Positions 1 to 64,000 of a stretch of DNA of 64,000 nucleotides are shown piece by piece. The stretch is taken from contig NZ_CP027668.1 in the NCBI RefSeq assembly GCF_003008515.1, forward strand, positions 2,286,001-2,350,000, in the 5' to 3' direction. The stretch is from Phreatobacter cathodiphilus (GTDB taxonomy: Bacteria; Pseudomonadota; Alphaproteobacteria; Rhizobiales; Phreatobacteraceae). How positions within the stretch are numbered: the stretch's first letter is position 1; each line of letters opens with the position of its first letter. The notes beneath the pieces were generated by a model, which did no database searches, was not told where the DNA came from, and saw nothing but the letters and a program-made list of their open reading frames with translations. A program made the translations under genes and the position numbers.

Positions 1-66
1 TTGCTTAAAGCCTGCTTAACCCTAACGGGCGTGGTGAACAGGGCGTGAAAAAGCGCCGCAGAGGGG

Positions 67-1413
67 TCAGGCGGCGGCCTTGGCAACCGCCTCCACGATC
101 TGGTCGACCACCGTCTCGACGAGGTCGCGGTCGTCCCCCTCCGCCATCACGCGGATGACGGGCTCCGTGCCGGACGGGCGGATGACGAGGCGCCCGTGAT
201 TGCCGAGCTTCTGCTTGGCGTCGTCGATGGCGGTGACGACGCTCACCGCCTCCAGCGGCTTGCCGCCCTTGAAGCGCACGTTCTTCAGGATCTGCGGCAG
301 CGGCTCGAAGCGGTGGCAGACCTCGGAGACCGGCCGCCCCATCTTCAGCACGACGGCGAGCACCTGCAGCGCCGCCACCAGGCCGTCGCCGGTGGTCGAA
401 TAGTCCGACAGGATGATGTGGCCGGACTGCTCGCCGCCCACGTTGAAGCCGTGCTCGCGCATGTGTTCCAGCACGTAGCGGTCACCCACCGGCGTGCGGG
501 CGAGCTGCAGGCCGAGACCGCCGAGGAAGCGCTCCAGGCCGAGATTGGACATGACGGTGGCGACGATCCCGGGCTGGGTGAGACGCCCGTCTTCGAGCCA
601 GGACTGGGCGACCACGGCCATGAGCTGGTCGCCGTCGACCACATGGCCCTTCTCGTCGACGATGAGGACGCGGTCGGCGTCGCCATCCAGCGCGATGCCG
701 ATGTCGGCGCGCATCTCGCGCACCTTCTCCACCAGCGTCTCCGGATGGGTGGAGCCGCAGGCGTCGTTGATGTTGAACCCGTCCGGCTTGTCGCCGATCG
801 TCACCACCTCCGCACCGAGCTCCCAGAGCGCCGCCGGTGCCACCTTGTAGCCGGCACCGTTGGCGCAATCGATGACGATGCGCAGGCCGGCGAGGTCGAG
901 ATTGCGCGGCAGGGTGCGCTTGGCGAATTCGATGTAGCGGGCCTGGGCGTCGTCGATGCGCTTGGCGCGCCCCAGCAGCCGGGAGGCGGCGAGACGCCGC
1001 GACAGGTCCTGGTCGAGCAGCGCTTCGATCTCGCGCTCCACCTCGTCGGAGAGCTTGTAGCCGTCGGGGGCGAAGAGCTTGATGCCGTTGTCGTCGAAGG
1101 GGTTGTGCGAGGCCGAGATCATCACGCCGAGGTCGGCACGCATGGAGCGCGTCAGCATGGCCACGGCGGGCGTCGGCATCGGGCCGACCAGCAGCACGTC
1201 CATACCCACCGAGGTGAAGCCGGCGACCAGCGCGTTCTCGATCATGTAGCCCGACAGGCGCGTGTCCTTGCCGATCATGACCCGGTGGCGGTGCTCGCCC
1301 CGCTGGAAGGACAGGCCGGCGGCCTGCCCCACCTTCATCGCGAATTCGGGCGTGATCGGGAAGGCGTTGGCGCGGCCGCGAATGCCGTCTGTACCGAAAT
1401 ACTTGCGGGGCAT
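67..1413 (-). CDS. glmM: Phosphoglucosamine mutase GlmM
   Basis: Converts glucosamine-6-phosphate to glucosamine-1-phosphate in the cytoplasm, on the route to UDP-GlcNAc for peptidoglycan and lipopolysaccharide. The 448 residues match the usual family length. The phosphoserine loop [11 protein letters not shown] has its catalytic Ser near residue 102, the metal-binding DGDADR loop lies near residue 245, and the phosphate-binding RPSGTEP motif is close to the C-terminus. The start is an ATG giving [13 protein letters not shown], the typical family N-terminus. In related genomes glmM follows ftsH directly; here about 13 kb of accessory genes separate them. No intrinsic terminator is evident in the 66 bases downstream. 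Confidence 0.97.
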
Positions 1414-1583
1414 GGGCGTGGTCTCGTGCGTCTTCGGGAGGCGTCGTCATGCGATTCGCGAAACGAACCGCGATCCCGCACTTATAGGCGCCGATGCGGG
1501 TGATGTCGCCGCGCGCCGTTCACAAATGATGAGCGACCATGACAGGTGCCTCGGCACCTCGGCGTGACCGGCGGCGACGGTGC

Positions 1584-1826
1584 TCAGCTCTTGAAATAGG
1601 GCTCCACAGGACCCTTCAGCTTGACGGTCAGCGGATTGCCGAACCGGTCCTTGGCGGTGCCGGCGGCGACGCGGATCCAGCCCTCGGAGACGCAATACTC
1701 CTCGACATTGGTCTTCTCCACGCCCTTGAAGCGGATGCCCACCTCCCGCGACAGCACCGCCTCGTCGTAATGGGGGCTCTTCGGATCGGTGGACAGGCGG
1801 TCCGGCAGGGTCGGCAGATCGGTCAC
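1584..1826 (-). CDS. DUF3297 family small protein
   Basis: An 80-residue cytoplasmic protein of unknown function. It carries the conserved core of the DUF3297 family: PDRLS followed by SPHYDE, VGIRFKGVEKTNVEEYC, and a C-terminal GNPLTVKLKG/VEPY stretch. I chose the GTG start at 1826 because the family begins with a few residues before LPDRLS; the open frame runs further upstream, but that part looks noncoding. It is a single-gene unit, divergent from the Gly-rich gene at 1984 across 157 bases. It has no signal peptide or membrane segment. The family assignment is from recalled sequence similarity; the role is unknown. Confidence 0.8.
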   Translation of the reverse strand: MTDLPTLPDRLSTDPKSPHYDEAVLSREVGIRFKGVEKTNVEEYCVSEGWIRVAAGTAKDRFGNPLTVKLKGPVEPYFKS

Positions 1827-1983
1827 GGTCGGGCTCCTCGCGGGCTGACGGGTCTTTCCCCGCACATAGACGCCCGCCGCCGCCCTGCCAAGCGGCCGCG
1901 TCCCGGGCCGCCCGCTAGGAACCGATCCCGCGAGCCCGTCGTTCCTTCCCGACCGGGGGAGGAACGGTCGAGGAGAACAGCTC

Positions 1984-2451
1984 ATGGATCGGAGATATTT
2001 CATCGTCGCGGCGCTGGCCGGGACAACAGGCCTGGCGGCATCGGCCGCACCGGCGAGCGCGGCAGGGCCGATCGGCCTCGCGGACGTCCAGGGCGCCCTC
2101 GGCGCGGCGCCGGGCCAACCCATCGAGATGCAGCGCGGCCGGGGCCCAGGTGGTGGCGGTGGACGCCGCGGCGGCGGGTTCCGAGGTGGCGGCAGGTTCC
2201 GCGGCGGCGGCCGGTTCCGCGGCGGCGGACGGCGCTTCTACGGCGGGCGCGGCTGGGGCGGCCGGGGTTGGCGCCGCCGGGGCTTCTACGGCCGGCCATA
2301 TTATCGTCGCCGCTACTACGGCGGCCCCTATTATGGCGGAGGATACTATGGTGGTCCCTGGGGCTATCGGCGCCGCTGCTGGATCAACCGGTTCGGGCGT
2401 CGCGTCTGCCGCAGGCCGGCGATCCCCTTTCCCTTCTTCCCCTTCTTCTGA
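1984..2451 (+). CDS. Tat-exported Gly/Arg/Tyr-rich protein, C-x9-C family member 1
   Basis: A 155-residue secreted protein of no known function. Residues 1-26 form a signal peptide with a twin-arginine motif (RRYFI at 3-7) and an ASA cleavage site. A short conserved segment follows (LADVQGAL, then EMQR at 48-51), then a low-complexity region of FRGGGR units and Tyr/Gly/Arg repeats (about 53-128). The tail RCWINRFGRRVCRR has Cys132 and Cys142, and the protein ends in Pro/Phe. The same signal, EMQR motif and C-x9-C tail occur in the proteins at 3879 and 6190, so this is a paralogous family. AGGAG-like bases precede the ATG, and the gene has its own terminator. A structural or envelope role is possible but unproven. 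Confidence 0.75.
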   Translation: MDRRYFIVAALAGTTGLAASAAPASAAGPIGLADVQGALGAAPGQPIEMQRGRGPGGGGGRRGGGFRGGGRFRGGGRFRGGGRRFYGGRGWGGRGWRRRGFYGRPYYRRRYYGGPYYGGGYYGGPWGYRRRCWINRFGRRVCRRPAIPFPFFPFF

Positions 2452-2477
2452 CCGGCGCCCCATCGGCGCAACGGCAG

Positions 2478-2503
2478 AGCCCGGCCCCCGCGGCCGGGCT
2501 TTT
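2478..2503 (+). terminator. Intrinsic terminator after Gly-rich gene 1
   Basis: A perfect 9-bp stem, AGCCCGGCC at 2478-2486 with GGCCGGGCT at 2492-2500, has the 5-base loop CCCGC and runs into TTTT. It lies 26 bases after the stop codon, so the gene is probably transcribed alone. Confidence 0.85.
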
Positions 2504-2628
2504 GCCATGGGCCGGCCGGATGGCAGACCGGACCGCAGCGCAGAGCAGGCCCCGGGGCGGCGGTCTATGGTCCGCGCCCCTCGGGAGCCCCCGGCTGCTC
2601 CCGGATAAAGCCGACAGGAGGAGACACC

Positions 2629-3738
2629 ATGTCCGTTCGTGACACCGCCCCCACACGCCGCCGCATGATCGGCACGGCCGGCCTCGCGGGCGCCGCCGCC
2701 ACCCTCGCCACGCCTGCCCTCGCCCAGGCCAATCCGAAGATCAGCTGGCGCCTGACCTCGTCCTATCCCAAGAGCCTCGACACGCTCTTCGGCCTCTCGA
2801 CCCAGGTCGCCAAGCGCGTGGCCGAGGCCACCGACGGCCAGTTCCAGATCCAGCCCTTCGCCGCCGGCGAGATCGTCCCCGCCCTGCAGGCGCTCGACGC
2901 CGTGCAGAACGGCACGGTGGAATGCGGCCACTCGCTCTCCAGCTTTTATATCGGCAAGGACCCGGCCTTCGCCTTCGACACCTCCCTGCCCTTCGGCCTC
3001 AACACCCGCCAGCACAATGCCTGGCTCTACCAGGGCGGCGGCCGCGAACTCGTCGCCGAGTTCATGAAGGGCCACAACGTCCACGCCATCCCCTCGGGCA
3101 ACACGGGCGCCCAGATGGGCGGCTGGTTCCGCAAGGAGATCAAGTCGGTCGCCGACCTCAAGGGTCTGAAGTTCCGCATCGCCGGCCTCGGCGGCACCAT
3201 CATGGCGCGCCTGGGCGTCGTGCCGCAGCAGATCGGCGGCGGCGACATCTATCCCTCGCTCGAGCGCGGCACCATCGACGCGGCGGAATTCTCCGGCCCC
3301 GCCGACGACGAGAAGCTCGGCTTCCAGCGCGTCGCTAAATATTACTATTATCCCGGCTTCTGGGAGGGCTGCGCCAACGTCTCGCTCTTCGTGAACCTGG
3401 ACAAGTGGAACGGCCTGCCGGCCCATTATCGCGCCGTCCTGGAGGCCGCCTGCGCCGAGGCGCTGACCCTCTGCGTCGCCAAGTACGACCACGCCAATCC
3501 CGACGCGCTCTTCCGCCTCGTCGCCAGCGGCGCCGAGCTCCGCGCCTTCCCGCAGGACGTCATGCAGGCCGCCTTCCGCGAGGCCCAGGCCCTCTATGGC
3601 GAACTGGCGGCCGGCAACGCCAATTTCCGCAAGTTCTACGACTCCTGGCTGCCCTACTGGCGCAAGGAGCAGATCTGGTTCCGTGTCGCGGAACTGCCGT
3701 TCGACGCCTTTACATCGTCGCAGGTGCAGGGGCGCTGA
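2629..3738 (+). CDS. TRAP transporter solute-binding protein, DctP family
   Basis: A periplasmic binding protein of a tripartite ATP-independent (TRAP) transporter, 369 residues. The N-terminus has a Tat-type signal (RRRMIG, hydrophobic stretch, ALAQA cleavage site near residue 27). Family features include the SSYPKSLDTLFG start of the mature domain, the ligand-region segment KGLKFRIAGLGG near 180, and the YYYYPGFWEG/WNGLPAHYRAVL segments. The sequence most resembles the oxo-acid-binding (TakP-like) branch, but the ligand cannot be read from it. A strong AGGAGGAG ribosome site precedes the ATG. The DctQ and DctM membrane subunits are not adjacent or anywhere in this window, so the gene is an orphan here. 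Confidence 0.9.
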   Translation: MSVRDTAPTRRRMIGTAGLAGAAATLATPALAQANPKISWRLTSSYPKSLDTLFGLSTQVAKRVAEATDGQFQIQPFAAGEIVPALQALDAVQNGTVECGHSLSSFYIGKDPAFAFDTSLPFGLNTRQHNAWLYQGGGRELVAEFMKGHNVHAIPSGNTGAQMGGWFRKEIKSVADLKGLKFRIAGLGGTIMARLGVVPQQIGGGDIYPSLERGTIDAAEFSGPADDEKLGFQRVAKYYYYPGFWEGCANVSLFVNLDKWNGLPAHYRAVLEAACAEALTLCVAKYDHANPDALFRLVASGAELRAFPQDVMQAAFREAQALYGELAAGNANFRKFYDSWLPYWRKEQIWFRVAELPFDAFTSSQVQGR

Positions 3739-3878
3739 GCCGCGTCAATATTGGCGCCCCGCACTGCAGCAAAATCGACGACATGACCTTTCGTCAGGGC
3801 ACCCACGATGACGATGACGTTCGGGATGACACGTGCTAGTCTTCCTCCCAGGGCGGCGCATAACAGAGGGTGAACGCG

Positions 3879-4316
3879 ATGGATCGTCGGTTTTTTCTGT
3901 TGAGTCTTGCAGGGGGCGCGGTCGCACTGACCGTCGCCGCACCATCGGCGGCCGAGGCCGCTTCCGCAGCCTCGCCGACGTTGGACGCCGTCCGCGGCGC
4001 ACTCGCCGGCGGTGAGCCGGTGGAGATGCAGCGCGGCGGTGGCCGTGGCGGCGGCGGTCGTGGGGGCGGCGGTGGCATGCGCGGTGGCGGCGGCGGTTTC
4101 CGCGGCGGCGGCGGTGGTTTCCGTGGCGGCGGCGGCGGCTTCCGTGGCGGCGGGTTCGGCCCGCGGCCCGGGTTCGGTCCGCGGCCCGGTTTCCGCCCCG
4201 GATGGGGTCCGCGGCCGGGCTTCCGTCGTGGCTGGGGCGGCCCGGTCTATGTCGCGCCCCGGCGCTGCTTCTACAACCGTTGGGGCGAGTGGGTCTGCCG
4301 GCGCCCGGTCTGGTGA
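3879..4316 (+). CDS. Tat-exported Gly-rich protein, C-x9-C family member 2
   Basis: A 145-residue paralogue of the proteins at 1984 and 6190. The signal peptide (residues 1-28) starts MDRRFFLL, a good twin-arginine motif. The conserved DAVRGAL segment and EMQR (49-52) follow, then RGGGGGF-type repeats to about 92, FGPRPG/FRPGWGPRPG units to about 116, and the tail RRCFYNRWGEWVCRRPVW with Cys130 and Cys140. I chose the ATG at 3879 over a GTG nine bases upstream because AGAGGG is correctly spaced before the ATG and both paralogues also begin M-(D/E)-RR. The 140 bases upstream, after the TRAP gene, hold no recognisable feature. Function unknown. Confidence 0.75.
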   Translation: MDRRFFLLSLAGGAVALTVAAPSAAEAASAASPTLDAVRGALAGGEPVEMQRGGGRGGGGRGGGGGMRGGGGGFRGGGGGFRGGGGGFRGGGFGPRPGFGPRPGFRPGWGPRPGFRRGWGGPVYVAPRRCFYNRWGEWVCRRPVW

Positions 4317-4346
4317 CCTGACCGACCCCTTCTATTCGGCATCCAG

Positions 4347-4373
4347 GAAAGCCCGGCCCCGCGCCGGGCTTTC
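4347..4373. terminator. Bidirectional intrinsic terminator
   Basis: A perfect 11-bp stem, GAAAGCCCGGC with GCCGGGCTTTC, and loop CCCGC lie between the convergent Gly-rich gene 2 and dsbB. The A/T-rich ends give a short U run on both strands, so it can serve both genes. It shares stem core and loop with the terminator at 2478. Confidence 0.8.
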
Positions 4374-4390
4374 TCATGGCTGGACGGCCC

Positions 4391-5029
4391 TCAGGGAGCC
4401 CAGAGCCCGTCGAGGCCCAGCCGGATGAGCTTGTAGCCGTCGGTATGGCAGGCGCCGAAGCCGCATTGCACCACCACCGCGCCGAGGTTCAGCAGCGCCA
4501 GCACGATGAGATAGGCGGCTGCGAAATCGGCAACCCGCGCCAGGGCCGGGAAGGCCTCGACGTGCAGGCGCGCCACCCGGCGCTCGCCGCCGAAGAGAGC
4601 AAGGGCGACGGCCTGCGCCGCGATGATCACGGTGGCGATGACGACGGACCAGACCGGCATGTGCAGACCGAACACGGCCGAGCCGACATAGGCGTGATCC
4701 GGCCGCGGCACGATGTCGAGCAGCGTCTGGCGCACCGAGACGACGAGCAGCAGCAGGGCGAAGAGCAGGCCGATTCCCGTATTGCGGTGGGAGAAGGCGC
4801 GGAAGTTCTGCATCAGCGCGAAGCCGACTCCGAACAGCGCCGCCCGCTGCAGCAGGCAGAGCGGGCACGGCAGCTCGCCCTTGGCGAACTGCATCACCAT
4901 GGCCGCGGTGATCACGACGTCGATGGCGACGAGCATGCCGGCGAGGAAGAGATAGTTGAGCCCGGCCGCCACCCGCTCCATGCGGGTGATCGGCAGATCG
5001 ACCGCGACGACGCCGCCGAGCATCCTCAC
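4391..5029 (-). CDS. dsbB: Disulfide bond formation protein B (DsbB family)
   Basis: An inner-membrane protein that reoxidises the periplasmic thiol oxidase DsbA using quinone. The 212 residues carry several membrane segments and the hallmark CPLCLLQR motif (about residues 55-62), the quinone-reducing Cys pair next to the conserved Gln-Arg. A second Cys pair near the C-terminus (QCGFGAC) may be the partner pair. Its position is unusual for classical DsbB, so this may be a divergent subfamily. The GTG start overlaps the stop of the upstream small membrane protein (GTGA), implying translational coupling. No dsbA is present in the window. Confidence 0.85.
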   Translation of the reverse strand: MRMLGGVVAVDLPITRMERVAAGLNYLFLAGMLVAIDVVITAAMVMQFAKGELPCPLCLLQRAALFGVGFALMQNFRAFSHRNTGIGLLFALLLLVVSVRQTLLDIVPRPDHAYVGSAVFGLHMPVWSVVIATVIIAAQAVALALFGGERRVARLHVEAFPALARVADFAAAYLIVLALLNLGAVVVQCGFGACHTDGYKLIRLGLDGLWAP

Positions 5030-5235
5030 GCCTCCCGCGGCGGTTCGGCCGTGCCGACCTGCAGCCAGGGCAGGCGGAAGCCGTATTCCGGGCTGTAGAT
5101 CTCGAACAGGAACAGCCAGACGAAGAGGCAGAGGCAGGCGAAGAGACTGGCCAGCGCCGCCCAGCGCGGGCCGAACTGGCCGAGCAGGATGGCGAGCACC
5201 AGCGTCGCGAACACCGCCACCATCATGACCGTCAC
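5026..5235 (-). CDS. Small two-segment membrane protein coupled to dsbB
   Basis: A 69-residue hydrophobic protein of unknown family. Two predicted membrane helices (about residues 5-20 and 25-46) are followed by a short tail rich in Pro, Glu and Arg. Its stop codon overlaps the dsbB start by four bases, so the two are probably translated together and the protein may assist or anchor the disulfide oxidase. The pairing is seen in the sequence; the role is inference. Confidence 0.6.
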   Translation of the reverse strand: MTVMMVAVFATLVLAILLGQFGPRWAALASLFACLCLFVWLFLFEIYSPEYGFRLPWLQVGTAEPPREA

Positions 5236-5325
5236 GCCCCCGACAGGCCGCCGACGGGACCCCTCGCCCCGCCGCGACCAGCCTGCGACGCGGGGGCGGC
5301 GACGGTCAAGATGCCGTTGCGGGGC

Positions 5326-6054
5326 TCAGCCGCGTTCGTCGGAACGCTCGATCTTGCCGCGCCGCTGCAACCACAGCGCCACCAGCCAGCAGAACATCGC
5401 CCAGGCGGCGCCGAGGCACCAGCCGGCGAGCACGTCGGTCGGCCAGTGCACACCCAGATAGATCCGGCTGATGCCGATCAGCACCGTCATCACCAGGGCC
5501 ACGGCGAGGAAATAGGCGTGGACCCGGCGCGGCGCGTCGAGGCGGGTGAGCAGCACGCCGAGCGTCAGATAGGTCACGGCCGAGATCATGGCATGGCCGG
5601 AGGGGAAGCTCGCCGTCAGCTCCAGCGGCGCATTGGGGATGAGGTCGGGCCGCGGCCGGTCGAAGAACAGCTTCATGCCGTGGCTCAGGAGGGTGCCGCC
5701 GGCCACGGCGGCCACGACGAAGAGGGCGGCCGCGCGCTTGCCGACGAGAACCAGATAAACCGTCACCACGGCCACGATGAGGGTCAAGACCGCCAGCCCG
5801 CCGAGGGCGGTGATGTCGCGCATGACGCCGGACAGCCAGGCCGGGCCCGGCCCCCGCGAGAGGTCGGCGGGGTCGCGGAACATGAGCAGCACCGCCCGGT
5901 CGAAGGCCTCCGTTTCGCCCTCCACCACGATGTCGGCCAGCCTCAGGAAGGCGAGGATGCCGCCGGCGATGACCACGAGAACGATGGCGAGGCCGATCTC
6001 CTCGCGCAGGAGGCGGAGCACGCGCGGGGCCGACCATGAGGCAAGGAACGTCAT
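5326..6054 (-). CDS. PAP2 superfamily membrane phosphatase
   Basis: A 242-residue integral membrane phosphatase, probably acting on a lipid phosphate or pyrophosphate at the periplasmic face. All three PAP2 signatures are present: KLFFDRPRP, PSGH, and SRIYLGVHWPTDVLAGW with the catalytic His and Asp. About six hydrophobic segments surround them. I chose the ATG giving MTFLASWSAPRVL because the longer open frame upstream reads antisense through the Gly/Arg gene at 6190. The substrate (for example undecaprenyl pyrophosphate or phosphatidate) cannot be decided from sequence. Confidence 0.88.
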   Translation of the reverse strand: MTFLASWSAPRVLRLLREEIGLAIVLVVIAGGILAFLRLADIVVEGETEAFDRAVLLMFRDPADLSRGPGPAWLSGVMRDITALGGLAVLTLIVAVVTVYLVLVGKRAAALFVVAAVAGGTLLSHGMKLFFDRPRPDLIPNAPLELTASFPSGHAMISAVTYLTLGVLLTRLDAPRRVHAYFLAVALVMTVLIGISRIYLGVHWPTDVLAGWCLGAAWAMFCWLVALWLQRRGKIERSDERG

Positions 6055-6189
6055 CGGCGAGACTTGGACGTCGCCCCGCGGAGCGTCAAGGGCGCGGCCC
6101 TGTGACAATCCGACTGCCGCCGGGGAACCGTCTGCGCCCCGGCGTGTTGACGTCCGGGGCTGGAGCAATTCACTCGAGGAGGAAGCGAT

Positions 6190-6459
6190 ATGGAACGCCG
6201 GATCTTTCTGACGGCCCTCGCCGGCGGCCTTGCCGTCACCACCACCGCCGCGTTCACGCAGGTCCAGGCCGCCCCGGCGACGGACCTGGCCGGCGTCAGG
6301 TCGGCGCTGCAGCCGGCCGCTGCCGCCATGCCGGAGGAGATGCAGCGCCGCCGCTGGCGCCGTCCCCCGCCGTGGGTGCGCCGTCGCCGCCGCTGGATGC
6401 GCCGTCGCCGGCGCTGTTTCATCAACCGTCGCGGCTTCCGCGTGTGTCGCTGGTATTGA
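6190..6459 (+). CDS. Tat-exported Arg-rich protein, C-x9-C family member 3
   Basis: The shortest member (89 residues) of the family with genes at 1984 and 3879. The signal MERRIFLTAL has a twin-arginine motif and an AAFTQVQA-type cleavage region. DLAGVRSAL and EMQR (50-53) follow, then a strongly basic Arg/Trp/Pro stretch instead of Gly repeats (54-75), and the tail RRCFINRRGFRVCRWY with Cys76 and Cys86. The conserved ends and variable middle suggest that the two ends carry the shared function. A strong GAGGAGGAAG ribosome site precedes the ATG. A nucleic-acid- or polyanion-binding middle is possible, but function is unknown. Confidence 0.75.
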   Translation: MERRIFLTALAGGLAVTTTAAFTQVQAAPATDLAGVRSALQPAAAAMPEEMQRRRWRRPPPWVRRRRRWMRRRRRCFINRRGFRVCRWY

Positions 6460-6484
6460 TCCAGCCACGCGTAAGCTGACGGAG

Positions 6485-6523
6485 AACGGACCGGCTGCCC
6501 CCTCGGCCGGTCCGTTTCTTTTT
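6485..6523 (+). terminator. Intrinsic terminator after Arg-rich gene 3
   Basis: An 11-bp stem, AACGGACCGGC at 6485-6495 with GCCGGTCCGTT at 6506-6516, is followed by a T-rich run. Like the other two family genes, this one is a single transcription unit. Confidence 0.82.
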
Positions 6524-6663
6524 GGCGCCGCCCTGTGTGATTTTGTACGACTGCTCCCTGTGCAAATGCGGCGAACTTAACGAAGGTGCAAAGGAATCTG
6601 CGCGACAGTGAGCCATCCGGCTGGCGGGCCCGAGCATGAGCCTGCTGCCGGCCGAGGATCGCC

Positions 6664-7836
6664 GTGCACGAATTTCTGAGCCCCCGGACAATAGCTCTGT
6701 CCGTCGTCCTGATCGCGCTCACGACGGGCGGGCTGCTGCTCGTCTCGTCGCGTCAGAACAACGACCAGCGCAGCCTCGTGGCCTGGGGCATCGCCAATAT
6801 TCTGGGCGGCATCGGCGCGGCCATGGTGGCGGCACGCGGCTTCATTCCCGAACTGTTCACCGTCGTCATCGGCAATGCCCTGATCATCCTCGGCTATTCG
6901 CTCAACGTGAAGGGCACGATGGATTTCTGCCGCCGCCGGCTCGACTGGGGCTGGGTGGCGGCGCCGGCGGGTGTCTGGATTGCGCTCGGCCTCTGGCCGG
7001 CCTTCATGTCGAGCGTCGAATGGCGGCTCATCGTCAACTCCGGCATCATCGCGGCGTGCTCGTTCGTCGCGGCTTGGGCGCTCCTGAACCTGAAGGACGA
7101 GCACCTCGTCACCCGCCGCCCCGCCGCCATCTGGCTCATGGTCCACGGCTTCGTCTTCTCCATCCGCCTGCTGCCGCCGCTGTTCAGCACCGTGCCCGCC
7201 TCCAACGAGATCAACGCCTCGCCGCTGGTCACGCTGATCATGATGGAATCCCTCATCCACGTGACGCTGATCTCCTTCCTCCAGCTCTCGCTGATCAAGG
7301 ACCGGGCCGAGGAGCGCTATCGCCGCGCCGCCGAGACCGACGTGCTCACCGGCCAGCCGAACCGCCGCGCCTTCATGGCCACCGCCGAGCGGCTCGTGGC
7401 CGAGACCGACCACTGGCCCGCCTGCATGCTGGTCATCGACGTCGACCGCTTCAAGGCGATCAACGACACGGTCGGACATGCCGGCGGTGACGCCGTGCTG
7501 GTGAAGGTGGCGGAGACCATCCGTGCCCACCTGCGCCCCACCGATACGTTCGGCCGGCTCGGCGGCGAGGAATTCGCCGCCCTCCTCCCCAACACCACGC
7601 TGCAGACCGCCGCCGTCATCGCCGAGGGCCTGCGCGCCCGCATCGCCAGCCTCGACATCTGCGCCGGCGGCGAGATGGTCCACGTCTCCATCAGCATCGG
7701 CGTCTCGGTCATCGCCGGCGGCAAGCCGGACCTCGACCACCTCATCGACCGCGCCGACGCCTGCCTCTACGAGGCCAAGCGCACCGGCCGCAACCGCGTG
7801 GTCGCGCGCGAGGACGGCATGCGGCTGGCGGGGTGA
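6664..7836 (+). CDS. Membrane-bound diguanylate cyclase (GGDEF)
   Basis: Makes cyclic di-GMP from two GTP. The 390-residue protein has about six N-terminal membrane helices (residues 1-215) acting as an undefined sensor, then a GGDEF domain (about 225-385). Active-site features are intact: DVLTGQPNRRAF, the metal-binding VIDVDRFKAIND, and the signature RLGGEEF near 298-304. An RPTD motif five residues before GGEEF fits the allosteric I-site, so product inhibition is likely. The GTG start at 6664 gives MHEFLSPRTIAL directly before the first helix. The gene stands alone, 57 bases before the secreted protein at 7894. Confidence 0.93.
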   Translation: MHEFLSPRTIALSVVLIALTTGGLLLVSSRQNNDQRSLVAWGIANILGGIGAAMVAARGFIPELFTVVIGNALIILGYSLNVKGTMDFCRRRLDWGWVAAPAGVWIALGLWPAFMSSVEWRLIVNSGIIAACSFVAAWALLNLKDEHLVTRRPAAIWLMVHGFVFSIRLLPPLFSTVPASNEINASPLVTLIMMESLIHVTLISFLQLSLIKDRAEERYRRAAETDVLTGQPNRRAFMATAERLVAETDHWPACMLVIDVDRFKAINDTVGHAGGDAVLVKVAETIRAHLRPTDTFGRLGGEEFAALLPNTTLQTAAVIAEGLRARIASLDICAGGEMVHVSISIGVSVIAGGKPDLDHLIDRADACLYEAKRTGRNRVVAREDGMRLAG

Positions 7837-7893
7837 GGGCTTGACCGGGCGCGGCTGATCGGCGCGAATTCGGGGCTTGCCCGCGGAGGCTCC

Positions 7894-8403
7894 ATGCGCC
7901 CGTTTCTCACCGCCCTCGCCTGCCTCATGCTCCTCGCGGCCGCAGACGGCGCGCCGGCCCAGACCAAGGGCAAGGCCGAAGCCCCCCGCGAGGACGCGGC
8001 GCCTGCCGCCCCTGCCGCCGTCGCCGGCACATGGAGCGGCAGCTATGTCTGCCTCCAGGGCCGCACGGGCCTGACCCTCACCGTGGAGGAGCCCGAGGCC
8101 GACCGCGTGCGCGCGACCTTCCATTTCTACGCGGACCCGAGCAATCCGGGCGTCCCCACCGGCTGCTTCAGCCAGACCGGCCGCTTCGATCCCGCCACCC
8201 GCCGCCTGACGCTCTCCGGCGGCCGCTGGATCGTCCGCCCGCGCGACTACGAGACGGTCGGCCTCTCCGGCACGCTGGACCGCTCAGGCGCCGTCCTCTC
8301 CGGCCGGGTGACCCAGGCCGAGGGCTGCACCACCTTCCGGCTGGAACGCCGTCCGGCGCCCGAGCATGCGCAGGCGTGTGGGGAGAGCGTGAGGGTGAGG
8401 TGA
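7894..8403 (+). CDS. Secreted hypothetical protein, beta-rich
   Basis: A 169-residue protein with a signal peptide (residues 1-22, ending GAPAQ) and an Ala/Pro/Lys linker. The following domain begins VAGTWSGSYVC and alternates short strands, with four Cys in the mature part. The GTWSG-Y opening and strand pattern suggest a lipocalin-like or avidin-like small barrel, but I do not recognise the family. A GGAGG site lies four bases before the ATG. GC content is typical of the genome, unlike the following gene. Confidence 0.65.
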   Translation: MRPFLTALACLMLLAAADGAPAQTKGKAEAPREDAAPAAPAAVAGTWSGSYVCLQGRTGLTLTVEEPEADRVRATFHFYADPSNPGVPTGCFSQTGRFDPATRRLTLSGGRWIVRPRDYETVGLSGTLDRSGAVLSGRVTQAEGCTTFRLERRPAPEHAQACGESVRVR

Positions 8404-8531
8404 GGCTAGAGGATGGACCAGCGCATCTTGCGCATAATTGGTTACTCCTACTTTTGCTTGCCGGCTGACAGGAGACCGGCGATTGTTTCAGAACCGAAGC
8501 GACGTCTCAGGCCCGATCGAAAGGTTTCAAA

Positions 8532-9206
8532 ATGGGCAGGTCGGAAAACCATATTCGCCTGCTCATTGGGCGGATGGAAGACAAACCAGCACATATACCC
8601 AATACGCCCGCTTCGTTTTTAGTGCACTATTCTGATGAATATTTTTATGAGCTGTCCGCTTACCTAACATCAATTGCAAGTTTTCTTCATATTCCTGAAT
8701 TCTATAAGGACAGAGAGGTGGCCGGTTGGCGCCCCGATGACTGCGCAGTTTTCCAGTCCAGACGCGCCGGCAAATTTATCGCATGGAAGCCCTATGAAAC
8801 GCTAAGCCAGCTCGCGCATAATCTAAATCCGCCCGATTTCGAATTTGTGGAAATTGATGCGTCGTATTCGGAAGACAATTCTCCTGCGCAGTTCGGGGCC
8901 ATTTCGCACCTGTTCGATTCGTATGGCCGTTCCCTTATAACTAGCTATTACCAGAAGCAGCAATATAGACTCAGAGAATACTATGGCCCGATCGCTTCGT
9001 GGCCGGAAGTCTGGCGTTTTGGAAAAATTGTGCGTGATGCGATGGCCCACAACGGGCGAGTACATATCAGCGACGAAAGGCTTGGTGCCACTTGGCGTGG
9101 CCTCTCCTATTCAATTGCCGACAATGGTCGCGAAGTATTGAATGGCGACCTGCTTACCGGCGACCTAATTTACCTACTTCGGGACCTCGACAACGAGCCA
9201 CGCTAA
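8532..9206 (+). CDS. HEPN-like hypothetical protein in a low-GC patch
   Basis: A 224-residue soluble protein of no named family. The C-terminal helical part contains RDAMAHNG (Arg168-His173), the R-x4-H signature of HEPN superfamily proteins, many of which are RNases in toxin-antitoxin and defence loci. GC content over 8581-9180 is about 49% by count, against roughly two thirds G+C in the flanking genes, and codon use differs accordingly; both point to recent acquisition. The ribosome site before the ATG at 8532 is weak, and a second Met 14 residues in is an alternative start. There is no adjacent nucleotidyltransferase or antitoxin candidate. The HEPN call rests on one motif and context. Confidence 0.5.
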   Translation: MGRSENHIRLLIGRMEDKPAHIPNTPASFLVHYSDEYFYELSAYLTSIASFLHIPEFYKDREVAGWRPDDCAVFQSRRAGKFIAWKPYETLSQLAHNLNPPDFEFVEIDASYSEDNSPAQFGAISHLFDSYGRSLITSYYQKQQYRLREYYGPIASWPEVWRFGKIVRDAMAHNGRVHISDERLGATWRGLSYSIADNGREVLNGDLLTGDLIYLLRDLDNEPR

Positions 9207-9228
9207 TCTGCACCATGTGTAAGCCCCC

Positions 9229-10239
9229 TCACCCGCTCCGCGCCACCCTGCCCTCCAGCGGATAGGCGGGATCCGTATAGCCCGGCGTCGAGGGATGGCC
9301 CGCCGGCACCAGCCGGTCCACCAGTGCCTCGTCGGCCTTCGTGAACCCGTATCCCGGCGCGCCGAGATAGTCCTCGAACTGCTCCATGGTGCGCGGGCCG
9401 GCGATGGCCGCGGTCACGAAGGCGTTGTTCAGCACCCAGGCGGTGGCGAACTGGCCCGGCGTGATGCCGCGCTTCTCGGCATGGGCCTTCAGCTTCTGGG
9501 CGATGACGAGCGACTCCTTGCGCCATTCCGTCTGCATCATGCGGCTGTCGGCGCGGCCCGCGCGCGAGCCTTCCGGCGGCGGCGCCTTGGGGTCGTACTT
9601 GCCGGAGAGGATGCCGCGGGCGAGCGGCGAATAGGGTACGACGCCGAGGCCGTAGAAGCCGCAGGCCGGCAGGTGCTCCACCTCGGGCATGCGGTTCATG
9701 GCGTTGTAGTAGGGCTGGCTGACGACGGGGCGGTCGATGCCCATGCGGTCTGCGAGATTGCAGATCTCGGCGATGCGCCAGGAGCGGTGGTTGGAGACGC
9801 CGTAATGGCGGATCTTACCCTGCCGGATGAGGTCGCCGAGGGCGCGGACCGTCTCCTCCAGCGGCGTGCCGTGGTCTTCCTTGTGGAGGTAGTAGATGTC
9901 GATGACGTCGGTGCCGAGCCGCTTCAGCGAGGCCTCCACGGCGCGCATCATGTAGAGGCGCGACAGGCCGCGGTCGTTGGGGCCGGGGCCCGTCGGGTTG
10001 GCGAGCTTCGTCGCCAGCACCCAGTGGGACCGGTCGGCCTTGATCGCCCGGCCGGTGATCTCCTCCGAGCGGCCCTCGGTATAGACGTCCGCCGTATCGA
10101 TGAAGTTGACCCCCGCGTCCTTGGCCCGGGCGATGATGCGGGCGGCGTCCTTCTCGTCGGTCGGGCCGCCGAACATCATCGTGCCGAGACAGATGGGCGA
10201 GACCTTGAGGCCGGAACGGCCGAGATTGCGGGGCGTCAT
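9229..10239 (-). CDS. Aldo/keto reductase
   Basis: An NAD(P)H-dependent oxidoreductase with a TIM barrel, 336 residues. The catalytic tetrad can be read as Asp and Tyr in NFIDTADVYTEG, Lys in VLATKL and His in YYLHKED. The cofactor end is seen in SPLARGILSGKY and AIAGPRTMEQFEDYL. I chose the ATG preceding TPRNLGRSGLKVSPICLG because an AGGAAA ribosome site precedes it; a start nine codons upstream is less supported. It resembles the broad-substrate YajO/Gfo-like branch. It is convergent with the HEPN-like gene, with 22 bases between them. Confidence 0.92.
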   Translation of the reverse strand: MTPRNLGRSGLKVSPICLGTMMFGGPTDEKDAARIIARAKDAGVNFIDTADVYTEGRSEEITGRAIKADRSHWVLATKLANPTGPGPNDRGLSRLYMMRAVEASLKRLGTDVIDIYYLHKEDHGTPLEETVRALGDLIRQGKIRHYGVSNHRSWRIAEICNLADRMGIDRPVVSQPYYNAMNRMPEVEHLPACGFYGLGVVPYSPLARGILSGKYDPKAPPPEGSRAGRADSRMMQTEWRKESLVIAQKLKAHAEKRGITPGQFATAWVLNNAFVTAAIAGPRTMEQFEDYLGAPGYGFTKADEALVDRLVPAGHPSTPGYTDPAYPLEGRVARSG

Positions 10240-10346
10240 GGGCGTTTCCTGTCGTGACTTCGGCACAGTAGGCCGCGCCTCCGGTCAAAAGAAAACCACC
10301 GCCCCTGCATGCGAGGCCCGGCGAAACCACCCGGCCGGCGCGGTCG

Positions 10347-13346
10347 TCACGCCGCCTGGGCGAGCGCGGCCTTGAGGAGCTTCGTCGCCTGGTCGGCGGT
10401 CATCGGCTCGCCGAAGGCGAAGCCCTGCGCGTAGTCGCAGCCGAGCTGGAAGAGCTCGACGGCGTCGGCGTCGCTCTCCGCCCCTTCCGCCACCACTTCC
10501 ATGCCGAGGTCCTGGCCGAGCGCGATGATGGTCCTGAGGATCACCGGGCGCACGCCGCGCTGGTCGGCACGCACGAAGCTCTTGTCGATCTTGATCGTGT
10601 CGAAGGGGAAGCGCTGGAGATAGGCGAGCGAGGAGTAGCCGGTGCCGAAATCGTCGAGCGACAGGCCGGCGCCGAGTTCGCGGATCCGGTGCAGCATCTG
10701 CGCCGCATATTCCGGATTCTCCATGACCAGGCTCTCGGTCAGCTCGAGTTTCAGCGAGCCGCGCGCGACGGTGGAGCGGGCGAGCACGCCCTTCAGATCC
10801 TGCAGCAGGTCGTGGCGCAGCAGCTGCCGGCTCGACACGTTGACGGCGGTGAAGAGTGGCGGCTCCAGCGGCATGATCTGCTGCCACGCGGCGAGCTGGC
10901 GCGCCGCCCGGTCCATGACGAAGAGGCCGAGCTCGACGATGAGGCCGGTTTCCTCGGCGATGGCGATGAAATCGGCCGGCGGCAGGCGCCCGAGGCGCGG
11001 ATGGTCCCAGCGCACCAGCGCCTCGAAGCCGGCGAGCGTGCGGTCGGCAAGGCGCACGACGGGCTGGTAGACGATGGCGATCTCGCCGCGCTCCAGCGCC
11101 CGCCTCAGATCGCTCTCCAGCGCCAGACGGTCGCTCTTGTGGGCGCGCAGCGCCGGCTTGAACACCTCGATGCGGTCGCCGCCGAGGCGCTTGGCGTGAT
11201 AGGCGGCGAGTTCGGCGTCCTTCAGGAGGTCGTCGCGCTTGCGCTGGGTGCCATCGGCGAGCGCGATACCGATGGAGCCCGTGAGGAAGATCTCCCGCTC
11301 GCTGAAGGCGATGGGCGCGCGCAGCGCCTTGCGGATGGTCTCGGCGAAGCCCGTGATTCGTTCCGGCGTGCGCTCGGAGACGAGGATGATGCCGAACTGG
11401 TCGCCGTTGAGCCGCGCCAGCGTGTCCTGCGGTTTCAGGAGCCTGGCCAACCGCCGTGACACGGTGAGGAGGATCGAATCCCCGACCGAGATGCCGACGG
11501 AATCGTTGACCTGCTTGAACCGGTCGATGTCGAGCACCAGCACGGTCGGCCGGCGCGGATCGTCGCCGTGGCCGCTCATCAGCGAGGCTTCTAGCCGGTC
11601 GAGGAAGAGTTCGCGATTGGGCAGGCCGGTGAGGTTGTCGTGCACCGCGTCGTGCAGCAGCCGCTCCTCCGCCGCCTTGAACTCGGTGATGTCGGCGAGC
11701 GTGCCGACGAGGCGCACCACCTCGCCATCCGAGCCGACCACGGGCCGGGCCCTGAGCATGATCCAGAGGAAATGCCCGTCGGCGGAGCGCAGGCGGAACT
11801 CCTCGACGAGGCGGCCGCGGCGATGCTCCACCACCGTGTCCAGGGTGGAGCGGATGCGGTCGCGGTCGGCCGGGTGCAACGCCTCGACGAACTTGGTGGC
11901 GACGCCTTCCAGCGTGCCGCGTTTCAGGCCGAGCTGGGCCTCCAGCTCCGGCCCGACCCAGATGCGGTTGGTGCCGACGTCCCAGTCGAAGATGATGTCG
12001 CCGGCACCGGTGAGAGCGAGCGCCTTGCGTTCGGTGTCGGAGACGAGGCCGCGCGGCACGCCGGCGCCCGAGAAGGCGTGCTGCATCACCGTGAAGCCGA
12101 TGAGCATGACCAGCAGCACCAGCGCGCCGAGCAGGGCGGGCGCGGCGATCTCGTTGTTGAGGCGGCCCGACACCATGAGCAGCGCCGCCCCCGACCAGAC
12201 CATGAACAGCGCCCAGGTCGGCAAGAGGTTGATGGCGCGGTCGTAGCGCAGGAAGGAGAGGTAGACGAGGATCACCGTGCCGAGGATGGTCACCGCGCCG
12301 ATGCCGAGCCGGGCGATGCCCGCCGCGATCGGCGGGTCGAACCAGGCGACCGTCACCATGCCGCCGGCGAAGGCGAGCCACACCGCCATCAGCACGGTGT
12401 AGCGCACGTGCCAGCGGTTGAGGTCGAGATAGGCGAAGAGGAAGATCATCAGGGTTGCGGAGAGGATGGCCTCCGCCACCGCCCGCCAGAAGGCGACGGC
12501 CGCCGGGCCCAGCTCCATCACCCGCGTCCAGAAGCCGAAGTCGAGCGCCAGCGTGCCGAGCACCGCCCAGGCCAGCAGCGCCGCCGCCGGGAACATGAGC
12601 GAGCCCTTCACCACGAAGAGGATGGTGAGGAACAGCGCCAGCAGGCCCGAAATGCCGAGGATGATGCCCCGGTAGAGCGTGAAGGAGTTCTCGCGGTCCT
12701 TGAAGGCGTCGGGCTGCCACAGAGTGATCTGCGGGATGCGCGGGTCGTGCAGCTCGGCGACGAAGGTCACCGTCGTGCCGGGGTCGAGAGTGATGAGGAA
12801 GACGTCCTGGTCCACCGCGTTCTGCCGCTCGGGCCGGAACCCCTGGCTCGGCGTCAGCGACACCAGGCGCTGGGCGCCGAGATCGGGCCGCAGCAGGCCG
12901 GAGCGGATCAGCCGGTAATGCGGCACGACCACCAGCCGGTCGACCTGCTCGTCGGTGGCATTGGCGAGGGTGAAGACCGCCCAGACGGCGCTCGAATCCG
13001 TGCGCGTCTGGCGCACCTCCATGCGGCGGACGATGCCGTCGCTCCCCGGCGCGGTGGGCACCGAGACGCGGTCTCCCTCCCCCGGCACGAAGGTGACGGC
13101 GCGGCCGAGATTGATCGCAGGCGACCCCGACGTGACGGCCACGGGATCGGCGGCCTCGGCAGGCGGGGTGCCGGACATGAGGCCGCAGGCGAGGGCCAGC
13201 AGCAGCACGAGGGGACGCAGGAGGACGCGGATGTGTCGCACGCGGAACAGTCGGAGCCTTGTCGTGACCACTGGTTCTGGAACAGGCGTCACGCCATGAG
13301 CCCCGCTTGTGGCGCCAATGCGGCGCCCGTTCACATGCTTGGGCAC
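10347..13346 (-). CDS. Membrane sensor with 7TM-DISM, PAS, GGDEF and EAL domains
   Basis: A large (up to 999 residues) cyclic di-GMP turnover protein. Order: signal/anchor (about 40-65), periplasmic beta-rich sensory domain (about 70-200), seven-helix DISM-type membrane module (about 225-440), PAS with PAC (about 455-575), GGDEF (about 585-740) and EAL (about 750-990). The GGDEF signature reads RLNGDQFG, so the cyclase is probably weak or inactive. The EAL domain keeps EALVRWDHP and [10 protein letters not shown], so phosphodiesterase activity is likely. The start is uncertain: the first GTG leaves about 40 residues before the signal, and later GTGs are possible. Confidence 0.9.
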
Positions 13347-13400
13347 TGACTTAGCCGCGCCGCGCGGCGCGGAGCAAGGGTCGCGATACCGTTTTGGCGG

Positions 13401-14519
13401 CTAGTCCAGCGTTTTCGCATGGCGATCGAAGGCCTCCGGCAGGATGGAGGTGCCGGCTCCGGGCAGTTCCGGCCGGACGAGGTCGCCGTCGCGCACGGTC
13501 ACCGGCTCCGCGAAACAGGCGGCGATCCAGGGAATGTACTCGAAGGACGACGTCGCCGGATGCCAGAAGGACAGGTGCGCATGGACCTGCCCCATGTCGC
13601 CGGCATGGGCGACCACCGGCAGCCGCGCCGCATGGGCGGCCTCCGCGACGCGGATATATTCGGTGATGCCGGCGAGCCGCGCGACGTCCGGCTGGACGTA
13701 ATGCATGGCGCCGCGGCGGATGAAGTCGGAGAAGGCCTCGGCCGTGTAGAGCTGCTCGCCGAGCGCCACGGGAATGCCGCCCTCCGCCGCCAGCCGCACA
13801 TGGCCCTCCACGTCGTCGTACCAGAGCGGTTCCTCGAACCAGAGGAGGTCGAGTCCGGCCGCACGGCGTGTGAAGCGCAGGCAGGTCGCGAGGTCCCAGC
13901 GGCCGTTGGCGTCGGTGGCGATGGTGACGCGGTCGCCGAGGGCGCGGCGGAGGGCGGCGAGCCGGTCGATGTCCCGGCCGATATCCGCAGAGCCGACCTT
14001 CACCTTGATGCCGCGGAAGCCCTCTTCCTCCACCGCCCGGCGGGCGCCGGCGAGAAGCTCCTCGTCGGAGAGCGACAGCCAGCCGATGTCGGTGTTGTAG
14101 GCGGTGAGCCGCTCCGAGGTCGCCCCGCCCAGCAGGCGCCAGAGCGGCAGATCCGCGGCCTTGGCCTTGAGGTCCCAGAGCGCCACGTCGACGGCGCCGA
14201 GGGCGAGATGGGCGATGCCGGCCCGGCCGATCCATTGCAGCGGCGGATGGCGGGCGACCTTCTGCCAGAGCCGGGTGACGTCGCGCTCGTCCTCGCCCAC
14301 CAAGAGCTCGGCCACGGAGGTGCCGATGCAGCGGGCGATCAGCCGGTCGCCGGAGAGATCGGCATGGGTGCCGGTGAAGCCTGTGCCGACCCGGCCGTCG
14401 CGGGTGTGGATGCGGCAGCCGACCACGCCCCAATGCGAGAGCGTGTGCGTCGAGTCGGAGATCGAGGAGCCCGTCACCGGCACGTGCAGGATGAAGGGCT
14501 CGATGCGGGCGATGGTCAT
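13401..14519 (-). CDS. Mandelate racemase/muconate lactonizing enzyme family protein
   Basis: An enolase-superfamily enzyme of 372 residues that would abstract a proton alpha to a carboxylate in a sugar acid or related substrate. The capping domain is followed by the barrel with a KVKVG strand (the K-x-K position), metal ligands in [16 protein letters not shown] and GEQLYTA, and a C-terminal VAHAGDMGQ that supplies the His. This pattern fits the mandelate racemase or galactarate/rhamnonate dehydratase groups, but the substrate is not decidable. I chose the ATG giving [15 protein letters not shown]. No sugar-acid transporter is adjacent, although the orphan TRAP binding protein lies about 10 kb away in the same accessory block. 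Confidence 0.88.
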
Positions 14520-14624
14520 GGGGCGGCCCCGGTTGAGGCCGGCAGTGTGGGCGGCACCGGAGCCGGGCTCAAGGGCGCCGGAGGGGAGAGGGGCATCTAC
14601 CTGCTCGGCGTGTCTCGTCTTTCT

Positions 14625-14780
14625 GCCCCTCACCCTTACCCTCTCCCCGCATGCGGGGAGAGGGGAGCACCAGCGTTGCGCTTCAACGGGAGCGGAACGC
14701 CTGGCTCCACAGCAGAACCTGATTTACGACGCAAAAGTCCCCCTCTCCCCGCCTGCGGGGAGAGGGTAAGGGTGAGGGGC
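14625..14780. repeat. Inverted pair of GC-rich palindromic repeats
   Basis: Two copies of an approximately 41-base repeat lie head to head: gcccctcaccc-ttaccctctc at 14625-14665 and its reverse complement at 14739-14780. Each also carries its own small palindrome (ctctccccgc/gcggggagag). They fill most of the 349-base gap between ftsH and the enolase-superfamily gene. They are typical of dispersed intergenic repeats; any transcription-stop or structural role is inferred. Confidence 0.8.
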
Positions 14781-14868
14781 GTTTTGAAGAGCCAGGGGAA
14801 AGCGGCTCCCCAAACGACGAAGGCGGGCATCGCTGCCCGCCTCCCTCAATCCGTCATGTGCGCCGGCC

Positions 14869-16788
<1,920 letters not shown>

Positions 16789-16979
16789 CGCTTGTCCATC
16801 CCTAGGGTGTCGCCGCCGCGAGGCGCCGAAATGGCGCGCAAGCCATGTTCATGCTCATGCGTCGTGCGGCATAACCCTTACCCGTCCCAATGTAGGAGCG
16901 CGCGGGGGTCTTGCCAAGGAGCAGAAGCGCCGCCGTGGTGAGGCGTTGTGCCTCGTGGCCTTTTGCGGTCAACCGATCC

Positions 16980-18023
16980 TCAGTCCGACCTACGAGCCGG
17001 CTGGCGCGGCGGCTCCCGCGCCACGATGACGCGCCCCGCCGCGGTGACCGTCACCAGCGCGCCCTGCAGCGTCTGCCGCAACGGCCCGCCCTCGGCGATC
17101 GCCATCAACACCGCGCCGGCGAGCGCCTCCAGCGCCTCCAGCCGCTCCCGCGCGCCGTCGGGGGCAACCTCCCGCAGCACCGCCGCGAGGAGCTGCTGCA
17201 CGTCGATGAAGGGCCTGTCGAGCCAGCCGGTCGCGTCGAACACCACCGTGCCGGGCACCACGCTCTGCTGGCGCGAGGCGGTGTCGAGATCGGCGGCGTG
17301 CCGGGCGAGCGCATCCTCGATCATCCTGATGCGCCCGGCGAGGATGGCCAGTCGCTCGGCGTCGAGCCCCTCATCCGCGAGCGCCGGCAGCATCTGCCGC
17401 AGCCGGACGCGTGTGAAGCCGGGGTCGCGGTTCGACGGGTCGTCGACGGGCACGAGGCCGGCCGCCCCCGCCGTGGCGGCGAGGCGCGCCTTCGGCACCC
17501 ACAGGAAGGGCCGGAGAATGTCCATGCCCTCGCGCCGGCTGGCAGTCGCCATGCCCTTGAGGCCGAGCGGGCCGGACCCGCGCGCCAGCCGCATGAGCAC
17601 GGTTTCGGCCTGGTCCTCGAGATGATGGGCGACGACGATCGCGCCGGCGCCGACCGCACGGGCATGGTCGGCGAGGAGGCGGTAGCGTGCCTCGCGGGCC
17701 GCCTCCTGCAATCCACTGGCGGGTTTCCCGCCCTCCCAGCGCAGGATCTGCGCGGTGAGGCCGAGCCCGGCTGCGGCCGCGACGACGCCGGCGCATTCGG
17801 CCGCCGCCGCGGGCCTCAGTCCGTGGTCGACGCAGGCGACGGAGAGGGCCGGCACGGCGCCGCCCATGTCGCGCCAGCGGGCGAAGGCCGCCATCATCCC
17901 ACAGGAATCGGGCCCGCCGGAGACGGCGAGGACCAGGTGGTCATGGGATGGCAGGGAGGAGAGAAGGTCGCGGATGTCGTCGTCGGCGAGGGGCGCTGCC
18001 GCCTCGGCCTCAGCAGCTGGCAC
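16980..18023 (-). CDS. tilS: tRNA(Ile)-lysidine synthase TilS
   Basis: Attaches lysine to C34 of the CAU-anticodon tRNA-Ile, allowing AUA decoding. 347 residues. The N-terminal ATP-pyrophosphatase domain has the PP-loop SGGPDS (about 35-40) and the conserved VAHHLEDQAET motif, followed by LRPFLWVPKA and the NRDPGFTRVRLR segment. The C-terminal part is shorter than in Escherichia coli TilS, as is usual in this group. Its start overlaps the 3' end of cpoB by 14 bases, so the two are co-transcribed. Confidence 0.95.
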   Translation of the reverse strand: MPAAEAEAAAPLADDDIRDLLSSLPSHDHLVLAVSGGPDSCGMMAAFARWRDMGGAVPALSVACVDHGLRPAAAAECAGVVAAAAGLGLTAQILRWEGGKPASGLQEAAREARYRLLADHARAVGAGAIVVAHHLEDQAETVLMRLARGSGPLGLKGMATASRREGMDILRPFLWVPKARLAATAGAAGLVPVDDPSNRDPGFTRVRLRQMLPALADEGLDAERLAILAGRIRMIEDALARHAADLDTASRQQSVVPGTVVFDATGWLDRPFIDVQQLLAAVLREVAPDGARERLEALEALAGAVLMAIAEGGPLRQTLQGALVTVTAAGRVIVAREPPRQPARRSD

Positions 18024-18981
18024 GGCGCTGCTCGCTCACCACGGCGGTCTTCGTCGAGGCGTTGGCGTTCGGATACTTGCGGTTGAACTCGGCATAGGCG
18101 GCGCAGGCCGCCTCGCGCTCGCCCAGCGCATTGAGCGACTGGCCGAGGCGCAGCAGGCTGGAAGGGGCCCGCGCCGTGCGCGGATAGTCCGTCGAGACCT
18201 TCAGGAACTGCTCGGCCGCCTCGCGGTACTGGCGGCGCTGGAACATGCTCTCGCCGAGCTGGTGGGTAGCGTCCCCCACCAGCCGGTCGCGCGGGTGGTT
18301 CTGCAGGAAACCGCGCAGGGCGATCTCCGCCTGCTCGTAGTCGCGCCGCTGGAGGAGGGCGAGCGCGGCATTGTACTCGTCGCGCGGCGAGGCGGCGATG
18401 ACGGGCTGCGTGCCGGTGCTCCCCGTCGAGGGCACCGCGCCGGGGATGGCCGAGCGCGGTTCCGGCGGCTCAAGGCTCGGGTCGGCGGCCGCGCGGCCGG
18501 CGAGTTGGCCGAGGTCGAGCGGCGCATTGCCGCCACCGCCGCCGCCCTGGGCTGTGCGCGGCGGCGCCGCATTGGCGCCCGGGGGCAGCGCGCCGAGATC
18601 GCGCGGTGCACCCGGCGCGGACTGCTGCTCGGAGGGGTCGAAGACGTCGCCGCGCCGCTGCGGCTGCTGTTGCTGCTGCGAAGGGCGCGGCTGCTGGGCA
18701 GGACGGGCTCCGCCGCGGGCGTTCTCCAGCTCATTGAGGCGGAACTCGATGTCCGCCTGCATGCGCCGCTGCTGGTCCTCCATCTGGCGGACGCGGAACT
18801 GCGACTGTTCGAGCTGGCCGTTGAGGGAGCGGATCTGCGCCTCGAGGCGCTGGATCCTGTCCATCAGGTCGGCGGCGCTCTGCGCGCGCACCGGCATCGC
18901 GGCCAGCACCAGCACCACGGCCACAGCCCCCGCGCCTCCCGTCAGGCGGAACCAGGCTTTCGCCACCCGTCCGATCATCAT
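18010..18981 (-). CDS. cpoB: Tol-Pal system protein CpoB (YbgF)
   Basis: A periplasmic partner of the Tol-Pal complex that coordinates peptidoglycan synthesis with outer-membrane constriction. 323 residues: a signal segment ending VRAQS, an N-terminal coiled coil (about 35-90) rich in Gln and Glu, a long low-complexity Gln/Pro/Gly linker (about 90-195), and a C-terminal TPR domain starting DEYNAALALLQRRDYEQAE with further Y-x-AA-x-F repeats. It lies downstream of pal, beyond a hairpin that would reduce read-through. The long Gln/Pro/Gly linker is typical of alphaproteobacteria. Confidence 0.93.
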   Translation of the reverse strand: MMIGRVAKAWFRLTGGAGAVAVVLVLAAMPVRAQSAADLMDRIQRLEAQIRSLNGQLEQSQFRVRQMEDQQRRMQADIEFRLNELENARGGARPAQQPRPSQQQQQPQRRGDVFDPSEQQSAPGAPRDLGALPPGANAAPPRTAQGGGGGGNAPLDLGQLAGRAAADPSLEPPEPRSAIPGAVPSTGSTGTQPVIAASPRDEYNAALALLQRRDYEQAEIALRGFLQNHPRDRLVGDATHQLGESMFQRRQYREAAEQFLKVSTDYPRTARAPSSLLRLGQSLNALGEREAACAAYAEFNRKYPNANASTKTAVVSEQRRASC

Positions 18982-19051
18982 CGCAGTCCCTCAGCCCTTC
19001 GCCTCGTGGCAATTCATGCGCGCAATTGGGCGAGATTTCGGCCCATTTCAA

Positions 19052-19086
19052 GCAAAAACGGCGCCCGGGTGCCCCGTGCGCCGTTT
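19052..19086 (-). terminator. Intrinsic terminator downstream of pal
   Basis: The stem AAACGGCGC at 19056-19064 with GCGCCGTTT at 19078-19086 has, read on the minus strand, a TTTTT run at 19058-19054. It sits between pal and cpoB, so it probably ends or attenuates the pal transcript. Confidence 0.75.
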
Positions 19087-19108
19087 CCGCATGCGGTATC
19101 GCCGCAGA

Positions 19109-19606
19109 TCAGGAGCCGGCGCCGCCGGACAGCACCGTCACCGAGCGGCGGTTCTGCGACCAGCAGGAGATGTCGTTGCAGACCGCCACCGGCCGCTCCT
19201 TGCCGTAGGAGATGGTGCGGATGCGGGCCGAGGAGATGCCGCGGGCCGAGAGATAGTCGCGCACCGTCTGGGCACGGCGGGCGCCCAGCGCGATGTTGTA
19301 CTCGCGGGTGCCGCGCTCGTCGGCATGGCCCTCGATGGTGAAGGAATAGCGGCTGTACTGGTTCAGCCAGACAGACTGCTTGTCGAGGGTCGACCGGGCC
19401 TGGGGCGTCAGCTCGGACGAGTCGGTCTCGAAGAAGACGCGGTCGCCGACGTTGACGATGAAGTCCTGGGCGCTGCCCGGGGTCGCCGCACCGGCGCCGC
19501 CGGCACCGGCCTGGTTGGTGGGGTTCTGGGCGCAGGCGCCGAGCGCGAGGCCGAACGCCATGATGGCTGCAAACTTCAGATTGCGGCCGAGAGCCATGGT
19601 CAGCAT
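19109..19606 (-). CDS. pal: Peptidoglycan-associated lipoprotein Pal
   Basis: An outer-membrane lipoprotein that binds peptidoglycan and TolB/TolA. 165 residues from the chosen start. The lipobox LALGAC directs lipidation of a Cys near residue 24. An Ala/Gly/Asn linker follows, then the OmpA-like domain with IEGHADERGTREYNIALGARRA, which contains the diaminopimelate-binding Asp and Arg. I chose the ATG at 19606 because AAGGAG lies six bases upstream; an earlier in-frame start eight codons upstream is less likely. In related genomes pal directly follows tolB; here a MarR-MATE pair and another gene are inserted between them. Confidence 0.95.
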   Translation of the reverse strand: MLTMALGRNLKFAAIMAFGLALGACAQNPTNQAGAGGAGAATPGSAQDFIVNVGDRVFFETDSSELTPQARSTLDKQSVWLNQYSRYSFTIEGHADERGTREYNIALGARRAQTVRDYLSARGISSARIRTISYGKERPVAVCNDISCWSQNRRSVTVLSGGAGS

Positions 19607-19765
19607 GATGGTCTCCTTGACCTGAAACATGGGCGAAGCTCTATCAGGAATTCGGTTAAGCGAACCTTCCGGGATCGGACGTCCCCGGCGTGGCCTCGGT
19701 CACCAATCCTGTCTCACCGCCCGACGCCCGGTCGGTTATGATCCTGAATCGACGTTGTTTTTTGC

Positions 19766-19811
19766 GATTGGTCGGGCGGTGAGGCGTTAAATCCTCGCCG
19801 CCCGGCCAATC
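19766..19811. other. Long imperfect hairpin without a T tract
   Basis: Arms at 19766-19784 and 19793-19811 can pair over 19 bp with two G-U pairs around an 8-base loop (cgttaaat). It lies in the 393-base gap between pal and the MATE gene. Neither strand has a suitable U run after it, so it is not a standard terminator. The rest of that gap (19607-19765 and 19812-19999) shows no gene. Confidence 0.6.
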
Positions 19812-19999
19812 GCCCGGATGGTCAACCGTCCGTTAACGGACGGCGTCCCTCCGGCACCTGCCGCCGAATTGGCGACGGCACGCCTCCCGCATCACGGTGC
19901 AGCGTGACGAGACTGTGGCAGGCGGGTGGCGCTGGCGAGAAGCCTTCCCGGTAACGGCATGCGGCCGGCGGCTGTGGCCCGGATGCAACAACTCCAGGC

Positions 20000-21352
20000 T
20001 CACCGCCCCCAGCGCGTCGACCAGATCGCCGCCATGGTGGCGAGCCCGTAGACCACCATGGCGAAGCCGACGAGGGCGAACATGGTCCAGGCCGGCTGGC
20101 CGGTGGAGGCGAGCCACCAGCCGCCGACGGCGATGACGAGGAGCCGCGCCGTGCCGGCGAGAACCGGTCCGAAGACGCGCCCGGCGCCCTGCGCCGCGAA
20201 ATAGAGGCAGAGCCCGAGCCCGTAGAAGCCGAAAGCGGGGCCGGCCCATACGAGATAGGATCGCGCCGCCTCGATCACGGCCGGATCGGCCGAGAACAGC
20301 CGCGCCCAGGCCTCCGGCATCAGCCAGCCCGCAACCCCCACCGCCCCGGTGACCACGAAGGCCATGAAGCCGCCGGTCCAGGCGGCCCGTCGGGCGCGCG
20401 GCGCATTGCCCGCGCCGATCGCCATGCCCACCATCGGCACCAGCGAGACGCCGATGGCGAAGGTGACCGGGATGAGCAGGAATTCCAGCCGCGAGCCGAT
20501 GCCGTAGCCGGCGAGCGCCGCCTCGCCGAACTGGGCCACCAGCCGGGTGAGGATCAGCACCGTGAGGACCGACTGGAACGACGACAGCATGGCCACCGTT
20601 CCGACCTTGAGGATGTCGGCTGCATGGTCGAGGCGCAGGGCGACACCCGACAGCGGCAGCACGAACCGGCCCCGGCCCGAGCGCAGGTAGCGCATCAGCC
20701 AGAGCGCGCCGAGCCCGTAGGCGACCACCTGCCCGAGCCCGACCCCGGCCATGCCGAGGCGCGGAAGCGGGCCGATCCCGAGGCCGAACCCGCCACCGAC
20801 GACGATCTGGATGGCGGCGACCGCCAGAAGGGTGGCGGACGGCACGGCCATGTTGCCCATGCCGCGCACCACGGACGCCAGCAGGTTGCACAGCCAGATG
20901 GCGAGAGCGCCGACGAAGACCACGTTGGAATAGACGAGCGCCTGGTCGAGTGCCGCGCCGCGGCCACCGAGCAGACGGTAGAGCGCCGGACCGATTCCGA
21001 GGAACAGCACGGTCATGCCGAGGCCGCCGGCCAACGCGATGAGCACCGTGTGGAAGGCCAGCGAGCGGGCGCGCTCGATGTCCCCTGCCCCCAGCGCCCG
21101 GCTGACGGCGGAGGAGACGCCGCCGCCCATGGCGCCGGCCGACATCATCTGCTGCAGCATCACCATGGGAAAGACGAGGGCCATGCCGGCCAGCGCCGCC
21201 GTGCCGAGGAGCCCGACATAGGCCGTCTCGGCGATGGCCACCGCGGCGGTGGCCACCATCGCCATCATGTTGGGGGTCGAGAGCCTCAGGATCGTCGCGA
21301 CGATGGGCCCGGTGATGATCGGATTGCCGGCGGGTGCGGATGTCACGGTCAT
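20000..21352 (-). CDS. MATE family multidrug efflux transporter
   Basis: A cation-coupled antiporter for drugs or metabolites with about 12 membrane helices, 450 residues. Family traits include MIMGAMGGGVSSAVSRALGAG-like packing in the first half (GGGVSSAVSRALGAGD), the repeated two-bundle layout, and IGSRLEFLLIPVTFAIGVSLVPMVG in the second half. I chose the ATG giving MTVTSAPAGNPIITGP. A MarR regulator gene lies 43 bases upstream on the same strand, so the pump is probably controlled by it. The substrate is unknown. It is an insertion relative to the usual tolB-pal order. Confidence 0.9.
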   Translation of the reverse strand: MTVTSAPAGNPIITGPIVATILRLSTPNMMAMVATAAVAIAETAYVGLLGTAALAGMALVFPMVMLQQMMSAGAMGGGVSSAVSRALGAGDIERARSLAFHTVLIALAGGLGMTVLFLGIGPALYRLLGGRGAALDQALVYSNVVFVGALAIWLCNLLASVVRGMGNMAVPSATLLAVAAIQIVVGGGFGLGIGPLPRLGMAGVGLGQVVAYGLGALWLMRYLRSGRGRFVLPLSGVALRLDHAADILKVGTVAMLSSFQSVLTVLILTRLVAQFGEAALAGYGIGSRLEFLLIPVTFAIGVSLVPMVGMAIGAGNAPRARRAAWTGGFMAFVVTGAVGVAGWLMPEAWARLFSADPAVIEAARSYLVWAGPAFGFYGLGLCLYFAAQGAGRVFGPVLAGTARLLVIAVGGWWLASTGQPAWTMFALVGFAMVVYGLATMAAIWSTRWGR

Positions 21353-21395
21353 GGCGCCGGGTTCCGGGGGATGAGCAAGGGGAAGAGGCGGTGCG

Positions 21396-21836
21396 TCACA
21401 GCGAGAGCCGGGAGAGCGCCCCATCGAGTTGGGTGACGAGGGCGGCGCTCGCCTCCTCGCCGAGGGCGAGGCGCACCTCGTCCTGCGCCGCCGCCCAGCC
21501 GGGGCGGGCCTGCCGCAGGGCGCCGAGACCGGCCTCGGTCAGGGCGAGCCGCCGCGTCCGCCGGTCCGCCGCGTCGGGCGCGAGAGCGACGAGGCCGCGC
21601 TGCTGCAAGGGCCTGATGGTGCGGGTGAGCGTGGTCGGATCCATCACCATCCGCGCCGCCAGCTCGCCGATCGAGGGCGCATCCCCGGTGCGGACCTGCG
21701 CGAGCACGCCGAACTGGCCGATGGTCAGGCGATAGGGCTCCAGGTGGCGGTCGTAGATCTGCGACACCCGCCGCGCAGTCCGCCGGATGCGGGCGCAGAT
21801 GCAGGGCAGGTCCGGCTGAGACACGGGGCGATTCAT
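21396..21836 (-). CDS. MarR family transcriptional regulator
   Basis: A 146-residue dimeric winged-helix repressor. Helix-turn-helix residues lie in PSIGELAARMVMDPTTLTRTIRPLQQRGLV, with the wing DRRTRRLALTEAG following. Three Cys sit within the first 15 residues or so (CICARIRR), which may allow redox or metal sensing, although this is speculative. It is the first gene of a two-gene unit with the MATE transporter. A perfect TGCATATGCA palindrome lies 15 bases upstream of the ATG, next to a likely -10 box, so autoregulation is expected. Confidence 0.9.
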   Translation of the reverse strand: MNRPVSQPDLPCICARIRRTARRVSQIYDRHLEPYRLTIGQFGVLAQVRTGDAPSIGELAARMVMDPTTLTRTIRPLQQRGLVALAPDAADRRTRRLALTEAGLGALRQARPGWAAAQDEVRLALGEEASAALVTQLDGALSRLSL

Positions 21837-21844
21837 GCCGGCAG

Positions 21845-21860
21845 ATTATCTGCATATGCA
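21845..21860 (-). promoter_or_regulatory. Probable promoter and operator of marR-MATE
   Basis: On the minus strand GATAAT (21850-21845) resembles a -10 box, directly preceded by the perfect palindrome TGCATATGCA (21860-21851). A repressor bound there would block RNA polymerase. The likely transcription start is only a few bases from the ATG, so the message may be nearly leaderless. No good -35 box was found. Confidence 0.45.
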
Positions 21861-21947
21861 GGCAAGTCCAGCGGCCGGCAGCCTCGCCCCTTGCATGGCT
21901 GTTGCCCGCGCGCATAGGCTGAGGAGCACCGTCCGGAGGGCCCGCGC

Positions 21948-23387
21948 ATGAGGCTTTTCTCCCGCATCGCCGCCGGCTGCGCGGCCTTGATCTGGGCCGG
22001 ACAGGGGTTCGCCGCCGATCCACGGACCTGCCCGGTCTCCCCGGACGTGGTCGCCGCCGCCGACCTGCTCCTGGTCGACCCGCGCAACGAGCGCCGCTTC
22101 TGGCGCGATCGCTTCGGCGCCGACGCCGCCTATCTGCTGATCCGCTACGGCGAACTGCCCGAGGCAGCCGCGGCCTCTCTGGTGAACGGGCTCGCGGCGC
22201 GGCCGAAGCCTCCCCAGCGCATCGAGGAGCTCCGCCTCGCCATGCTGCCGACGGCCGAGCGCAAGGCCGCCTATCTCGCCGCGCGCACCTCGCCCCTGCC
22301 CGGCCCGGGCACTCTCTCGGTCCTGCGCGCCTTCGTCCTCGACGGCGAGGCGGACTGGCTCTTCGCGGACATCGCCCGCGCCGCGGCGGCGGGAGCGCCG
22401 GCCCAGGCGGTGGGGGCGCTGCAGGTCACCCTCGCCCGCGCCCTGGCCGATCTCGACCGCGACACCAACCTCCGGGTCGCGGAGCGGGCGGAAGCGCATG
22501 GCCTCTGGACCCTCGCCCGCGACCTCGCCGCCTATCGCGGCGATATGGAGGCCTGGCTCGCCGTCGTCAGGCGGTCGCCGCAGCCCCCGGCCGACGCCCG
22601 GTCTCTCGCTGCGCTGTTCGCGCCCGTCTGGCGGGGCAGCCTGATGCCCGGTCTCGCGCGCCCCGCTCGCGATGCCCTGCCCGCCGACCTCCGCGCCGCC
22701 GTCGATCTCCTCGACGCCGGCCGACCGGCCGGAGCCGAGGGTTTCGACACGGTTCTCGACCTCCTCGGCGTCACGCCGGCCGCGACCATCCTCGCCACGG
22801 CCATGAACCAGACCGGCGAGCCTCGCCTCGGCAGCGAGGTGGCCGCTCCGCTGCTGAAGGGCATCCGCGACCGGCAGATCGATCCGGCCGCCGATGGCGA
22901 CGCGATCAGGGCGCTGATCCTGGCGGGAACGGTGAGGGTGCTGGGCGCCGAGCGCGCACGCACCCTGCTCGCCTCCTTCCCCGGACCCGGCGACACCTGG
23001 CCGGCGGGCAACGCCCTCGTGACCCTGGAGAGATCCCTCACCCGCCGCAGCCTCGCCGCCTATGTGCGCGGGGAAGCCCCGGCGCCGCCGCGCCCGCCGC
23101 TGCTCTCGGTCGATTTCGACTGGTCGGGCTGGCTGAACGCGGCGCAGTCCATCCGCCGAGGCGAGCCGGCGCCGGACAGCTATCGCATCGTCGAGGCGGA
23201 GGTTCTCTTCGCCGCCGGGCGCCATGCCGCGGCCCTGGGCCTTCTGCGGGCGCTGGGACCCACCGACGAGGTGCGCCAGCAGGCCCACACCATGCTCGTC
23301 GCGCTCGACCAGCGCTGTGGCGGTACCCTCTGGCCGCAGGCGCCGGTGTCCGAGCCGCTCTACCGCTTTCCGCCGCGGCGGAGCTGA
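21948..23387 (+). CDS. Secreted alpha-helical protein of unknown function
   Basis: A 479-residue exported protein. The signal peptide is residues 1-22 (ends GQGFA). The mature part is almost wholly helical with repeated Ala/Leu-rich units (for example AAAASLVNGLAARP, AVGALQVTLARALADLD, AAALGLLRALGPTDEV), consistent with TPR-like or solenoid folding. A Cys pair occurs near the ends (RTCP at about 28 and RCGG near 461). I do not recognise the family. It ends three bases from the 3' end of tolB on the other strand and sits within the tolB-pal gap, so an envelope role is plausible but not shown. Confidence 0.7.
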   Translation: MRLFSRIAAGCAALIWAGQGFAADPRTCPVSPDVVAAADLLLVDPRNERRFWRDRFGADAAYLLIRYGELPEAAAASLVNGLAARPKPPQRIEELRLAMLPTAERKAAYLAARTSPLPGPGTLSVLRAFVLDGEADWLFADIARAAAAGAPAQAVGALQVTLARALADLDRDTNLRVAERAEAHGLWTLARDLAAYRGDMEAWLAVVRRSPQPPADARSLAALFAPVWRGSLMPGLARPARDALPADLRAAVDLLDAGRPAGAEGFDTVLDLLGVTPAATILATAMNQTGEPRLGSEVAAPLLKGIRDRQIDPAADGDAIRALILAGTVRVLGAERARTLLASFPGPGDTWPAGNALVTLERSLTRRSLAAYVRGEAPAPPRPPLLSVDFDWSGWLNAAQSIRRGEPAPDSYRIVEAEVLFAAGRHAAALGLLRALGPTDEVRQQAHTMLVALDQRCGGTLWPQAPVSEPLYRFPPRRS

Positions 23388-23390
23388 GCC

Positions 23391-24710
23391 TCAGCGCAGC
23401 GTCGGGCTCCAGGCCGGGTCGGAGGCGAAGCTCGGCGTCGGGACGATGTTCTCGGCGCGGGCGAAGATGTCGGCCTGGAACAGCTTGGGACCCGCCCCCT
23501 GCTCGCGGAAGAACATGACGAAGAGGCCGTTCGGCGAGAAGGTCGGTCCCTCGTTGTGAAAGCCCGAGGTGATGATGCGCTCGCCCGAGCCATCCGGCTT
23601 GATGACGCCGATGGCGAACTGGCCGCCGCCTTGGCGGGTGAAGGCGATGTAGTCGCCGCGCGGCGACCAGACCGGGGTGGAATAGCGCCCCTGGCCGAAG
23701 GAGATGCGGTTGGCGCCGCCGCCCCCGGCGCTCATCACGTAGAGCTGCTGGCCGCCGCCGCGATCGCTCTCGAAGACGATCTGGCTGCCGTCCGGCGAAT
23801 AGGAGGGCGAGGTGTCGATCGCCGAACCGTCGGTCAGGCGCACCGCCGCGCGGGAGCGCAGGTCGAGGGAGTAGAGCGAGGAGCCGGAGCCCTGCTGCAG
23901 CGACAGCGCGATGCGCTGCCCGTCCGGCGAGAAGCGCGGCGAGAAGGTCATGCCGGGGAAGTTGCCGACCTGCTCGCGCTGACCGGTCTCGATGTTGAGG
24001 AGATAGACCCGCGGCTCACCGCCGGCATAGGCCATGTAGGTGATGTCCTGGCTCGACGGCGAGAACCGCGGCGTCAGCACGAGGTCGCCGCCGCGGGTCA
24101 GGTAGCGCACGTTGGCGCCGTCCTGGTCCATGATGGCGAGGCGCTTCTGGCGTCGGTCCTTGGGACCGGTTTCGTCGACGAAGACGATGCGGGTGTCGAA
24201 ATGGCCCTTCTCGCCGGTGACGCGCTCGAAGATCTGGTCGGAGACGAGATGGGCGATGCGCCGCCAGTTCTGCTCCTGGGTGGCGAACTGCTGGCCGTGG
24301 AGCTGGCCGCCCTGGGCAACGTCCCACAGGCGGAACTCGACGCGCGAACGGCCGTCGGCACCGCGGCCGGCGCGGCCCGTGACGATCGCCGCCGCCCCGA
24401 GCTGGCGGAACTGGGCGAAGTTCGGCGGCTGGTCGGGATCGAGCGTCGCATTGCCGTAGGCCTGCTTCTCGATGATGCGGAAGAAGCCGGAGCGACGGAG
24501 ATTGTTCTCGATGACGCCGGAGATGTTGCGGCCCATGTCGCCCTCGCCGCCGAGATTCGGCACGACGATGGGGAAGGGCTGCACCTGGCCACGACGAATG
24601 TCGATGACGGGCGGGGCGCCCTGCGCCAGCGACCAGGGGGAGAACAGGCTCGTGCCGGCGATGGCGGTGCCGGCGGAGAGGATGGTGCGGCGGTTCAGAA
24701 GCAGGGTCAT
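23391..24710 (-). CDS. tolB: Tol-Pal system beta-propeller protein TolB
   Basis: A periplasmic six-bladed propeller that links Pal to TolA. 439 residues. The N-terminal signal region ([24 protein letters not shown]) is followed by the D1 domain (about 45-180) and propeller blades with repeated [44 protein letters not shown] motifs (about 190-439). The first residues [14 protein letters not shown] include a pair of Arg before the hydrophobic stretch, a possible Tat-type signal. It is in the tolQRAB unit, 82 bases after tolA. All expected domains are present. Confidence 0.96.
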
Positions 24711-24792
24711 GATCAGGTCTCTTGAGGCCTTCAGATGGCGCTGGCATGGCGGTTCGTCGAGAACCTCACGACAAGCCGGCGCAACACGTCCG

Positions 24793-26025
24793 TCAGCGCA
24801 TCATTTCCTTGGGGTCGAAGTTGAGGACGACTTCGCGCCACGTGTCGTAGCGCTCGCGCGGCAGCCGCACCCCGCCCTCGGCCGAGCAGCGCATGACGGC
24901 GCGCACGGCGGAATTGGCCAGAACCTGGAAGTTGGAATCGCTGCGGGGGTTCTGCACCTCGGGACGGGCGGTCACGGTACCGTCGGGATTGAAGGAGACG
25001 CGCAGCCGCACCGCCGGGCTGTTGCCCTCGCGCGCCGCGATCGGAATTTCCCAGCACCGCTCGGCCCAGGCGCGGATGGCGTCGATCTCGCGACCGGTGA
25101 TGCGGGCGGCCGAGCCCGTCGTGGTGCCCAAATTGTTGTTCCGGCCGACTGTGGCGCCCGTCGCCTCGGTGCGCGTGGCGGCCCGCCGGTCGTTCTCCTG
25201 CGAGCGGCTGGTGGCCAGCCGGGCGGCGATGGAATTGGGGTCGAACTGCCGGGAATTGGCCTGTTCCAGCCGCTGCCGCTCCGCCCGTTCGCGGGCCTCG
25301 CGCTGCTGGCGTTCACGGGCCTCTCGCGCGACGCGTTCACGCTCCTGCCGCTCGCGCGCCTCCCGCTGCTGGCGTTCCTGGCGTTCGCGGGCCTCGCGCT
25401 GTTCCTGCTCGCGGCGCGCCTGTTCCTGACGCTGCTGTTCCTGGCGCTGCTGCTCGCGGCGGGCTTGTTCCTGGCGCTGCTGTTCCTGGCGGCGCTGCTC
25501 CTCCTCGCGCTTCTGGCGGGCCTGGAGTTCGGCCTCCTTGGCGGCGAGGTCCTCCTGCTGCTGCTCGGCGGCCGCGGCCGGCGGCGTCGGCCGCGGCTGG
25601 GGCTGCGGCGGCACCGGCATCGAGGGCTGGACGGCGGCGAGCTGGGCGGGGCGCGCGGCCGGCGGCGGCGGGGCCGCGGCCTCCTCCGGCTTCGGCTCGG
25701 GCACCGGGGGGCGCGGCGGCGGGGGCGGCGGCACGTCGGTGTTCTGCACCCGCTCGCGGGCGACGGGAAGCGTCGCCGGGTCCTGCGTCTGGCGCTCTTC
25801 CGGCGCCTGGCGGTCGACGACGCGCTGCGGCGTCGGCGTCTGCTCGCCGCGGCGGTCGCCGCGGGTCGACTGCGCCGGCTCGTCGGAGACGATCTCCACC
25901 GGCACGCTCTCGCCCTCGTCGACCTTCGAGGGCGACGTCAGGAAGCCGACGAGGCCCGCGACCACGAGGAGCACGTGCCCCGCGACCGAAACCCCGTAAC
26001 CGACCTTCTGCGGGTGGAGCGCCAA
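24793..26025 (-). CDS. tolA: Cell envelope protein TolA
   Basis: An inner-membrane-anchored protein that spans the periplasm to Pal and TolB, energised by TolQR. 410 residues: an N-terminal anchor (about 12-33), a Pro/Glu-rich segment (about 60-160), a long Arg/Gln/Glu helical coiled coil (about 165-265) with REQQRQEQ-type repeats, and a C-terminal TonB-like domain (about 300-410) with [27 protein letters not shown]-like strands. The family varies greatly in the middle. It sits 20 bases after tolR. The arginine-heavy coiled coil reflects high GC content. Confidence 0.93.
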
Positions 26026-26045
26026 AGCCTGTCCCTGCCCTGCCC

Positions 26046-26501
26046 TCAGCGCGTCGCGCGCTCGGTGGCGACCAGCGCCACCTTGGTGAAGCCGCCGCCC
26101 TTCAGCTGCGACAGGACGTCCATGATGGCCTGGTAGTTCGCCGCAGCGTCACCGCGCACGAAGATGCGCTCCTCCGCGCCGTTCTGGGCGCGGGTTCGGA
26201 CGCGCTCGACGAGCGCCGCGGACTCGACCTTGTCGTCGCCGACGAAGATCTCGCCGTTCTGCCGCACCGAGACGGTGATCGGCGGCTTGTCCTGCTGGAT
26301 GGCGCGGGCCGAGGCCTGCGGCAGGTCGATCGGCACCGACACCGTCATCAGCGGCGCGGCGATCATGAAAATGACGAGGAGCACGAGCATCACGTCCACG
26401 AAGGGCGTGATGTTGATCTCGTTCATGACGTGGGAGCGGCGCCGGCGGCGACCGCCGCCCCGTCCGCCACCGCCACCGCCACCTGCGAGTTGGGCACCCA
26501 T
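26046..26501 (-). CDS. tolR: Biopolymer transport protein TolR
   Basis: A component of the proton-driven TolQR motor. 151 residues: a Gly/Arg-rich cytoplasmic N-terminus, a single membrane helix [19 protein letters not shown] whose Asp is the proton-path residue, and a periplasmic domain. The Gly/Arg-rich start ([15 protein letters not shown]) is common in alphaproteobacterial TolR. It begins 12 bases after tolQ ends, in the same operon. Confidence 0.95.
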
Positions 26502-26513
26502 GTGGCTGGCTCC

Positions 26514-27239
26514 TTACGCCGCGCGCTGGTCGTAGCCGCCGGCCTGCTGGTCGATCTGGCGCGACAGGATGGCGGAGAACTCGTCGGCGAAGCCCTCGAG
26601 GCGGCTGGCGATCTTGTTCACCTCGCCGGCGAGCTTGTTGTAGGCAATGGTCGCGGGAATGGCGGCGACGAGGCCGATGGCGGTGGCGAACAGCGCCTCC
26701 GCGATGCCCGGCGCGACGACGGCGAGCGAGGTGTTCTTCGACACCGCGATGGCCTGGAAGGCGGTCATGATGCCCCAGACGGTGCCGAACAGGCCGATGA
26801 AGGGGCCGGCCGACGCGACGGTGGCGAGCACCATCAGCCGGGCCTCGAGCCGCTCGACCTCACGCTGGATGGTGACGTTCATCACCCGGTCGAGGCGCTG
26901 CTGCAGGCCGGCGAAGGAGCGCGAGGCCGTCTCGTGGCTGCGCTTCCACTCGCGCATGGCGGCGACGAAGAGCGCGGCCATGGCCGTGGTGGGACGCTGT
27001 GCCAGAGAGCGGTAGAGCTCCTCAAGGCTCTGGCCGGACCAGAAGACCTGCTCGAAGCGGTCCATCTGCGTCTTGGTCCGGCGATACATGATGATTTTCT
27101 CGACGATGATCGCCCACACCCAGATGGAGGCGGCGACGAGCCCGAGCATCACGCCCTTGACCACCCAGTGGGCGGCCCAGAACAGGCCCCAGAGGGAAAC
27201 ATCGTGGGAGGCGACCGCGGCTGCGTCGGCGGGGGTCAT
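26514..27239 (-). CDS. tolQ: Tol-Pal system protein TolQ
   Basis: The inner-membrane motor subunit that forms the proton channel with TolR. 241 residues with three membrane segments: about 18-45, and a pair at about 140-165 and 175-200 containing [14 protein letters not shown] and the conserved channel residues. It is the first gene of tolQRAB. AAGGA precedes the ATG by seven bases. ybgC lies 398 bases upstream on the same strand, in the conserved order but with an unusually wide gap. Confidence 0.96.
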
Positions 27240-27637
27240 GGCAAAATCCTTTTCGCGACAGGCGGCTCTGAGGTCGCGCGAACGTTCCGGCCCTGGTCGA
27301 AAACACGGGAGGACCGCGGCAACTGCACCAATTGACGCTCAATCGTCCCTGGAAGGGGCGAAATGGCCCCTGAATGTGTCTTGACCGTGGCGCGGAACGT
27401 GCTTCCGCGTGGTCACCTACCAAGCCATTGATAAGGTTAAGGACGGGTTATCTTCGGCACTGCATCATGAATGATGCGTCAGCGCATCGGGACAAGGCCG
27501 GACTGCCGGCGGGTGGACCCTGTCGCGCCGGCGAGAACCGGCGTCGCTGGCCATATCCCGCTCGTTGGCCGCTAACAAGCTCACTGGCGAAGATGTGACC
27601 TGCTGGTGCGGCCCGGCGCGCGGAGCCGAGACCGCTG
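27240..27637. other. Gene-free interval between ybgC and tolQ
   Basis: No convincing coding frame is visible in these 398 bases, and a tolQRAB promoter must lie here or further upstream. A perfect 7-bp dyad, GCATCAT/ATGATGC at 27462-27477, is the clearest element and could be an operator. Otherwise I see nothing. Confidence 0.5.
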
Positions 27638-28102
27638 TCAGGCAGCCCCCGTCTCCCGCGGCGTCATCGCCTGCCGCAGCCCGTCGGGGATGCGCACCGG
27701 TTTTCCGCCGGCGAGGAAGGCGACGCGCACGCTCGCCTCCACCAGCACCTCCCCGCCGCGCTTGACGCGCTGCGCAAGGTTCAGCGTCGCGCCCTTCACC
27801 ACCTCGGTGCGCGTCTCCACCGTCAGCACGTCGTCGATGCGCGCGGGCTTCAGGAACTCGATGCCCATGGAGCGCACGACGAAGAAGAAGCCGCCACCGG
27901 CTTCCTCCTTGGCCGTTTCGAACAGGTCGCCTTGCGCCACGCCAAGGAGCCGCAGGAAATCCGTGCGACCGCGTTCCATGAAGCGCAGGTAGCTGGCGTG
28001 GTAGACGACGCCGGAAAAGTCGGTGTCCTCGTAATAGACGCGGACGGGGAGGATATGCGTCTCGCCGTCGATGCGGCCGGCCAGGTGGTGGCCATCGGTC
28101 AT
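27638..28102 (-). CDS. ybgC: Tol-Pal system-associated acyl-CoA thioesterase YbgC
   Basis: A cytoplasmic hotdog-fold thioesterase, usually encoded with tolQRAB, that acts on acyl-CoA or acyl-ACP near phospholipid synthesis. 154 residues. The active-site region reads VYYEDTDFSGVVYHASYLRFMERGR, with the catalytic Asp in EDTD. I chose the ATG giving MTDGHHLAGRIDGE because the longer upstream frame is GC-rich and lacks homology to the family. It lies after ruvB in the minus-strand cluster, with the small secreted gene at 28293 on the other strand between them. Confidence 0.94.
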   Translation of the reverse strand: MTDGHHLAGRIDGETHILPVRVYYEDTDFSGVVYHASYLRFMERGRTDFLRLLGVAQGDLFETAKEEAGGGFFFVVRSMGIEFLKPARIDDVLTVETRTEVVKGATLNLAQRVKRGGEVLVEASVRVAFLAGGKPVRIPDGLRQAMTPRETGAA

Positions 28103-28292
28103 GCGGTAATCCCTTACGCTCGCCGAGTATCGGATCGTGCGAACCCGCTTAACGCGGCGATGGGACGAAAGCGAGGCACCGTTCCAGAAGGGTTCGCCCT
28201 GCGGAAACCGGGTGTCGACTTCGCTCCGGCCGCGTGCTCTAAGCCGCCGGCCTGCGCAACCGCGCATGGGCCATCGCATGAGACATCCCCAC

Positions 28293-28526
28293 ATGAAACC
28301 GATCCTGACGGCCGCCTTCCTGGCGCTGCTGACGACCTCCGCCATGGCGCAGGGCGCCGACACCTGCGCCGGCTACCTGAAGTCGCTCGCAGAGATGGAA
28401 GCGGCGATGAAGGCGGCCGGAACGGCGATGCCGCCGACCGACCCGAACGACGCCAAGATCATCGCCTATTGCCGCGCCAATCCGCGCGCCTCGCTCGCCG
28501 ACGCCATGACCAAGGCGCTGCAGTAA
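28293..28526 (+). CDS. Small secreted HdeA-like protein
   Basis: A 77-residue exported protein. The signal peptide (about 1-20) ends SAMAQG. The mature part has two Cys (DTCAGY and AYCRANP) about 37 residues apart, with helices between and a RASLADAMTKAL end. This resembles the HdeA/HdeB acid-chaperone fold with its single disulfide, although identity cannot be tested here. I took the second Met (MKPILTAAF) as start; an upstream ATG adds five residues. It is located between ybgC and ruvB on the opposite strand. Confidence 0.6.
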   Translation: MKPILTAAFLALLTTSAMAQGADTCAGYLKSLAEMEAAMKAAGTAMPPTDPNDAKIIAYCRANPRASLADAMTKALQ

Positions 28527-28567
28527 CCCGAGACGATGATCGCCGGTCCCCACGGGGGGCCGGCGGC

Positions 28568-29611
28568 TCACTCTTCCTCGTCGCCCTTGAAGAGCATGAA
28601 CTGCGCCCCGTCGCGCTGCGGCTCGGCGAGGCCGAGGTGGCGGAAGGCGCCCGAGGTCAGGAGCCGCCCGCGCGGCGTCCGCTGCAGGAAGCCCTGCTGG
28701 ATCAGGAAGGGCTCGATGATCTCCTCGATGGCGTCGCGCGGCTCCGACAGCGCCGCCGCCATGGTCTCGATCCCCACGGGACCGCCGCCATAGTTCAGCG
28801 CGATGGCTTTCAGATAGCGGCGGTCCATGGCGTCGAGCCCGGCATCGTCGACCTCCAGCCGCGTCAGCGCCTCGTCGGCGATGGTCCGGGTGATCGTGTC
28901 GGAATCCCGGTAGATGGCGAAGTCTCGCACCCGCCGGAGCAGGCGGCCGGCGATGCGCGGCGTGCCGCGCGCGCGCCGCGCGATCTCGTTCGCCCCGTCC
29001 GCCGTCATGCCGACGCCCAGTACCCGCGCGCCGCGGGTGACGATCAGCTCCAGTTCCTCCACCGTATAGAAGGCGAGGCGGATGGGGATGCCGAACCGGT
29101 CGCGCAGCGGCGTCGTGAGGAGGCCCGCCCGCGTCGTCGCGCCGACCAGGGTGAACTTGGCGAGGTCGATCTTCACAGAGCGCGCCGCGGGCCCCTCGCC
29201 GATGATCAGGTCGAGCTGGAAATCCTCCATGGCCGGGTAGAGGATTTCCTCGACCGCCGGATTGAGCCTGTGAATTTCGTCGATGAAGAGCACGTCGCGC
29301 TCTTCGAGGTTCGTCAGCTGCGCCGCCAGATCTCCCGCCTTGGCGATGACCGGGCCGGAGGTGGCGCGGAAGCCGACGCCGAGCTCCTTTGACAGGATCT
29401 GCGCCAGGGTCGTCTTGCCGAGGCCGGGCGGGCCGACGAAGAGCACGTGGTCGAGCGCCTCCCCGCGAGAGCGGGCCGCTGAGATGAAGACCTCGAGGTT
29501 GGAGCGCGCCTGCGCCTGGCCGATGAACTCGGCGAGCCGCTGCGGCCTGAGATGCGTGTCGGCATCGTCGTCGCGGCGTTCGGCGGAGAGGATGCGGTCG
29601 GTCTCGCTCAA
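28568..29611 (-). CDS. ruvB: Holliday junction branch-migration ATPase RuvB
   Basis: A hexameric AAA+ motor that migrates Holliday junctions with RuvA. 347 residues from the chosen start. Walker A is GPPGLGKTT, Walker B/sensor [14 protein letters not shown], the arginine-finger region GATTRAG, and a winged-helix C-terminal domain ends with [10 protein letters not shown] chose TTG at 29611: it overlaps the ruvA stop (TTGA), and [17 protein letters not shown] fits the family start and length. Longer frames read through ruvA. Coupled translation with ruvA is expected. Confidence 0.96.
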
Positions 29612-30225
29612 GACGACAGTTCCTTCAGACCCATCCGGATCAGCGTCTGCGTGTTCGCTTCCTCGCCCGCCTTCTTCGCCGCCGCCGCGATGGCGGCCGC
29701 CGCCTGGGGCTGGCCGTAGCCGAGATTGGTCAGCGCCGAGATGGCGTCGGCGACCGGGCCTGCCACACGCTTCTCGTCGACGTCGCCGGCGAGCTTGGCG
29801 AGAGCCGGATCGATGTCGGTGAAGCCCGGCGCCTTGTCCTTGAGCTCGGTGATGATGCGCTCGGCGACCTTCGGCCCGACGCCGTTGGCCCGGCCGATGG
29901 CCGCCTTGTCGCGCAGGGCAATGGCGCTGGCGAGGTCGGAGGCCTTCAGCGCCGAAAGCACCGACAGCGCCACCTTGGCGCCCACCCCCTGCACCGCCAG
30001 CAGCAGCCGGAACCACTCCCGCTCGAGGTCGTTGGCGAAGCCGTAGAGGCGGATCATGTCCTCGCGCACCATGGTCTCGATGGAGAGCACGGCCGCCTCG
30101 CCCGCCGCCGGCAGCGACTGCAGGGTGCGCGACGAACAGTGGACCACGTAGCCGACGCCGTGGACGTCGACGATGACCCAGTCCGGTCCGTAGCTGTCGA
30201 TGGTGCCCTTGAGCTTGCCGATCAT
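29608..30225 (-). CDS. ruvA: Holliday junction DNA helicase subunit RuvA
   Basis: Binds four-way junctions as a tetramer and loads RuvB. 205 residues. The N-terminal OB fold begins [15 protein letters not shown], the helix-hairpin-helix motifs are [13 protein letters not shown] and [13 protein letters not shown], and the C-terminal three-helix domain is [13 protein letters not shown], the RuvB-binding part. Length and order are standard. ruvC, which often precedes ruvA, is not in this window upstream; rnhB lies there on the opposite strand. Confidence 0.96.
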
Positions 30226-30260
30226 GTGAGGTCCGCCGGTTTGAGCCTGCGCTTATAGCG

Positions 30261-30529
30261 GATTCGCCGGCGGCGCGGTCCCCCCGTCGCCGGCCCCGGG
30301 GCCTCACGTCGTCCGCCGGCGCCCTCGTCCTGAATCACCACGTGAAGAACTTGAATCGGAATATGGAGACCGGAATCGGGACGGCAGGTTCTGCCGTCAA
30401 GAGCCTGGCATTAAACGACTTTTGGCGCTCGACCTGAATCGGAACGGGAAGGACGTCGGGGCGCGTTCCGCGGCTCCCCTTGCCCCCGCCGGCCCTTTTG
30501 GCGAGACAGGGTCATGGCCCAGCCGATTC
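30261..30529. promoter_or_regulatory. Cluster of GANTC sites between ruvA and rnhB
   Basis: Six GANTC sequences occur at 30261, 30332, 30353, 30373, 30436 and 30525, most within the 288-base divergent gap. In Alphaproteobacteria GANTC is methylated by CcrM in a cell-cycle-dependent way and can affect promoters. Several sites sit in a repeated TGAATCGGA-like context. Regulation by methylation is inferred, not shown. Confidence 0.5.
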
Positions 30530-31137
30530 CCACATTCGCCCTCGAGCGGCGCGCCCTTAAGCAGGGATTCGCCCCCGTCGCAGGGGTGGACGAGGCCGGC
30601 CGCGGCCCGCTCGCGGGGCCCGTCGTCGCCGCCGCAGTAATCCTCGACCCGAGCGCCATCCCCAAGGGCCTTGCCGATTCCAAGGTTCTCGACGCCACCC
30701 GCCGCGAAGAGCTCTACGCGGCGATCACCCGCTCCGCCCTCGCCTGCGCCATCGCCTCGTCGGGACCGCTGCGCATCGACGCCACGGACATCCGCAAGGC
30801 GACGCTCCACGCCATGAGTCGGGCCGTCGCCGGCCTCTCCCTGCCGGCGCGCCACGTTCTCGTGGACGGCCGCGACGTGCCGCCCCTCCCCCTCGGCGTC
30901 TCGGGCGAAGCCATCGTCGACGGCGACGCGCTGGTGCTCTCCATCGCCGCCGCCTCGATCCTCGCTAAGGTCCATCGCGACCGCCTGATGGTCCATGTCG
31001 ACGCCGCCCACCCCGGCTACGGCTTCGCCGTCCACAAGGGCTACGGGACGAAGGCGCACCGAGAGGCCATCGCGGCGCACGGCCCCTGCCTCCATCACCG
31101 CATGACCTTCGGCACGCTGAAGGCCACTGCCGAGTGA
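30514..31137 (+). CDS. rnhB: Ribonuclease HII
   Basis: Removes RNA from RNA-DNA hybrids and single ribonucleotides from DNA. 207 residues. The catalytic Asp-Glu pair is in [14 protein letters not shown], another catalytic Asp is in [10 protein letters not shown], and the C-terminal [16 protein letters not shown] motif is present. The ATG gives [13 protein letters not shown]. It is transcribed divergently from ruvA through a region rich in GANTC sites and converges with the uracil-DNA glycosylase gene. Confidence 0.95.
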
Positions 31138-31158
31138 GGCAGCCGCACTGTCGCGGGC

Positions 31159-31983
31159 TTACAGCTCCAGCGTCTTCCGGATCGTCAGCATGTCGCGCCA
31201 GGCGAGCCGCTTGGCGATGGGGCTGCGCAACAGATAGGCCGGATGCAGCGTCGCGATGGCCCGGATCGTTCGCCCGCCGGCCTCGTAACCCGTCATCCGC
31301 CCGCGCATCTTCATGATGCCCTTGAGGCCGAGCAGCGTCTCGGTGGAGGGCGCGCCGACGCAGACCAGCAGCTCCGGCGCCTTCAGCTCGATCTGCCGGC
31401 GCACGAAGGGCTCGCAGATGGCGATCTCCTGCGGCGTCGGGGTGCGGTTGCCGGGCGGGCGCCAGGGGATGATGTTGGCGATATAGGCGTTGGTCTGCCG
31501 GTCGAGGCCGACGGAGGCCAGCATCCTGTCGAGGAGCTGTCCGGACTTGCCGACGAAGGGCCGTCCCTCCATGTCCTCCTCGCGGCCCGGCGCCTCGCCC
31601 ACGAACATGACGCGGGCGTCGCGCGCACCGTCCTCGAAGACGGTGCGCGAGGCGGTCGCCTTCAGAGCGCAGCCCTCGAAAGCCTCGACGATGGCGCGGA
31701 GCTCGTCAAGGCTCTTCGCCGAGCGCGCCGCCTCCCGCGCCGCGGCCACCGCCGAATCGGGCGCCGGCGGCGCTCCTGCGGCGCTCACCGGCTGCGGCCG
31801 CGCCAGGGCCGGCGCGCGCGCGGCCTCCTGACGTGCGGCGAGAGCCTCGCGTCGGCGCGCTGCCTCCGCATCCGCCTCGGCGAAGCGGTCGACGGGATCC
31901 TCGCCGACGGCCACGTCCACCCCCGCGTCGCGGTAGAAGACGAGCAGCGCCTCGATTTCGTCCGGGGTGAGCGACAGGGTCAT
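31159..31983 (-). CDS. Family 4-like uracil-DNA glycosylase, variant Fe-S site
   Basis: Excises uracil from DNA. 274 residues with an N-terminal extension (about 1-95), then the core: VMFVGEAPGREEDMEGRPFVG, NIIPWRPPGNRTPTPQE and the catalytic-region TLHPAYLLR. Family 4 enzymes hold a 4Fe-4S cluster with four Cys. Here the first Cys position reads Phe (FEGCAL rather than C-x2-C) and the third reads Trp (PWRPP rather than KCRPP); the second and fourth are kept. This fits a variant I recall as common in rhizobia. Whether it binds a cluster is open. Confidence 0.88.
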   Translation of the reverse strand: MTLSLTPDEIEALLVFYRDAGVDVAVGEDPVDRFAEADAEAARRREALAARQEAARAPALARPQPVSAAGAPPAPDSAVAAAREAARSAKSLDELRAIVEAFEGCALKATASRTVFEDGARDARVMFVGEAPGREEDMEGRPFVGKSGQLLDRMLASVGLDRQTNAYIANIIPWRPPGNRTPTPQEIAICEPFVRRQIELKAPELLVCVGAPSTETLLGLKGIMKMRGRMTGYEAGGRTIRAIATLHPAYLLRSPIAKRLAWRDMLTIRKTLEL

Positions 31984-32000
31984 GGGCCCATCATAAGCGA

Positions 32001-32032
32001 AAGGCCGGAGCGCTGCGACCCGCTCCGGCCTT
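32001..32032 (-). terminator. Hairpin terminator after the transglutaminase-like gene
   Basis: A perfect 12-bp stem, AAGGCCGGAGCG with CGCTCCGGCCTT, has an 8-base loop, and the minus-strand transcript continues with TCGCTT. It separates the gene at 32084 from the uracil-DNA glycosylase gene downstream. The U run is poor. Confidence 0.65.
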
Positions 32033-32083
32033 GCGTCTCCACCCGCTGCGACCGCCGGGGAGACGAAACGAGATGGTGGGAGG

Positions 32084-32710
32084 TCAGCGCCGCGGATTGG
32101 CCACGAGCTGCGGGCCGGCGGCGCCGCCGTTCAGCGAAACCCACTGGTTCGGGTCGGTCGGCGACTGACGCTTGATGAAGCGGTAGCCGGTCTCGTGCCA
32201 GAGCTTCACCTCGTTGGTGAAGTTGTCGAGGATGTAGTCGCCGCGGTCGGTGACGACGGTCAGGATGGCATGGCCGTCACCCTTGAGGTCGCGGACGACG
32301 GTGATCAGCATGGCCTCGCGCGGCACGCCGAGGGCGATCAGCCGGCGCTTCTTCTCCAGCACCAGATCCTCGCAGTCGCCCTTTCCTCCGACCGGATAGG
32401 TCCAGTATTCCTCGACGCCGAAATGATCCATGTCGGTCACCTGCTCGATCTCCCGGTTGACCTGGAGATTGACGCGGGCGAGTTGCGCGAAGGCGGCGGA
32501 GGTGAGGGTGACGGTGCGGGCGACCGGCGAGCGCTCGGCGCAGTCCGCCGGATTCTCGCCGCAGAACTGGACCCAGCCGATCGGCGCCGAGGTGACCGCG
32601 CCCGCCGTCAGCGACGCGAGCCGGCGTGCGCCCTGCTGGGCGAGAGCACCGTCGGCGAGGCCGGCGATGCCGAGAGCTGCGAACAAAAACCAGGACGCAA
32701 AGCGAAACAT
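32084..32710 (-). CDS. Transglutaminase-like cysteine proteinase, BTLCP family
   Basis: An exported protein of the bacterial transglutaminase-like cysteine proteinase family. 208 residues. The signal peptide ends ALAQQG (about residue 25). Probable catalytic residues are Cys in GKGDCEDLVLEK, His in GDGHAILTVVTD and Asp in YILDNF. In other bacteria this family (including LapG) cleaves surface adhesins or modifies envelope proteins; the substrate here is unknown and no adhesin is nearby. I chose the ATG giving MFRFASWFL because AGGGG precedes it. Its upstream region is A/T-rich and divergent from ETF-QO. Confidence 0.9.
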   Translation of the reverse strand: MFRFASWFLFAALGIAGLADGALAQQGARRLASLTAGAVTSAPIGWVQFCGENPADCAERSPVARTVTLTSAAFAQLARVNLQVNREIEQVTDMDHFGVEEYWTYPVGGKGDCEDLVLEKKRRLIALGVPREAMLITVVRDLKGDGHAILTVVTDRGDYILDNFTNEVKLWHETGYRFIKRQSPTDPNQWVSLNGGAAGPQLVANPRR

Positions 32711-32968
32711 GGGTGAGAACCCCTGAACCAACGATGACTGCCCTGCGACCCGGGTCCATTAATCTCCTGTTAATCATTGCGGCTCAAGTGCGATGTTAAG
32801 ACATCCTTAAGAGATCTTTCCAATTGGTTAACGGGTGATGCGCCGGCGCAACGCCGCAGGGCGCAACCCTCCCCCGGTCGATGCGTTGTCATCGGCGGTA
32901 AGCCGTGCTTTAGAAATCGACAAAAGTCGCATGGGGCTGCCGGCCCCCGTGAATCACGAGGGATCTCA

Positions 32969-34645
32969 ATGGCCGAACCGATGGACCTGCCCGAGCGCGA
33001 GGGCATGGACTACGACGTCGTCATCGTCGGCGCCGGCCCGGCCGGCCTTTCCGCGGCCATCCGCCTGAAGCAGCTCGACGAGAACCTGACCGTCGTGGTG
33101 GTGGAAAAAGGCTCCGAGGTCGGCGCCCATATCCTCTCGGGCGCGGTGATCGACCCCACGGGCCTCGACGCCCTGCTGCCCGACTGGCGCGAGGATCCCG
33201 ACCGCCCGCTCAAGCAGCAGGTCACCGACGACCGCTTCTATTTCCTCGGGCCCGCGGGCGGCCTGCGCCTGCCCAACTTCGGCATGCCGAAGCTGATGAA
33301 CAACCACGGCAACTTCATCGGCTCACTCGGCAACGTGACGAAGTGGCTGGCGGCGCGCGCCGAGGCGCTCGGCGTCGAGATCTATCCGGGCTTCGCCGCG
33401 GCGGAAGTTCTGTTCGACGAGAAGGGCGCCGTGACCGGCATCGCCACCGGCGACATGGGCATCGCCCGCGACGGCGAGGTCACCGACCGCTTCACCCGCG
33501 GCATGGAGCTACGCGGCAAATACACGCTCTTCGCCGAAGGCGCCCGCGGCCATCTCACCAAACAGCTCATCAAGCGCTTCAAGCTTGATGAGGGCCGCGA
33601 GCCCGGCAAATACGGCATCGGCCTGAAGGAGATCTGGCAGGTCAAGCCGGAGAACCACAAGCCCGGCCTCGTGCAGCACTCCTTCGGCTGGCCGCTGGAC
33701 ATGAAGACCGGCGGCGGCTCCTTCCTCTACCACGCCGAGGACAACCTGGTTTACGTCGGCTTCGTCGTTCACCTGAACTATGAGAACCCGACCCTCTCGC
33801 CCTTCGACGAGTTCCAGCGTTTCAAGCATCACCCCATGGTCCGCCCCGTGCTGGAGGGCGGCAAGCGCCTCTCCTACGGCGCCCGCGCCATCACCGAGGG
33901 CGGCTGGCAGTCGGTCCCGAAACTCGCCTTCCCCGGCGGCGCCCTGATCGGCTGCGCGGCGGGCCTCGTCAACGTGCCCCGCATCAAGGGCTCCCACAAC
34001 GCGGTCCACTCCGGCATGCTCGCGGCCGAGCACCTGGTCCAGGCGCTGACCGCCGGCCGCGCCCATGACGAGCTCGCCTCCTACGAGGCGAGCTGGCGCT
34101 CCAGCGCGGTGGGCAAGGACCTCTGGACGGTCCGCAACGTCAAGCCGCTCTGGTCCAAGTTCGGCACCATCGGCGGCGTCATCCTCGGCGGCATCGACAT
34201 GTGGATCAATTCGATCCTCGGCGTCTCGCCCTTCGGCACGCTGAAGCACGGCAAGGCGGACTTCGAGACCCTGAAGCCCATCGATCAGGTGAAGCCGATC
34301 GTCTATCCCAAGCCCGACGGCGTCATCTCCTTCGACAAGCTGTCGAGCGTCTTCATCTCGAACACCAATCACGAGGAGGACCAGCCGGTCCACCTGCAGT
34401 TGAAGGACCCCTCTGTCCCGATCCGCGAGAACCTGCCGAAATATGGCGAGCCGGCCCGGCTCTACTGTCCGGCCGGCGTCTACGAGGTCGTCTATGCCGA
34501 CCCCGCCGCGAGAACCGACCCGAAGTTCGTCATCAACGCGCAGAACTGCGTCCACTGCAAAACCTGCGACATCAAGGACCCCGCCCAGAACATCAACTGG
34601 GTGACGCCCGAGGGCGGCGGCGGGCCGAACTATCCGGGGATGTGA
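32969..34645 (+). CDS. Electron transfer flavoprotein-ubiquinone oxidoreductase
   Basis: A membrane-associated FAD/4Fe-4S enzyme that passes electrons from ETF to ubiquinone in fatty-acid and amino-acid oxidation. 558 residues. The FAD-binding Rossmann motif is DVVIVGAGPAGLSAAIRL near residue 15, and the C-terminal cluster ligands are CPAGVYEVVY and QNCVHCKTCDIKDP, followed by GGGGPNYPGM. I chose the ATG giving MAEPMDLPEREGMDYD because GAGGG lies six bases upstream. The gene is a single unit with a clear terminator. Confidence 0.96.
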   Translation: MAEPMDLPEREGMDYDVVIVGAGPAGLSAAIRLKQLDENLTVVVVEKGSEVGAHILSGAVIDPTGLDALLPDWREDPDRPLKQQVTDDRFYFLGPAGGLRLPNFGMPKLMNNHGNFIGSLGNVTKWLAARAEALGVEIYPGFAAAEVLFDEKGAVTGIATGDMGIARDGEVTDRFTRGMELRGKYTLFAEGARGHLTKQLIKRFKLDEGREPGKYGIGLKEIWQVKPENHKPGLVQHSFGWPLDMKTGGGSFLYHAEDNLVYVGFVVHLNYENPTLSPFDEFQRFKHHPMVRPVLEGGKRLSYGARAITEGGWQSVPKLAFPGGALIGCAAGLVNVPRIKGSHNAVHSGMLAAEHLVQALTAGRAHDELASYEASWRSSAVGKDLWTVRNVKPLWSKFGTIGGVILGGIDMWINSILGVSPFGTLKHGKADFETLKPIDQVKPIVYPKPDGVISFDKLSSVFISNTNHEEDQPVHLQLKDPSVPIRENLPKYGEPARLYCPAGVYEVVYADPAARTDPKFVINAQNCVHCKTCDIKDPAQNINWVTPEGGGGPNYPGM

Positions 34646-34650
34646 GACGA

Positions 34651-34672
34651 GGGCGCCTGCGGGCGCCCTTTT
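34651..34672 (+). terminator. Intrinsic terminator after ETF-QO
   Basis: The stem GGGCGCC with GGCGCCC, loop TGCG, is followed by TTTT, starting six bases after the stop codon. Confidence 0.85.
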
Positions 34673-34752
34673 CGTCTGCGGCGGCCGCCCTGCACACCTG
34701 AAGTGCCGAGCGCAGGCTCAAGAACCGGCCCGGGGCCCGGGATCGCGCGCGC

Positions 34753-35163
34753 TCACCGCGGCGGCGGGAACTTCTCGAAGGCCGGCACGCCCTCGGGGAT
34801 GAGGTGGAACGGTTGCGCCTCGGACGTGTAGAACACCACGTCAGGCCCGCCATAGACGGAGGGATCGTCCAGCCCGCCGACCTTGAGGATCACCGCGTTC
34901 TTGCGCCGCGGGGACAGTGTGGCGAGGTGGGTCCCGCAGGTCGCGCAGAACTCGCGCGTCACCGGGTTCTCGAGATCGGGGCGGCTGTAGCGCGCCGGCT
35001 CGCCCTGCACATAGCGAAAGCCCTCGACCGGCACCGCCATGAAATAGTTCTCGGCCCCGCCGGAGATTGTCTGGCACTCGCGGCAATGGCACTCGCCGCG
35101 AAACATCGGCTCGCCCGCCACCTCGTAGCGCAGCGCGCCGCAATAGCATCCGCCCGTCAGCAT
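34753..35163 (-). CDS. GFA family zinc-binding protein
   Basis: A 136-residue cytoplasmic protein of the CENP-V/GFA family, named after glutathione-dependent formaldehyde-activating enzyme. Zinc ligands are clear: GGCYCGAL at the N-terminus, ECHCRECQ near residue 27, and FCATCGTH near 73. The GLDDPSVY segment is conserved in the family. Most members have no proven activity, so the formaldehyde role should not be assumed. It is a single gene, convergent with ETF-QO. Confidence 0.9.
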   Translation of the reverse strand: MLTGGCYCGALRYEVAGEPMFRGECHCRECQTISGGAENYFMAVPVEGFRYVQGEPARYSRPDLENPVTREFCATCGTHLATLSPRRKNAVILKVGGLDDPSVYGGPDVVFYTSEAQPFHLIPEGVPAFEKFPPPR

Positions 35164-35255
35164 GGTCGTCTCCCGGCCCGCCGCGTCTGCCGGCGGCGCG
35201 GCGGAAGGCTAGAGCGGCACCGCCGATCTGGCGAGGCCGGCCGTTGGGCAGACCC

Positions 35256-35660
35256 TCAGCCCCTGACGCGGTGAAGCGTCATGCGGTGGCCGTTGCCGCA
35301 GCGCGACGAGATGCGGTCGCGGCTCTCCAGCGTCACCGAGCACCAGGTCTCGGAGGTGCGGCTGCCGTCGGCGCAGCGGCCGCGGAAGTTCAGCCGCGAG
35401 GTGAAGCCGGTGAGCCGGCCGCGCCCCTCCGTGCCGCAGCGGCCGGCCGCCTGGGTGGTGAAGAGCTCGCGGGCGACGATGGAGGCGCCGCTGACGCGGA
35501 TTTCGACGCCGGCGCGGCCGCCCGGCTGCGAGGCCCAGAAGCCGGCGAAGTCGGCGCCGCGCAGGCGCTGCCCCTGCCCCGGGGCGGGAGCCTGGGCCGC
35601 CGCGAGGGCCGGCATCGCCAGAAGGGCGGTCAGGGCGAGAAGGAGCGCGCGCATGATCAT
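35256..35660 (-). CDS. Small secreted Arg/Gly-rich protein
   Basis: A 134-residue exported protein; the signal peptide ends ALAAAQA (about residue 24). The mature domain has several short strands with Arg and Gly and at least four Cys (GRCGTE, GRCADG, TWCSV, SRCGNG), probably two disulfides. The pattern FAGFWASQPGGRAGVEIRVSG resembles a small beta-barrel. I do not recognise the family. The start may be the ATG at 35660 or the one two codons later. It lies 92 bases upstream of the GFA gene on the same strand. Confidence 0.6.
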   Translation of the reverse strand: MIMRALLLALTALLAMPALAAAQAPAPGQGQRLRGADFAGFWASQPGGRAGVEIRVSGASIVARELFTTQAAGRCGTEGRGRLTGFTSRLNFRGRCADGSRTSETWCSVTLESRDRISSRCGNGHRMTLHRVRG

Positions 35661-35824
35661 GGGTCCAGTGTGCCGCATCTTGCGGCGAATCCGTGGCGCC
35701 ACCCTAGCGCCGAAGCGCGCCCGCCGCGACGGCCTGCCCAACGGCCGGTCGAGGGAACCTCCAGCCGTCATGACGGTTGCACCCGGATGGCCCATGCTGC
35801 GCCGTCGACCCTCAGGAGTTCCCC

Positions 35825-36247
35825 ATGAATCGTTCCGCAAGCGCCGTCTGGCACGGCACCGGCCGCGACGGCAAAGGCACGCTCACCACCCAGTCGGGCG
35901 TGCTCGACGGCACCTCCTATTCCTTCACCACCCGTTTCGAGGACGAGAAGGGCACCAATCCGGAAGAGCTCATCGCGGCCGCCCACGCCGGCTGCTTCAC
36001 CATGGCGCTGGCTTTTGCGCTGCAGTCGAAGGGCCTGACCCCCACCGAGCTGAAGACCGAGGCGGTGGTCTCCCTGGAGAAGGACGGCGCCGGCTTCAAG
36101 GTGTCGAAATCGGCCCTCACGCTCTCGGCCCATGTTCCCGGCATTTCGGCCGAGGATTTTGCCGAGGTGGCGAAGGGCGCCAAGGAGGGCTGCCCGATCT
36201 CGAAGCTGCTCAATGCCGAGATCACCCTCGACGCCTCGCTCGTCTGA
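35825..36247 (+). CDS. OsmC family peroxiredoxin
   Basis: Reduces organic hydroperoxides with a Cys pair. 140 residues. Motifs include the start SASAVWHGTGRDGKG, TNPEELIAAAHAGCFTMAL with the peroxidatic Cys, and KGAKEGCPISKLL with the second Cys. OsmC proteins usually defend against hydroperoxides in stationary or osmotic stress. The open frame runs upstream, but the ATG at 35825 after CAGGAG-type bases gives the standard start. A strong terminator follows. Confidence 0.93.
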   Translation: MNRSASAVWHGTGRDGKGTLTTQSGVLDGTSYSFTTRFEDEKGTNPEELIAAAHAGCFTMALAFALQSKGLTPTELKTEAVVSLEKDGAGFKVSKSALTLSAHVPGISAEDFAEVAKGAKEGCPISKLLNAEITLDASLV

Positions 36248-36270
36248 CCTCGATCCCGCGCCCAAAGATT

Positions 36271-36301
36271 GCGCCCCGGTTACCGTGCCGGGGCGCTTTT
36301 T
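36271..36301 (+). terminator. Intrinsic terminator after osmC-like gene
   Basis: The stem GCGCCCCGG at 36271-36279 with CCGGGGCGC at 36288-36296, loop of eight bases, is followed by TTTTT. It lies 23 bases after the stop codon. Confidence 0.9.
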
Positions 36302-36387
36302 CGTCAAAGACCGCGCCCGCGTTAAGCCCGCCCTCATACCTCCCGTGTCACGATCGAGGCTCTGTTCCGCTCCCACAGCGAGGGCTC

Positions 36388-37146
36388 ATGGCCGACGACG
36401 TGGCAATGAACTTCCGCAAGCAGCGCGGCCGCGCCGGCGACCGCGAGGCCGATCCGTCCTCCGGCGGCGTGTCCATGCTGGCGCTGATCGTCTGCGCCGC
36501 CGGCCTCGGCTTCGGCGGCTTCGCTCTCGCCACCGGCTCCCTCACCCTGCCGGGCGTGCCGCGCATGGCCGCCCTCTGGCAGGCCCCCGGCCCGGCGGGC
36601 CCGGCCGCGACCGAAGACGGCGGCCCGCGCATCATGTCGCTCGTCCCCGGCGTCCGGGAATCCGTCACCGCCACCACCGGCATGCAGCTCGTCGGCACCT
36701 CCGCCGTGGCCATGACCTACACGCCCGTCGGCCCCGTGGTTTTGCGCAAGCCCGGCGGCTATGTGGAGATCGACGGGCCGCGCCTCCTGCCCCCGCCCCT
36801 CGGTCCGCGCCGCACCGGCAACGGCGTGCTCGACCACGCCGCCCATCTTGCCAACGACCTGCGTGCCCTCGCCTACACGCCTTGCGACAGCCATTTGCGC
36901 CATCTGGCGGCGGCCAACATCACACTCTTCGTCGCCGGCTTCATGCCGCCGCGCACGCCGGTCGACCCGCGCGCCGCGGCCGACACCGCCTTCTGGCGCC
37001 GACCGGAGGCGAGCGTGGTGCGCCGCGCCGTCGTGCCGCTGGCCGAAAAGGGCGCCCTCGCCCCGGCCGATTTCGGCCTCGACGCCTCCCCCCAGGCGCG
37101 CGGCCTCTTCGAGGGCGTGACCCTCGGCCGGGTCACCTGCGGTTAA
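36388..37146 (+). CDS. Membrane-anchored hypothetical protein
   Basis: A 252-residue protein. A basic N-terminus (RKQRGRAGDRE) and one membrane segment (about 29-50) put the rest outside the cytoplasm. The mature region is rich in Pro, Arg and Ala, with GPVVLRKPGGYVEIDGPRLLPPP in the middle and two Cys (TPCDSH and the C-terminal VTCG). I recognise no family. The chosen ATG gives MADDVAMNFRKQR after GCGAGGG. It lies 81 bases before the small membrane gene at 37228. Confidence 0.6.
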   Translation: MADDVAMNFRKQRGRAGDREADPSSGGVSMLALIVCAAGLGFGGFALATGSLTLPGVPRMAALWQAPGPAGPAATEDGGPRIMSLVPGVRESVTATTGMQLVGTSAVAMTYTPVGPVVLRKPGGYVEIDGPRLLPPPLGPRRTGNGVLDHAAHLANDLRALAYTPCDSHLRHLAAANITLFVAGFMPPRTPVDPRAAADTAFWRRPEASVVRRAVVPLAEKGALAPADFGLDASPQARGLFEGVTLGRVTCG

Positions 37147-37227
37147 CCAGAAGTGCACTGCCGCTATTTCGCCGGAATCACTGTGTGACATAGTGCAACG
37201 CATCATTGAGGCCCGCGGGAGAGAATC

Positions 37228-37389
37228 ATGCCGCCAGTCCTGATGGGGGCCGCGGTCGCGGTCGTCGTGATCGCCACCTATGTTCTCGTCCGCAGGTCGC
37301 TGCAGACGCAGTTGAAGCCGGTACGCGCGCAGCAGGGCGTCCGCCGCCTGCGCCGCGATCCCGTAACGGGCGAATACCGCCCGTTCTGA
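37228..37389 (+). CDS. Small membrane protein, 53 residues
   Basis: A short gene that is easily missed. It encodes MPPVLMGAAVAVVVIATYVLV as one membrane helix, then a basic cytoplasmic-looking tail ending RRDPVTGEYRPF. A GGGAGAG ribosome site lies just before the ATG, and the tail motif with D-P-V-T-G-E-Y-x-P is reminiscent of small conserved proteins in alphaproteobacteria. The glyQ gene starts 68 bases later, so this may share its transcript. Confidence 0.6.
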   Translation: MPPVLMGAAVAVVVIATYVLVRRSLQTQLKPVRAQQGVRRLRRDPVTGEYRPF

Positions 37390-37457
37390 CGGCGGTTGAC
37401 CCCCTCGCACCCGGTCTTTAAGGGACGGCACTCACCGTCCCGACAGGCCGCTCCGCG

Positions 37458-38387
37458 ATGTCTCGATCCGATCTGCCGCCGCACATGCGGCCCGACCGCT
37501 CGTTCCAGGGCCTGATCCTGGCGCTCCAGGCCTTCTGGGCGGAGCAGGGCTGCGTCATCCTCCAGCCCTACGACATGGAGGTCGGTGCCGGCACCTCCCA
37601 TCCCGGCACCATGCTGCGCTCCCTCGGGCCGAAGCCGTGGAACGCCGCCTATGTGCAGCCCTCCCGCCGGCCCAAGGACGGCCGCTACGGCGAGAACCCG
37701 AACCGGCTGCAGCACTACTACCAGTTCCAGGTGATCCTGAAGCCGAACCCGCCGAACCTGCAGGAGCTCTATCTCGGCTCGCTGGAGGCGATCGGCCTCG
37801 ACCCGAAGCTGCACGACATCCGCTTCGTCGAGGACGACTGGGAGAACCCGACGCTCGGCGCCTGGGGCCTCGGCTGGGAGTGCTGGTGCGACGGCATGGA
37901 GGTGAGCCAGTTCACCTACTTCCAGCAGGTGGCCGGCATCGAATGCGCCCCCGTCTCGGGCGAACTGACCTACGGCCTCGAGCGCCTCGCCTGCTACCTG
38001 CAGAACGTCGAGAGCATCATGGAGCTGAACTTCAACGGCCGCGAAGGGCCTGAGAAGGTCACCTACCGCGAGGTATTCCTGCAGGCCGAGCAGGAATATT
38101 CACGCTACAATTTCGAACATGCCGACACCGCCGCCCTGTTCCGCCGTTTCGCCGAGGCGGAAGCCGAATGCCGCTCGCTCCTCGGCAAGGGCGAGAGCGG
38201 CGAGCGCCACCTGATGGTCCAGCCGGCCTATGACCAGTGCCTCAAGGCCGGCCACGCCTTCAACCTGCTCGACGCCCGCGGCGTCATCTCGGTGACCGAG
38301 CGGCAGAGCTACATTTTGAGGGTGCGCGAACTGGCGAAGGCCTGCGGCGCCGCCTGGCTGAAGACCGAAGCGGGTGGAGCCGCCTGA
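37458..38387 (+). CDS. glyQ: Glycyl-tRNA synthetase alpha subunit
   Basis: The catalytic subunit of the bacterial alpha2-beta2 glycyl-tRNA synthetase. 309 residues. Family motifs include [27 protein letters not shown] split over residues 34-60, [28 protein letters not shown], and EGWECWCDG-like [19 protein letters not shown]. In most bacteria glyS follows directly. Here a secreted-protein gene (overlapping by one base) and a DUF559 gene separate it from glyS by nearly 1.2 kb. Confidence 0.97.
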
Positions 38388-38884
38388 TGATCCTGATGAA
38401 CCGCCGTCTCGTCGTCGCCGGCCTCGTCCTCGCCGCCGCACCCGCCCTCGCCCAGCCGGCACCGCGGCCGGCCCAGGCGCCCGCCCCCGCCGACCCGGTC
38501 GCGGCGCTGCGCGCCTTCTACGCCAAGCCCGGCCGCGCCTCGGTGAACCCCTATCTGACGCCCCGGCTGCGCCGCCTCTATACCGAACAGCAGGCCCGCA
38601 GCCGCCGCTCCGGCGACGTGATGCCCGGCCTCGACTTCGGCTTCGCCTGCGGCTGCCAGGACAGCGACGACGATTATCACACCCGCAACGTCTACCGCCT
38701 CGTCAGCCGCGACGAGCGCAAGGCCAAGGTGGCGGTGACGCTCAAGGTCTTCGCCAGCCAACCGGAGACGCAGGTCATCACCTTCGACATGGCGCTGGAG
38801 AACGGCCGCTGGCTGATCGACGACGTCTCCGGCGCCGGCGACCCCGGCTGGGTGCTGTCGCAGCTCCTGCAGATGCGTGAGTGA
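38387..38884 (+). CDS. Secreted DUF3828-like protein in the gly operon
   Basis: A 165-residue exported protein with a signal peptide ending ALAQPA (about residue 21). The mature part has NPYLTPRLRRLY, a Cys pair in FGFACGCQDSDDDY, and a C-terminal ALENGRWLIDDVSG, which together resemble DUF3828-type domains. Its ATG overlaps the glyQ stop (TGATG), so it is coupled to glyQ translation even though it is an unrelated periplasmic protein. A second ATG nine bases later is an alternative. The role is unknown. Confidence 0.7.
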   Translation: MILMNRRLVVAGLVLAAAPALAQPAPRPAQAPAPADPVAALRAFYAKPGRASVNPYLTPRLRRLYTEQQARSRRSGDVMPGLDFGFACGCQDSDDDYHTRNVYRLVSRDERKAKVAVTLKVFASQPETQVITFDMALENGRWLIDDVSGAGDPGWVLSQLLQMRE

Positions 38885-38932
38885 CGGGCAGCGATCGGCT
38901 GAAGGCAGCCGTCAGGCGCCCGTAGCAAAGGT

Positions 38933-39090
38933 TCACCCCACCCCGCCGGCCTGCGGCCGCCGACCCTCCCCCTCCAGGGGAGGGTGACGAGGCGCGACCG
39001 CCTCGCGTTCCTTGACCAGGATGTCTCGCACGTTTCACCCTCCCCTGGAGGGGGAGGGTCGGCGGCCGCAGGCCGACGGGGTGGGGTGAC
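38933..39090. repeat. Head-to-head palindromic repeat pair upstream of DUF559 gene
   Basis: Copies at 38933-38989 and 39035-39090 are inverted and nearly identical over about 55 bases. The unit starts TCACCCCACCCCG and contains CGGCCTGCGGCCG plus an internal palindrome CCCTCCCCCTCCAGGGGAGGG. The second copy ends directly at the GTG start of the DUF559 gene. Confidence 0.85.
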
Positions 39091-39549
39091 GTGCGCGACA
39101 CGGATCAACTCAGGCGCTTTCGGTTGGAGCAGGCCCGCCTCCTGCGGACAACCCAGACGCCGGCGGAACGCCGGCTGTGGCGGGAACTGCACCGCATCCC
39201 CATCGCCGGCACCCATTTCCGCCGTCAGGTATCGATCGGGCCCTATGTCGCGGATTTCGCCTGTCTCGCGAGCCGTCTGGTCGTCGAGCTTGACGGAGAT
39301 CACCACGGGCATCCGGGCCAGCGGCGGCACGACGCCGTCCGCACCGCCTTTCTGGAAGGTCAGGGCTTCCGCGTTCTGCGCTTCTGGAACCACCAGGTGA
39401 TGCGGGAAATGACGTCAGTACTGGACACGGTGCACCGAGCCGTGTTCTTGGGGCGCGATCCGGAGGCGCCCGTCACCCATCGGCGGCGGCGACTCCAGCC
39501 CACCCCAGGCCGTCCTGCGGCCCGCCCCTCTCCTTCGCGGGACGGGTGA
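39091..39549 (+). CDS. DUF559 domain endonuclease-like protein
   Basis: A 152-residue protein of the DUF559 family, related to very-short-patch repair nucleases and the restriction endonuclease fold. Conserved segments: [47 protein letters not shown] (likely acidic active-site residues) and GFRVLRFWN. The domain ends near residue 118. The remaining tail ([18 protein letters not shown]) is read from repeat-like DNA. The GTG start lies exactly at the edge of the upstream palindromic repeat. Its position between glyQ and glyS suggests insertion of a repeat-associated unit. No methylase is present. Confidence 0.85.
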
Positions 39550-39581
39550 ATGAGCCTCGCCGAGGCCCGGAAGACCGTTCG

Positions 39582-41825
39582 ATGCCCGACCTTCTCCTCG
39601 AACTCCTCTCCGAAGAGATCCCCGCCCGCATGCAGGCGGATGCCGCCGCGCATCTGAAGAAGGCCGTCACCGACGCGCTGGTGGCGCGCGGCTGCCTCTA
39701 CGAGGGCGCCCGTGTCATCGTCACGCCGCGGAGGCTCGCCCTCTCGGTCCACGGCCTGCCCGTCGCCTCGCCCGATGTGAAGGAAGAGCGCAAGGGCCCC
39801 CGCGTCGGCGCGCCCGACGCCGCCATCCAGGGTTTCCTCAAGGCTGCCGGCCTCGCCTCCATCGACCAGGCGACCATCCAGTCCGATCCGAAGAAAGGCG
39901 ACAGCTACATCGCCGTCATCGAGAAGCCCGGCCGCCCGGTGCCCGAGGTGATCGCGGAGATCGTGCCGGAGATCGTCCGCGCCTTCCCCTGGCCGAAATC
40001 CATGCGCTGGGGCGCCGCCTCGGTCTCGTCCTCGTCGCTGCGCTGGGTGCGACCGCTGCAGTCCATCCTCTGCACCTTCGGCCCCGAGACCGAGGACCCC
40101 GAGGTCATCCGCTTTTCCATCGACGGCATCGCATCCGGCGAGACGACGCGCGGCCACCGCTTCATGGCGCCCGGCGACATCCGCGTTCGGCGCATGGACG
40201 ACTATCTGACGAGCCTGGAGAAGGCCTTCGTCGTCGCCGACCCGGAGGAGCGCAAGCGCCGCATCCTCGCCGACGCCCGGAACCTCTGCTTCGCCCAGGG
40301 GCTGGAGCTCGTCGAGGACGAGGACCTGCTCAACGAGGTCGCCGGCCTCGTCGAATGGCCGGTGGTGCTCATGGGGGCCTTCGAGGAGAGCTTCCTCGCC
40401 ATCCCCGACGAGGTCATCCGCGCGACGATCCGGGCGAACCAGAAATGCTTCGTGGTGCGGGACCCGAAGACCGGCCGCCTCGCCAACCGCTTCGTGCTCA
40501 CCGCCAATCTCGAGGCCAGCGACGGCGGCAAGGCCATCGTCGCCGGCAACGAGCGCGTCATCCGCGCCCGCCTCTCCGACGCACTCTATTTCTGGGAGAC
40601 CGACCAGAAGCCGCTTCCCGACTTCGAGGACAGGGGCAAGCCGCTGGACCAGCGCATGGCGAAGCTGCGCGCCCTCAACGTCGTGTTCCACGAGAAGCTG
40701 GGGACGCAGGGCGAGCGCGTCGACCGCATCATGACGCTGGCCCGCGACATCGCGCCGCTGGTCGACGCCGATCCGAAGGATGCCGAGCGCGCGGCCGAGC
40801 TCGCCAAGGCCGACCTCATGACCGAGGTCGTCGGCGAATTCCCGGAGGTTCAGGGCCTGATGGGGCGGAAATACGCCCTGCTCCAGGGCGAGCACGAGAG
40901 CGTCGCCGCCGCCATCGAGGACCACTACAAGCCGCAGGGGCCGAGCGACCGCGTCCCGACCGACAAGGTGGCCGTCGCCGTGGCGCTGGCCGACAAGCTG
41001 GACACGCTGGTTGGCTTCTGGGCCATCGACGAGAAGCCGACGGGGTCGAAGGACCCGTTCGCGCTGCGCCGGGCGGCGCTGGGCGTGATCAGGTTGGTGC
41101 TGGAGAACTCATTCCGACTTAAACTCGCAGAAGTGACAAGCAAGATGTCGGAGCACTGGGCACCGATTCTTCAGGTACATGAAGTATCAGAAGGTCCTGT
41201 TGATGACCCGAAGCTTTTGGCGCGCGGGGGCAGCGGCATCTGGAAGAAAACAATTTCTAGGCCCTCATTCGATTATCAACAACTCCCATTTGACCTCCTC
41301 TCCTTCTTCCACGACCGCCTCAAGGTCCTGCTCCGCGACCAGGGCCAGCGCCATGACCTCGTCGATGCGGTGCTCGCCTCCGGCGAGGGCAATGACGACC
41401 TGCTGCTCGTCGTCCGCCGCGTCGAGGCGCTCGCCGCCCTCCTCGGCACCGAGGACGGGAAAAACCTCCTCGCCGGCACCAAGCGCGCCATCAACATCCT
41501 GCGCATCGAGGAGAAGAAGGACGGCCGCGCCTATGACGGCGCGCCGGACGCCGCCCTCGTCCACGAGAAGGGCGAGCCGGAGGAGCGGGCGCTGTTCGGC
41601 CTGCTCCAGTCGGCGAGCGCCCATGCCCGAGACCACGTGGCGCGCGAGGACTATGCCGGGGCGATGAAGGCCCTCGCGGAGCTGCGGCCCGCGGTCGACG
41701 CCTTCTTCGACAAGGTGACGGTGAACGCCGAGGATCCCGCCTTGCGCGAGAACCGGCTGAAGATCCTGGCGGAACTCCGCGCCGCCACGGCCACGGTGGC
41801 GGATTTCTCGAAGATCGAGGGTTGA
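39582..41825 (+). CDS. glyS: Glycyl-tRNA synthetase beta subunit
   Basis: The tRNA-binding subunit of glycyl-tRNA synthetase. 747 residues. The start [18 protein letters not shown] is standard. Later motifs include [37 protein letters not shown], and [17 protein letters not shown], then [24 protein letters not shown]. Between the last two, residues about 510-570 form a segment encoded by DNA of about 49% GC (41111-41290), longer than I recall in related proteins. The reading frame is intact, so the enzyme is probably functional. It lies downstream of the DUF559 gene rather than next to glyQ. Confidence 0.95.
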
Positions 41826-41840
41826 CGGCGGCGTCGCCGT

Positions 41841-41978
41841 CCACCCCACCCTCCCCTGGAGGGGGAGGGTCGGCGGCCGTCAGGCCGACGGGGTGGGGTG
41901 ACGCAGCTCCCGTTAGGCCTTTCACCCCTCCCCGACCGCGCTGCGCGCGATCGACCCTCCCCCTCCAGGGGAGGGTGG
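41841..41978. repeat. Two further copies of the TCACCCCACC repeat class
   Basis: A good copy at about 41841-41901 (reverse orientation) is followed by a diverged copy at about 41922-41978 in the other orientation, with GACCGCGCTGCGCGCGATCG replacing the usual centre. They fill the first third of the 396-base gap after glyS. Confidence 0.75.
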
Positions 41979-42060
41979 CGCAGTGCGCCGTGACGGACGT
42001 TCCGAAGATCAGGGTGGACATGACGGCCGCGCGTCTGCGCCACCTTCCCCGATGACACGC

Positions 42061-42130
42061 CGTCATGCCCGAGCTCGTCCCGGGCATCCACGAATTCTGG
42101 AGCTTCGGAGTTCAAGTCGTGGATACCCGG
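42061..42130. repeat. Copy of a cgtcatgcccg-type intergenic repeat
   Basis: CGTCATGCCCGAGCTCGTCCCGGGCATCC-type sequence with an internal inverted match (gtggatacccgg later). A related element lies at 52240-52380. The remaining bases to 42221 hold no gene that I can support. Confidence 0.55.
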
Positions 42131-42221
42131 CACAAGGCCGAGCATAGCGGCAAAGCCGGTGTCTGCCTCCTCTGAAGGCAGCAGGGCCTCCCCCTCACTG
42201 ACGTCGCCGATCGGTTCGGGC

Positions 42222-42989
42222 CTAAAAGCCCCGCCCCTCGCGCAGGATGGCCTCGGCCTCCGGCGTCGGCTGTCCCAGGCTGTCCTGCAGCACCAGCCCC
42301 GGGAGGATGGAGACCGGCGCCCGCGAGCCCTTCGTTCCCGTCAGGATGAGCCGCACCGCCGCCGCGCCGGGCCGGGGGTGGACCGGGCGCACGGTGATGC
42401 CGCCGAAACGGCCCTTCATCGCGGCGAGCAGGGCGTCGGGGCGGTCGGCGCGGTGGATGAGCGTCACCGTGCCGCCGGGGCGCAGCACCGCCACGGCGGT
42501 GCGCAGGAAGCCCGCCAGCAGCTCGTCGCCGCCGGAATGGGCGAGGCGCTTGCCGACCCCCGGCGAGGGGCGATGGCGCGGCAGGTCGTGGAAGGGCGGA
42601 TTGGTGATGACCCGGTCGATCTCGCCGACCAGCAGCCCGGCCTTCTCGCGCGGAGCGCCGCGGGCGAGCGCGTCCATGACGATGACCCGGGTGCGGTTGC
42701 CGAAGCCGTTGGCGGCGGCGTTGCGCTCGGCGAGTTCGGCGAGGGCCGGGTCGATCTCCACCAGGGTGAGGAAACACTGCGGCACGCGCGCCGCCAGGCA
42801 GAAGGCGGCGGCCCCCACGCCCGCGCCGAGGTCGAGAATACGGTCTCCCGGCGAGGCCGGCACCGCGGCCGCCAGCAACACGGCGTCGTGTCCGGCGCGA
42901 TGTCCAACCCGCGGTTGGGTGATCGCCACACGGCCCCCGAGGATCCGGTCGGCCGTGTGTTCGAAGAGGGGGTCGTCGAGCAGAGTCAT
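42222..42989 (-). CDS. tRNA1(Val) N6-methyltransferase-like (TrmN6 family) protein
   Basis: A SAM-dependent methyltransferase of 255 residues. The SAM site is DRILDLGAGVGAAAFCLA, the acidic loop LVEIDPAL, and the catalytic motif ITNPPFHD indicates adenine-N6 modification, as in TrmN6/YfiC. The late segment RADRPDALLAAMKGRFGGI is also family-typical. The natural target, likely an adenine in a tRNA, is inferred. The upstream 92 bases are A/T-rich and contain a TAGAAT/ATTCTA dyad at 43020-43037. Confidence 0.9.
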   Translation of the reverse strand: MTLLDDPLFEHTADRILGGRVAITQPRVGHRAGHDAVLLAAAVPASPGDRILDLGAGVGAAAFCLAARVPQCFLTLVEIDPALAELAERNAAANGFGNRTRVIVMDALARGAPREKAGLLVGEIDRVITNPPFHDLPRHRPSPGVGKRLAHSGGDELLAGFLRTAVAVLRPGGTVTLIHRADRPDALLAAMKGRFGGITVRPVHPRPGAAAVRLILTGTKGSRAPVSILPGLVLQDSLGQPTPEAEAILREGRGF

Positions 42990-43081
42990 ATGCGCCTTAT
43001 TGCATACACACGCGCTGATTAGAATATTTCAATTCTAGCGACAGTTGCGGATTCAACAGATTTTCTCGGCCTGAATCGCCG

Positions 43082-43312
43082 TCACGGCGCCCCTTGTCGC
43101 AAGGTATCGCCCCATCCTGCCGCAACGATGGCAGCGCGAGCCCGCGCGACGTCTGCTTCCGGTACCAAAATACGCAGCGGAAACGCGGTGATTCGCGCCT
43201 CGATGGCTGAGACGTGGCGATCGGCGACGAAGACGGAGATTCCCTCGCCCTCCAGGAGCGCTTCGACGGCGCTGACGAGAACGGGGTCGGCGGTGCGGAT
43301 GATCTCTTCCAA
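43082..43312 (-). CDS. DUF2007 domain small protein
   Basis: A 76-residue protein. It matches the DUF2007 signal-transducing-protein family: EEIIRTADPVLVSAVEALLEGEGI, VADRHVSAIEARI, and the PLRILVPEADVARARAAI strand-helix end. I chose the TTG start at 43312 because GGAGG lies seven bases upstream; no ATG fits. It is divergent from the polyprenyl synthase gene. Members bind small ligands in some proteins, but the function here is unknown. Confidence 0.82.
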   Translation of the reverse strand: MEEIIRTADPVLVSAVEALLEGEGISVFVADRHVSAIEARITAFPLRILVPEADVARARAAIVAAGWGDTLRQGAP

Positions 43313-43436
43313 AACCCGGCCTCCCGGCGGCTGCGCGACGTTTCGTGAAGGCCGGGCGGCTTGAGATGCCGCCTCCACCTGCCTATTGTCCGTCACGAAT
43401 TTGCCCGCATCCTGCGGGCCGGCAGTGGAGCATGGC

Positions 43437-44444
43437 GTGGCAGTCGTTGTCCCCTTCGAAAAGGACAGGGCCTCCATCGAGGCATTGGTGGGCGCCACGC
43501 GGGCGGACATGGACCGGGTCAATGCCATGATCCTGTCGCGCACGGGGTCCGAAGTCACCATGATCCCGGAGGTGGCGAACCACCTCATCTCCTCCGGCGG
43601 CAAGCGGCTGCGGCCCATGCTCACCCTCGCCACCGCGGCGCTCGCCGGCTACCAGGGCGAGGGCCATGTGAAACTCGCCGCGGCCGTCGAGTTCATGCAT
43701 ACCGCGACCCTCCTCCACGACGACGTGGTGGATGAGAGCGACATGCGGCGCGGCCGTCCGGCGGCGCGCATGGTCTGGGGCAACGAGGCCTCGGTGCTGG
43801 TCGGCGACTTCCTGCTCGGCCAGGCCTTCAAGATGATGGTCGAGGTCGGCTCCCTGCGCGCCCTCGACATCCTCTCCACCGCCGCCGCCGTCATCGCCGA
43901 GGGTGAGGTGATGCAGCTCGCCGCCGCCAAGAACACCGCCACCACCGAGGACGAATATCTCGCCGTCATCCGCGGCAAGACGGCCGAGCTCTTCGCCGCC
44001 GCCTGCGAGGTCGGCCCCGTCATCGCCGGCAAGCCCAAGGCCGAGCAGGCCGCCGCCCGCGCCTACGGCATGAATCTCGGCATCGCCTTCCAGCTCGTCG
44101 ACGACGCCCTCGACTATGGCGGCAAGTCGCAGAAGCTCGGCAAGAACACCGGCGACGACTTCCGCGAGGGCAAGATCACCCTGCCCGTGGTGCTCGCCTT
44201 CCGCCGCGGCTCGGAACAGGAGCGTGCCTTCTGGAAGAAGGTGCTGGTGGACGGCGCCATCGAGGAGGGAGACCTCGAAACCGCCACCGGTTTCATGGCG
44301 CGCCACGGGACCCTCGCCGACACGATCGAACGCGCCCGCCACTACGGCGACATGGCCAAGGACGCCCTCGCCCTCTTCCCCGACAGCCCGATGAAGGACG
44401 CCCTCGTCCAGGCGGTCGATTTCTGCATCTCCCGCGCCCATTGA
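43437..44444 (+). CDS. Polyprenyl diphosphate synthase (ubiquinone side chain)
   Basis: Builds the long all-trans polyprenyl chain of ubiquinone. 335 residues from the chosen start. The two Asp-rich motifs are LLHDDVVDESDMRRG and FQLVDDALDYGG, with GGKRLRPML for allylic substrate binding. I chose the GTG at 43437 because GGAG lies six bases upstream; a TTG 51 bases earlier has no ribosome site. Chain length (octa or deca) cannot be read safely, although the Alphaproteobacteria context favours decaprenyl. Confidence 0.92.
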   Translation: MAVVVPFEKDRASIEALVGATRADMDRVNAMILSRTGSEVTMIPEVANHLISSGGKRLRPMLTLATAALAGYQGEGHVKLAAAVEFMHTATLLHDDVVDESDMRRGRPAARMVWGNEASVLVGDFLLGQAFKMMVEVGSLRALDILSTAAAVIAEGEVMQLAAAKNTATTEDEYLAVIRGKTAELFAAACEVGPVIAGKPKAEQAAARAYGMNLGIAFQLVDDALDYGGKSQKLGKNTGDDFREGKITLPVVLAFRRGSEQERAFWKKVLVDGAIEEGDLETATGFMARHGTLADTIERARHYGDMAKDALALFPDSPMKDALVQAVDFCISRAH

Positions 44445-44500
44445 TGGCGGCCGTGGCGGAACGCGACCTCGATCGACCCATCTCGGAGCGGGTCGGCGTC

Positions 44501-44630
44501 TCACCTCTCCCCGGCGGAGAGAGGTCGCCGAGCGCAGCGAGACGTGTGAGGGGGAAACCCCTCGCCGTCAGGCCCGGCCCCCTCACGAGGCCCGAGGCCG
44601 ACCTCTCCCCGCCGGGGAGAGATGACGCAG
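44501..44630. repeat. Inverted pair of CCTCTCCCCGG repeats before queC
   Basis: Left arm CACCTCTCCCCGGCGGAGAG at about 44502 and right arm CTCTCCCCGCCGGGGAGAG at about 44602 face each other and share GAGGTCG flanks. A third class of palindromic repeat; the queC start lies 43 bases beyond. Confidence 0.7.
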
Positions 44631-44672
44631 CGGCGCGGTCTGCGATGGCTGCCTGCGGACGGGCGCGCCCTC

Positions 44673-45368
44673 ATGGCTGACGACGGCGCCCTCGTGCTCT
44701 TCTCCGGGGGCCAGGACTCCGCCACCTGCCTGGCCTGGGCGCTCGACCGCTTCGCCCATGTCGAGACGCTGGGCTTCGACTACGGCCAGCGCCATCAGGT
44801 CGAACTCGCCTGCCGTGCCGGCATTCGCGACGGGCTCGGCCGGGTGAATTCTGGCTGGGCGGCCCGCCTCGGCCCCGATCACACGCTGGGGCTCGCCGCC
44901 CTCGGCGAGGTCTCCGACACGGCGCTGACCCGCGAGGTCGCCATCGAGATGACCGACCAGGACCTGCCCAACACCTTCGTGCCGGGCCGCAACCTCGTGT
45001 TCCTCACCTTCGCCGCGGCCCTCGCCTATCGCCGCGGCCTCAAGCACATCGTCGCCGGCATGTGCGAGACCGACTATTCCGGCTATCCCGACTGCCGCGA
45101 CGACACCATCAAGGCGCTGCAGGTGGCGCTGAACCTCGGCATGGAAAAGCGCTTCGTGCTGCACACGCCGCTGATGTTCATCGACAAGGCCGACACCTGG
45201 CGGATGGCGGAACGCCTCGGCGGCGAAGCGCTGGTCGAGCTGATCCGCACCGACTCGCATTCCTGCTACCTCGGCGTCCGGACGGAACTTCACGCGTGGG
45301 GCCACGGCTGCGGCACCTGCCCGGCCTGCCACCTGCGGGCCGCCGGCTGGCGGCGTTATCGGGAATGA
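44673..45368 (+). CDS. queC: 7-cyano-7-deazaguanine synthase QueC
   Basis: Makes preQ0 from carboxydeazaguanine using ATP and ammonia, in queuosine synthesis. 231 residues from the chosen ATG. The PP-loop is [21 protein letters not shown] and [16 protein letters not shown] are conserved, and zinc ligands lie in [16 protein letters not shown] chose the ATG giving [13 protein letters not shown] as the standard start and length; an earlier start would read repeat DNA. No other que gene is nearby. Confidence 0.95.
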
Positions 45369-45407
45369 TGAGGCCCCATACCGCCCTGCCGATCCGCCGG
45401 TGCGCCC

Positions 45408-46292
45408 TCACCCCAGCATGGTCGGTTTCACCCACCAGTGCGGCCGGACGGCGGTGATCGCCTTGCCCGCCGCCGCGGCGGCCCGACAAGTGTCGTAGAG
45501 CCCGAAGACAGTCGCGCCCGAGCCCGACATGCGCGCCAGCCGGCAGGCGGGATCGCCGCGCAGCAGCGCCAGCGCCTCCCCGATGACCGGGGCGAGCGCC
45601 AGGGCCCGCGTTTCCAGATCGTTGCGCGAAGCCGCGAGCAGCGGCAGTAGGGCCCGCCGGTCGCGGCGACTGCCATCCTCCACGACAACGGCGGGATCGC
45701 CGCCCCGGGTCGCCCCCGGCGCCAACCCGAGCCCGCCGAAGACGGCGGGGGTCGGCACCGCCACCCGCGGATTGACCAGCAGCGCCGGCAGCCTCGGGAG
45801 GGCGAGGATCGGTCCGAGGTCGTGCCCCGTGCCGCGCATGAAGCGGGCGGCCGGTGCGAGGCACACCGGCACGTCGGATCCCGTCAGCCGGGCCGCCTCC
45901 ATCAGGCGGGGGTCGTCGAGGGAAAGACCCGCGGCATTTGCCAGGAGACGCAGCGCCGCCGCCGCATCCGACGAGCCGCCGCCGAGGCCGGCCGCCACCG
46001 GCAGCCGCTTGATGAGGGTGAAGGCGCCGCCCGGCAGGCCGGGCACACGCTCGGCCAGGAGCCGCGCCGCCTTGAGCACGAGATTGTCGGTGACCGGCCC
46101 CGCCTCCCCCGCCGTGCGGCCGCGCGTCACCAGCGAGAACCCCGCTCCGCCGGGCACGAACCGCAACGCGTCGCCGGCTGCCGCGAAGACGACGAGGCTT
46201 TCGAGGTCGTGATAGCCGTCGGCGCGCCGCGCCCGGACGGCGAGCGTCAGGTTCACCTTGGCGGACGCGCGCGCGGTGAGGCCGGGCGGCAT
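45408..46292 (-). CDS. ispE: 4-diphosphocytidyl-2-C-methyl-D-erythritol kinase IspE
   Basis: The GHMP kinase of the non-mevalonate isoprenoid pathway, phosphorylating CDP-methylerythritol. 294 residues. The catalytic Lys is in ARASAKVNLTL, and the ATP-binding GHMP motif is PVAAGLGGGSSDAAAALR; CRLARMSGSGATVFG is the C-terminal Gly-rich loop. It follows the TPR protein gene by 19 bases in one unit. Confidence 0.95.
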   Translation of the reverse strand: MPPGLTARASAKVNLTLAVRARRADGYHDLESLVVFAAAGDALRFVPGGAGFSLVTRGRTAGEAGPVTDNLVLKAARLLAERVPGLPGGAFTLIKRLPVAAGLGGGSSDAAAALRLLANAAGLSLDDPRLMEAARLTGSDVPVCLAPAARFMRGTGHDLGPILALPRLPALLVNPRVAVPTPAVFGGLGLAPGATRGGDPAVVVEDGSRRDRRALLPLLAASRNDLETRALALAPVIGEALALLRGDPACRLARMSGSGATVFGLYDTCRAAAAAGKAITAVRPHWWVKPTMLG

Positions 46293-46311
46293 GAACCGGG
46301 GCCGGGAGCGG

Positions 46312-48102
46312 TCAGTTCGGCTTGGGAGCCGGCCCCTCGCCGGTGTTGCGGCTGGTCTGGACCGGATTGTCGGTCAGGCCGTTGGCGATCTTGTCCAGGA
46401 TGCGCGGCAGGTCGTCCGGCTCCGGCTTGAGATCGCGGGCATGGTTCCACTGGAACCGGGCCTCGAGCTCGCGGCCGGCCTTCCAGTAGGCGTCACCGAG
46501 ATGGTCGTTGATGACCGGGTCTTCCGGCTTCAGCTCGATCGCCCGCTCGAGTTCGGCCACCGCCTCCTCGTAGCGGCCCATGCGGTAATAGGCCCAGCCG
46601 AGGCTGTCGACGATATAGCCGTCCTCGGGCGTCAGCTCGACGGCCTTGCGCACGAGGGCGAGGCCCTCTTCCAGGTTGATGCCCTGGTCGACCCAGGAAT
46701 AGCCGAGATAGTTCAGCACCTGCGCCCGCCCGCGGGCATTGTTCTCGGGGATGAGTTCGAGCGCCTTCTTCAGGTCCGCCTCGGCCTTGGCCCACTGCTT
46801 GGTGCGCTCATAGGCGATGCCGCGGAAGTAGAAGTAGATCCAGTGCTGCGGCCCCGGATCGGAGATCAGCGCCAGCGCCTTGGAATAGGTCTCCGCCGCC
46901 TCGCCGAACATCTTGCGCGCCCGCTGGATGTTGCCGAGCGCCTGCAGCGCCTCGAGATCCTGCGGGTTGCGGGCGATGAGGTCGGACAGCGCCTTGCGCG
47001 CCTCGTCGGTGCGGTCGAGCTGTTCGAGGTTAAGCGCCCGCTGGATCTGGGCGTTGCGGTAGAGCGGCGAGCTCTCCGGCATGGCCTCGAACACCGCGAT
47101 CGCCCGGCGCGGCAGCTTCAGATATTCATAGAGGTCGGCCAGCGACAGGATCGCCATGTCCTGCTGCGGCTCCAGCCAACGCGCGAGCTGCAGGTAGATG
47201 AGGGCGAGGTCCTCGCCGCCCTGGCGCGACAGGGCCGAGCCGAGGCCGTAGAGCACCTCGGCGGCACCGGCCTGGCTGGTGCGCACCAGCATGGGCAGCG
47301 ACCCGCCCGGCTGGCTCAGCCGCTCCTGCGCCGCGACGATCACGGGGTGGTTGGGAATCACCTTGTCGTAGGCGGCGAAGATCTGCCGAGCGTCGTCGGC
47401 CGACTTGGCGCGCGAGGCCCAGCGGCCGTAGGCGTCCACGATCCTGAGGATCGTCGGGTCCTGCTTGTAGGCCTCCTCCAGCCGACGGCCGGCCTCGGCG
47501 CGGCGTCCCGCGGCGTCGAGGATCAGGCCGGCATGAAAGTTCTTGAACAGGTTGTACCAGTCGGCACCGGTGAGCCGGTCGAGCGCGGCGACACCCGCCT
47601 GCGCGTCGCCCGAGCCGAGATGGGTCCAGCCGATGAGCAGGGCGGAGGTCAGGTCGGCATTGGCGCGCGGCGCCGCGGTCAGATGGGTGCGGGCGGTCTG
47701 GAACTGTTTCGCCTTCAGCGCCCGCATGGCGAGGGTCAGCCGCGCCAGGCGGTGGCCGCGATCGATCTGGATCAGCCGCTCGGCGAGCGGGCCGGCCTCG
47801 TCGACATTGCCGTCGGCCAGCGTGGTGACGAAGGCACGTTCCAGGATCTCGTTGTTGCGCGGATCCTGCCGCAGCGCCGCGCGCCAGTAGACCGACGCCG
47901 CCGAGGTGTCCCGCACGTTGGAGGCCAGCCGCGCCGCCAGCACGTTGCCATAAACGGAGCCGCGCAGGGCGTCACGGAAGGTCGGGGTCGCGCCCAGCGG
48001 TTCGAAGCTCTGGTTGCGCGCCTGGGCCAGGCCCGGGGATACGACGGCGGTGGCGATGGCCGCCGCCAGCGCGAGGACGCGGAAAGGGGTCTTGATCGTC
48101 AC
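46312..48102 (-). CDS. Secreted TPR-repeat protein
   Basis: A 596-residue exported protein with a signal peptide (about 1-27, ending GLAQA) and numerous tetratricopeptide repeats, clear from about 60 to 570 (for example YGNVLAARLASN, EEAVAELERAIELKPEDPVINDHLGDAYWKAG). It probably acts as a scaffold. I chose the GTG at 48102 giving MTIKTPFRVLALAAA; the longer open frame upstream is not supported. It lies directly upstream of ispE and is divergent from prmB, with 273 gene-free bases between them. The C-terminal tail is rich in Asn, Gly and Pro. Confidence 0.85.
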   Translation of the reverse strand: MTIKTPFRVLALAAAIATAVVSPGLAQARNQSFEPLGATPTFRDALRGSVYGNVLAARLASNVRDTSAASVYWRAALRQDPRNNEILERAFVTTLADGNVDEAGPLAERLIQIDRGHRLARLTLAMRALKAKQFQTARTHLTAAPRANADLTSALLIGWTHLGSGDAQAGVAALDRLTGADWYNLFKNFHAGLILDAAGRRAEAGRRLEEAYKQDPTILRIVDAYGRWASRAKSADDARQIFAAYDKVIPNHPVIVAAQERLSQPGGSLPMLVRTSQAGAAEVLYGLGSALSRQGGEDLALIYLQLARWLEPQQDMAILSLADLYEYLKLPRRAIAVFEAMPESSPLYRNAQIQRALNLEQLDRTDEARKALSDLIARNPQDLEALQALGNIQRARKMFGEAAETYSKALALISDPGPQHWIYFYFRGIAYERTKQWAKAEADLKKALELIPENNARGRAQVLNYLGYSWVDQGINLEEGLALVRKAVELTPEDGYIVDSLGWAYYRMGRYEEAVAELERAIELKPEDPVINDHLGDAYWKAGRELEARFQWNHARDLKPEPDDLPRILDKIANGLTDNPVQTSRNTGEGPAPKPN

Positions 48103-48375
48103 AATCGCTCTCTCGTCATTCCTCGGAGAAGATCGGCGCCGCACGCGAGAAAATGCGCCTGTCGGGTCGGCGGGGCATCGGTCCAGCATGCCTTCGAAGC
48201 CGGTGATCCGCAAGGAGACCTTGGCGGGTGAGTTGGGCGATGCCAAGGCAGATGGCGGTTTCGTGATCGTCGCGCGTTGATCGGTCCCACGGCCCCGGCG
48301 AGGCTTGAAGCCGGCCGTGGGAGGCTTTAGCAGGGCGCGGGGGCGAGCATTTTCGCCCGTTCCGGAATCTGCCTC

Positions 48376-49287
48376 ATGGCCCTCTCGCCCGCCGACGAAC
48401 TCCTGACGCTGCGCGACCTCGTCCGCTATGCCGTCACCCGCTTCGCCCAGGCCCGGCTGGTCTACGGCCACGGCACCACCACGGCCCTCGACGAGGCGGC
48501 CTTCATGATGCTCGAGGGCCTCTCCCTTCCCGTGGACGAACTCGGCCCCTGGCTGGAGGCGCGCCTGACGCGGCCGGAGCGCGAGCGGCTGATCGGCCTC
48601 ATCGAGGCCCGCATCGCCACCCGCAAGCCGGCGCCCTACCTGGTCGGCCGCGCCTATATCCAGGGCGTGCCCTTCCGGGTCGACGAGCGGGTCATCGTGC
48701 CGCGCTCCTATCTCGGCGAGATGATGATGACGGGGGCGCTCACCCAGGACGGCGCGGGCCCCGTTCCCGACCCCTTCGAGATCTCCCGAGTGCTCGACCT
48801 GTGCACCGGCTCCGGGTGCCTGGCCATCCTCGCCGCCATGGCCTATCCGAACGCTGCCGTCGACGCTGTGGACCTGTCGCGCGACGCGCTGGAGGTGGCG
48901 AAGCTCAACCTCGCCGACCACGACATGGAGGACCGGGTCCATCTCATCGCCGGCGACCTGTTCAAGCCGCTCGCCGGCCGCCGCTACGACCTCATCATCG
49001 CCAATCCGCCTTATGTGGCGAAGGCCGAGGTGGACGCCTTCCCGGCCGAATACCGCGCCGAACCCGTCATGGCCCATCTGGGCGGCGCCGACGGCCTCGA
49101 CATCGTCCGCCGCATCCTCGCCGAGGCGGGCGACCACCTCACCCCCGAGGGCGGCCTGATCTGCGAGATCGGAACCGGGCGCGACATCCTCGAGGCCGAA
49201 TACGACCTGCCGTTCCTCTGGCTCGATTCGGCCGAGAGCGAGGGCGAGGTGTTCTGGCTCAGTGCGGCTGATCTGGCGGCCGAATAA
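48376..49287 (+). CDS. prmB: 50S ribosomal protein L3 N5-glutamine methyltransferase PrmB
   Basis: Methylates a glutamine of ribosomal protein L3. 303 residues. The SAM motif is VLDLCTGSGCLAILAA, the catalytic motif IIANPPYV, and the N-terminal helical domain includes LVRYAVTRFAQARLVYGHGT, typical of PrmB rather than PrmC. The ATG follows a C-rich leader with a weak ribosome site. Palindromic repeats lie immediately after it, before the GNAT gene. Confidence 0.92.
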   Translation: MALSPADELLTLRDLVRYAVTRFAQARLVYGHGTTTALDEAAFMMLEGLSLPVDELGPWLEARLTRPERERLIGLIEARIATRKPAPYLVGRAYIQGVPFRVDERVIVPRSYLGEMMMTGALTQDGAGPVPDPFEISRVLDLCTGSGCLAILAAMAYPNAAVDAVDLSRDALEVAKLNLADHDMEDRVHLIAGDLFKPLAGRRYDLIIANPPYVAKAEVDAFPAEYRAEPVMAHLGGADGLDIVRRILAEAGDHLTPEGGLICEIGTGRDILEAEYDLPFLWLDSAESEGEVFWLSAADLAAE

Positions 49288-49306
49288 CCATCGCAGCGCT
49301 GAGTTC

Positions 49307-49451
49307 ACCCCCACCCCTGACCCCTCCCCGCCGCAAGCGGGGGGAGGGGACGAGCCCCTTCATGCGCCCGTGGTGTGGCAGATCGCGACGAGACGTCCCG
49401 CAGTTCCCCTCCCCCCGCTTGCGGCGGGGAGGGGTCAGGGGTGGGGGGTCC
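49307..49451. repeat. Inverted pair of CCCCACCCCTGACC repeats
   Basis: Left copy 49307-49354 and right copy 49407-49451 are reverse complements around a roughly 50-base spacer; each also holds CCCCTCCCCGCCGCAAGCGG-like palindromes. They lie between the convergent prmB and GNAT genes, and the last codons of the GNAT gene read into the right copy. Confidence 0.8.
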
Positions 49452-49950
49452 GCTTGCCGTCGCCCCTGGCCAGGGCATCGAGCCCCTCCCCTTCCAGCCG
49501 GTAGGAGATCGCCGGCCGAACCTTCATCCCCAGCCGCTCGTAGAAGCGCTGGGCCCCCTCGTTGTGGGGCTCGGCGGTCAGGTCGATGCGGGTGATGCCC
49601 TTGTCGCGGGCGAAGCCTGCGAGAAAGGCCATCAGCGCCTCGCCGATGCCGGCGCCCCGCGCCGCCTCGACGACGAAGAGATCCTTGACGAAGAGCATGC
49701 CACCGAGCCGCCGTCCCGGGTGCACCAGCACGAAGAAGGCGATGCCAACGGGCTGCCCCTCGTTGAACGCGAGGGCCACCAGCGTTCCCAGCTGCGGATC
49801 GGCCTCGATCCGCCGCATCAGCGCAGTCACGTCGCCCGCCGCACTCGGCGGCAGCTGCGGGTTGTAGAAGAGGTCCATCGCCCGGTTCATGGCGGCGATG
49901 GCCTCGTGGTCGTCCGGGCCGGCGAGGCGGATGGTCGGCTCTCCGGTCAT
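49435..49950 (-). CDS. GNAT family N-acetyltransferase
   Basis: A 171-residue acetyl-CoA-dependent acetyltransferase of unknown acceptor. The acetyl-CoA site is VVEAARGAGIGEALMAFL (the R-G-x-G-I-G pattern), followed by LTAEPHNEGAQRFYERLGM. I chose the ATG giving MTGEPTIRLAGPDD. It sits eight bases after ettA in the same direction, so it is in the ettA transcript. The last ten residues are read from the palindromic repeat. Confidence 0.88.
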   Translation of the reverse strand: MTGEPTIRLAGPDDHEAIAAMNRAMDLFYNPQLPPSAAGDVTALMRRIEADPQLGTLVALAFNEGQPVGIAFFVLVHPGRRLGGMLFVKDLFVVEAARGAGIGEALMAFLAGFARDKGITRIDLTAEPHNEGAQRFYERLGMKVRPAISYRLEGEGLDALARGDGKRTPHP

Positions 49951-49958
49951 GCGGACCC

Positions 49959-51611
49959 TCAGCGCGCGAACTTCTTGTACTGAATCCGCTTCGGAATGGT
50001 CGAATCGATGCCGAGGCGACGCTTCTTGTCCTCCTCGTAGTCCTGGAAATTGCCCTCGAACCACTCGACGTGGCTGTCCCCCTCGAAGGCGAGGATGTGG
50101 GTGGCGATGCGGTCGAGGAACATGCGGTCATGGCTGATGATGACGGCGCAGCCGGCATAATCCTCCAGCGCCTCTTCCAGCGCCCTCAGCGTGTCGACGT
50201 CGAGGTCGTTGGTCGGCTCGTCGAGCAGCAGCACGTTGGCGCCGCGCTGCAGGATCTTGGCGAGGTGGACACGGTTGCGCTCGCCGCCCGAGAGCTGGCC
50301 GACCTTCTTCTGCTGGTCGCCGCCCTTGAAGTTGAAGGCGCCGCAATAGGCGCGGGCGTTGATCTCGCGTTTTCCCAGATAGAGGATCTCGTTGCCGCCG
50401 GAGATCTCCTCATAGACCGTCTTGTTGTCGGCGAGGGCGTCGCGCGACTGGTCGACATAGCCGAGCTTGACGTTGTCTGCGACGATGATCTCGCCGCCGT
50501 CCGGCTTTTCCTGGCCCGCGATCATACGGAACAGCGTCGTCTTGCCGGCGCCGTTCGGGCCGATGACGCCGACGATGCCGCCCGGCGGCAGGCGGAACGA
50601 CAGGTTGTCGATCAGCAGCTTGTCGCCGAAGGCCTTCGACAGGTCCTTGAACTCGATCACGTTGTTGCCGAGGCGCTCGGCGATGGGAATGATGATCTGG
50701 GCGGTGGTCGGGCCGGCCTCGGCGGCCTTCTTGACGAGGTCGTCGTAGCGCTGGATGCGGGCCTTGTTCTTCGCCTGCCGCGCCTTGGGCGAGGAGCCCA
50801 TCCATTCGGCTTCACGCTGCAGCGTCTTCAGGCGCGTCTCCTCCTCGCGGCCCTCCTGGAGGAGGCGCTTCTGCTTCTGCTGCAGCCACGAGGAGTAATT
50901 GCCCTCGTAGGGTATGCCCTTGCCGCGGTCGAGCTCGAGGATCCAGCCCGTGACGTTGTCGAGGAAGTAGCGGTCATGGGTGACGATCAGGATGGCGCCC
51001 GGATAGGTCCTGAGGTGGCCTTCCAGCCAGGCGGTCGTCTCGGCGTCGAGGTGGTTGGTCGGCTCGTCGAGCAAGAGGACTTCCGGCTGGTCGAGCAGGA
51101 GGCGGCAGAGCGCCACGCGGCGCTTCTCGCCGCCGGAGAGCTTGTCCACCGCCCAGTCGTCCGGCGGGCAGATCAGCGCGTCCATCGCCTGGTCCACCTG
51201 GCTGTCGAGATCCCACAGGCCCTGCGCCTCGATCTCGTCCTGGAGCTTCGCCATCTCGTCGGCGGTCTCGTCGGAATAGTTCATGGCGAGCTCGTTGTAG
51301 CGGTCGAGGATCGCCTTCTTCTTGGCGACGCCGAGCATGACGTTCTCGCGCACGGTGAGGCTGGTATCGAGCTGCGGCTCCTGCGGCAGGTAGCCGACGC
51401 GCACGCCCTCGGCGGCCCAGGCCTCGCCGGTATATTCCTTGTCCATTCCGGCCATGATGCGCAGCAGGGTGGACTTACCCGCGCCGTTGACGCCGAGCAC
51501 GCCGATCTTGGCGTCCGGGTAGAAGGACAGGTGGACGTTTTCCAGAACCTTTTTGCCGTTCGGATAGGCCTTGGTCAGGCCGGACATGTGGTAGGCGAAC
51601 TGGCGAGCCAT
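49959..51611 (-). CDS. ettA: Energy-dependent translational throttle protein EttA
   Basis: An ABC-F ATPase that binds the ribosomal E site and gates entry into elongation according to ATP/ADP. 550 residues, two ABC domains without membrane parts. First domain: [35 protein letters not shown]. Second domain: [35 protein letters not shown]. The linker and the tail [12 protein letters not shown] match EttA. Length agrees with the family. Confidence 0.95.
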
Positions 51612-51827
51612 GGCGTGGGGCGTCCCTGATGTGCCGCGTGCACCGGCGGTGCCGCGCCGCGTCGAGCTGGATGTCGCGTGATCAGCGCGAGATAGCGGGC
51701 GGCGGGGAAAGCCGCAAGCCGGATGCGGCGAATTTTCCGTGCCGCGCCCCTATGACAAGCCGGCGGAACCGTGCTGATCTGGGGCCGGGCGCGGCAAGCG
51801 CCGAACGACTATCTCGGGGGGACATCC

Positions 51828-52196
51828 ATGGCGAGGACAATCCTGGCCGCCGCTGCGGCCGTCTTGATCGCGGGCATCGGCGCGGCGAGCGCCCAGCAGC
51901 TCACCGGCCGCTACAACGTCATCGGCGACAACGGCAACGGCACCGGCTATCGCGGCGTGGCCGTCATCAGCGGCACGGCGGGCGGCAATTGCGGCATCCG
52001 CTGGGCCATCGTCAACACGCCGCCGACCCAGGGCTTCTGCATGCGCCAGGGCAACGTGCTCTCGGCCGCCTACAAGCTGGGGGAATCGGTGGGCCTCGTG
52101 GTCTATCGCATCAACGACGACGGCACGCTCGAGGGCACCTGGACCATCGCCGGCCAGGAAGGCGTCGGCAAGGAGCGGCTCGTCCCGGCGCGGTGA
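51828..52196 (+). CDS. Secreted protein of the rhizobial fibronectin-binding-like family
   Basis: A 122-residue exported protein. The signal peptide (about 1-21) ends ASAQQ. The mature part is a small beta-rich domain starting LTGRYNVIGDNGNGTGYRG and ending GTLEGTWTIAGQEGVGKERL, with a Cys pair (NCGI and FCMR). Rhizobial relatives are often annotated as fibronectin-binding proteins, but no binding evidence is implied here. I chose the ATG giving MARTILAAAAA. Upstream 51612-51827 is gene-free. Confidence 0.7.
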   Translation: MARTILAAAAAVLIAGIGAASAQQLTGRYNVIGDNGNGTGYRGVAVISGTAGGNCGIRWAIVNTPPTQGFCMRQGNVLSAAYKLGESVGLVVYRINDDGTLEGTWTIAGQEGVGKERLVPAR

Positions 52197-52239
52197 GGCG
52201 GGCGTTGGCGCGCAGGCTCCGATAGGACTGACAAGGACC

Positions 52240-52380
52240 GAGGACATGCGTGGATGTCCGGGACGAGCCCGGGCCTGACGGAAAGGGAGTGCCGGGACGG
52301 TGTCGCCGGTTGAGTGACGCGCCTTCCGATCCGCGTCATGGCCGGGTTCGTCCCGGCCATTCACGACGTGAACTTCGCAT
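52240..52380. repeat. Inverted cgtcatggccggg-type repeat
   Basis: CGTGGATGTCCGGGACGAGC at about 52250 and its inverted relation in GCGTCATGGCCGGGTTCGTC at about 52336 form a loose inverted pair, resembling the element at 42061. It occupies most of the 358 bases between the gene at 51828 and the minus-strand gene at 52555. Nothing else is visible there. Confidence 0.6.
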
Positions 52381-52554
52381 GCGCAGAACGGGCCCCTGCC
52401 AGCTCCGGCCGACTGCCCCCCGTTGGGAAGTCGCGGTAGAGAAACATCAATGCAATATTCTCAGTATGGCGTTTGCGCCTCGGCATACTTCCCAATCGAA
52501 GAATGCCTGCAGGCAGCTCTGCGAGCGTCTGTCAGCTTGCTAAATCTGCGGCTG

Positions 52555-52905
52555 TTAGCGGCTTCCCGCTCCGCCAGTGGTGCGGCAACCGAGTGTAGCG
52601 AACTGGGGGTTGCCTTGCCTCATGCCGCGGCAGGCGGGATGCGGCTGCTGGATTAGAGTATCGTTGGGGCGCCTAGGTTGCTGAACCACGGCATTGTTCG
52701 ACGGACGCTGCTGCTGGGTGGGATGGGTGCTTGCCCCGCCGGTGGTACGGCAGCCCAGGGTGGCAAATTGCGGGTTGCCTTGCCGCATGCCGCGGCAAGC
52801 GGGATGCGGCTGCTGTGCAGAGGCGATAGGGGCTTGGCCCACCAGCGTGGTGGCGATCAGTCCGAGGCCGAAGGTGTCGAGAAAGCGACGGCGGCAGATG
52901 ATCAT
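52555..52905 (-). CDS. Tat-type secreted protein with two identical Cys-pair units
   Basis: A 116-residue protein of unknown family. The N-terminus CRRRFLDTFGL (residues 4-14) fits a twin-arginine signal, with cleavage near ASAQQ (30). Residues 31-58 and 86-113 are the same 28-residue unit, QQPHPACRGMRQ then GNPQFATLGCRTTGGA, each with a C-x14-C pair, joined by a Gln/Pro/Asn-rich linker. I chose the ATG giving MIICRRRF because AAGGAG precedes it. The two DNA copies differ at thirteen positions, all synonymous. It is a single gene, divergent in character from its neighbours; function unknown. Confidence 0.7.
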   Translation of the reverse strand: MIICRRRFLDTFGLGLIATTLVGQAPIASAQQPHPACRGMRQGNPQFATLGCRTTGGASTHPTQQQRPSNNAVVQQPRRPNDTLIQQPHPACRGMRQGNPQFATLGCRTTGGAGSR

Positions 52906-53021
52906 AGCAGCTCCTTCATAGCGGACGAAGAAGTCATGCATGAGCCGCCGACGGAGGCAATCAAGATTTCGCGCCGACACGAAGCGATCGAAAGTTGATG
53001 AAGCGCCGCCGACAGTGATGC

Positions 53022-54002
53022 CTAACCCAGCGCCTCGATGAACCCCATCAGCAGCCCGCTCACCTCCTCCGCCCGCTCCTGCTGGATCCAGTGGCCGGCG
53101 CCCTCGATGAGATGCACGCCGCGGCAGCCCGGCAGTGTCTTCGGATAAGCCTCGATCTGCGCCTTCGACGCGGGGAAATGCATCACGCCGTCATTCCTCC
53201 CGGCGATGAACAGCGAGGGCTGGCGGATCGGCTGGCCGCGCCACGGCGCCGTCAGCGCCGCGTTCCGGCGCAGGTTACGGTACCAGTTGAGCCCGCCGCG
53301 GAAACCGGAATGGGCGAACTGCCCCGCGAGATAGGCCATGTGCGCCGGCGGCAGCCAGGCGGGAAGCTCGCCCGGCGGATCGGTGTTGGCGATGAGGCCG
53401 CCCGGCGTCTTCAGGCGGATCATCGACTTGCGGCGGCCGGTGCGGTCGCCGAACCCGTCGAAATAGATGCGTTTCAGGCTGTCCTCGGGGTCGCGGTCGA
53501 GTTCGGCCTCGGCGACGCCCGGCGCCTGGAAATACTGCATGTAGAAGTCGCGGATGCCGAGCTTCTCCAGCGCCGTCAGCAGGTCGCTGTAGCCGGGCGG
53601 CGTCCAGGGCACGCTCATGCCCACCACGGCGCGGAAGACGTCCGGGCGCAGCAGCGCGCAGTGCCAGGCGACCGGGGCGCCCCAGTCGTGGCCCACCACG
53701 ACGGCGTCCTCCGCCCCCAGCACCTTCACCAGCTCCACCTGATCCGCGACGAGGTCGAGGATGGAATAGCGCTCGATCTCCGCCGGCGCGTCCGTATGGC
53801 CGTAGCCCCGCATGTCGGGCGCCACCGCCCGGTAGCCCGCCGCCGCCACCGCCCGCATCTGATGGCGCCATGAGGCCCAGCCCTCGGGCCAGCCGTGGCA
53901 GAACAGGACGAGGGGGCCTTCGCCGAGTTCGGCGATGCGCATGGTGATGCCGTTGGCCTTCACGGTTCTGAGCGGGATCGGCGCGTCTTCCGTCGCGGAC
54001 AT
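53022..54002 (-). CDS. Alpha/beta hydrolase, epoxide hydrolase-like
   Basis: A 326-residue hydrolase. The oxyanion-region HGWPE, the nucleophile elbow VVVGHDWGAPVAWH with Asp as nucleophile, and the C-terminal GAGHWIQQE His match the soluble epoxide hydrolase and haloalkane dehalogenase branch. The Asp nucleophile in GHDWG and HGWPE favour epoxide hydrolase. I chose the ATG giving MSATEDAPIPLRTVK because GGAGG precedes it by four bases. It is divergent from the small Lys-rich gene at 54082. The substrate is unknown. Confidence 0.88.
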   Translation of the reverse strand: MSATEDAPIPLRTVKANGITMRIAELGEGPLVLFCHGWPEGWASWRHQMRAVAAAGYRAVAPDMRGYGHTDAPAEIERYSILDLVADQVELVKVLGAEDAVVVGHDWGAPVAWHCALLRPDVFRAVVGMSVPWTPPGYSDLLTALEKLGIRDFYMQYFQAPGVAEAELDRDPEDSLKRIYFDGFGDRTGRRKSMIRLKTPGGLIANTDPPGELPAWLPPAHMAYLAGQFAHSGFRGGLNWYRNLRRNAALTAPWRGQPIRQPSLFIAGRNDGVMHFPASKAQIEAYPKTLPGCRGVHLIEGAGHWIQQERAEEVSGLLMGFIEALG

Positions 54003-54081
54003 GGGACCTCCGAAGGTGCGCGGAACCGCAAGCCTGCCCCAGCCGTTGGCCCTTGAACATTCCCCCGAACAGGAGGCGGCG

Positions 54082-54390
54082 ATGCCCCAGGGCGACAAGT
54101 CGGCCTATACGGACAAGCAGAAGCGCAAGGCCGAGCATATCGAGAAGAGCTACGAGGAGCGCGGCACCTCGGAGAAGCGGGCGGAAGCCATCGCCTGGGC
54201 GACCGTCAACAAGGAGAGCGGCGGCGGCAACAAGTCTGGCTCCGGCCGCGGCAAGGCCGACACCAAGGTCTCGGCCAAACGGGGCGGCGCGAAGGGTGGC
54301 GCCGCCAGCGCCTCGCGCAGCGCCGCGGAGCGGTCCGCCTCCGCGAAGAAGGCCGCCGCGACCCGCAAGCGTAACGCCGCCAGGCACTGA
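54082..54390 (+). CDS. Small Lys/Ala-rich protein, plasmid-stabilization-like family
   Basis: A 102-residue basic protein. The first half (GDKSAYTDKQKRKAEHIE, then SEKRAEAIAWATVNKESGGG) is a conserved domain common in alphaproteobacteria, often called plasmid stabilization protein without proof. The second half is a Lys/Ala/Ser/Arg-rich tail like that of histone H1-type proteins, suggesting nucleic-acid binding. AGGAGG precedes the ATG. It is a single gene. The name should not be taken as function. Confidence 0.75.
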   Translation: MPQGDKSAYTDKQKRKAEHIEKSYEERGTSEKRAEAIAWATVNKESGGGNKSGSGRGKADTKVSAKRGGAKGGAASASRSAAERSASAKKAAATRKRNAARH

Positions 54391-54438
54391 CCCTCCCCTG
54401 TTCGGCCGATCTTGAGCGCCGGGCCGCCCTGGCCTTGA

Positions 54439-54454
54439 CTGATCACACGATCAG
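54439..54454. promoter_or_regulatory. Probable TetR operator
   Basis: A perfect dyad CTGATC-ACAC-GATCAG lies 11 bases before the ATG of the TetR gene. Its position overlapping the likely start of transcription fits autorepression and control of the downstream enzymes. No clear promoter boxes were found. Confidence 0.6.
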
Positions 54455-54465
54455 CGGGAGGGCGC

Positions 54466-55131
54466 ATGGCCGTGCGAGCCGCCGGGACGAGCAAGCCGAC
54501 CGCGAAGGAGGACATCCTCGACGCGGCTGAGGCCGTGTTCGCCGCGCGCGGCTTCGAGGGCGCCTCGATGCGCGCCATCGCCGAGGCCGCGGGCGTCGCC
54601 CAGGCGCTGCTCCACTACCATTACAAGACCAAGGAGGGCCTGTTCGAGGCCATGTTCACCCGCCGCTCGGGCGCCATCAACCGCATCCGGCTGGCGCGGC
54701 TCGACGTCATGCTGGCGCGTGGCCAGCCGAGCGTGGAGGACATCGTCGAGGCCCTGCTGCGCCCCACCATCGAGGCCGGCCATGACCCGCGCCGTGGCGG
54801 AAGCCGCTTTGCCGGCCTCATCCTCGCGACCGGAACCGCCGAGGACGATTGGCGGAGGGATCTCGTCGCCCGCAGCTACGATCCCATGGCGGGGCGCTTC
54901 ATCGCCGCGCTAACCGCGGCGCTGCCGGGCCTCGACCGCGCCGCCGCCACCTGGGGCTATCTCTTCGTCGTCGGCGCCGCCCTCACCCAGATGGCGCCGA
55001 CCGGCCGCGCCGACCGGCTGTCTGGCGGCGAAGCGCGCGACGAGGACACCGACGCCATGCTGGCCCGCGCCGTCGTCTTCGCCGCGGCGGGGCTGCGGGC
55101 TCTGGCCGCCGCCGGACCCGACGTCCACTGA
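54466..55131 (+). CDS. TetR family transcriptional regulator
   Basis: A 221-residue repressor with an N-terminal helix-turn-helix (EDILDAAEAVFAARGFEGASMRAIAEAAGVAQALLHYHYKTKEGLFEAM split over residues 15-63) and a helical ligand domain. GGGAGGG precedes the ATG, and the dyad at 54439 is a likely operator. The gene is 26 bases before the cyclase-family gene, so it probably regulates that enzyme and the FAH-family gene. The ligand is unknown. Confidence 0.9.
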   Translation: MAVRAAGTSKPTAKEDILDAAEAVFAARGFEGASMRAIAEAAGVAQALLHYHYKTKEGLFEAMFTRRSGAINRIRLARLDVMLARGQPSVEDIVEALLRPTIEAGHDPRRGGSRFAGLILATGTAEDDWRRDLVARSYDPMAGRFIAALTAALPGLDRAAATWGYLFVVGAALTQMAPTGRADRLSGGEARDEDTDAMLARAVVFAAAGLRALAAAGPDVH

Positions 55132-55157
55132 ACCCGCCTCACCCGAAGGAGACCGCC

Positions 55158-55934
55158 TTGCCCCGCCGCATCATCGACCTCTCCGTGGCCCTGCGCGCCG
55201 ACATCGCCTCCGACCCGCCCTCGGCCCTGCCATCGATCACCTATGTCGACCACAAGCAGTCGGTCGGGCAGATCCTGCCGTTCTTTCCAGGCCTGACGCA
55301 GCACGACCTGCCCGGCGGCGAGGGCTGGGCGGTGGAGCAACTCAACGTCTCCACTCACAACGGCACCCACCTCGACGCGCCCTACCACTTCCACTCGACG
55401 ACCGACGGCGGCAAGCCCGCCTGGACCATCGACGAGATGCCGCTCGACTGGTGCTTCCAGCGCGGCGTGAAGCTCGATTTCCGCCATTTCCCCGACGGCT
55501 ATGTCGCCACTGCCGCCGACGTGGAAGCGGAGCTGACGCGCGCCGACGTCACCCTGCAGCCGCTCGACATCGTCGTCGTCAACACCGCCGCCGGCGCCCG
55601 CTACGGCGAGCCGGATTATGTCGGCCGCGGCTGCGGCATGGGACGCGAGGCGACGCTGTACCTGACCGAGCGCGGCGTGAGGATCACCGGCACCGATGCC
55701 TGGAGCTGGGACGCGCCCTTCGTCCACACGGCGCGAAAATATGCGGAAACGGGCGATTCCGGTCTCATCTGGGAGGGCCATCGCGCCGGCATGGTGCGCG
55801 CTTACGGCCATATCGAGAAGATGACCAATCTCGACAAGCTACCCGCGACCGGCTTCACCATTTCCTGCTTCCCGTTCAAGATCCACAAGGCCTCCGCCGG
55901 CTTCTGCCGGGCCGTCGCCATCTTCGAGGACTGA
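55158..55934 (+). CDS. Cyclase family protein (kynurenine formamidase-like)
   Basis: A 258-residue metal-dependent hydrolase of the cyclase/kynurenine formamidase family. The metal motif NGTHLDAPYHF (H-x-G-T-H-x-D) lies near residue 74. Other features include GYVATAADVEAELTRADV and a late GRGCGMGREATLYL. I chose the TTG at 55158 because AAGGAG lies six bases upstream and MPRRIIDLSVAL is the family start. It lies between the TetR gene and the FAH-family gene, so it forms part of a small catabolic operon. The substrate is not decided. Confidence 0.88.
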   Translation: MPRRIIDLSVALRADIASDPPSALPSITYVDHKQSVGQILPFFPGLTQHDLPGGEGWAVEQLNVSTHNGTHLDAPYHFHSTTDGGKPAWTIDEMPLDWCFQRGVKLDFRHFPDGYVATAADVEAELTRADVTLQPLDIVVVNTAAGARYGEPDYVGRGCGMGREATLYLTERGVRITGTDAWSWDAPFVHTARKYAETGDSGLIWEGHRAGMVRAYGHIEKMTNLDKLPATGFTISCFPFKIHKASAGFCRAVAIFED

Positions 55935-55939
55935 CCGCC

Positions 55940-56932
55940 ATGAAGCTCGTCACCTTCGTCGGCTCCCACGGCCGCGAGCGCCTCGGCGCCATCATCGGGC
56001 CGGAGGGCGACGAGCACGTGCTCGACCTCGCCACGGCGGCGCACCGCGATCACGTGCCTGCCACCGCCTTCCGCTCCATGCTGGCGCTGATCGAGGCGGG
56101 CCCGCGCGCCCTCGACAAGGCTCGCCACCTCGCGGCGACCCACAAGGTGGACGAGGACATCGCCCGGCCGCTGTCGCGGGTGCGCCTGCTGGCGCCGATC
56201 CCCGTGCCGCCGCAGGTGCGCGACTTCTCCGTCTTCCCCCGCCACATCCTCGACGCGCCGGTGGGGATGAGGCGGATCATCGCGCGGGCCAAGGGCGACG
56301 AGGCCGCCGCGCAGGCGCTGAAGCCCGAGGCGGAGGTGCCGAAGGTCTATCGCGAGCGGCCGATCTACTATTTCACCAACCGCTTCTCGATCGTCGGCCC
56401 GGATGCCGACATCGTCTGGCCGGACTATTCGAAGCTGATGGACTACGAGCTGGAATTCGCCGCCGTACTCTGGGGCGGCGGGTCCAATATCGACCACGCG
56501 GGCGCCGGCCGGCACATCTTCGGCTACACGATCTTCAACGACTTCTCCGCCCGCGACGCCCAGCTCGCCGAAATGGCCGGCATGCTCGGGCCCGCCAAGG
56601 GCAAGAGCTTCGACGCCGGCAATGCGCTCGGCCCCTACATCCTCACCGCCGACGAGCTTCCCGACCCTTACGGCCTCGCCGCCACGGCGCGGGTGAACGG
56701 CCAGGTCTGGACCGACAGCAGCACCGCCGGGATGCTCCATTCCTTCGAGGACATGATCGCCTATGTCTCGCGGTCGGAAACCCTTCGGCCGGGTGAGGTT
56801 TTCGGCTCCGGAACGGTGAACGGAGGCTGCGGCCTCGAACATGACCGCTTCCTCTCCCACGGCGACGTCATCGAGCTCTCGGTCGCCGGCCTCGGCACGC
56901 TGCGCAACCGCATCCTGGCCGCCGGTGCCTGA
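55940..56932 (+). CDS. Fumarylacetoacetate hydrolase family protein
   Basis: A 330-residue enzyme of the FAH superfamily (hydratase, isomerase or hydrolase for a ring-cleavage or dicarbonyl product). The metal-binding acids lie in DYELEFAAVL (E-x-E type), and GYTIFNDFSARDAQ is the conserved core. ATG follows the cyclase-gene stop by five bases. Together the two enzymes suggest degradation of an aromatic or kynurenine-type compound. The exact substrate cannot be read. Confidence 0.88.
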   Translation: MKLVTFVGSHGRERLGAIIGPEGDEHVLDLATAAHRDHVPATAFRSMLALIEAGPRALDKARHLAATHKVDEDIARPLSRVRLLAPIPVPPQVRDFSVFPRHILDAPVGMRRIIARAKGDEAAAQALKPEAEVPKVYRERPIYYFTNRFSIVGPDADIVWPDYSKLMDYELEFAAVLWGGGSNIDHAGAGRHIFGYTIFNDFSARDAQLAEMAGMLGPAKGKSFDAGNALGPYILTADELPDPYGLAATARVNGQVWTDSSTAGMLHSFEDMIAYVSRSETLRPGEVFGSGTVNGGCGLEHDRFLSHGDVIELSVAGLGTLRNRILAAGA

Positions 56933-57028
56933 CGCGAAGCTGCGGACCACACGTCCCGCACCGCGAAATCGCCTCCGTCTTTGGAAAGAGGGCGGGCCCT
57001 GCGGCCGGGCGCGCAATTTCGGCTAATG

Positions 57029-57049
57029 GAATGAGATTTCATTCTTTTT
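57029..57049 (+). terminator. Weak hairpin with T run between FAH and liv genes
   Basis: GAATGA and TCATTC around GATT are followed by TTTTT. The 6-bp stem is A/T-rich, so it is a weak terminator or an operator. The 300-base gap (56933-57232) otherwise holds only the presumed liv promoter, which I cannot define. Confidence 0.45.
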
Positions 57050-57232
57050 GTCCGGCCCGGTAACCTACCGGTGCGTATGTCCGCCGTCCGTGCCGCATTG
57101 CGGCACGCTCAGAAAGGCCGGCGGCGGGCATTGCAGCCGCCGCCCATATCTGTTCACACTGCCTCCAACGATAAGGCCCGGCCGAAAACGGCAGCGCAAA
57201 AAGCGCAGGGCTTCCAGGGAGGATAACGGCCA

Positions 57233-58042
57233 ATGACATCCGTTGGCTTTGCCGACGCACATCCGGACTCCGTCCCGGCGCCGCTCCTGGCCGTCCGCGA
57301 CATTTCCGTTCGCTTCGGCGGCATCATCGCACTGAACGGCATCTCCTTCGATGTCATGCCCGGTCACGTGGTCGGGCTCATCGGCCCCAACGGGGCTGGC
57401 AAGACGACGCTCTTCAACTGCCTCAGCCGCCTCTATATTCCCAATGAGGGCGACATCCTCTTCGAGGGGCGCTCGATCATGAAGGCGCCGCGCCACGCCA
57501 TCGCCGAGATCGGCATGGGGCGCACCTTCCAGAACGTCGCCCTCTTCGACCGCATGTCGGTGCTCGACAACGTCAAGGTCGGCTGCCACAGCCAGACCCA
57601 TGCCGGTTTCCTGCGTTCGGTGCTGCGGCTGAGCGGCGTGGCGGAGGAGGAGAAGGCGATCGAGGATCGCGCCCGCGAACTCGTCGCCTTCATGGGCCTC
57701 GAGCCCTTCGCGGCCATGCCGGCCGGCCCGCTGCCCTTCCCCATCCGTAAGCGCGTCGAGCTCGCCCGCGCCCTCGCGGCAAGGCCCAAGCTCCTCCTCC
57801 TCGACGAGCCGGCCGCCGGCCTGAACCACGAGGAGATCGAGGTCCTGAAGGAGCAGATCCGCCGCGTCGTCGACATTCAGAAGGTCACCACGCTGCTGGT
57901 GGAGCATCACATGAGCCTGGTCATGTCCGTCTCGGACAAGGTGGTGGCGATCGACTTCGGCAAGAAGATCGCCGACGGAACGCCCGCCGAAGTGCAGCGC
58001 GATCCCGAGGTGATCCGCGCCTATCTCGGGACGGGAGCCTGA
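57233..58042 (+). CDS. livG: Branched-chain amino acid-type ABC transporter ATPase LivG
   Basis: One of two ATPases of a Liv-type importer. 269 residues. Walker A is [13 protein letters not shown], Walker B LLLLDEPAAGLNHEE, H-loop VEHHMSLVM. The usual ABC signature is replaced by LPFPIRKRVELARAL, where the common Gly is Pro. I recall related sequences of this type in organic-acid importers. GGGAGG lies upstream of the ATG. It is the first gene of the liv cluster, three bases before livF. Confidence 0.92.
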   Translation: MTSVGFADAHPDSVPAPLLAVRDISVRFGGIIALNGISFDVMPGHVVGLIGPNGAGKTTLFNCLSRLYIPNEGDILFEGRSIMKAPRHAIAEIGMGRTFQNVALFDRMSVLDNVKVGCHSQTHAGFLRSVLRLSGVAEEEKAIEDRARELVAFMGLEPFAAMPAGPLPFPIRKRVELARALAARPKLLLLDEPAAGLNHEEIEVLKEQIRRVVDIQKVTTLLVEHHMSLVMSVSDKVVAIDFGKKIADGTPAEVQRDPEVIRAYLGTGA

Positions 58043-58045
58043 TCC

Positions 58046-58759
58046 ATGGCGCCTCTTCTGGAGATCAGCGGCCTCAAGGCCTTCTATGGCGCGACGGAGG
58101 CCCTGCACGGGCTGAGTTTCACCCTCGCCCAGGGCGGCATCACCACCCTTCTCGGCGCCAACGGCGCCGGCAAGACGACGACCTTACGGGCGATCAGCGG
58201 GCTCGTGCGCCGCGAGGGCAGCATCGTCTTCGACGGCCAGCCCATCGGCGCGATGGCGACCGAGGACATCACCCGCCTCGGCGTCGCCCACGTGCCCGAG
58301 GGTCGCGGCACCTTCGTCGGCTTGTCGGTGGAGGAGAACCTCAAGATCGCCAGCTACGGCCGGCGCGACAAGTCCGGCGTCAAGCGCGACCTCGACCTCG
58401 TCTTCACCTATTTCCCCCGCCTGAAGGAGCGCATCGCCCAGCAGGCCGGCACGCTGTCCGGCGGCGAGCAGCAGATGCTCGCCATCTCCCGCGCGCTGAT
58501 GCTCGGCCCCCGGCTGATGCTGCTCGACGAGCCCTCCTTCGGCCTCGCCCCGCTCATCGTCCAGGAGATCTTCCACATCATGCGGCGGATCAACGAGGAG
58601 GCCGGCGTCTCCATGCTCCTCGTCGAGCAGAACGCGTCGCTGGCGCTGAACCTCGCCGAGAACGCCTACGTGCTGGAGACCGGCACCGTGGTCATGTCGG
58701 GACCGTCGGCCGAGCTGAAAAACGACGAGGGCATTCGCAAATCCTACCTCGGCTACTGA
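58046..58759 (+). CDS. livF: Branched-chain amino acid-type ABC transporter ATPase LivF
   Basis: The second ATPase, 237 residues. Walker A is GANGAGKTTTLRAI, the signature LSGGEQQMLAISRALM is canonical, Walker B is MLLDEPSFGLAP, and the LVEQN switch follows. ATG begins three bases after the livG stop, so the two are translationally linked. Ends FGLAP and VMSGPSAEL are typical of LivF. Confidence 0.95.
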   Translation: MAPLLEISGLKAFYGATEALHGLSFTLAQGGITTLLGANGAGKTTTLRAISGLVRREGSIVFDGQPIGAMATEDITRLGVAHVPEGRGTFVGLSVEENLKIASYGRRDKSGVKRDLDLVFTYFPRLKERIAQQAGTLSGGEQQMLAISRALMLGPRLMLLDEPSFGLAPLIVQEIFHIMRRINEEAGVSMLLVEQNASLALNLAENAYVLETGTVVMSGPSAELKNDEGIRKSYLGY

Positions 58760-58787
58760 GCCGGCAGCAGAGGACAGAGGAAGACGC

Positions 58788-59693
58788 ATGGAACAGTTGA
58801 TCCAGCAGATCGCATCGGGACTGGCGTCGGGGGCGATCTATGCGCTCGTCGCCCTCGCCCTGGTGATGATCTTCACGGCGACCGACCACCTGAACTTCGC
58901 CCAGGGCGAGATGGCGATGTTCTCCACCTATATCTGCTGGCAGCTCATCCAGTGGGGCTTTCCGTTCTGGCCGGCGCTCGGCTTCACCATCCTCTTCTCC
59001 TTCATCCTCGGCGTCGCCATCGAGCGGGTCATCCTGAGGCCGCTGCACAACGCCTCCGTGCTCTCCATCGTCGTCGTCTTCATTGGGCTCCTCGCCATCT
59101 TCCACTCGCTGGCCGGCGGCATCTGGAGCCACACGATCAAGAACTTCCCCTCGCCCTTCCCGAACGTGACCTTCGCCGGCTCGGGCTACATCGGCTCGCA
59201 CCAGATCGGCATGATCGTCGTCTCGCTGCTGATGCTCTTCGCCCTCTTCGCCTTCTTCCGCTTCACGCCCCTCGGCCTCGCCATGCGGGCGGCGGCGCAG
59301 AACCCGGTCTCGGCCCGGCTCGTCGGCGTCAAGGTCGACTGGATGCTGGCGCTGGGGTGGGGCCTCGCCGCGGCCGTCGGGGCGGTCGCCGGCGCCATGG
59401 TCGCGCCCGTCGTCTATCTCGAGCCTAACATGATGGCCTCGATCCTGCTCTACGGCTTCGCCGGTGCCCTGGTCGGCGGCATCTCCAACCCGGCCGGCGC
59501 CGTCTTCGGCGGCTTCCTCGTCGGGGTGCTGGAAAACCTCGTCGCCTATTTCGGCAACCTCACCGAGAAGACCTTCGGCATCTACATCGTCGGCAACGGC
59601 GAGAAGCTGACCGTGGCGCTGATCATCGTCATCACCATCCTCACCCTGAAGCCCGCCGGCCTGTTCGGCCGCACCACCGTCAAGAGGGTGTAG
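58788..59693 (+). CDS. livH: Branched-chain amino acid-type permease LivH
   Basis: A membrane subunit of the importer with about eight helices, 301 residues. Conserved segments include SGLASGAIYALVALALVMIF, TDHLNFAQGEMAMF and the inner-membrane loop GLAMRAAAQNPVSARLVGV. It lies 28 bases after livF and three bases before livM. Substrate specificity cannot be read from it. Confidence 0.94.
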   Translation: MEQLIQQIASGLASGAIYALVALALVMIFTATDHLNFAQGEMAMFSTYICWQLIQWGFPFWPALGFTILFSFILGVAIERVILRPLHNASVLSIVVVFIGLLAIFHSLAGGIWSHTIKNFPSPFPNVTFAGSGYIGSHQIGMIVVSLLMLFALFAFFRFTPLGLAMRAAAQNPVSARLVGVKVDWMLALGWGLAAAVGAVAGAMVAPVVYLEPNMMASILLYGFAGALVGGISNPAGAVFGGFLVGVLENLVAYFGNLTEKTFGIYIVGNGEKLTVALIIVITILTLKPAGLFGRTTVKRV

Positions 59694-59695
59694 CC

Positions 59696-60748
59696 ATGAC
59701 CGCCGTCACCTCGACCGCCCCGGCCGCTGCGGAGGGCTCGCGCAACCTGACGCGGACCCTGCTCCTCGGCCTCCTCGTGCTCGCCGCCGCCCTGCCCTTC
59801 CTGGTCGGCAAGTCGGGCTTCATCTCCAACTTCACCTTCCTGCAGCTCAGCCTGATGATCGTCTATGCGATCGCCGTGCTGGGCTTGAACCTGCTCACCG
59901 GCTTCAACGGCCAGATCTCCCTCGGCCACGGTGCCTTCTTCGCCGTCGGCGCCTACACGGCGGCGATCCTCATCGAGCAGTTCGGCGTCAACTACTGGCT
60001 GACCCTGCCGGCGGCCGCGGTCCTGTGCTTCGTCATCGGCTATCTCTTCGGCCTGCCGGCGCTCCGGCTCGAGGGCCACTACCTGGCGCTGGCCACCTTC
60101 GGCCTCGCCATCGCCGTGCCGCAGATGCTGAAGTACAAGCACCTCGAGCCGCTCACCAACGGCGTCATGGGCATCAACCTTCTGAAGCCCGACGCGCCCT
60201 TCGGCCTGCCGCTCTCCGGCGACCAGTGGATGTATCTGGTCGTGCTGGTGGTGGCGGTGGGCATGTTCTGGATGGCGCGCAACCTCCTCAACTCCCGCCC
60301 CGGCCGCGCCATGGTGGCGATCCGCGACCACACGCTCGCCGCCGGCACGATGGGCATCGACACCGCGCGCTACAAGGCGACGGTCTTCGGCATTTCCGCC
60401 CTCTACGTCGGCATTGCCGGCGCCCTGCACGCCATCATCTTCGAATTCGTCTCGCCCGACAGTTTCCGCTTCGAACTCTCCATCGCCATCCTCGTCGGCG
60501 CGGTGGTGGGCGGCGTGGCCTCCCTACCCGGCGCGGTGATCGGCGGCATCTTCGTCCAGTTCATCGAGAAATATGCCGATGCCATGACGAAGAAGCTGAC
60601 CCAGGCGATCCACCTGCCGCTCGAGCTCCAGCCCTGGACGCTCTACGGCATCACCCTCATCGTGCTGATCTACGTCATGCCCGGCGGCATCGCCGGGGGC
60701 CTCGCCGCCCTGTGGGCGCGGCTGAGGCGTCCATCCCCGGGCGGCTGA
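59696..60748 (+). CDS. livM: Branched-chain amino acid-type permease LivM
   Basis: The second permease, 350 residues with about nine to ten helices. GLNLLTGFNGQISLGHGAFFAVGAY is the family hallmark, and RDHTLAAGTMGIDTARYK is the cytoplasmic coupling loop. An unconserved N-terminal tail of about 18 residues precedes the first helix. It continues to the binding-protein gene after 91 bases. Confidence 0.94.
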   Translation: MTAVTSTAPAAAEGSRNLTRTLLLGLLVLAAALPFLVGKSGFISNFTFLQLSLMIVYAIAVLGLNLLTGFNGQISLGHGAFFAVGAYTAAILIEQFGVNYWLTLPAAAVLCFVIGYLFGLPALRLEGHYLALATFGLAIAVPQMLKYKHLEPLTNGVMGINLLKPDAPFGLPLSGDQWMYLVVLVVAVGMFWMARNLLNSRPGRAMVAIRDHTLAAGTMGIDTARYKATVFGISALYVGIAGALHAIIFEFVSPDSFRFELSIAILVGAVVGGVASLPGAVIGGIFVQFIEKYADAMTKKLTQAIHLPLELQPWTLYGITLIVLIYVMPGGIAGGLAALWARLRRPSPGG

Positions 60749-60839
60749 CGCGCCGCCCCGATCCGACCGCAGTGCATCGCCACACTGTGCAAGCCAAGCG
60801 GCCCCAGAAGACCGCACCAACCACCGGAGGACTACCCCC

Positions 60840-62069
60840 ATGACTGAGATGAAACGCAGAACGGTCATCGCCGGCCTCGGCGCCCTCGCCGTGACGCCGG
60901 TTTTCGCCCCCGCCATCGCCCAGAAGCGCTACGACGACGGCGCCAGCGACACCGAGATCAAGATCGGCAACATCATGCCCTATTCGGGCAACGCCTCGGC
61001 CTACGGCGTCATCGGCCGCACGTCGGAAGCCGTCATGAAGATGGTCAACGATGCCGGGGGCCTGAATGGCCGCAAGATCAACTTCATCACCTACGACGAC
61101 GGCTACTCGCCGCCCAAGGCGGTGGAAATGGTGCGCAAGCTGGTCGAGGAGGACAAGGTCCTGCTCGTCTTCAACCCGCTCGGCACGCCCTCCAACACCG
61201 CCATCCAGCGCTATCTCAACCAGCGCAAGGTGCCGCAGCTCTTCGTCGCCACCGGCGCCTCCAAGTGGGGCAATCCGCGCCAGTTCCCCTGGACCATGGG
61301 CTGGCAGCCGGACTACGTCACCGAGGGTGCGATCTACGCCAAGCACATCCTGTCGACGAAGCCGGACGCCAAGATCGGCGTGCTGATGCAGAACGACGAC
61401 TACGGCAAGGACTACTTCAACGGCTTCAAGCAGGGCCTGGGCGCCGCCAACGAGCGCAAGATCGTCCAGCTCTCCACCTACGAGGTGACCGACCCCACCG
61501 TCGACAGTCAGATGATCCAGCTGAAGAACTCCGGCGCCGACGTGTTCTTCAACATCACCACGCCGAAGTTCGCGGCGCAGGCAATCAAGAAGGCGGCGGA
61601 GATTGCCTGGAAGCCGGTCCACTACCTCAACAACGTCTCGTCGTCCTTCGGCTCTGTGCTGAAGCCGGCCGGCATCGAGAACTCGCAGGGCATCATGGTC
61701 GCCCTCTACCGTAAGGACGCCAACGACCCGCAGTGGGCGAATTCGCCCGACGTCGTCGCCTGGAAGGCCTTCATGGCCAAGTACATGCCCAACGCCGACA
61801 TGCGCGACGACGGGCACAACTTCGGCTTCTCCGTCGCCCACACCCTGCTGCAGACCCTGAAGCAGGCCGGCAACAACCTGACGCGCGAGAACGTCATGAA
61901 GGAGGCGGCCAACCTGAAGGGCTTCGAGTCGCCGCTGCTCCTGCCCGGCATCAAGGTCAACACCTCGCCGACCGACTTCTATCCCATCCAGTCGGTGCAG
62001 CTCGCCCGGGTCAAGGGCGAGAGCTTCGAGCTCTTCGGCGACGTCCTCTCCAACGAGAGCACGTCCTGA
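60840..62069 (+). CDS. Periplasmic ligand-binding protein of the Liv-type importer
   Basis: A type I periplasmic binding protein, 409 residues. Signal MKRRTVIAGLGALAVT has a twin-arginine-like pair and ends IAQKRY. The mature protein begins TEIKIGNIMPYSGNASAYGVIG and has YDDGYSPPKAVEMVRKL and VLMQNDDYGKDY, typical of the Peripla_BP_6 branch that binds aromatic or organic acids as well as amino acids. GGAGG precedes the ATG. The ligand remains unknown. Confidence 0.92.
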   Translation: MTEMKRRTVIAGLGALAVTPVFAPAIAQKRYDDGASDTEIKIGNIMPYSGNASAYGVIGRTSEAVMKMVNDAGGLNGRKINFITYDDGYSPPKAVEMVRKLVEEDKVLLVFNPLGTPSNTAIQRYLNQRKVPQLFVATGASKWGNPRQFPWTMGWQPDYVTEGAIYAKHILSTKPDAKIGVLMQNDDYGKDYFNGFKQGLGAANERKIVQLSTYEVTDPTVDSQMIQLKNSGADVFFNITTPKFAAQAIKKAAEIAWKPVHYLNNVSSSFGSVLKPAGIENSQGIMVALYRKDANDPQWANSPDVVAWKAFMAKYMPNADMRDDGHNFGFSVAHTLLQTLKQAGNNLTRENVMKEAANLKGFESPLLLPGIKVNTSPTDFYPIQSVQLARVKGESFELFGDVLSNESTS

Positions 62070-62142
62070 GGAGAGACCTGGCGGCGCGGGCGACCGCGCC
62101 GCCTCTTCCCCGACCCGCCCGTCAGCCCACGAGAGCCGAACC

Positions 62143-63693
62143 ATGTATCCCGGGCACCATGCCGAGGCCCATCCGGGGCGCCCCGCCTTCATCATGGCCG
62201 GCTCCGGCGAGACGGTCACCTATCGCGAGTTCGAACAGCGGGCGAACCGCCTCGCCCATCTGCTGCGCGCCCAAGGCCTGAAGCGGCTCGACCACTACGC
62301 CATCTTCATGGAGAACAACGCCCGCTATCTCGAGGCCTGCGGCGCCGGCGAGCGGGCCGGGCTCTACTACACCTGCGTCAACTCCTACCTGCTGGCGGAC
62401 GAGCTCGCCTACATCCTCAACAACAGCGAATCGAAGCTGCTGATCACCTCGCGGTCGAAGAAGGACGTGGCGCTGCAGGCGCTGAAGCAGTGCCCTAACG
62501 TGACGCTCTGCCTCGTCGTCGACGGCGACCCGGCCGACACCGCCCATCCCGACTTCGCCACCGCCGTGGCGGCCTTTCCATCGACGCCTCTTCCCGACGA
62601 GGCGCTCGGCACGCCCATGCTCTATTCCTCCGGCACGACGGGCCGGCCGAAGGGCATCCTGCGCCCGCTACCGGAGAACCCGCCCTCCGAGCCGCTGCCG
62701 CTCTACACCTTCCTCGACAAGCTCTGGCGCTACCGCGACGACATGATCTACCTGTCGCCGGCGCCGCTCTATCACTCGGCCCCGCAGGCGGCCGTCGGCC
62801 TCGCCATCCGCCGCGGCGGCACGGTGATCGTCATGGAGCACTTCGACCCCGAGGCCTATCTCGCCCTGGTCGAGAAGTACCGCGTCACCCACAGCCAGCT
62901 CGTGCCCACCATGTTCTCGCGCATGCTCAAGCTGCCGATCGAGGTGCGCGCGCGCTACGACCTGTCGTCCCTCGAGATCGCCGTCCACGCCGCCGCCCCC
63001 TGCCCGCCGCAGGTGAAGGAGGACATGATCGGCTGGTGGGGTCCGATCATCCACGAATATTACGGGGCGACGGAGGCCATGGGGTTCACCGCCTGCGACA
63101 GCGAGCAATGGCTCAGCCATCGTGGCACCGTCGGCAAGGTGCTGATGGGCGACCTGCACATCCTCGACGCCGACATGAACCCGGCGCCGAAGGGCGAGCC
63201 GGGCGAGATCTGGTTCAAGACCGCCAACCCCTTCGTCTATTTCAACGATCCCGAGCGCACCGCCGCCTCGCGCTCGGCCGACGGCACCATGTCGACCGTC
63301 GGCGACGTCGGCTATGTCGACGACGACGGCTATCTCTACCTCACCGACCGCTCGACCTTCATGATCATCTCCGGGGGGGTGAACATTTATCCGCAGGAAT
63401 GCGAGAACCTGCTCATCACCCATCCGAAGGTGGCGGACGCCGCGGTCTTCGGCGTGCCCAACGAGGATTTCGGCGAGGAGGTGAAGGCGGTGATCCAGCC
63501 GATGCCGGGCCACGAGCCGGGCGAGGCCCTCGCCGCCGAGCTCATGGCCTTCTGCCGCGAGCACCTGTCGGTGCAGAAATGCCCGCGCTCCATCGACTTC
63601 ATGGACGCCCTGCCACGTCTGCCGACGGGCAAGCTCTACAAGAAGGCGCTGCGCGACCGCTACTGGGGCGACCGCAAGGTGAAGATCGTCTGA
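62143..63693 (+). CDS. AMP-binding acyl-CoA synthetase
   Basis: An adenylate-forming ligase, 516 residues, that would activate a carboxylic acid to its CoA ester. Signatures: MLYSSGTTGRPKGILRPL (ATP/AMP loop), YYGATEAMGFTACDS, GDVGYVDDDGYLYLTDRS, SGGVNIYPQECENLL and the C-terminal catalytic Lys in LPTGKLYKKALR. It follows the binding-protein gene of the importer, so the transported acid is probably its substrate. The chain type is not decided. Confidence 0.93.
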   Translation: MYPGHHAEAHPGRPAFIMAGSGETVTYREFEQRANRLAHLLRAQGLKRLDHYAIFMENNARYLEACGAGERAGLYYTCVNSYLLADELAYILNNSESKLLITSRSKKDVALQALKQCPNVTLCLVVDGDPADTAHPDFATAVAAFPSTPLPDEALGTPMLYSSGTTGRPKGILRPLPENPPSEPLPLYTFLDKLWRYRDDMIYLSPAPLYHSAPQAAVGLAIRRGGTVIVMEHFDPEAYLALVEKYRVTHSQLVPTMFSRMLKLPIEVRARYDLSSLEIAVHAAAPCPPQVKEDMIGWWGPIIHEYYGATEAMGFTACDSEQWLSHRGTVGKVLMGDLHILDADMNPAPKGEPGEIWFKTANPFVYFNDPERTAASRSADGTMSTVGDVGYVDDDGYLYLTDRSTFMIISGGVNIYPQECENLLITHPKVADAAVFGVPNEDFGEEVKAVIQPMPGHEPGEALAAELMAFCREHLSVQKCPRSIDFMDALPRLPTGKLYKKALRDRYWGDRKVKIV

Positions 63694-63755
63694 GCCGGCG
63701 GCGCTTGCCATACAGGAGCTGGCGCGGTTGGCTGGCGGCCCGCCGAGGATATGCC

Positions 63756-64000
63756 ATGAAACGCCAGGTCATCGAGGTTCCCGTCATCTCCGAGGCGATC
63801 CGCCGGCTCGGCGCGCCGACCTCGGCCCTCGTGCGGGTCGGCGACCTCCTCTTCACCTGCGGCATGCCGCCGGTCGACGTCCACACCGGAGACATCGTGC
63901 GCGGCGACATCGCCGTGCAGACCCGCGCGGCCCTGGACGCCCTGGAGGCGACACTCGCCTTCGCCGGCTCGTCCCTCGCCATGGCGGTGAAGACCACCGT
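63756..64000 (+). CDS. RidA family protein, cut by window end
   Basis: The first 81 codons of a RidA (YjgF/YER057c/UK114) family gene continue past the window. MKRQVIEVPVISEAIRRLGAP is followed by SALVRVGDLLFTCGMPPVD and TRAALDALEATLAFAGSSL, the usual RidA pattern. RidA proteins deaminate reactive enamine or imine intermediates; some are parts of catabolic operons. Placed 62 bases after the acyl-CoA synthetase gene, it may belong to the same unit. Confidence 0.85.
   Translation, partial: MKRQVIEVPVISEAIRRLGAPTSALVRVGDLLFTCGMPPVDVHTGDIVRGDIAVQTRAALDALEATLAFAGSSLAMAVKTT

Follow-up and report, generated by a model that had tools for sequence, protein, structure and literature searches.

Three genes, here called A, B and C, lie within a 64,000-nucleotide stretch of the genome of the freshwater bacterium Phreatobacter cathodiphilus (the whole stretch is referred to as the window) and almost certainly belong to a real, hitherto undescribed family of Phreatobacter paralogues whose products are small cationic proteins of low complexity, apparently destined for export. 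At a probability of about one half, we propose that these cationic proteins are induced by stress, leave the cytoplasm through Tat, are capped by a disulfide and coat the anionic cell envelope; regulation and export are predicted from the genes themselves, and the coat is what we infer.

Constant ends around a changing middle

The initial annotation described three proteins in which a twin-arginine signal, an EMQR segment and a two-Cys tail surround differing Gly/Arg middles, and this description was confirmed (Table 1); the box reads PxEMQR and the tail RRC[FW]xNRxGxxVCR. In the alignment of A, B and C, positions R3, R4 and F6, the E-M-Q-R box and RRC..NR.G..VCR are invariant. The box falls within residues 48-53 in each protein, as claimed, and 9 residues separate the tail Cys in every case (132/142 in A, 130/140 in B and 76/86 in C). 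Each ATG is preceded by a ribosome site of its own, GAGGAG (A), GAGGGTG (B) and GAGGAGG (C), as judged by eye. A hairpin with a short U run follows each of the three genes as its own terminator; a consensus scan lists only that of C. An aromatic C-terminal residue is found in A, B, C and 28 of the 31 tailed members of the family, but in none of the 12 EMR-type members.

Table 1. Positions in the window of genes A, B and C, their parts and adjoining features
Feature	Position	Strand	Details
EcfG-type site of A	1918..1943	+	GGAAC-N17-CGTT; 40 bases to ATG
Gene A	1984..2451	+	155 aa; Tat-type signal, PIEMQR, Gly/Arg/Tyr body, hairpin tail
EMQR box of A	2125..2136	+	residues 48-51
Hairpin tail of A	2371..2412	+	RRCWINRFGRRVCR; residues 130-143; model strands 131-134 and 140-143
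Terminator-like hairpin 3′ of A	2473..2506	+	z -3.10; absent from consensus scan list
Gene B	3879..4316	+	145 aa; Tat-type signal, PVEMQR, RGGGGGF/FGPRPG body, hairpin tail; no EcfG-type site
EMQR box of B	4023..4034	+	residues 49-52
Hairpin tail of B	4260..4301	+	RRCFYNRWGEWVCR; residues 128-141
Terminator-like hairpin 3′ of B	4346..4374	+	z -2.67; absent from consensus scan list
DsbB-family protein (PF02600)	4391..5029	-	convergent with B
EcfG-type site of C	6124..6148	+	GGAAC-N16-TGTT; 41 bases to ATG
Gene C	6190..6459	+	89 aa; Tat-type signal, PEEMQR, Arg/Trp body, hairpin tail
EMQR box of C	6337..6348	+	residues 50-53
Hairpin tail of C	6409..6450	+	RRCFINRRGFRVCR; residues 74-87; model strands 74-78 and 84-88, block pLDDT 86 and 91
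Terminator hairpin 3′ of C	6481..6521	+	z -3.92; consensus scan lists 6484-6517

A three-row profile made from A, B and C found matches in all 12 Phreatobacter genomes and in a single one of 29 further genomes from the same order (whole-genome search, E<=0.01). Thus, the features shared by the three proteins are more than chance. The family is rare outside Phreatobacter among the samples searched; a search for plasmid-borne relatives gave no match for A. Pattern searches for named relatives hit 200 stretches, of which none could be confirmed, probably owing to low-complexity filtering. None of the three proteins falls into an NCBIfam family, the family carries no name in Pfam or NCBIfam, and no description of it was found in the open-licence literature as judged on the level of abstracts.

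A 71-member set was chosen by the pattern [ED]M[QR][RWYFG] and composition; it includes two odd rows (L070, cut off, and L098, with an irregular start) as well as near-identical orthologues. Because the pattern includes the box, the constancy of the box among these members follows from the selection. Evidence for the box that does not depend on the pattern comes from a Pro at position -2 in 62 of the 71 members, from alignments of syntenic slots, and from members with EMQS, EMQT or EMQN that lie outside the selection pattern. From the 20-row alignment of tailed members, 12 of 32 were omitted as near copies.

Based on slot alignments, dN/dS stays below 1 in every region and reaches its smallest values in the box (0-0.22) and in the tail (0-0.20), with synonymous sites near saturation; by this measure the family is under purifying selection. 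The modular element suggested by the initial annotation survives in its constant ends and in the slot of the third gene, where 7 genomes have an Arg/Trp-rich middle and 2 a His-rich one, but elsewhere the type of middle is retained inside each slot. Where the body is of the Arg/Gly/aromatic kind, class mean pI is 11-12 and there is hardly any acidic residue.

The tail and the EMQR box had been expected to co-occur, and they do not do so consistently. Many paralogues retain PxEM[QR] without the tail, and the same tail ends an unrelated Phreatobacter glycine-zipper lipoprotein. AlphaFold2 modelled the tail as a confident β-hairpin and the body at low confidence. The two tail Cys probably form a disulfide that closes this hairpin; in one copy from a MAG (L029) the second Cys is replaced by Trp. 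A search for solved structures resembling the tail returned two matches, both with E 0.4, which we judged to be chance. Out of 39 bases of tail DNA, A has 30 in common with the lipoprotein gene, B has 28, C has 25 and the gene at 1542647 has 34. Recent exchange of tail DNA with that gene was considered and set aside, as codon bias could also yield such sharing.

The twin Arg occupies residues 3-4 and is followed by F6 in all three proteins, R3 and R4 are invariant in 18 family starts, and an A-x-A site is seen by eye in the Tat-type starts. Pfam TAT_signal, however, gives no hit to any of the three even at E<=10, and matches one paralogue below the cut-off (17.3 vs 22.7 bits). TatC is encoded in the genome (E 3.4e-65). 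With a twin-Arg RRxF start, a hydrophobic stretch and A-x-A, A, B and C look set for export and are candidate Tat substrates.

A DsbB-family gene, a possible source of tail oxidation, occupies the place adjoining B in 4 of 12 genomes, although in one of these the match is short. We rejected it as an obligatory partner because it adjoins the family in these 4 genomes only. A partner operon was also discarded: the genes flanking the window locus and those flanking a tandem cluster (the latter named by eye) look housekeeping and share no enzyme. In one genome, taken to be that of strain NMCR1094, the tailed genes lie at sites other than the GlmM-to-AKR locus.

EcfG-type promoter sites of the tailed genes

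The EcfG motif has been published as GGAAC-N17-20-GTT (passages of PMC6599016 dealing with EcfG). We scanned for GGAAC-N16-18-[CT]GTT and found a site shortly upstream of A and of C and none upstream of B. Two of the 71 family members, with fewer than 120 bases upstream, were dropped from the count. Sites were found upstream of 20/31 tailed genes, leaving 11 without one, vs 0/38 tail-less or Sec-type relatives (Fisher p 7e-10, a value that overstates the link between tail and site, since orthologues are not independent). The chance expectation is 0.4 sites in 69 random 250-base stretches. Controls agree: neighbouring genes carry a site in 0/48 cases in relatives and in 0/8 cases among the neighbours within the window, the reverse-orientation motif lies upstream of 0/31 tailed genes, and the motif in either orientation lies downstream of 1/31. 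Another repeat, GTTCA-N6-GTTCA, was present in 5 of 7 genes with an EMQW tail.

The gene of the tail-bearing lipoprotein has a site in 10 of 12 orthologues (absent from the other 2), located far from the start (144-171 bases). In the genome of P. cathodiphilus, NepR scores above its cut-off (49.8 vs 25.7 bits), and the same 3 kb locus also holds reading frames for an ECF sigma factor and a PhyR-like protein, both named by eye. Taken together, A and C are probably under EcfG control. Outside the genus the link between tail and stress site was not found among the tailed proteins read: of 17 loci encoding proteins with the tail or similar to it (16 in other genera and that of the Phreatobacter lipoprotein itself), 2 have a site, namely those at the lipoprotein and at L078, where it is palindromic.

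Candidate roles of the tailed proteins

Our tentative choice, held at somewhat less than even confidence, is a coat on the envelope. Once the PhyR-NepR-EcfG switch is on, the tailed set would be made, cross the inner membrane via Tat and then lose its signal peptide. In the oxidising periplasm the two Cys would close the tail hairpin, and the unfolded Arg/Gly/aromatic body would bind LPS, capsule or exopolysaccharide, polyanions of the envelope. PxEM[QR] would delimit the body and probably serve in recognition or processing. The hairpin common to the lipoprotein may serve as a stable C-terminal cap or as a common docking part, and in this way the tailed set is proposed to form a protective coat. 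Gene B may do the same job from another promoter. If these proteins do coat the envelope and the hairpin decides where they go, this would be a bacterial stress coat that combines interchangeable low-complexity bodies with a single fixed anchor.

An extended form of the coat, which we think unlikely, makes the C[FW]xNRxGxxVC hairpin a docking module of the stress regulon: otherwise unrelated, EcfG-controlled envelope proteins would end in this disulfide hairpin and assemble on one shared partner. Besides a lipoprotein of outer-membrane type, the set would then comprise cationic Tat proteins whose bodies, rich in Gly, Arg or His, are interchangeable, and the choice of bodies expressed would determine the chemistry of the coat.

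Animal cathelicidins combine a constant front with a variable peptide, and A, B and C could likewise be secreted precursors: the constant pre-pro part would end at PxEM[QR], a protease would cut there, and the variable Arg/Trp or Gly/Arg body, with a disulfide hairpin in some, would hit competitors. The retention of PxEM[QR] across changed signal types, bodies and tails fits such an organisation, as do Arg/Trp/Tyr-rich bodies (for example, RRRYWRRRYYW) and the hairpin tail. However, no immunity, maturation or export gene adjoins the family at the two loci examined, bodies are kept inside slots under purifying selection, and the tailed members are mostly under the stress promoter and share their tail with a lipoprotein. 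We regard peptide precursors as improbable, and the link to a general stress promoter would favour envelope protection over a secreted peptide.

The same promoter would suit hydrophilin-like protectants, i.e. exported proteins that stay unfolded, bind water and shield both membranes and periplasmic proteins in drying or salt stress, with charge secondary and the hairpin merely capping the C-terminus. The usual limits for hydrophilins are >6 % Gly and hydrophilicity >1; the means of the tailed classes (Gly 11-40 %, hydrophilicity 1.06-2.04) exceed both, and the body of A is modelled at pLDDT about 40. The EMQY and EMR classes, however, with 1-2 % Gly, fail the Gly limit, and the bodies are strongly cationic and aromatic-rich, which suggests binding rather than mere hydration. 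This explanation, too, seems to us unlikely to hold.

GrrA-type peptides are exported Gly-rich precursors with three-residue cyclophane sites at W-x-N/F-x-N, and a radical-SAM-modified ribosomal peptide of this kind was our first idea from the tails (C-W-I-N, C-F-Y-N, C-F-I-N) and the Gly-rich exported body; it is now very improbable, given that the complete genome has no match to GrrM (E<=1) or SPASM (E<=0.001), A, B and C belong to no NCBIfam family, and no enzyme gene is common to the two loci examined.

Comparison with known systems

General stress regulons of Alphaproteobacteria contain many small hypothetical proteins without a function, and here sequence alone gives a whole family of them a likely regulator, a likely export route and a shared end module. 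The list of EcfG targets in Sphingomonas, as far as presented in the EcfG passages of PMC6599016, has several entries annotated as hypothetical and a single small protein that is secreted, and those passages contain no description of the A/B/C family. The likeness to the EcfG regulon of Alphaproteobacteria consists in the sites before A, C, 20 of the 31 tailed genes and the tailed lipoprotein, together with NepR in the genome; the difference is that EcfG control is here predicted from sequence.

From GrrA-type peptides the family differs in that A, B and C have no model match, and neither a GrrM nor a SPASM protein was found in the genome. The Pfam family GRP (PF07172) has a similar Gly-rich stretch, and B reaches 29.1 bits against its cut-off of 30. 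This is a likeness of composition: A and C give no match, and the box and the tail are not part of GRP. Like hydrophilins, the tailed classes are by their means Gly-rich and hydrophilic, and they are linked to stress, but the A/B/C family differs in its strong positive charge, its aromatic residues, its conserved box and its hairpin tail. The Gly-zipper_Omp (PF13488) proteins are lipoproteins with a hydrophobic Gly-zipper, whereas in A, B and C a Tat-type start precedes a cationic body; in Phreatobacter, both kinds of protein end in an identical type of Cys hairpin tail.

The protein family and its common box

The initial annotation had described three interspersed frames, A, B and C, and this description holds: the starts, EMQR and tails are all where it had placed them. 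Each protein begins with M[DE]RRxF, carries EMQR (residues 48–51 in A, 49–52 in B, 50–53 in C) and ends in RRC[FW][IY]NRxGxxVCR, with 9 residues separating both Cys. Own ribosome sites, also claimed, are visible by eye; of the claimed terminators, hairpins with short U-runs are present 3′ of all three genes, while a consensus scan lists only that of C. Pfam and NCBIfam scans gave A, B and C no family name. B scored 29.1 bits against GRP, a Pfam composition family with a cut-off of 30, and the Pfam TAT_signal model matched 0/3. The host genome is complete (4.49 Mb) and belongs to an order that we take to be Hyphomicrobiales.

Features in the window, in the host's own genome and in fetched locus L152
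Feature	Sequence	Position	Strand	Basis
Gene A	window	1984–2451	+	ORF reading
Gene B	window	3879–4316	+	ORF reading
Gene C	window	6190–6459	+	ORF reading
DsbB-family gene with 69-aa membrane frame	window	4391–5235	−	
EcfG-type site	window	54022–54047	+	
102-aa frame	window	54082–54390	+	
Tailed glycine-zipper lipoprotein	own genome	235412–235675		
Tandem cluster of tail-less members	own genome (L152 8989–9628)	1508989–1509628		
Gln/Glu/Ala-rich small frame	L152	9753–10190	+	

Sequence searches revealed relatives in 12/12 Phreatobacter genomes and in 1/29 other genomes of the order (E ≤ 0.01); a tail-less query gave weak matches in 4/285 other genomes (E ≤ 0.001). A pattern pick over fetched loci yielded 71 distinct members, a set whose make-up is partly fixed by the picking pattern itself. 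By a simple rule, 62 of them have a Tat-type start, and most share the box P-x-[ED]-M-[QR], whose Pro at –2, lying outside the picking pattern, is present in 62/71. No border is better conserved than the one marked by PxEM[QR], which may serve for recognition or cleavage. EMQS, EMQT and EMQN members exist beyond the pattern, and members with Sec-like starts retain VEMQRR or similar (e.g. loci L004 and L031). Bodies after the box are highly diverse: Gly/Arg/Tyr in A and B, Arg/Trp in C, and elsewhere Tyr/Pro/Arg, His/Arg, RRRYW repeats or Arg/Val/Ala stretches. Mean pI per class is 11.0–12.0, with at most one acidic residue per member past the box E in the four classes counted. In the own genome, Tat-type members number at least eight: A, B and C together with the genes at 1034120, 1493286, 1508989, 1509392 and 1542647. 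Two others are Sec-like (378153 and 1068955).

Genomic place and selection

In 11/12 genomes the stretch from GlmM to an aldo/keto reductase gene (named by eye) contains one or more tailed members, G007 being the sole exception; contig ends interrupt this locus in G001 and G002. The order is DUF3297, slot A, a DctP solute-binding protein, slot B, a DsbB-family gene, a small membrane frame, PAP2, slot C and GGDEF. The DsbB-family gene and the 69-aa membrane frame, which has a sub-threshold match to DUF5993, overlap by 4 bases and are probably a coupled disulfide pair. The slot C body is Arg/Trp in seven genomes and His-rich in two, a swap at one place; body type is otherwise constant within slots. 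Regional dN/dS of slot orthologues was 0.24–0.37 for the signal, 0.26–0.51 for the pro-region, 0–0.22 for the box (15 codon pairs in slot A), 0.21–0.39 for the body and 0–0.20 for the tail, ratios that are rough because pS is 0.23–0.64.

The second, tandem cluster adjoins genes that look housekeeping; this cluster (L152, L144, L145) holds 2–4 tail-less PxEM[QR] proteins with RRRYW repeats or Arg/Val/Ala stretches, and the adjoining Gln/Glu/Ala-rich frame is matched in 7/11 loci compared.

Promoter sites and the tail

In sequence, the element GGAAC-N16-18-[CT]GTT has the form of promoters read by EcfG, the general stress sigma factor, whose Sphingomonas motif has been published as GGAAC-N17-20-GTT (PMC6599016). 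NepR was found in the own genome, in a locus where frames for an ECF sigma factor and a PhyR-like protein were also recognised by eye. Of 69 family genes, 20 have the element upstream; 5000 stretches drawn at random from the same DNA give an expectation of 0.4. Within 200 bases upstream it was found for 20/31 tailed genes (Gly 8/12, Arg 8/10, EMQW-tail 2/7, His 2/2) versus 0/38 tail-less and Sec-like genes (Fisher P-value 7e-10, only a guide because related sequences are not independent). Eighteen sites end 36–58 bases before the ATG and two end 74 before it. Controls gave 0/48 for neighbour genes in relatives, 0/8 for the window's own neighbour genes, 0/31 upstream of tailed genes in reverse orientation and 1/31 downstream in either orientation. 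In its strict form, GGAAC-N16-17-CGTT, the element is present five times within the window (0.49 expected), once 5′ of A; the wider form occurs nine times (1.53 expected) and adds a site 5′ of C, while B has neither upstream. One window site stands 34 bases 5′ of the 102-aa Lys/Gly/Ala-rich frame, which has a good ribosome site and no Pfam match and may be another general stress gene.

Upstream of five of the seven EMQW-tail genes and all three tail-less EMQW genes stands a different element, the direct repeat GTTCA-N6-GTTCA, whose background is 0.00245 per 250 bases; the EcfG-type site precedes the other two EMQW-tail genes. The repeat, of 11-base period (loci L006, L007, L056, L057, L059, L072, L095, L099), is perhaps, as a guess, the site of an OmpR-type regulator. 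The tail-less proteins of the tandem cluster type have upstream elements of their own: CAGAAACA in EMQY genes (9/16) and CTAAA...CGATAT in EMR genes (8/11).

The tail also ends an unrelated glycine-zipper lipoprotein (PF13488, 29.9 bits, cut-off 25) with orthologues in 12/12 Phreatobacter genomes; its tail is CWID.YGYRRC in G003, G007 and G008. An EcfG-type site lies 144–171 bases upstream of it in 10/12 genomes; therefore, the tail goes with the site even on an unrelated body. Eighteen lipoprotein relatives from other genera were fetched and 15 were readable by script: their Cys-to-Cys tails are looser, with [ND]xxG in 14/15, and 3/15 have the site. The tail–site link was not found outside the genus for the tailed proteins read. 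The varied Cys-to-Cys tails of lipoproteins from other Hyphomicrobiales genera (L220–L237) look like a wider, unnamed hairpin-tail theme.

A tail profile gave high-score matches in 12/12 Phreatobacter genomes, a strength partly by construction because it was built from genus members; of the 285 other genomes in the order sample, 30 matched (E ≤ 0.05, three below 1e-3), as did 4/384 others in the class sample (E ≤ 0.005, all partial). AlphaFold2 modelled the C tail as a beta-hairpin (strands 74–78 and 84–88, block pLDDT 86 and 91; whole-protein mean 65.1) and likewise the A tail (strands 131–134 and 140–143, pLDDT 87 in block 131–140; body about 40). Since both Cys sit in the two modelled strands, the tail is most naturally read as a hairpin closed by a putative disulfide. 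Searching solved structures with the tail gave two chance-level matches and nothing beyond. In the slot A copy of G011, a metagenome-assembled genome (L029), Trp replaces the second tail Cys.

Proposed role and relation to known systems

The family, box, tail, promoter sites and the presence of TatC in the own genome are established at the level of sequence. We propose that stress would lead EcfG to switch on the tailed set, whose products would exit via Tat; a disulfide would close the tail into a hairpin, the polycationic body would rest unfolded on the anionic envelope, and the hairpin, shared with the lipoprotein, could serve as a cap or docking element common to both. The chief competing readings are a cationic peptide precursor and a hydrophilin-like protectant. 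No accompanying enzyme was seen at the GlmM locus or the tandem cluster. A radical-SAM peptide reading was rejected, its enzymes (GrrM, SPASM) not being found in the complete own genome.

Scans of family proteins found the family absent from Pfam and NCBIfam, and no description was met in the open-licence papers searched. Small hypothetical proteins under EcfG are an already known kind; what is new is a tail module that goes with an EcfG-type promoter whether its body is that of the cationic proteins or that of the unrelated lipoprotein.
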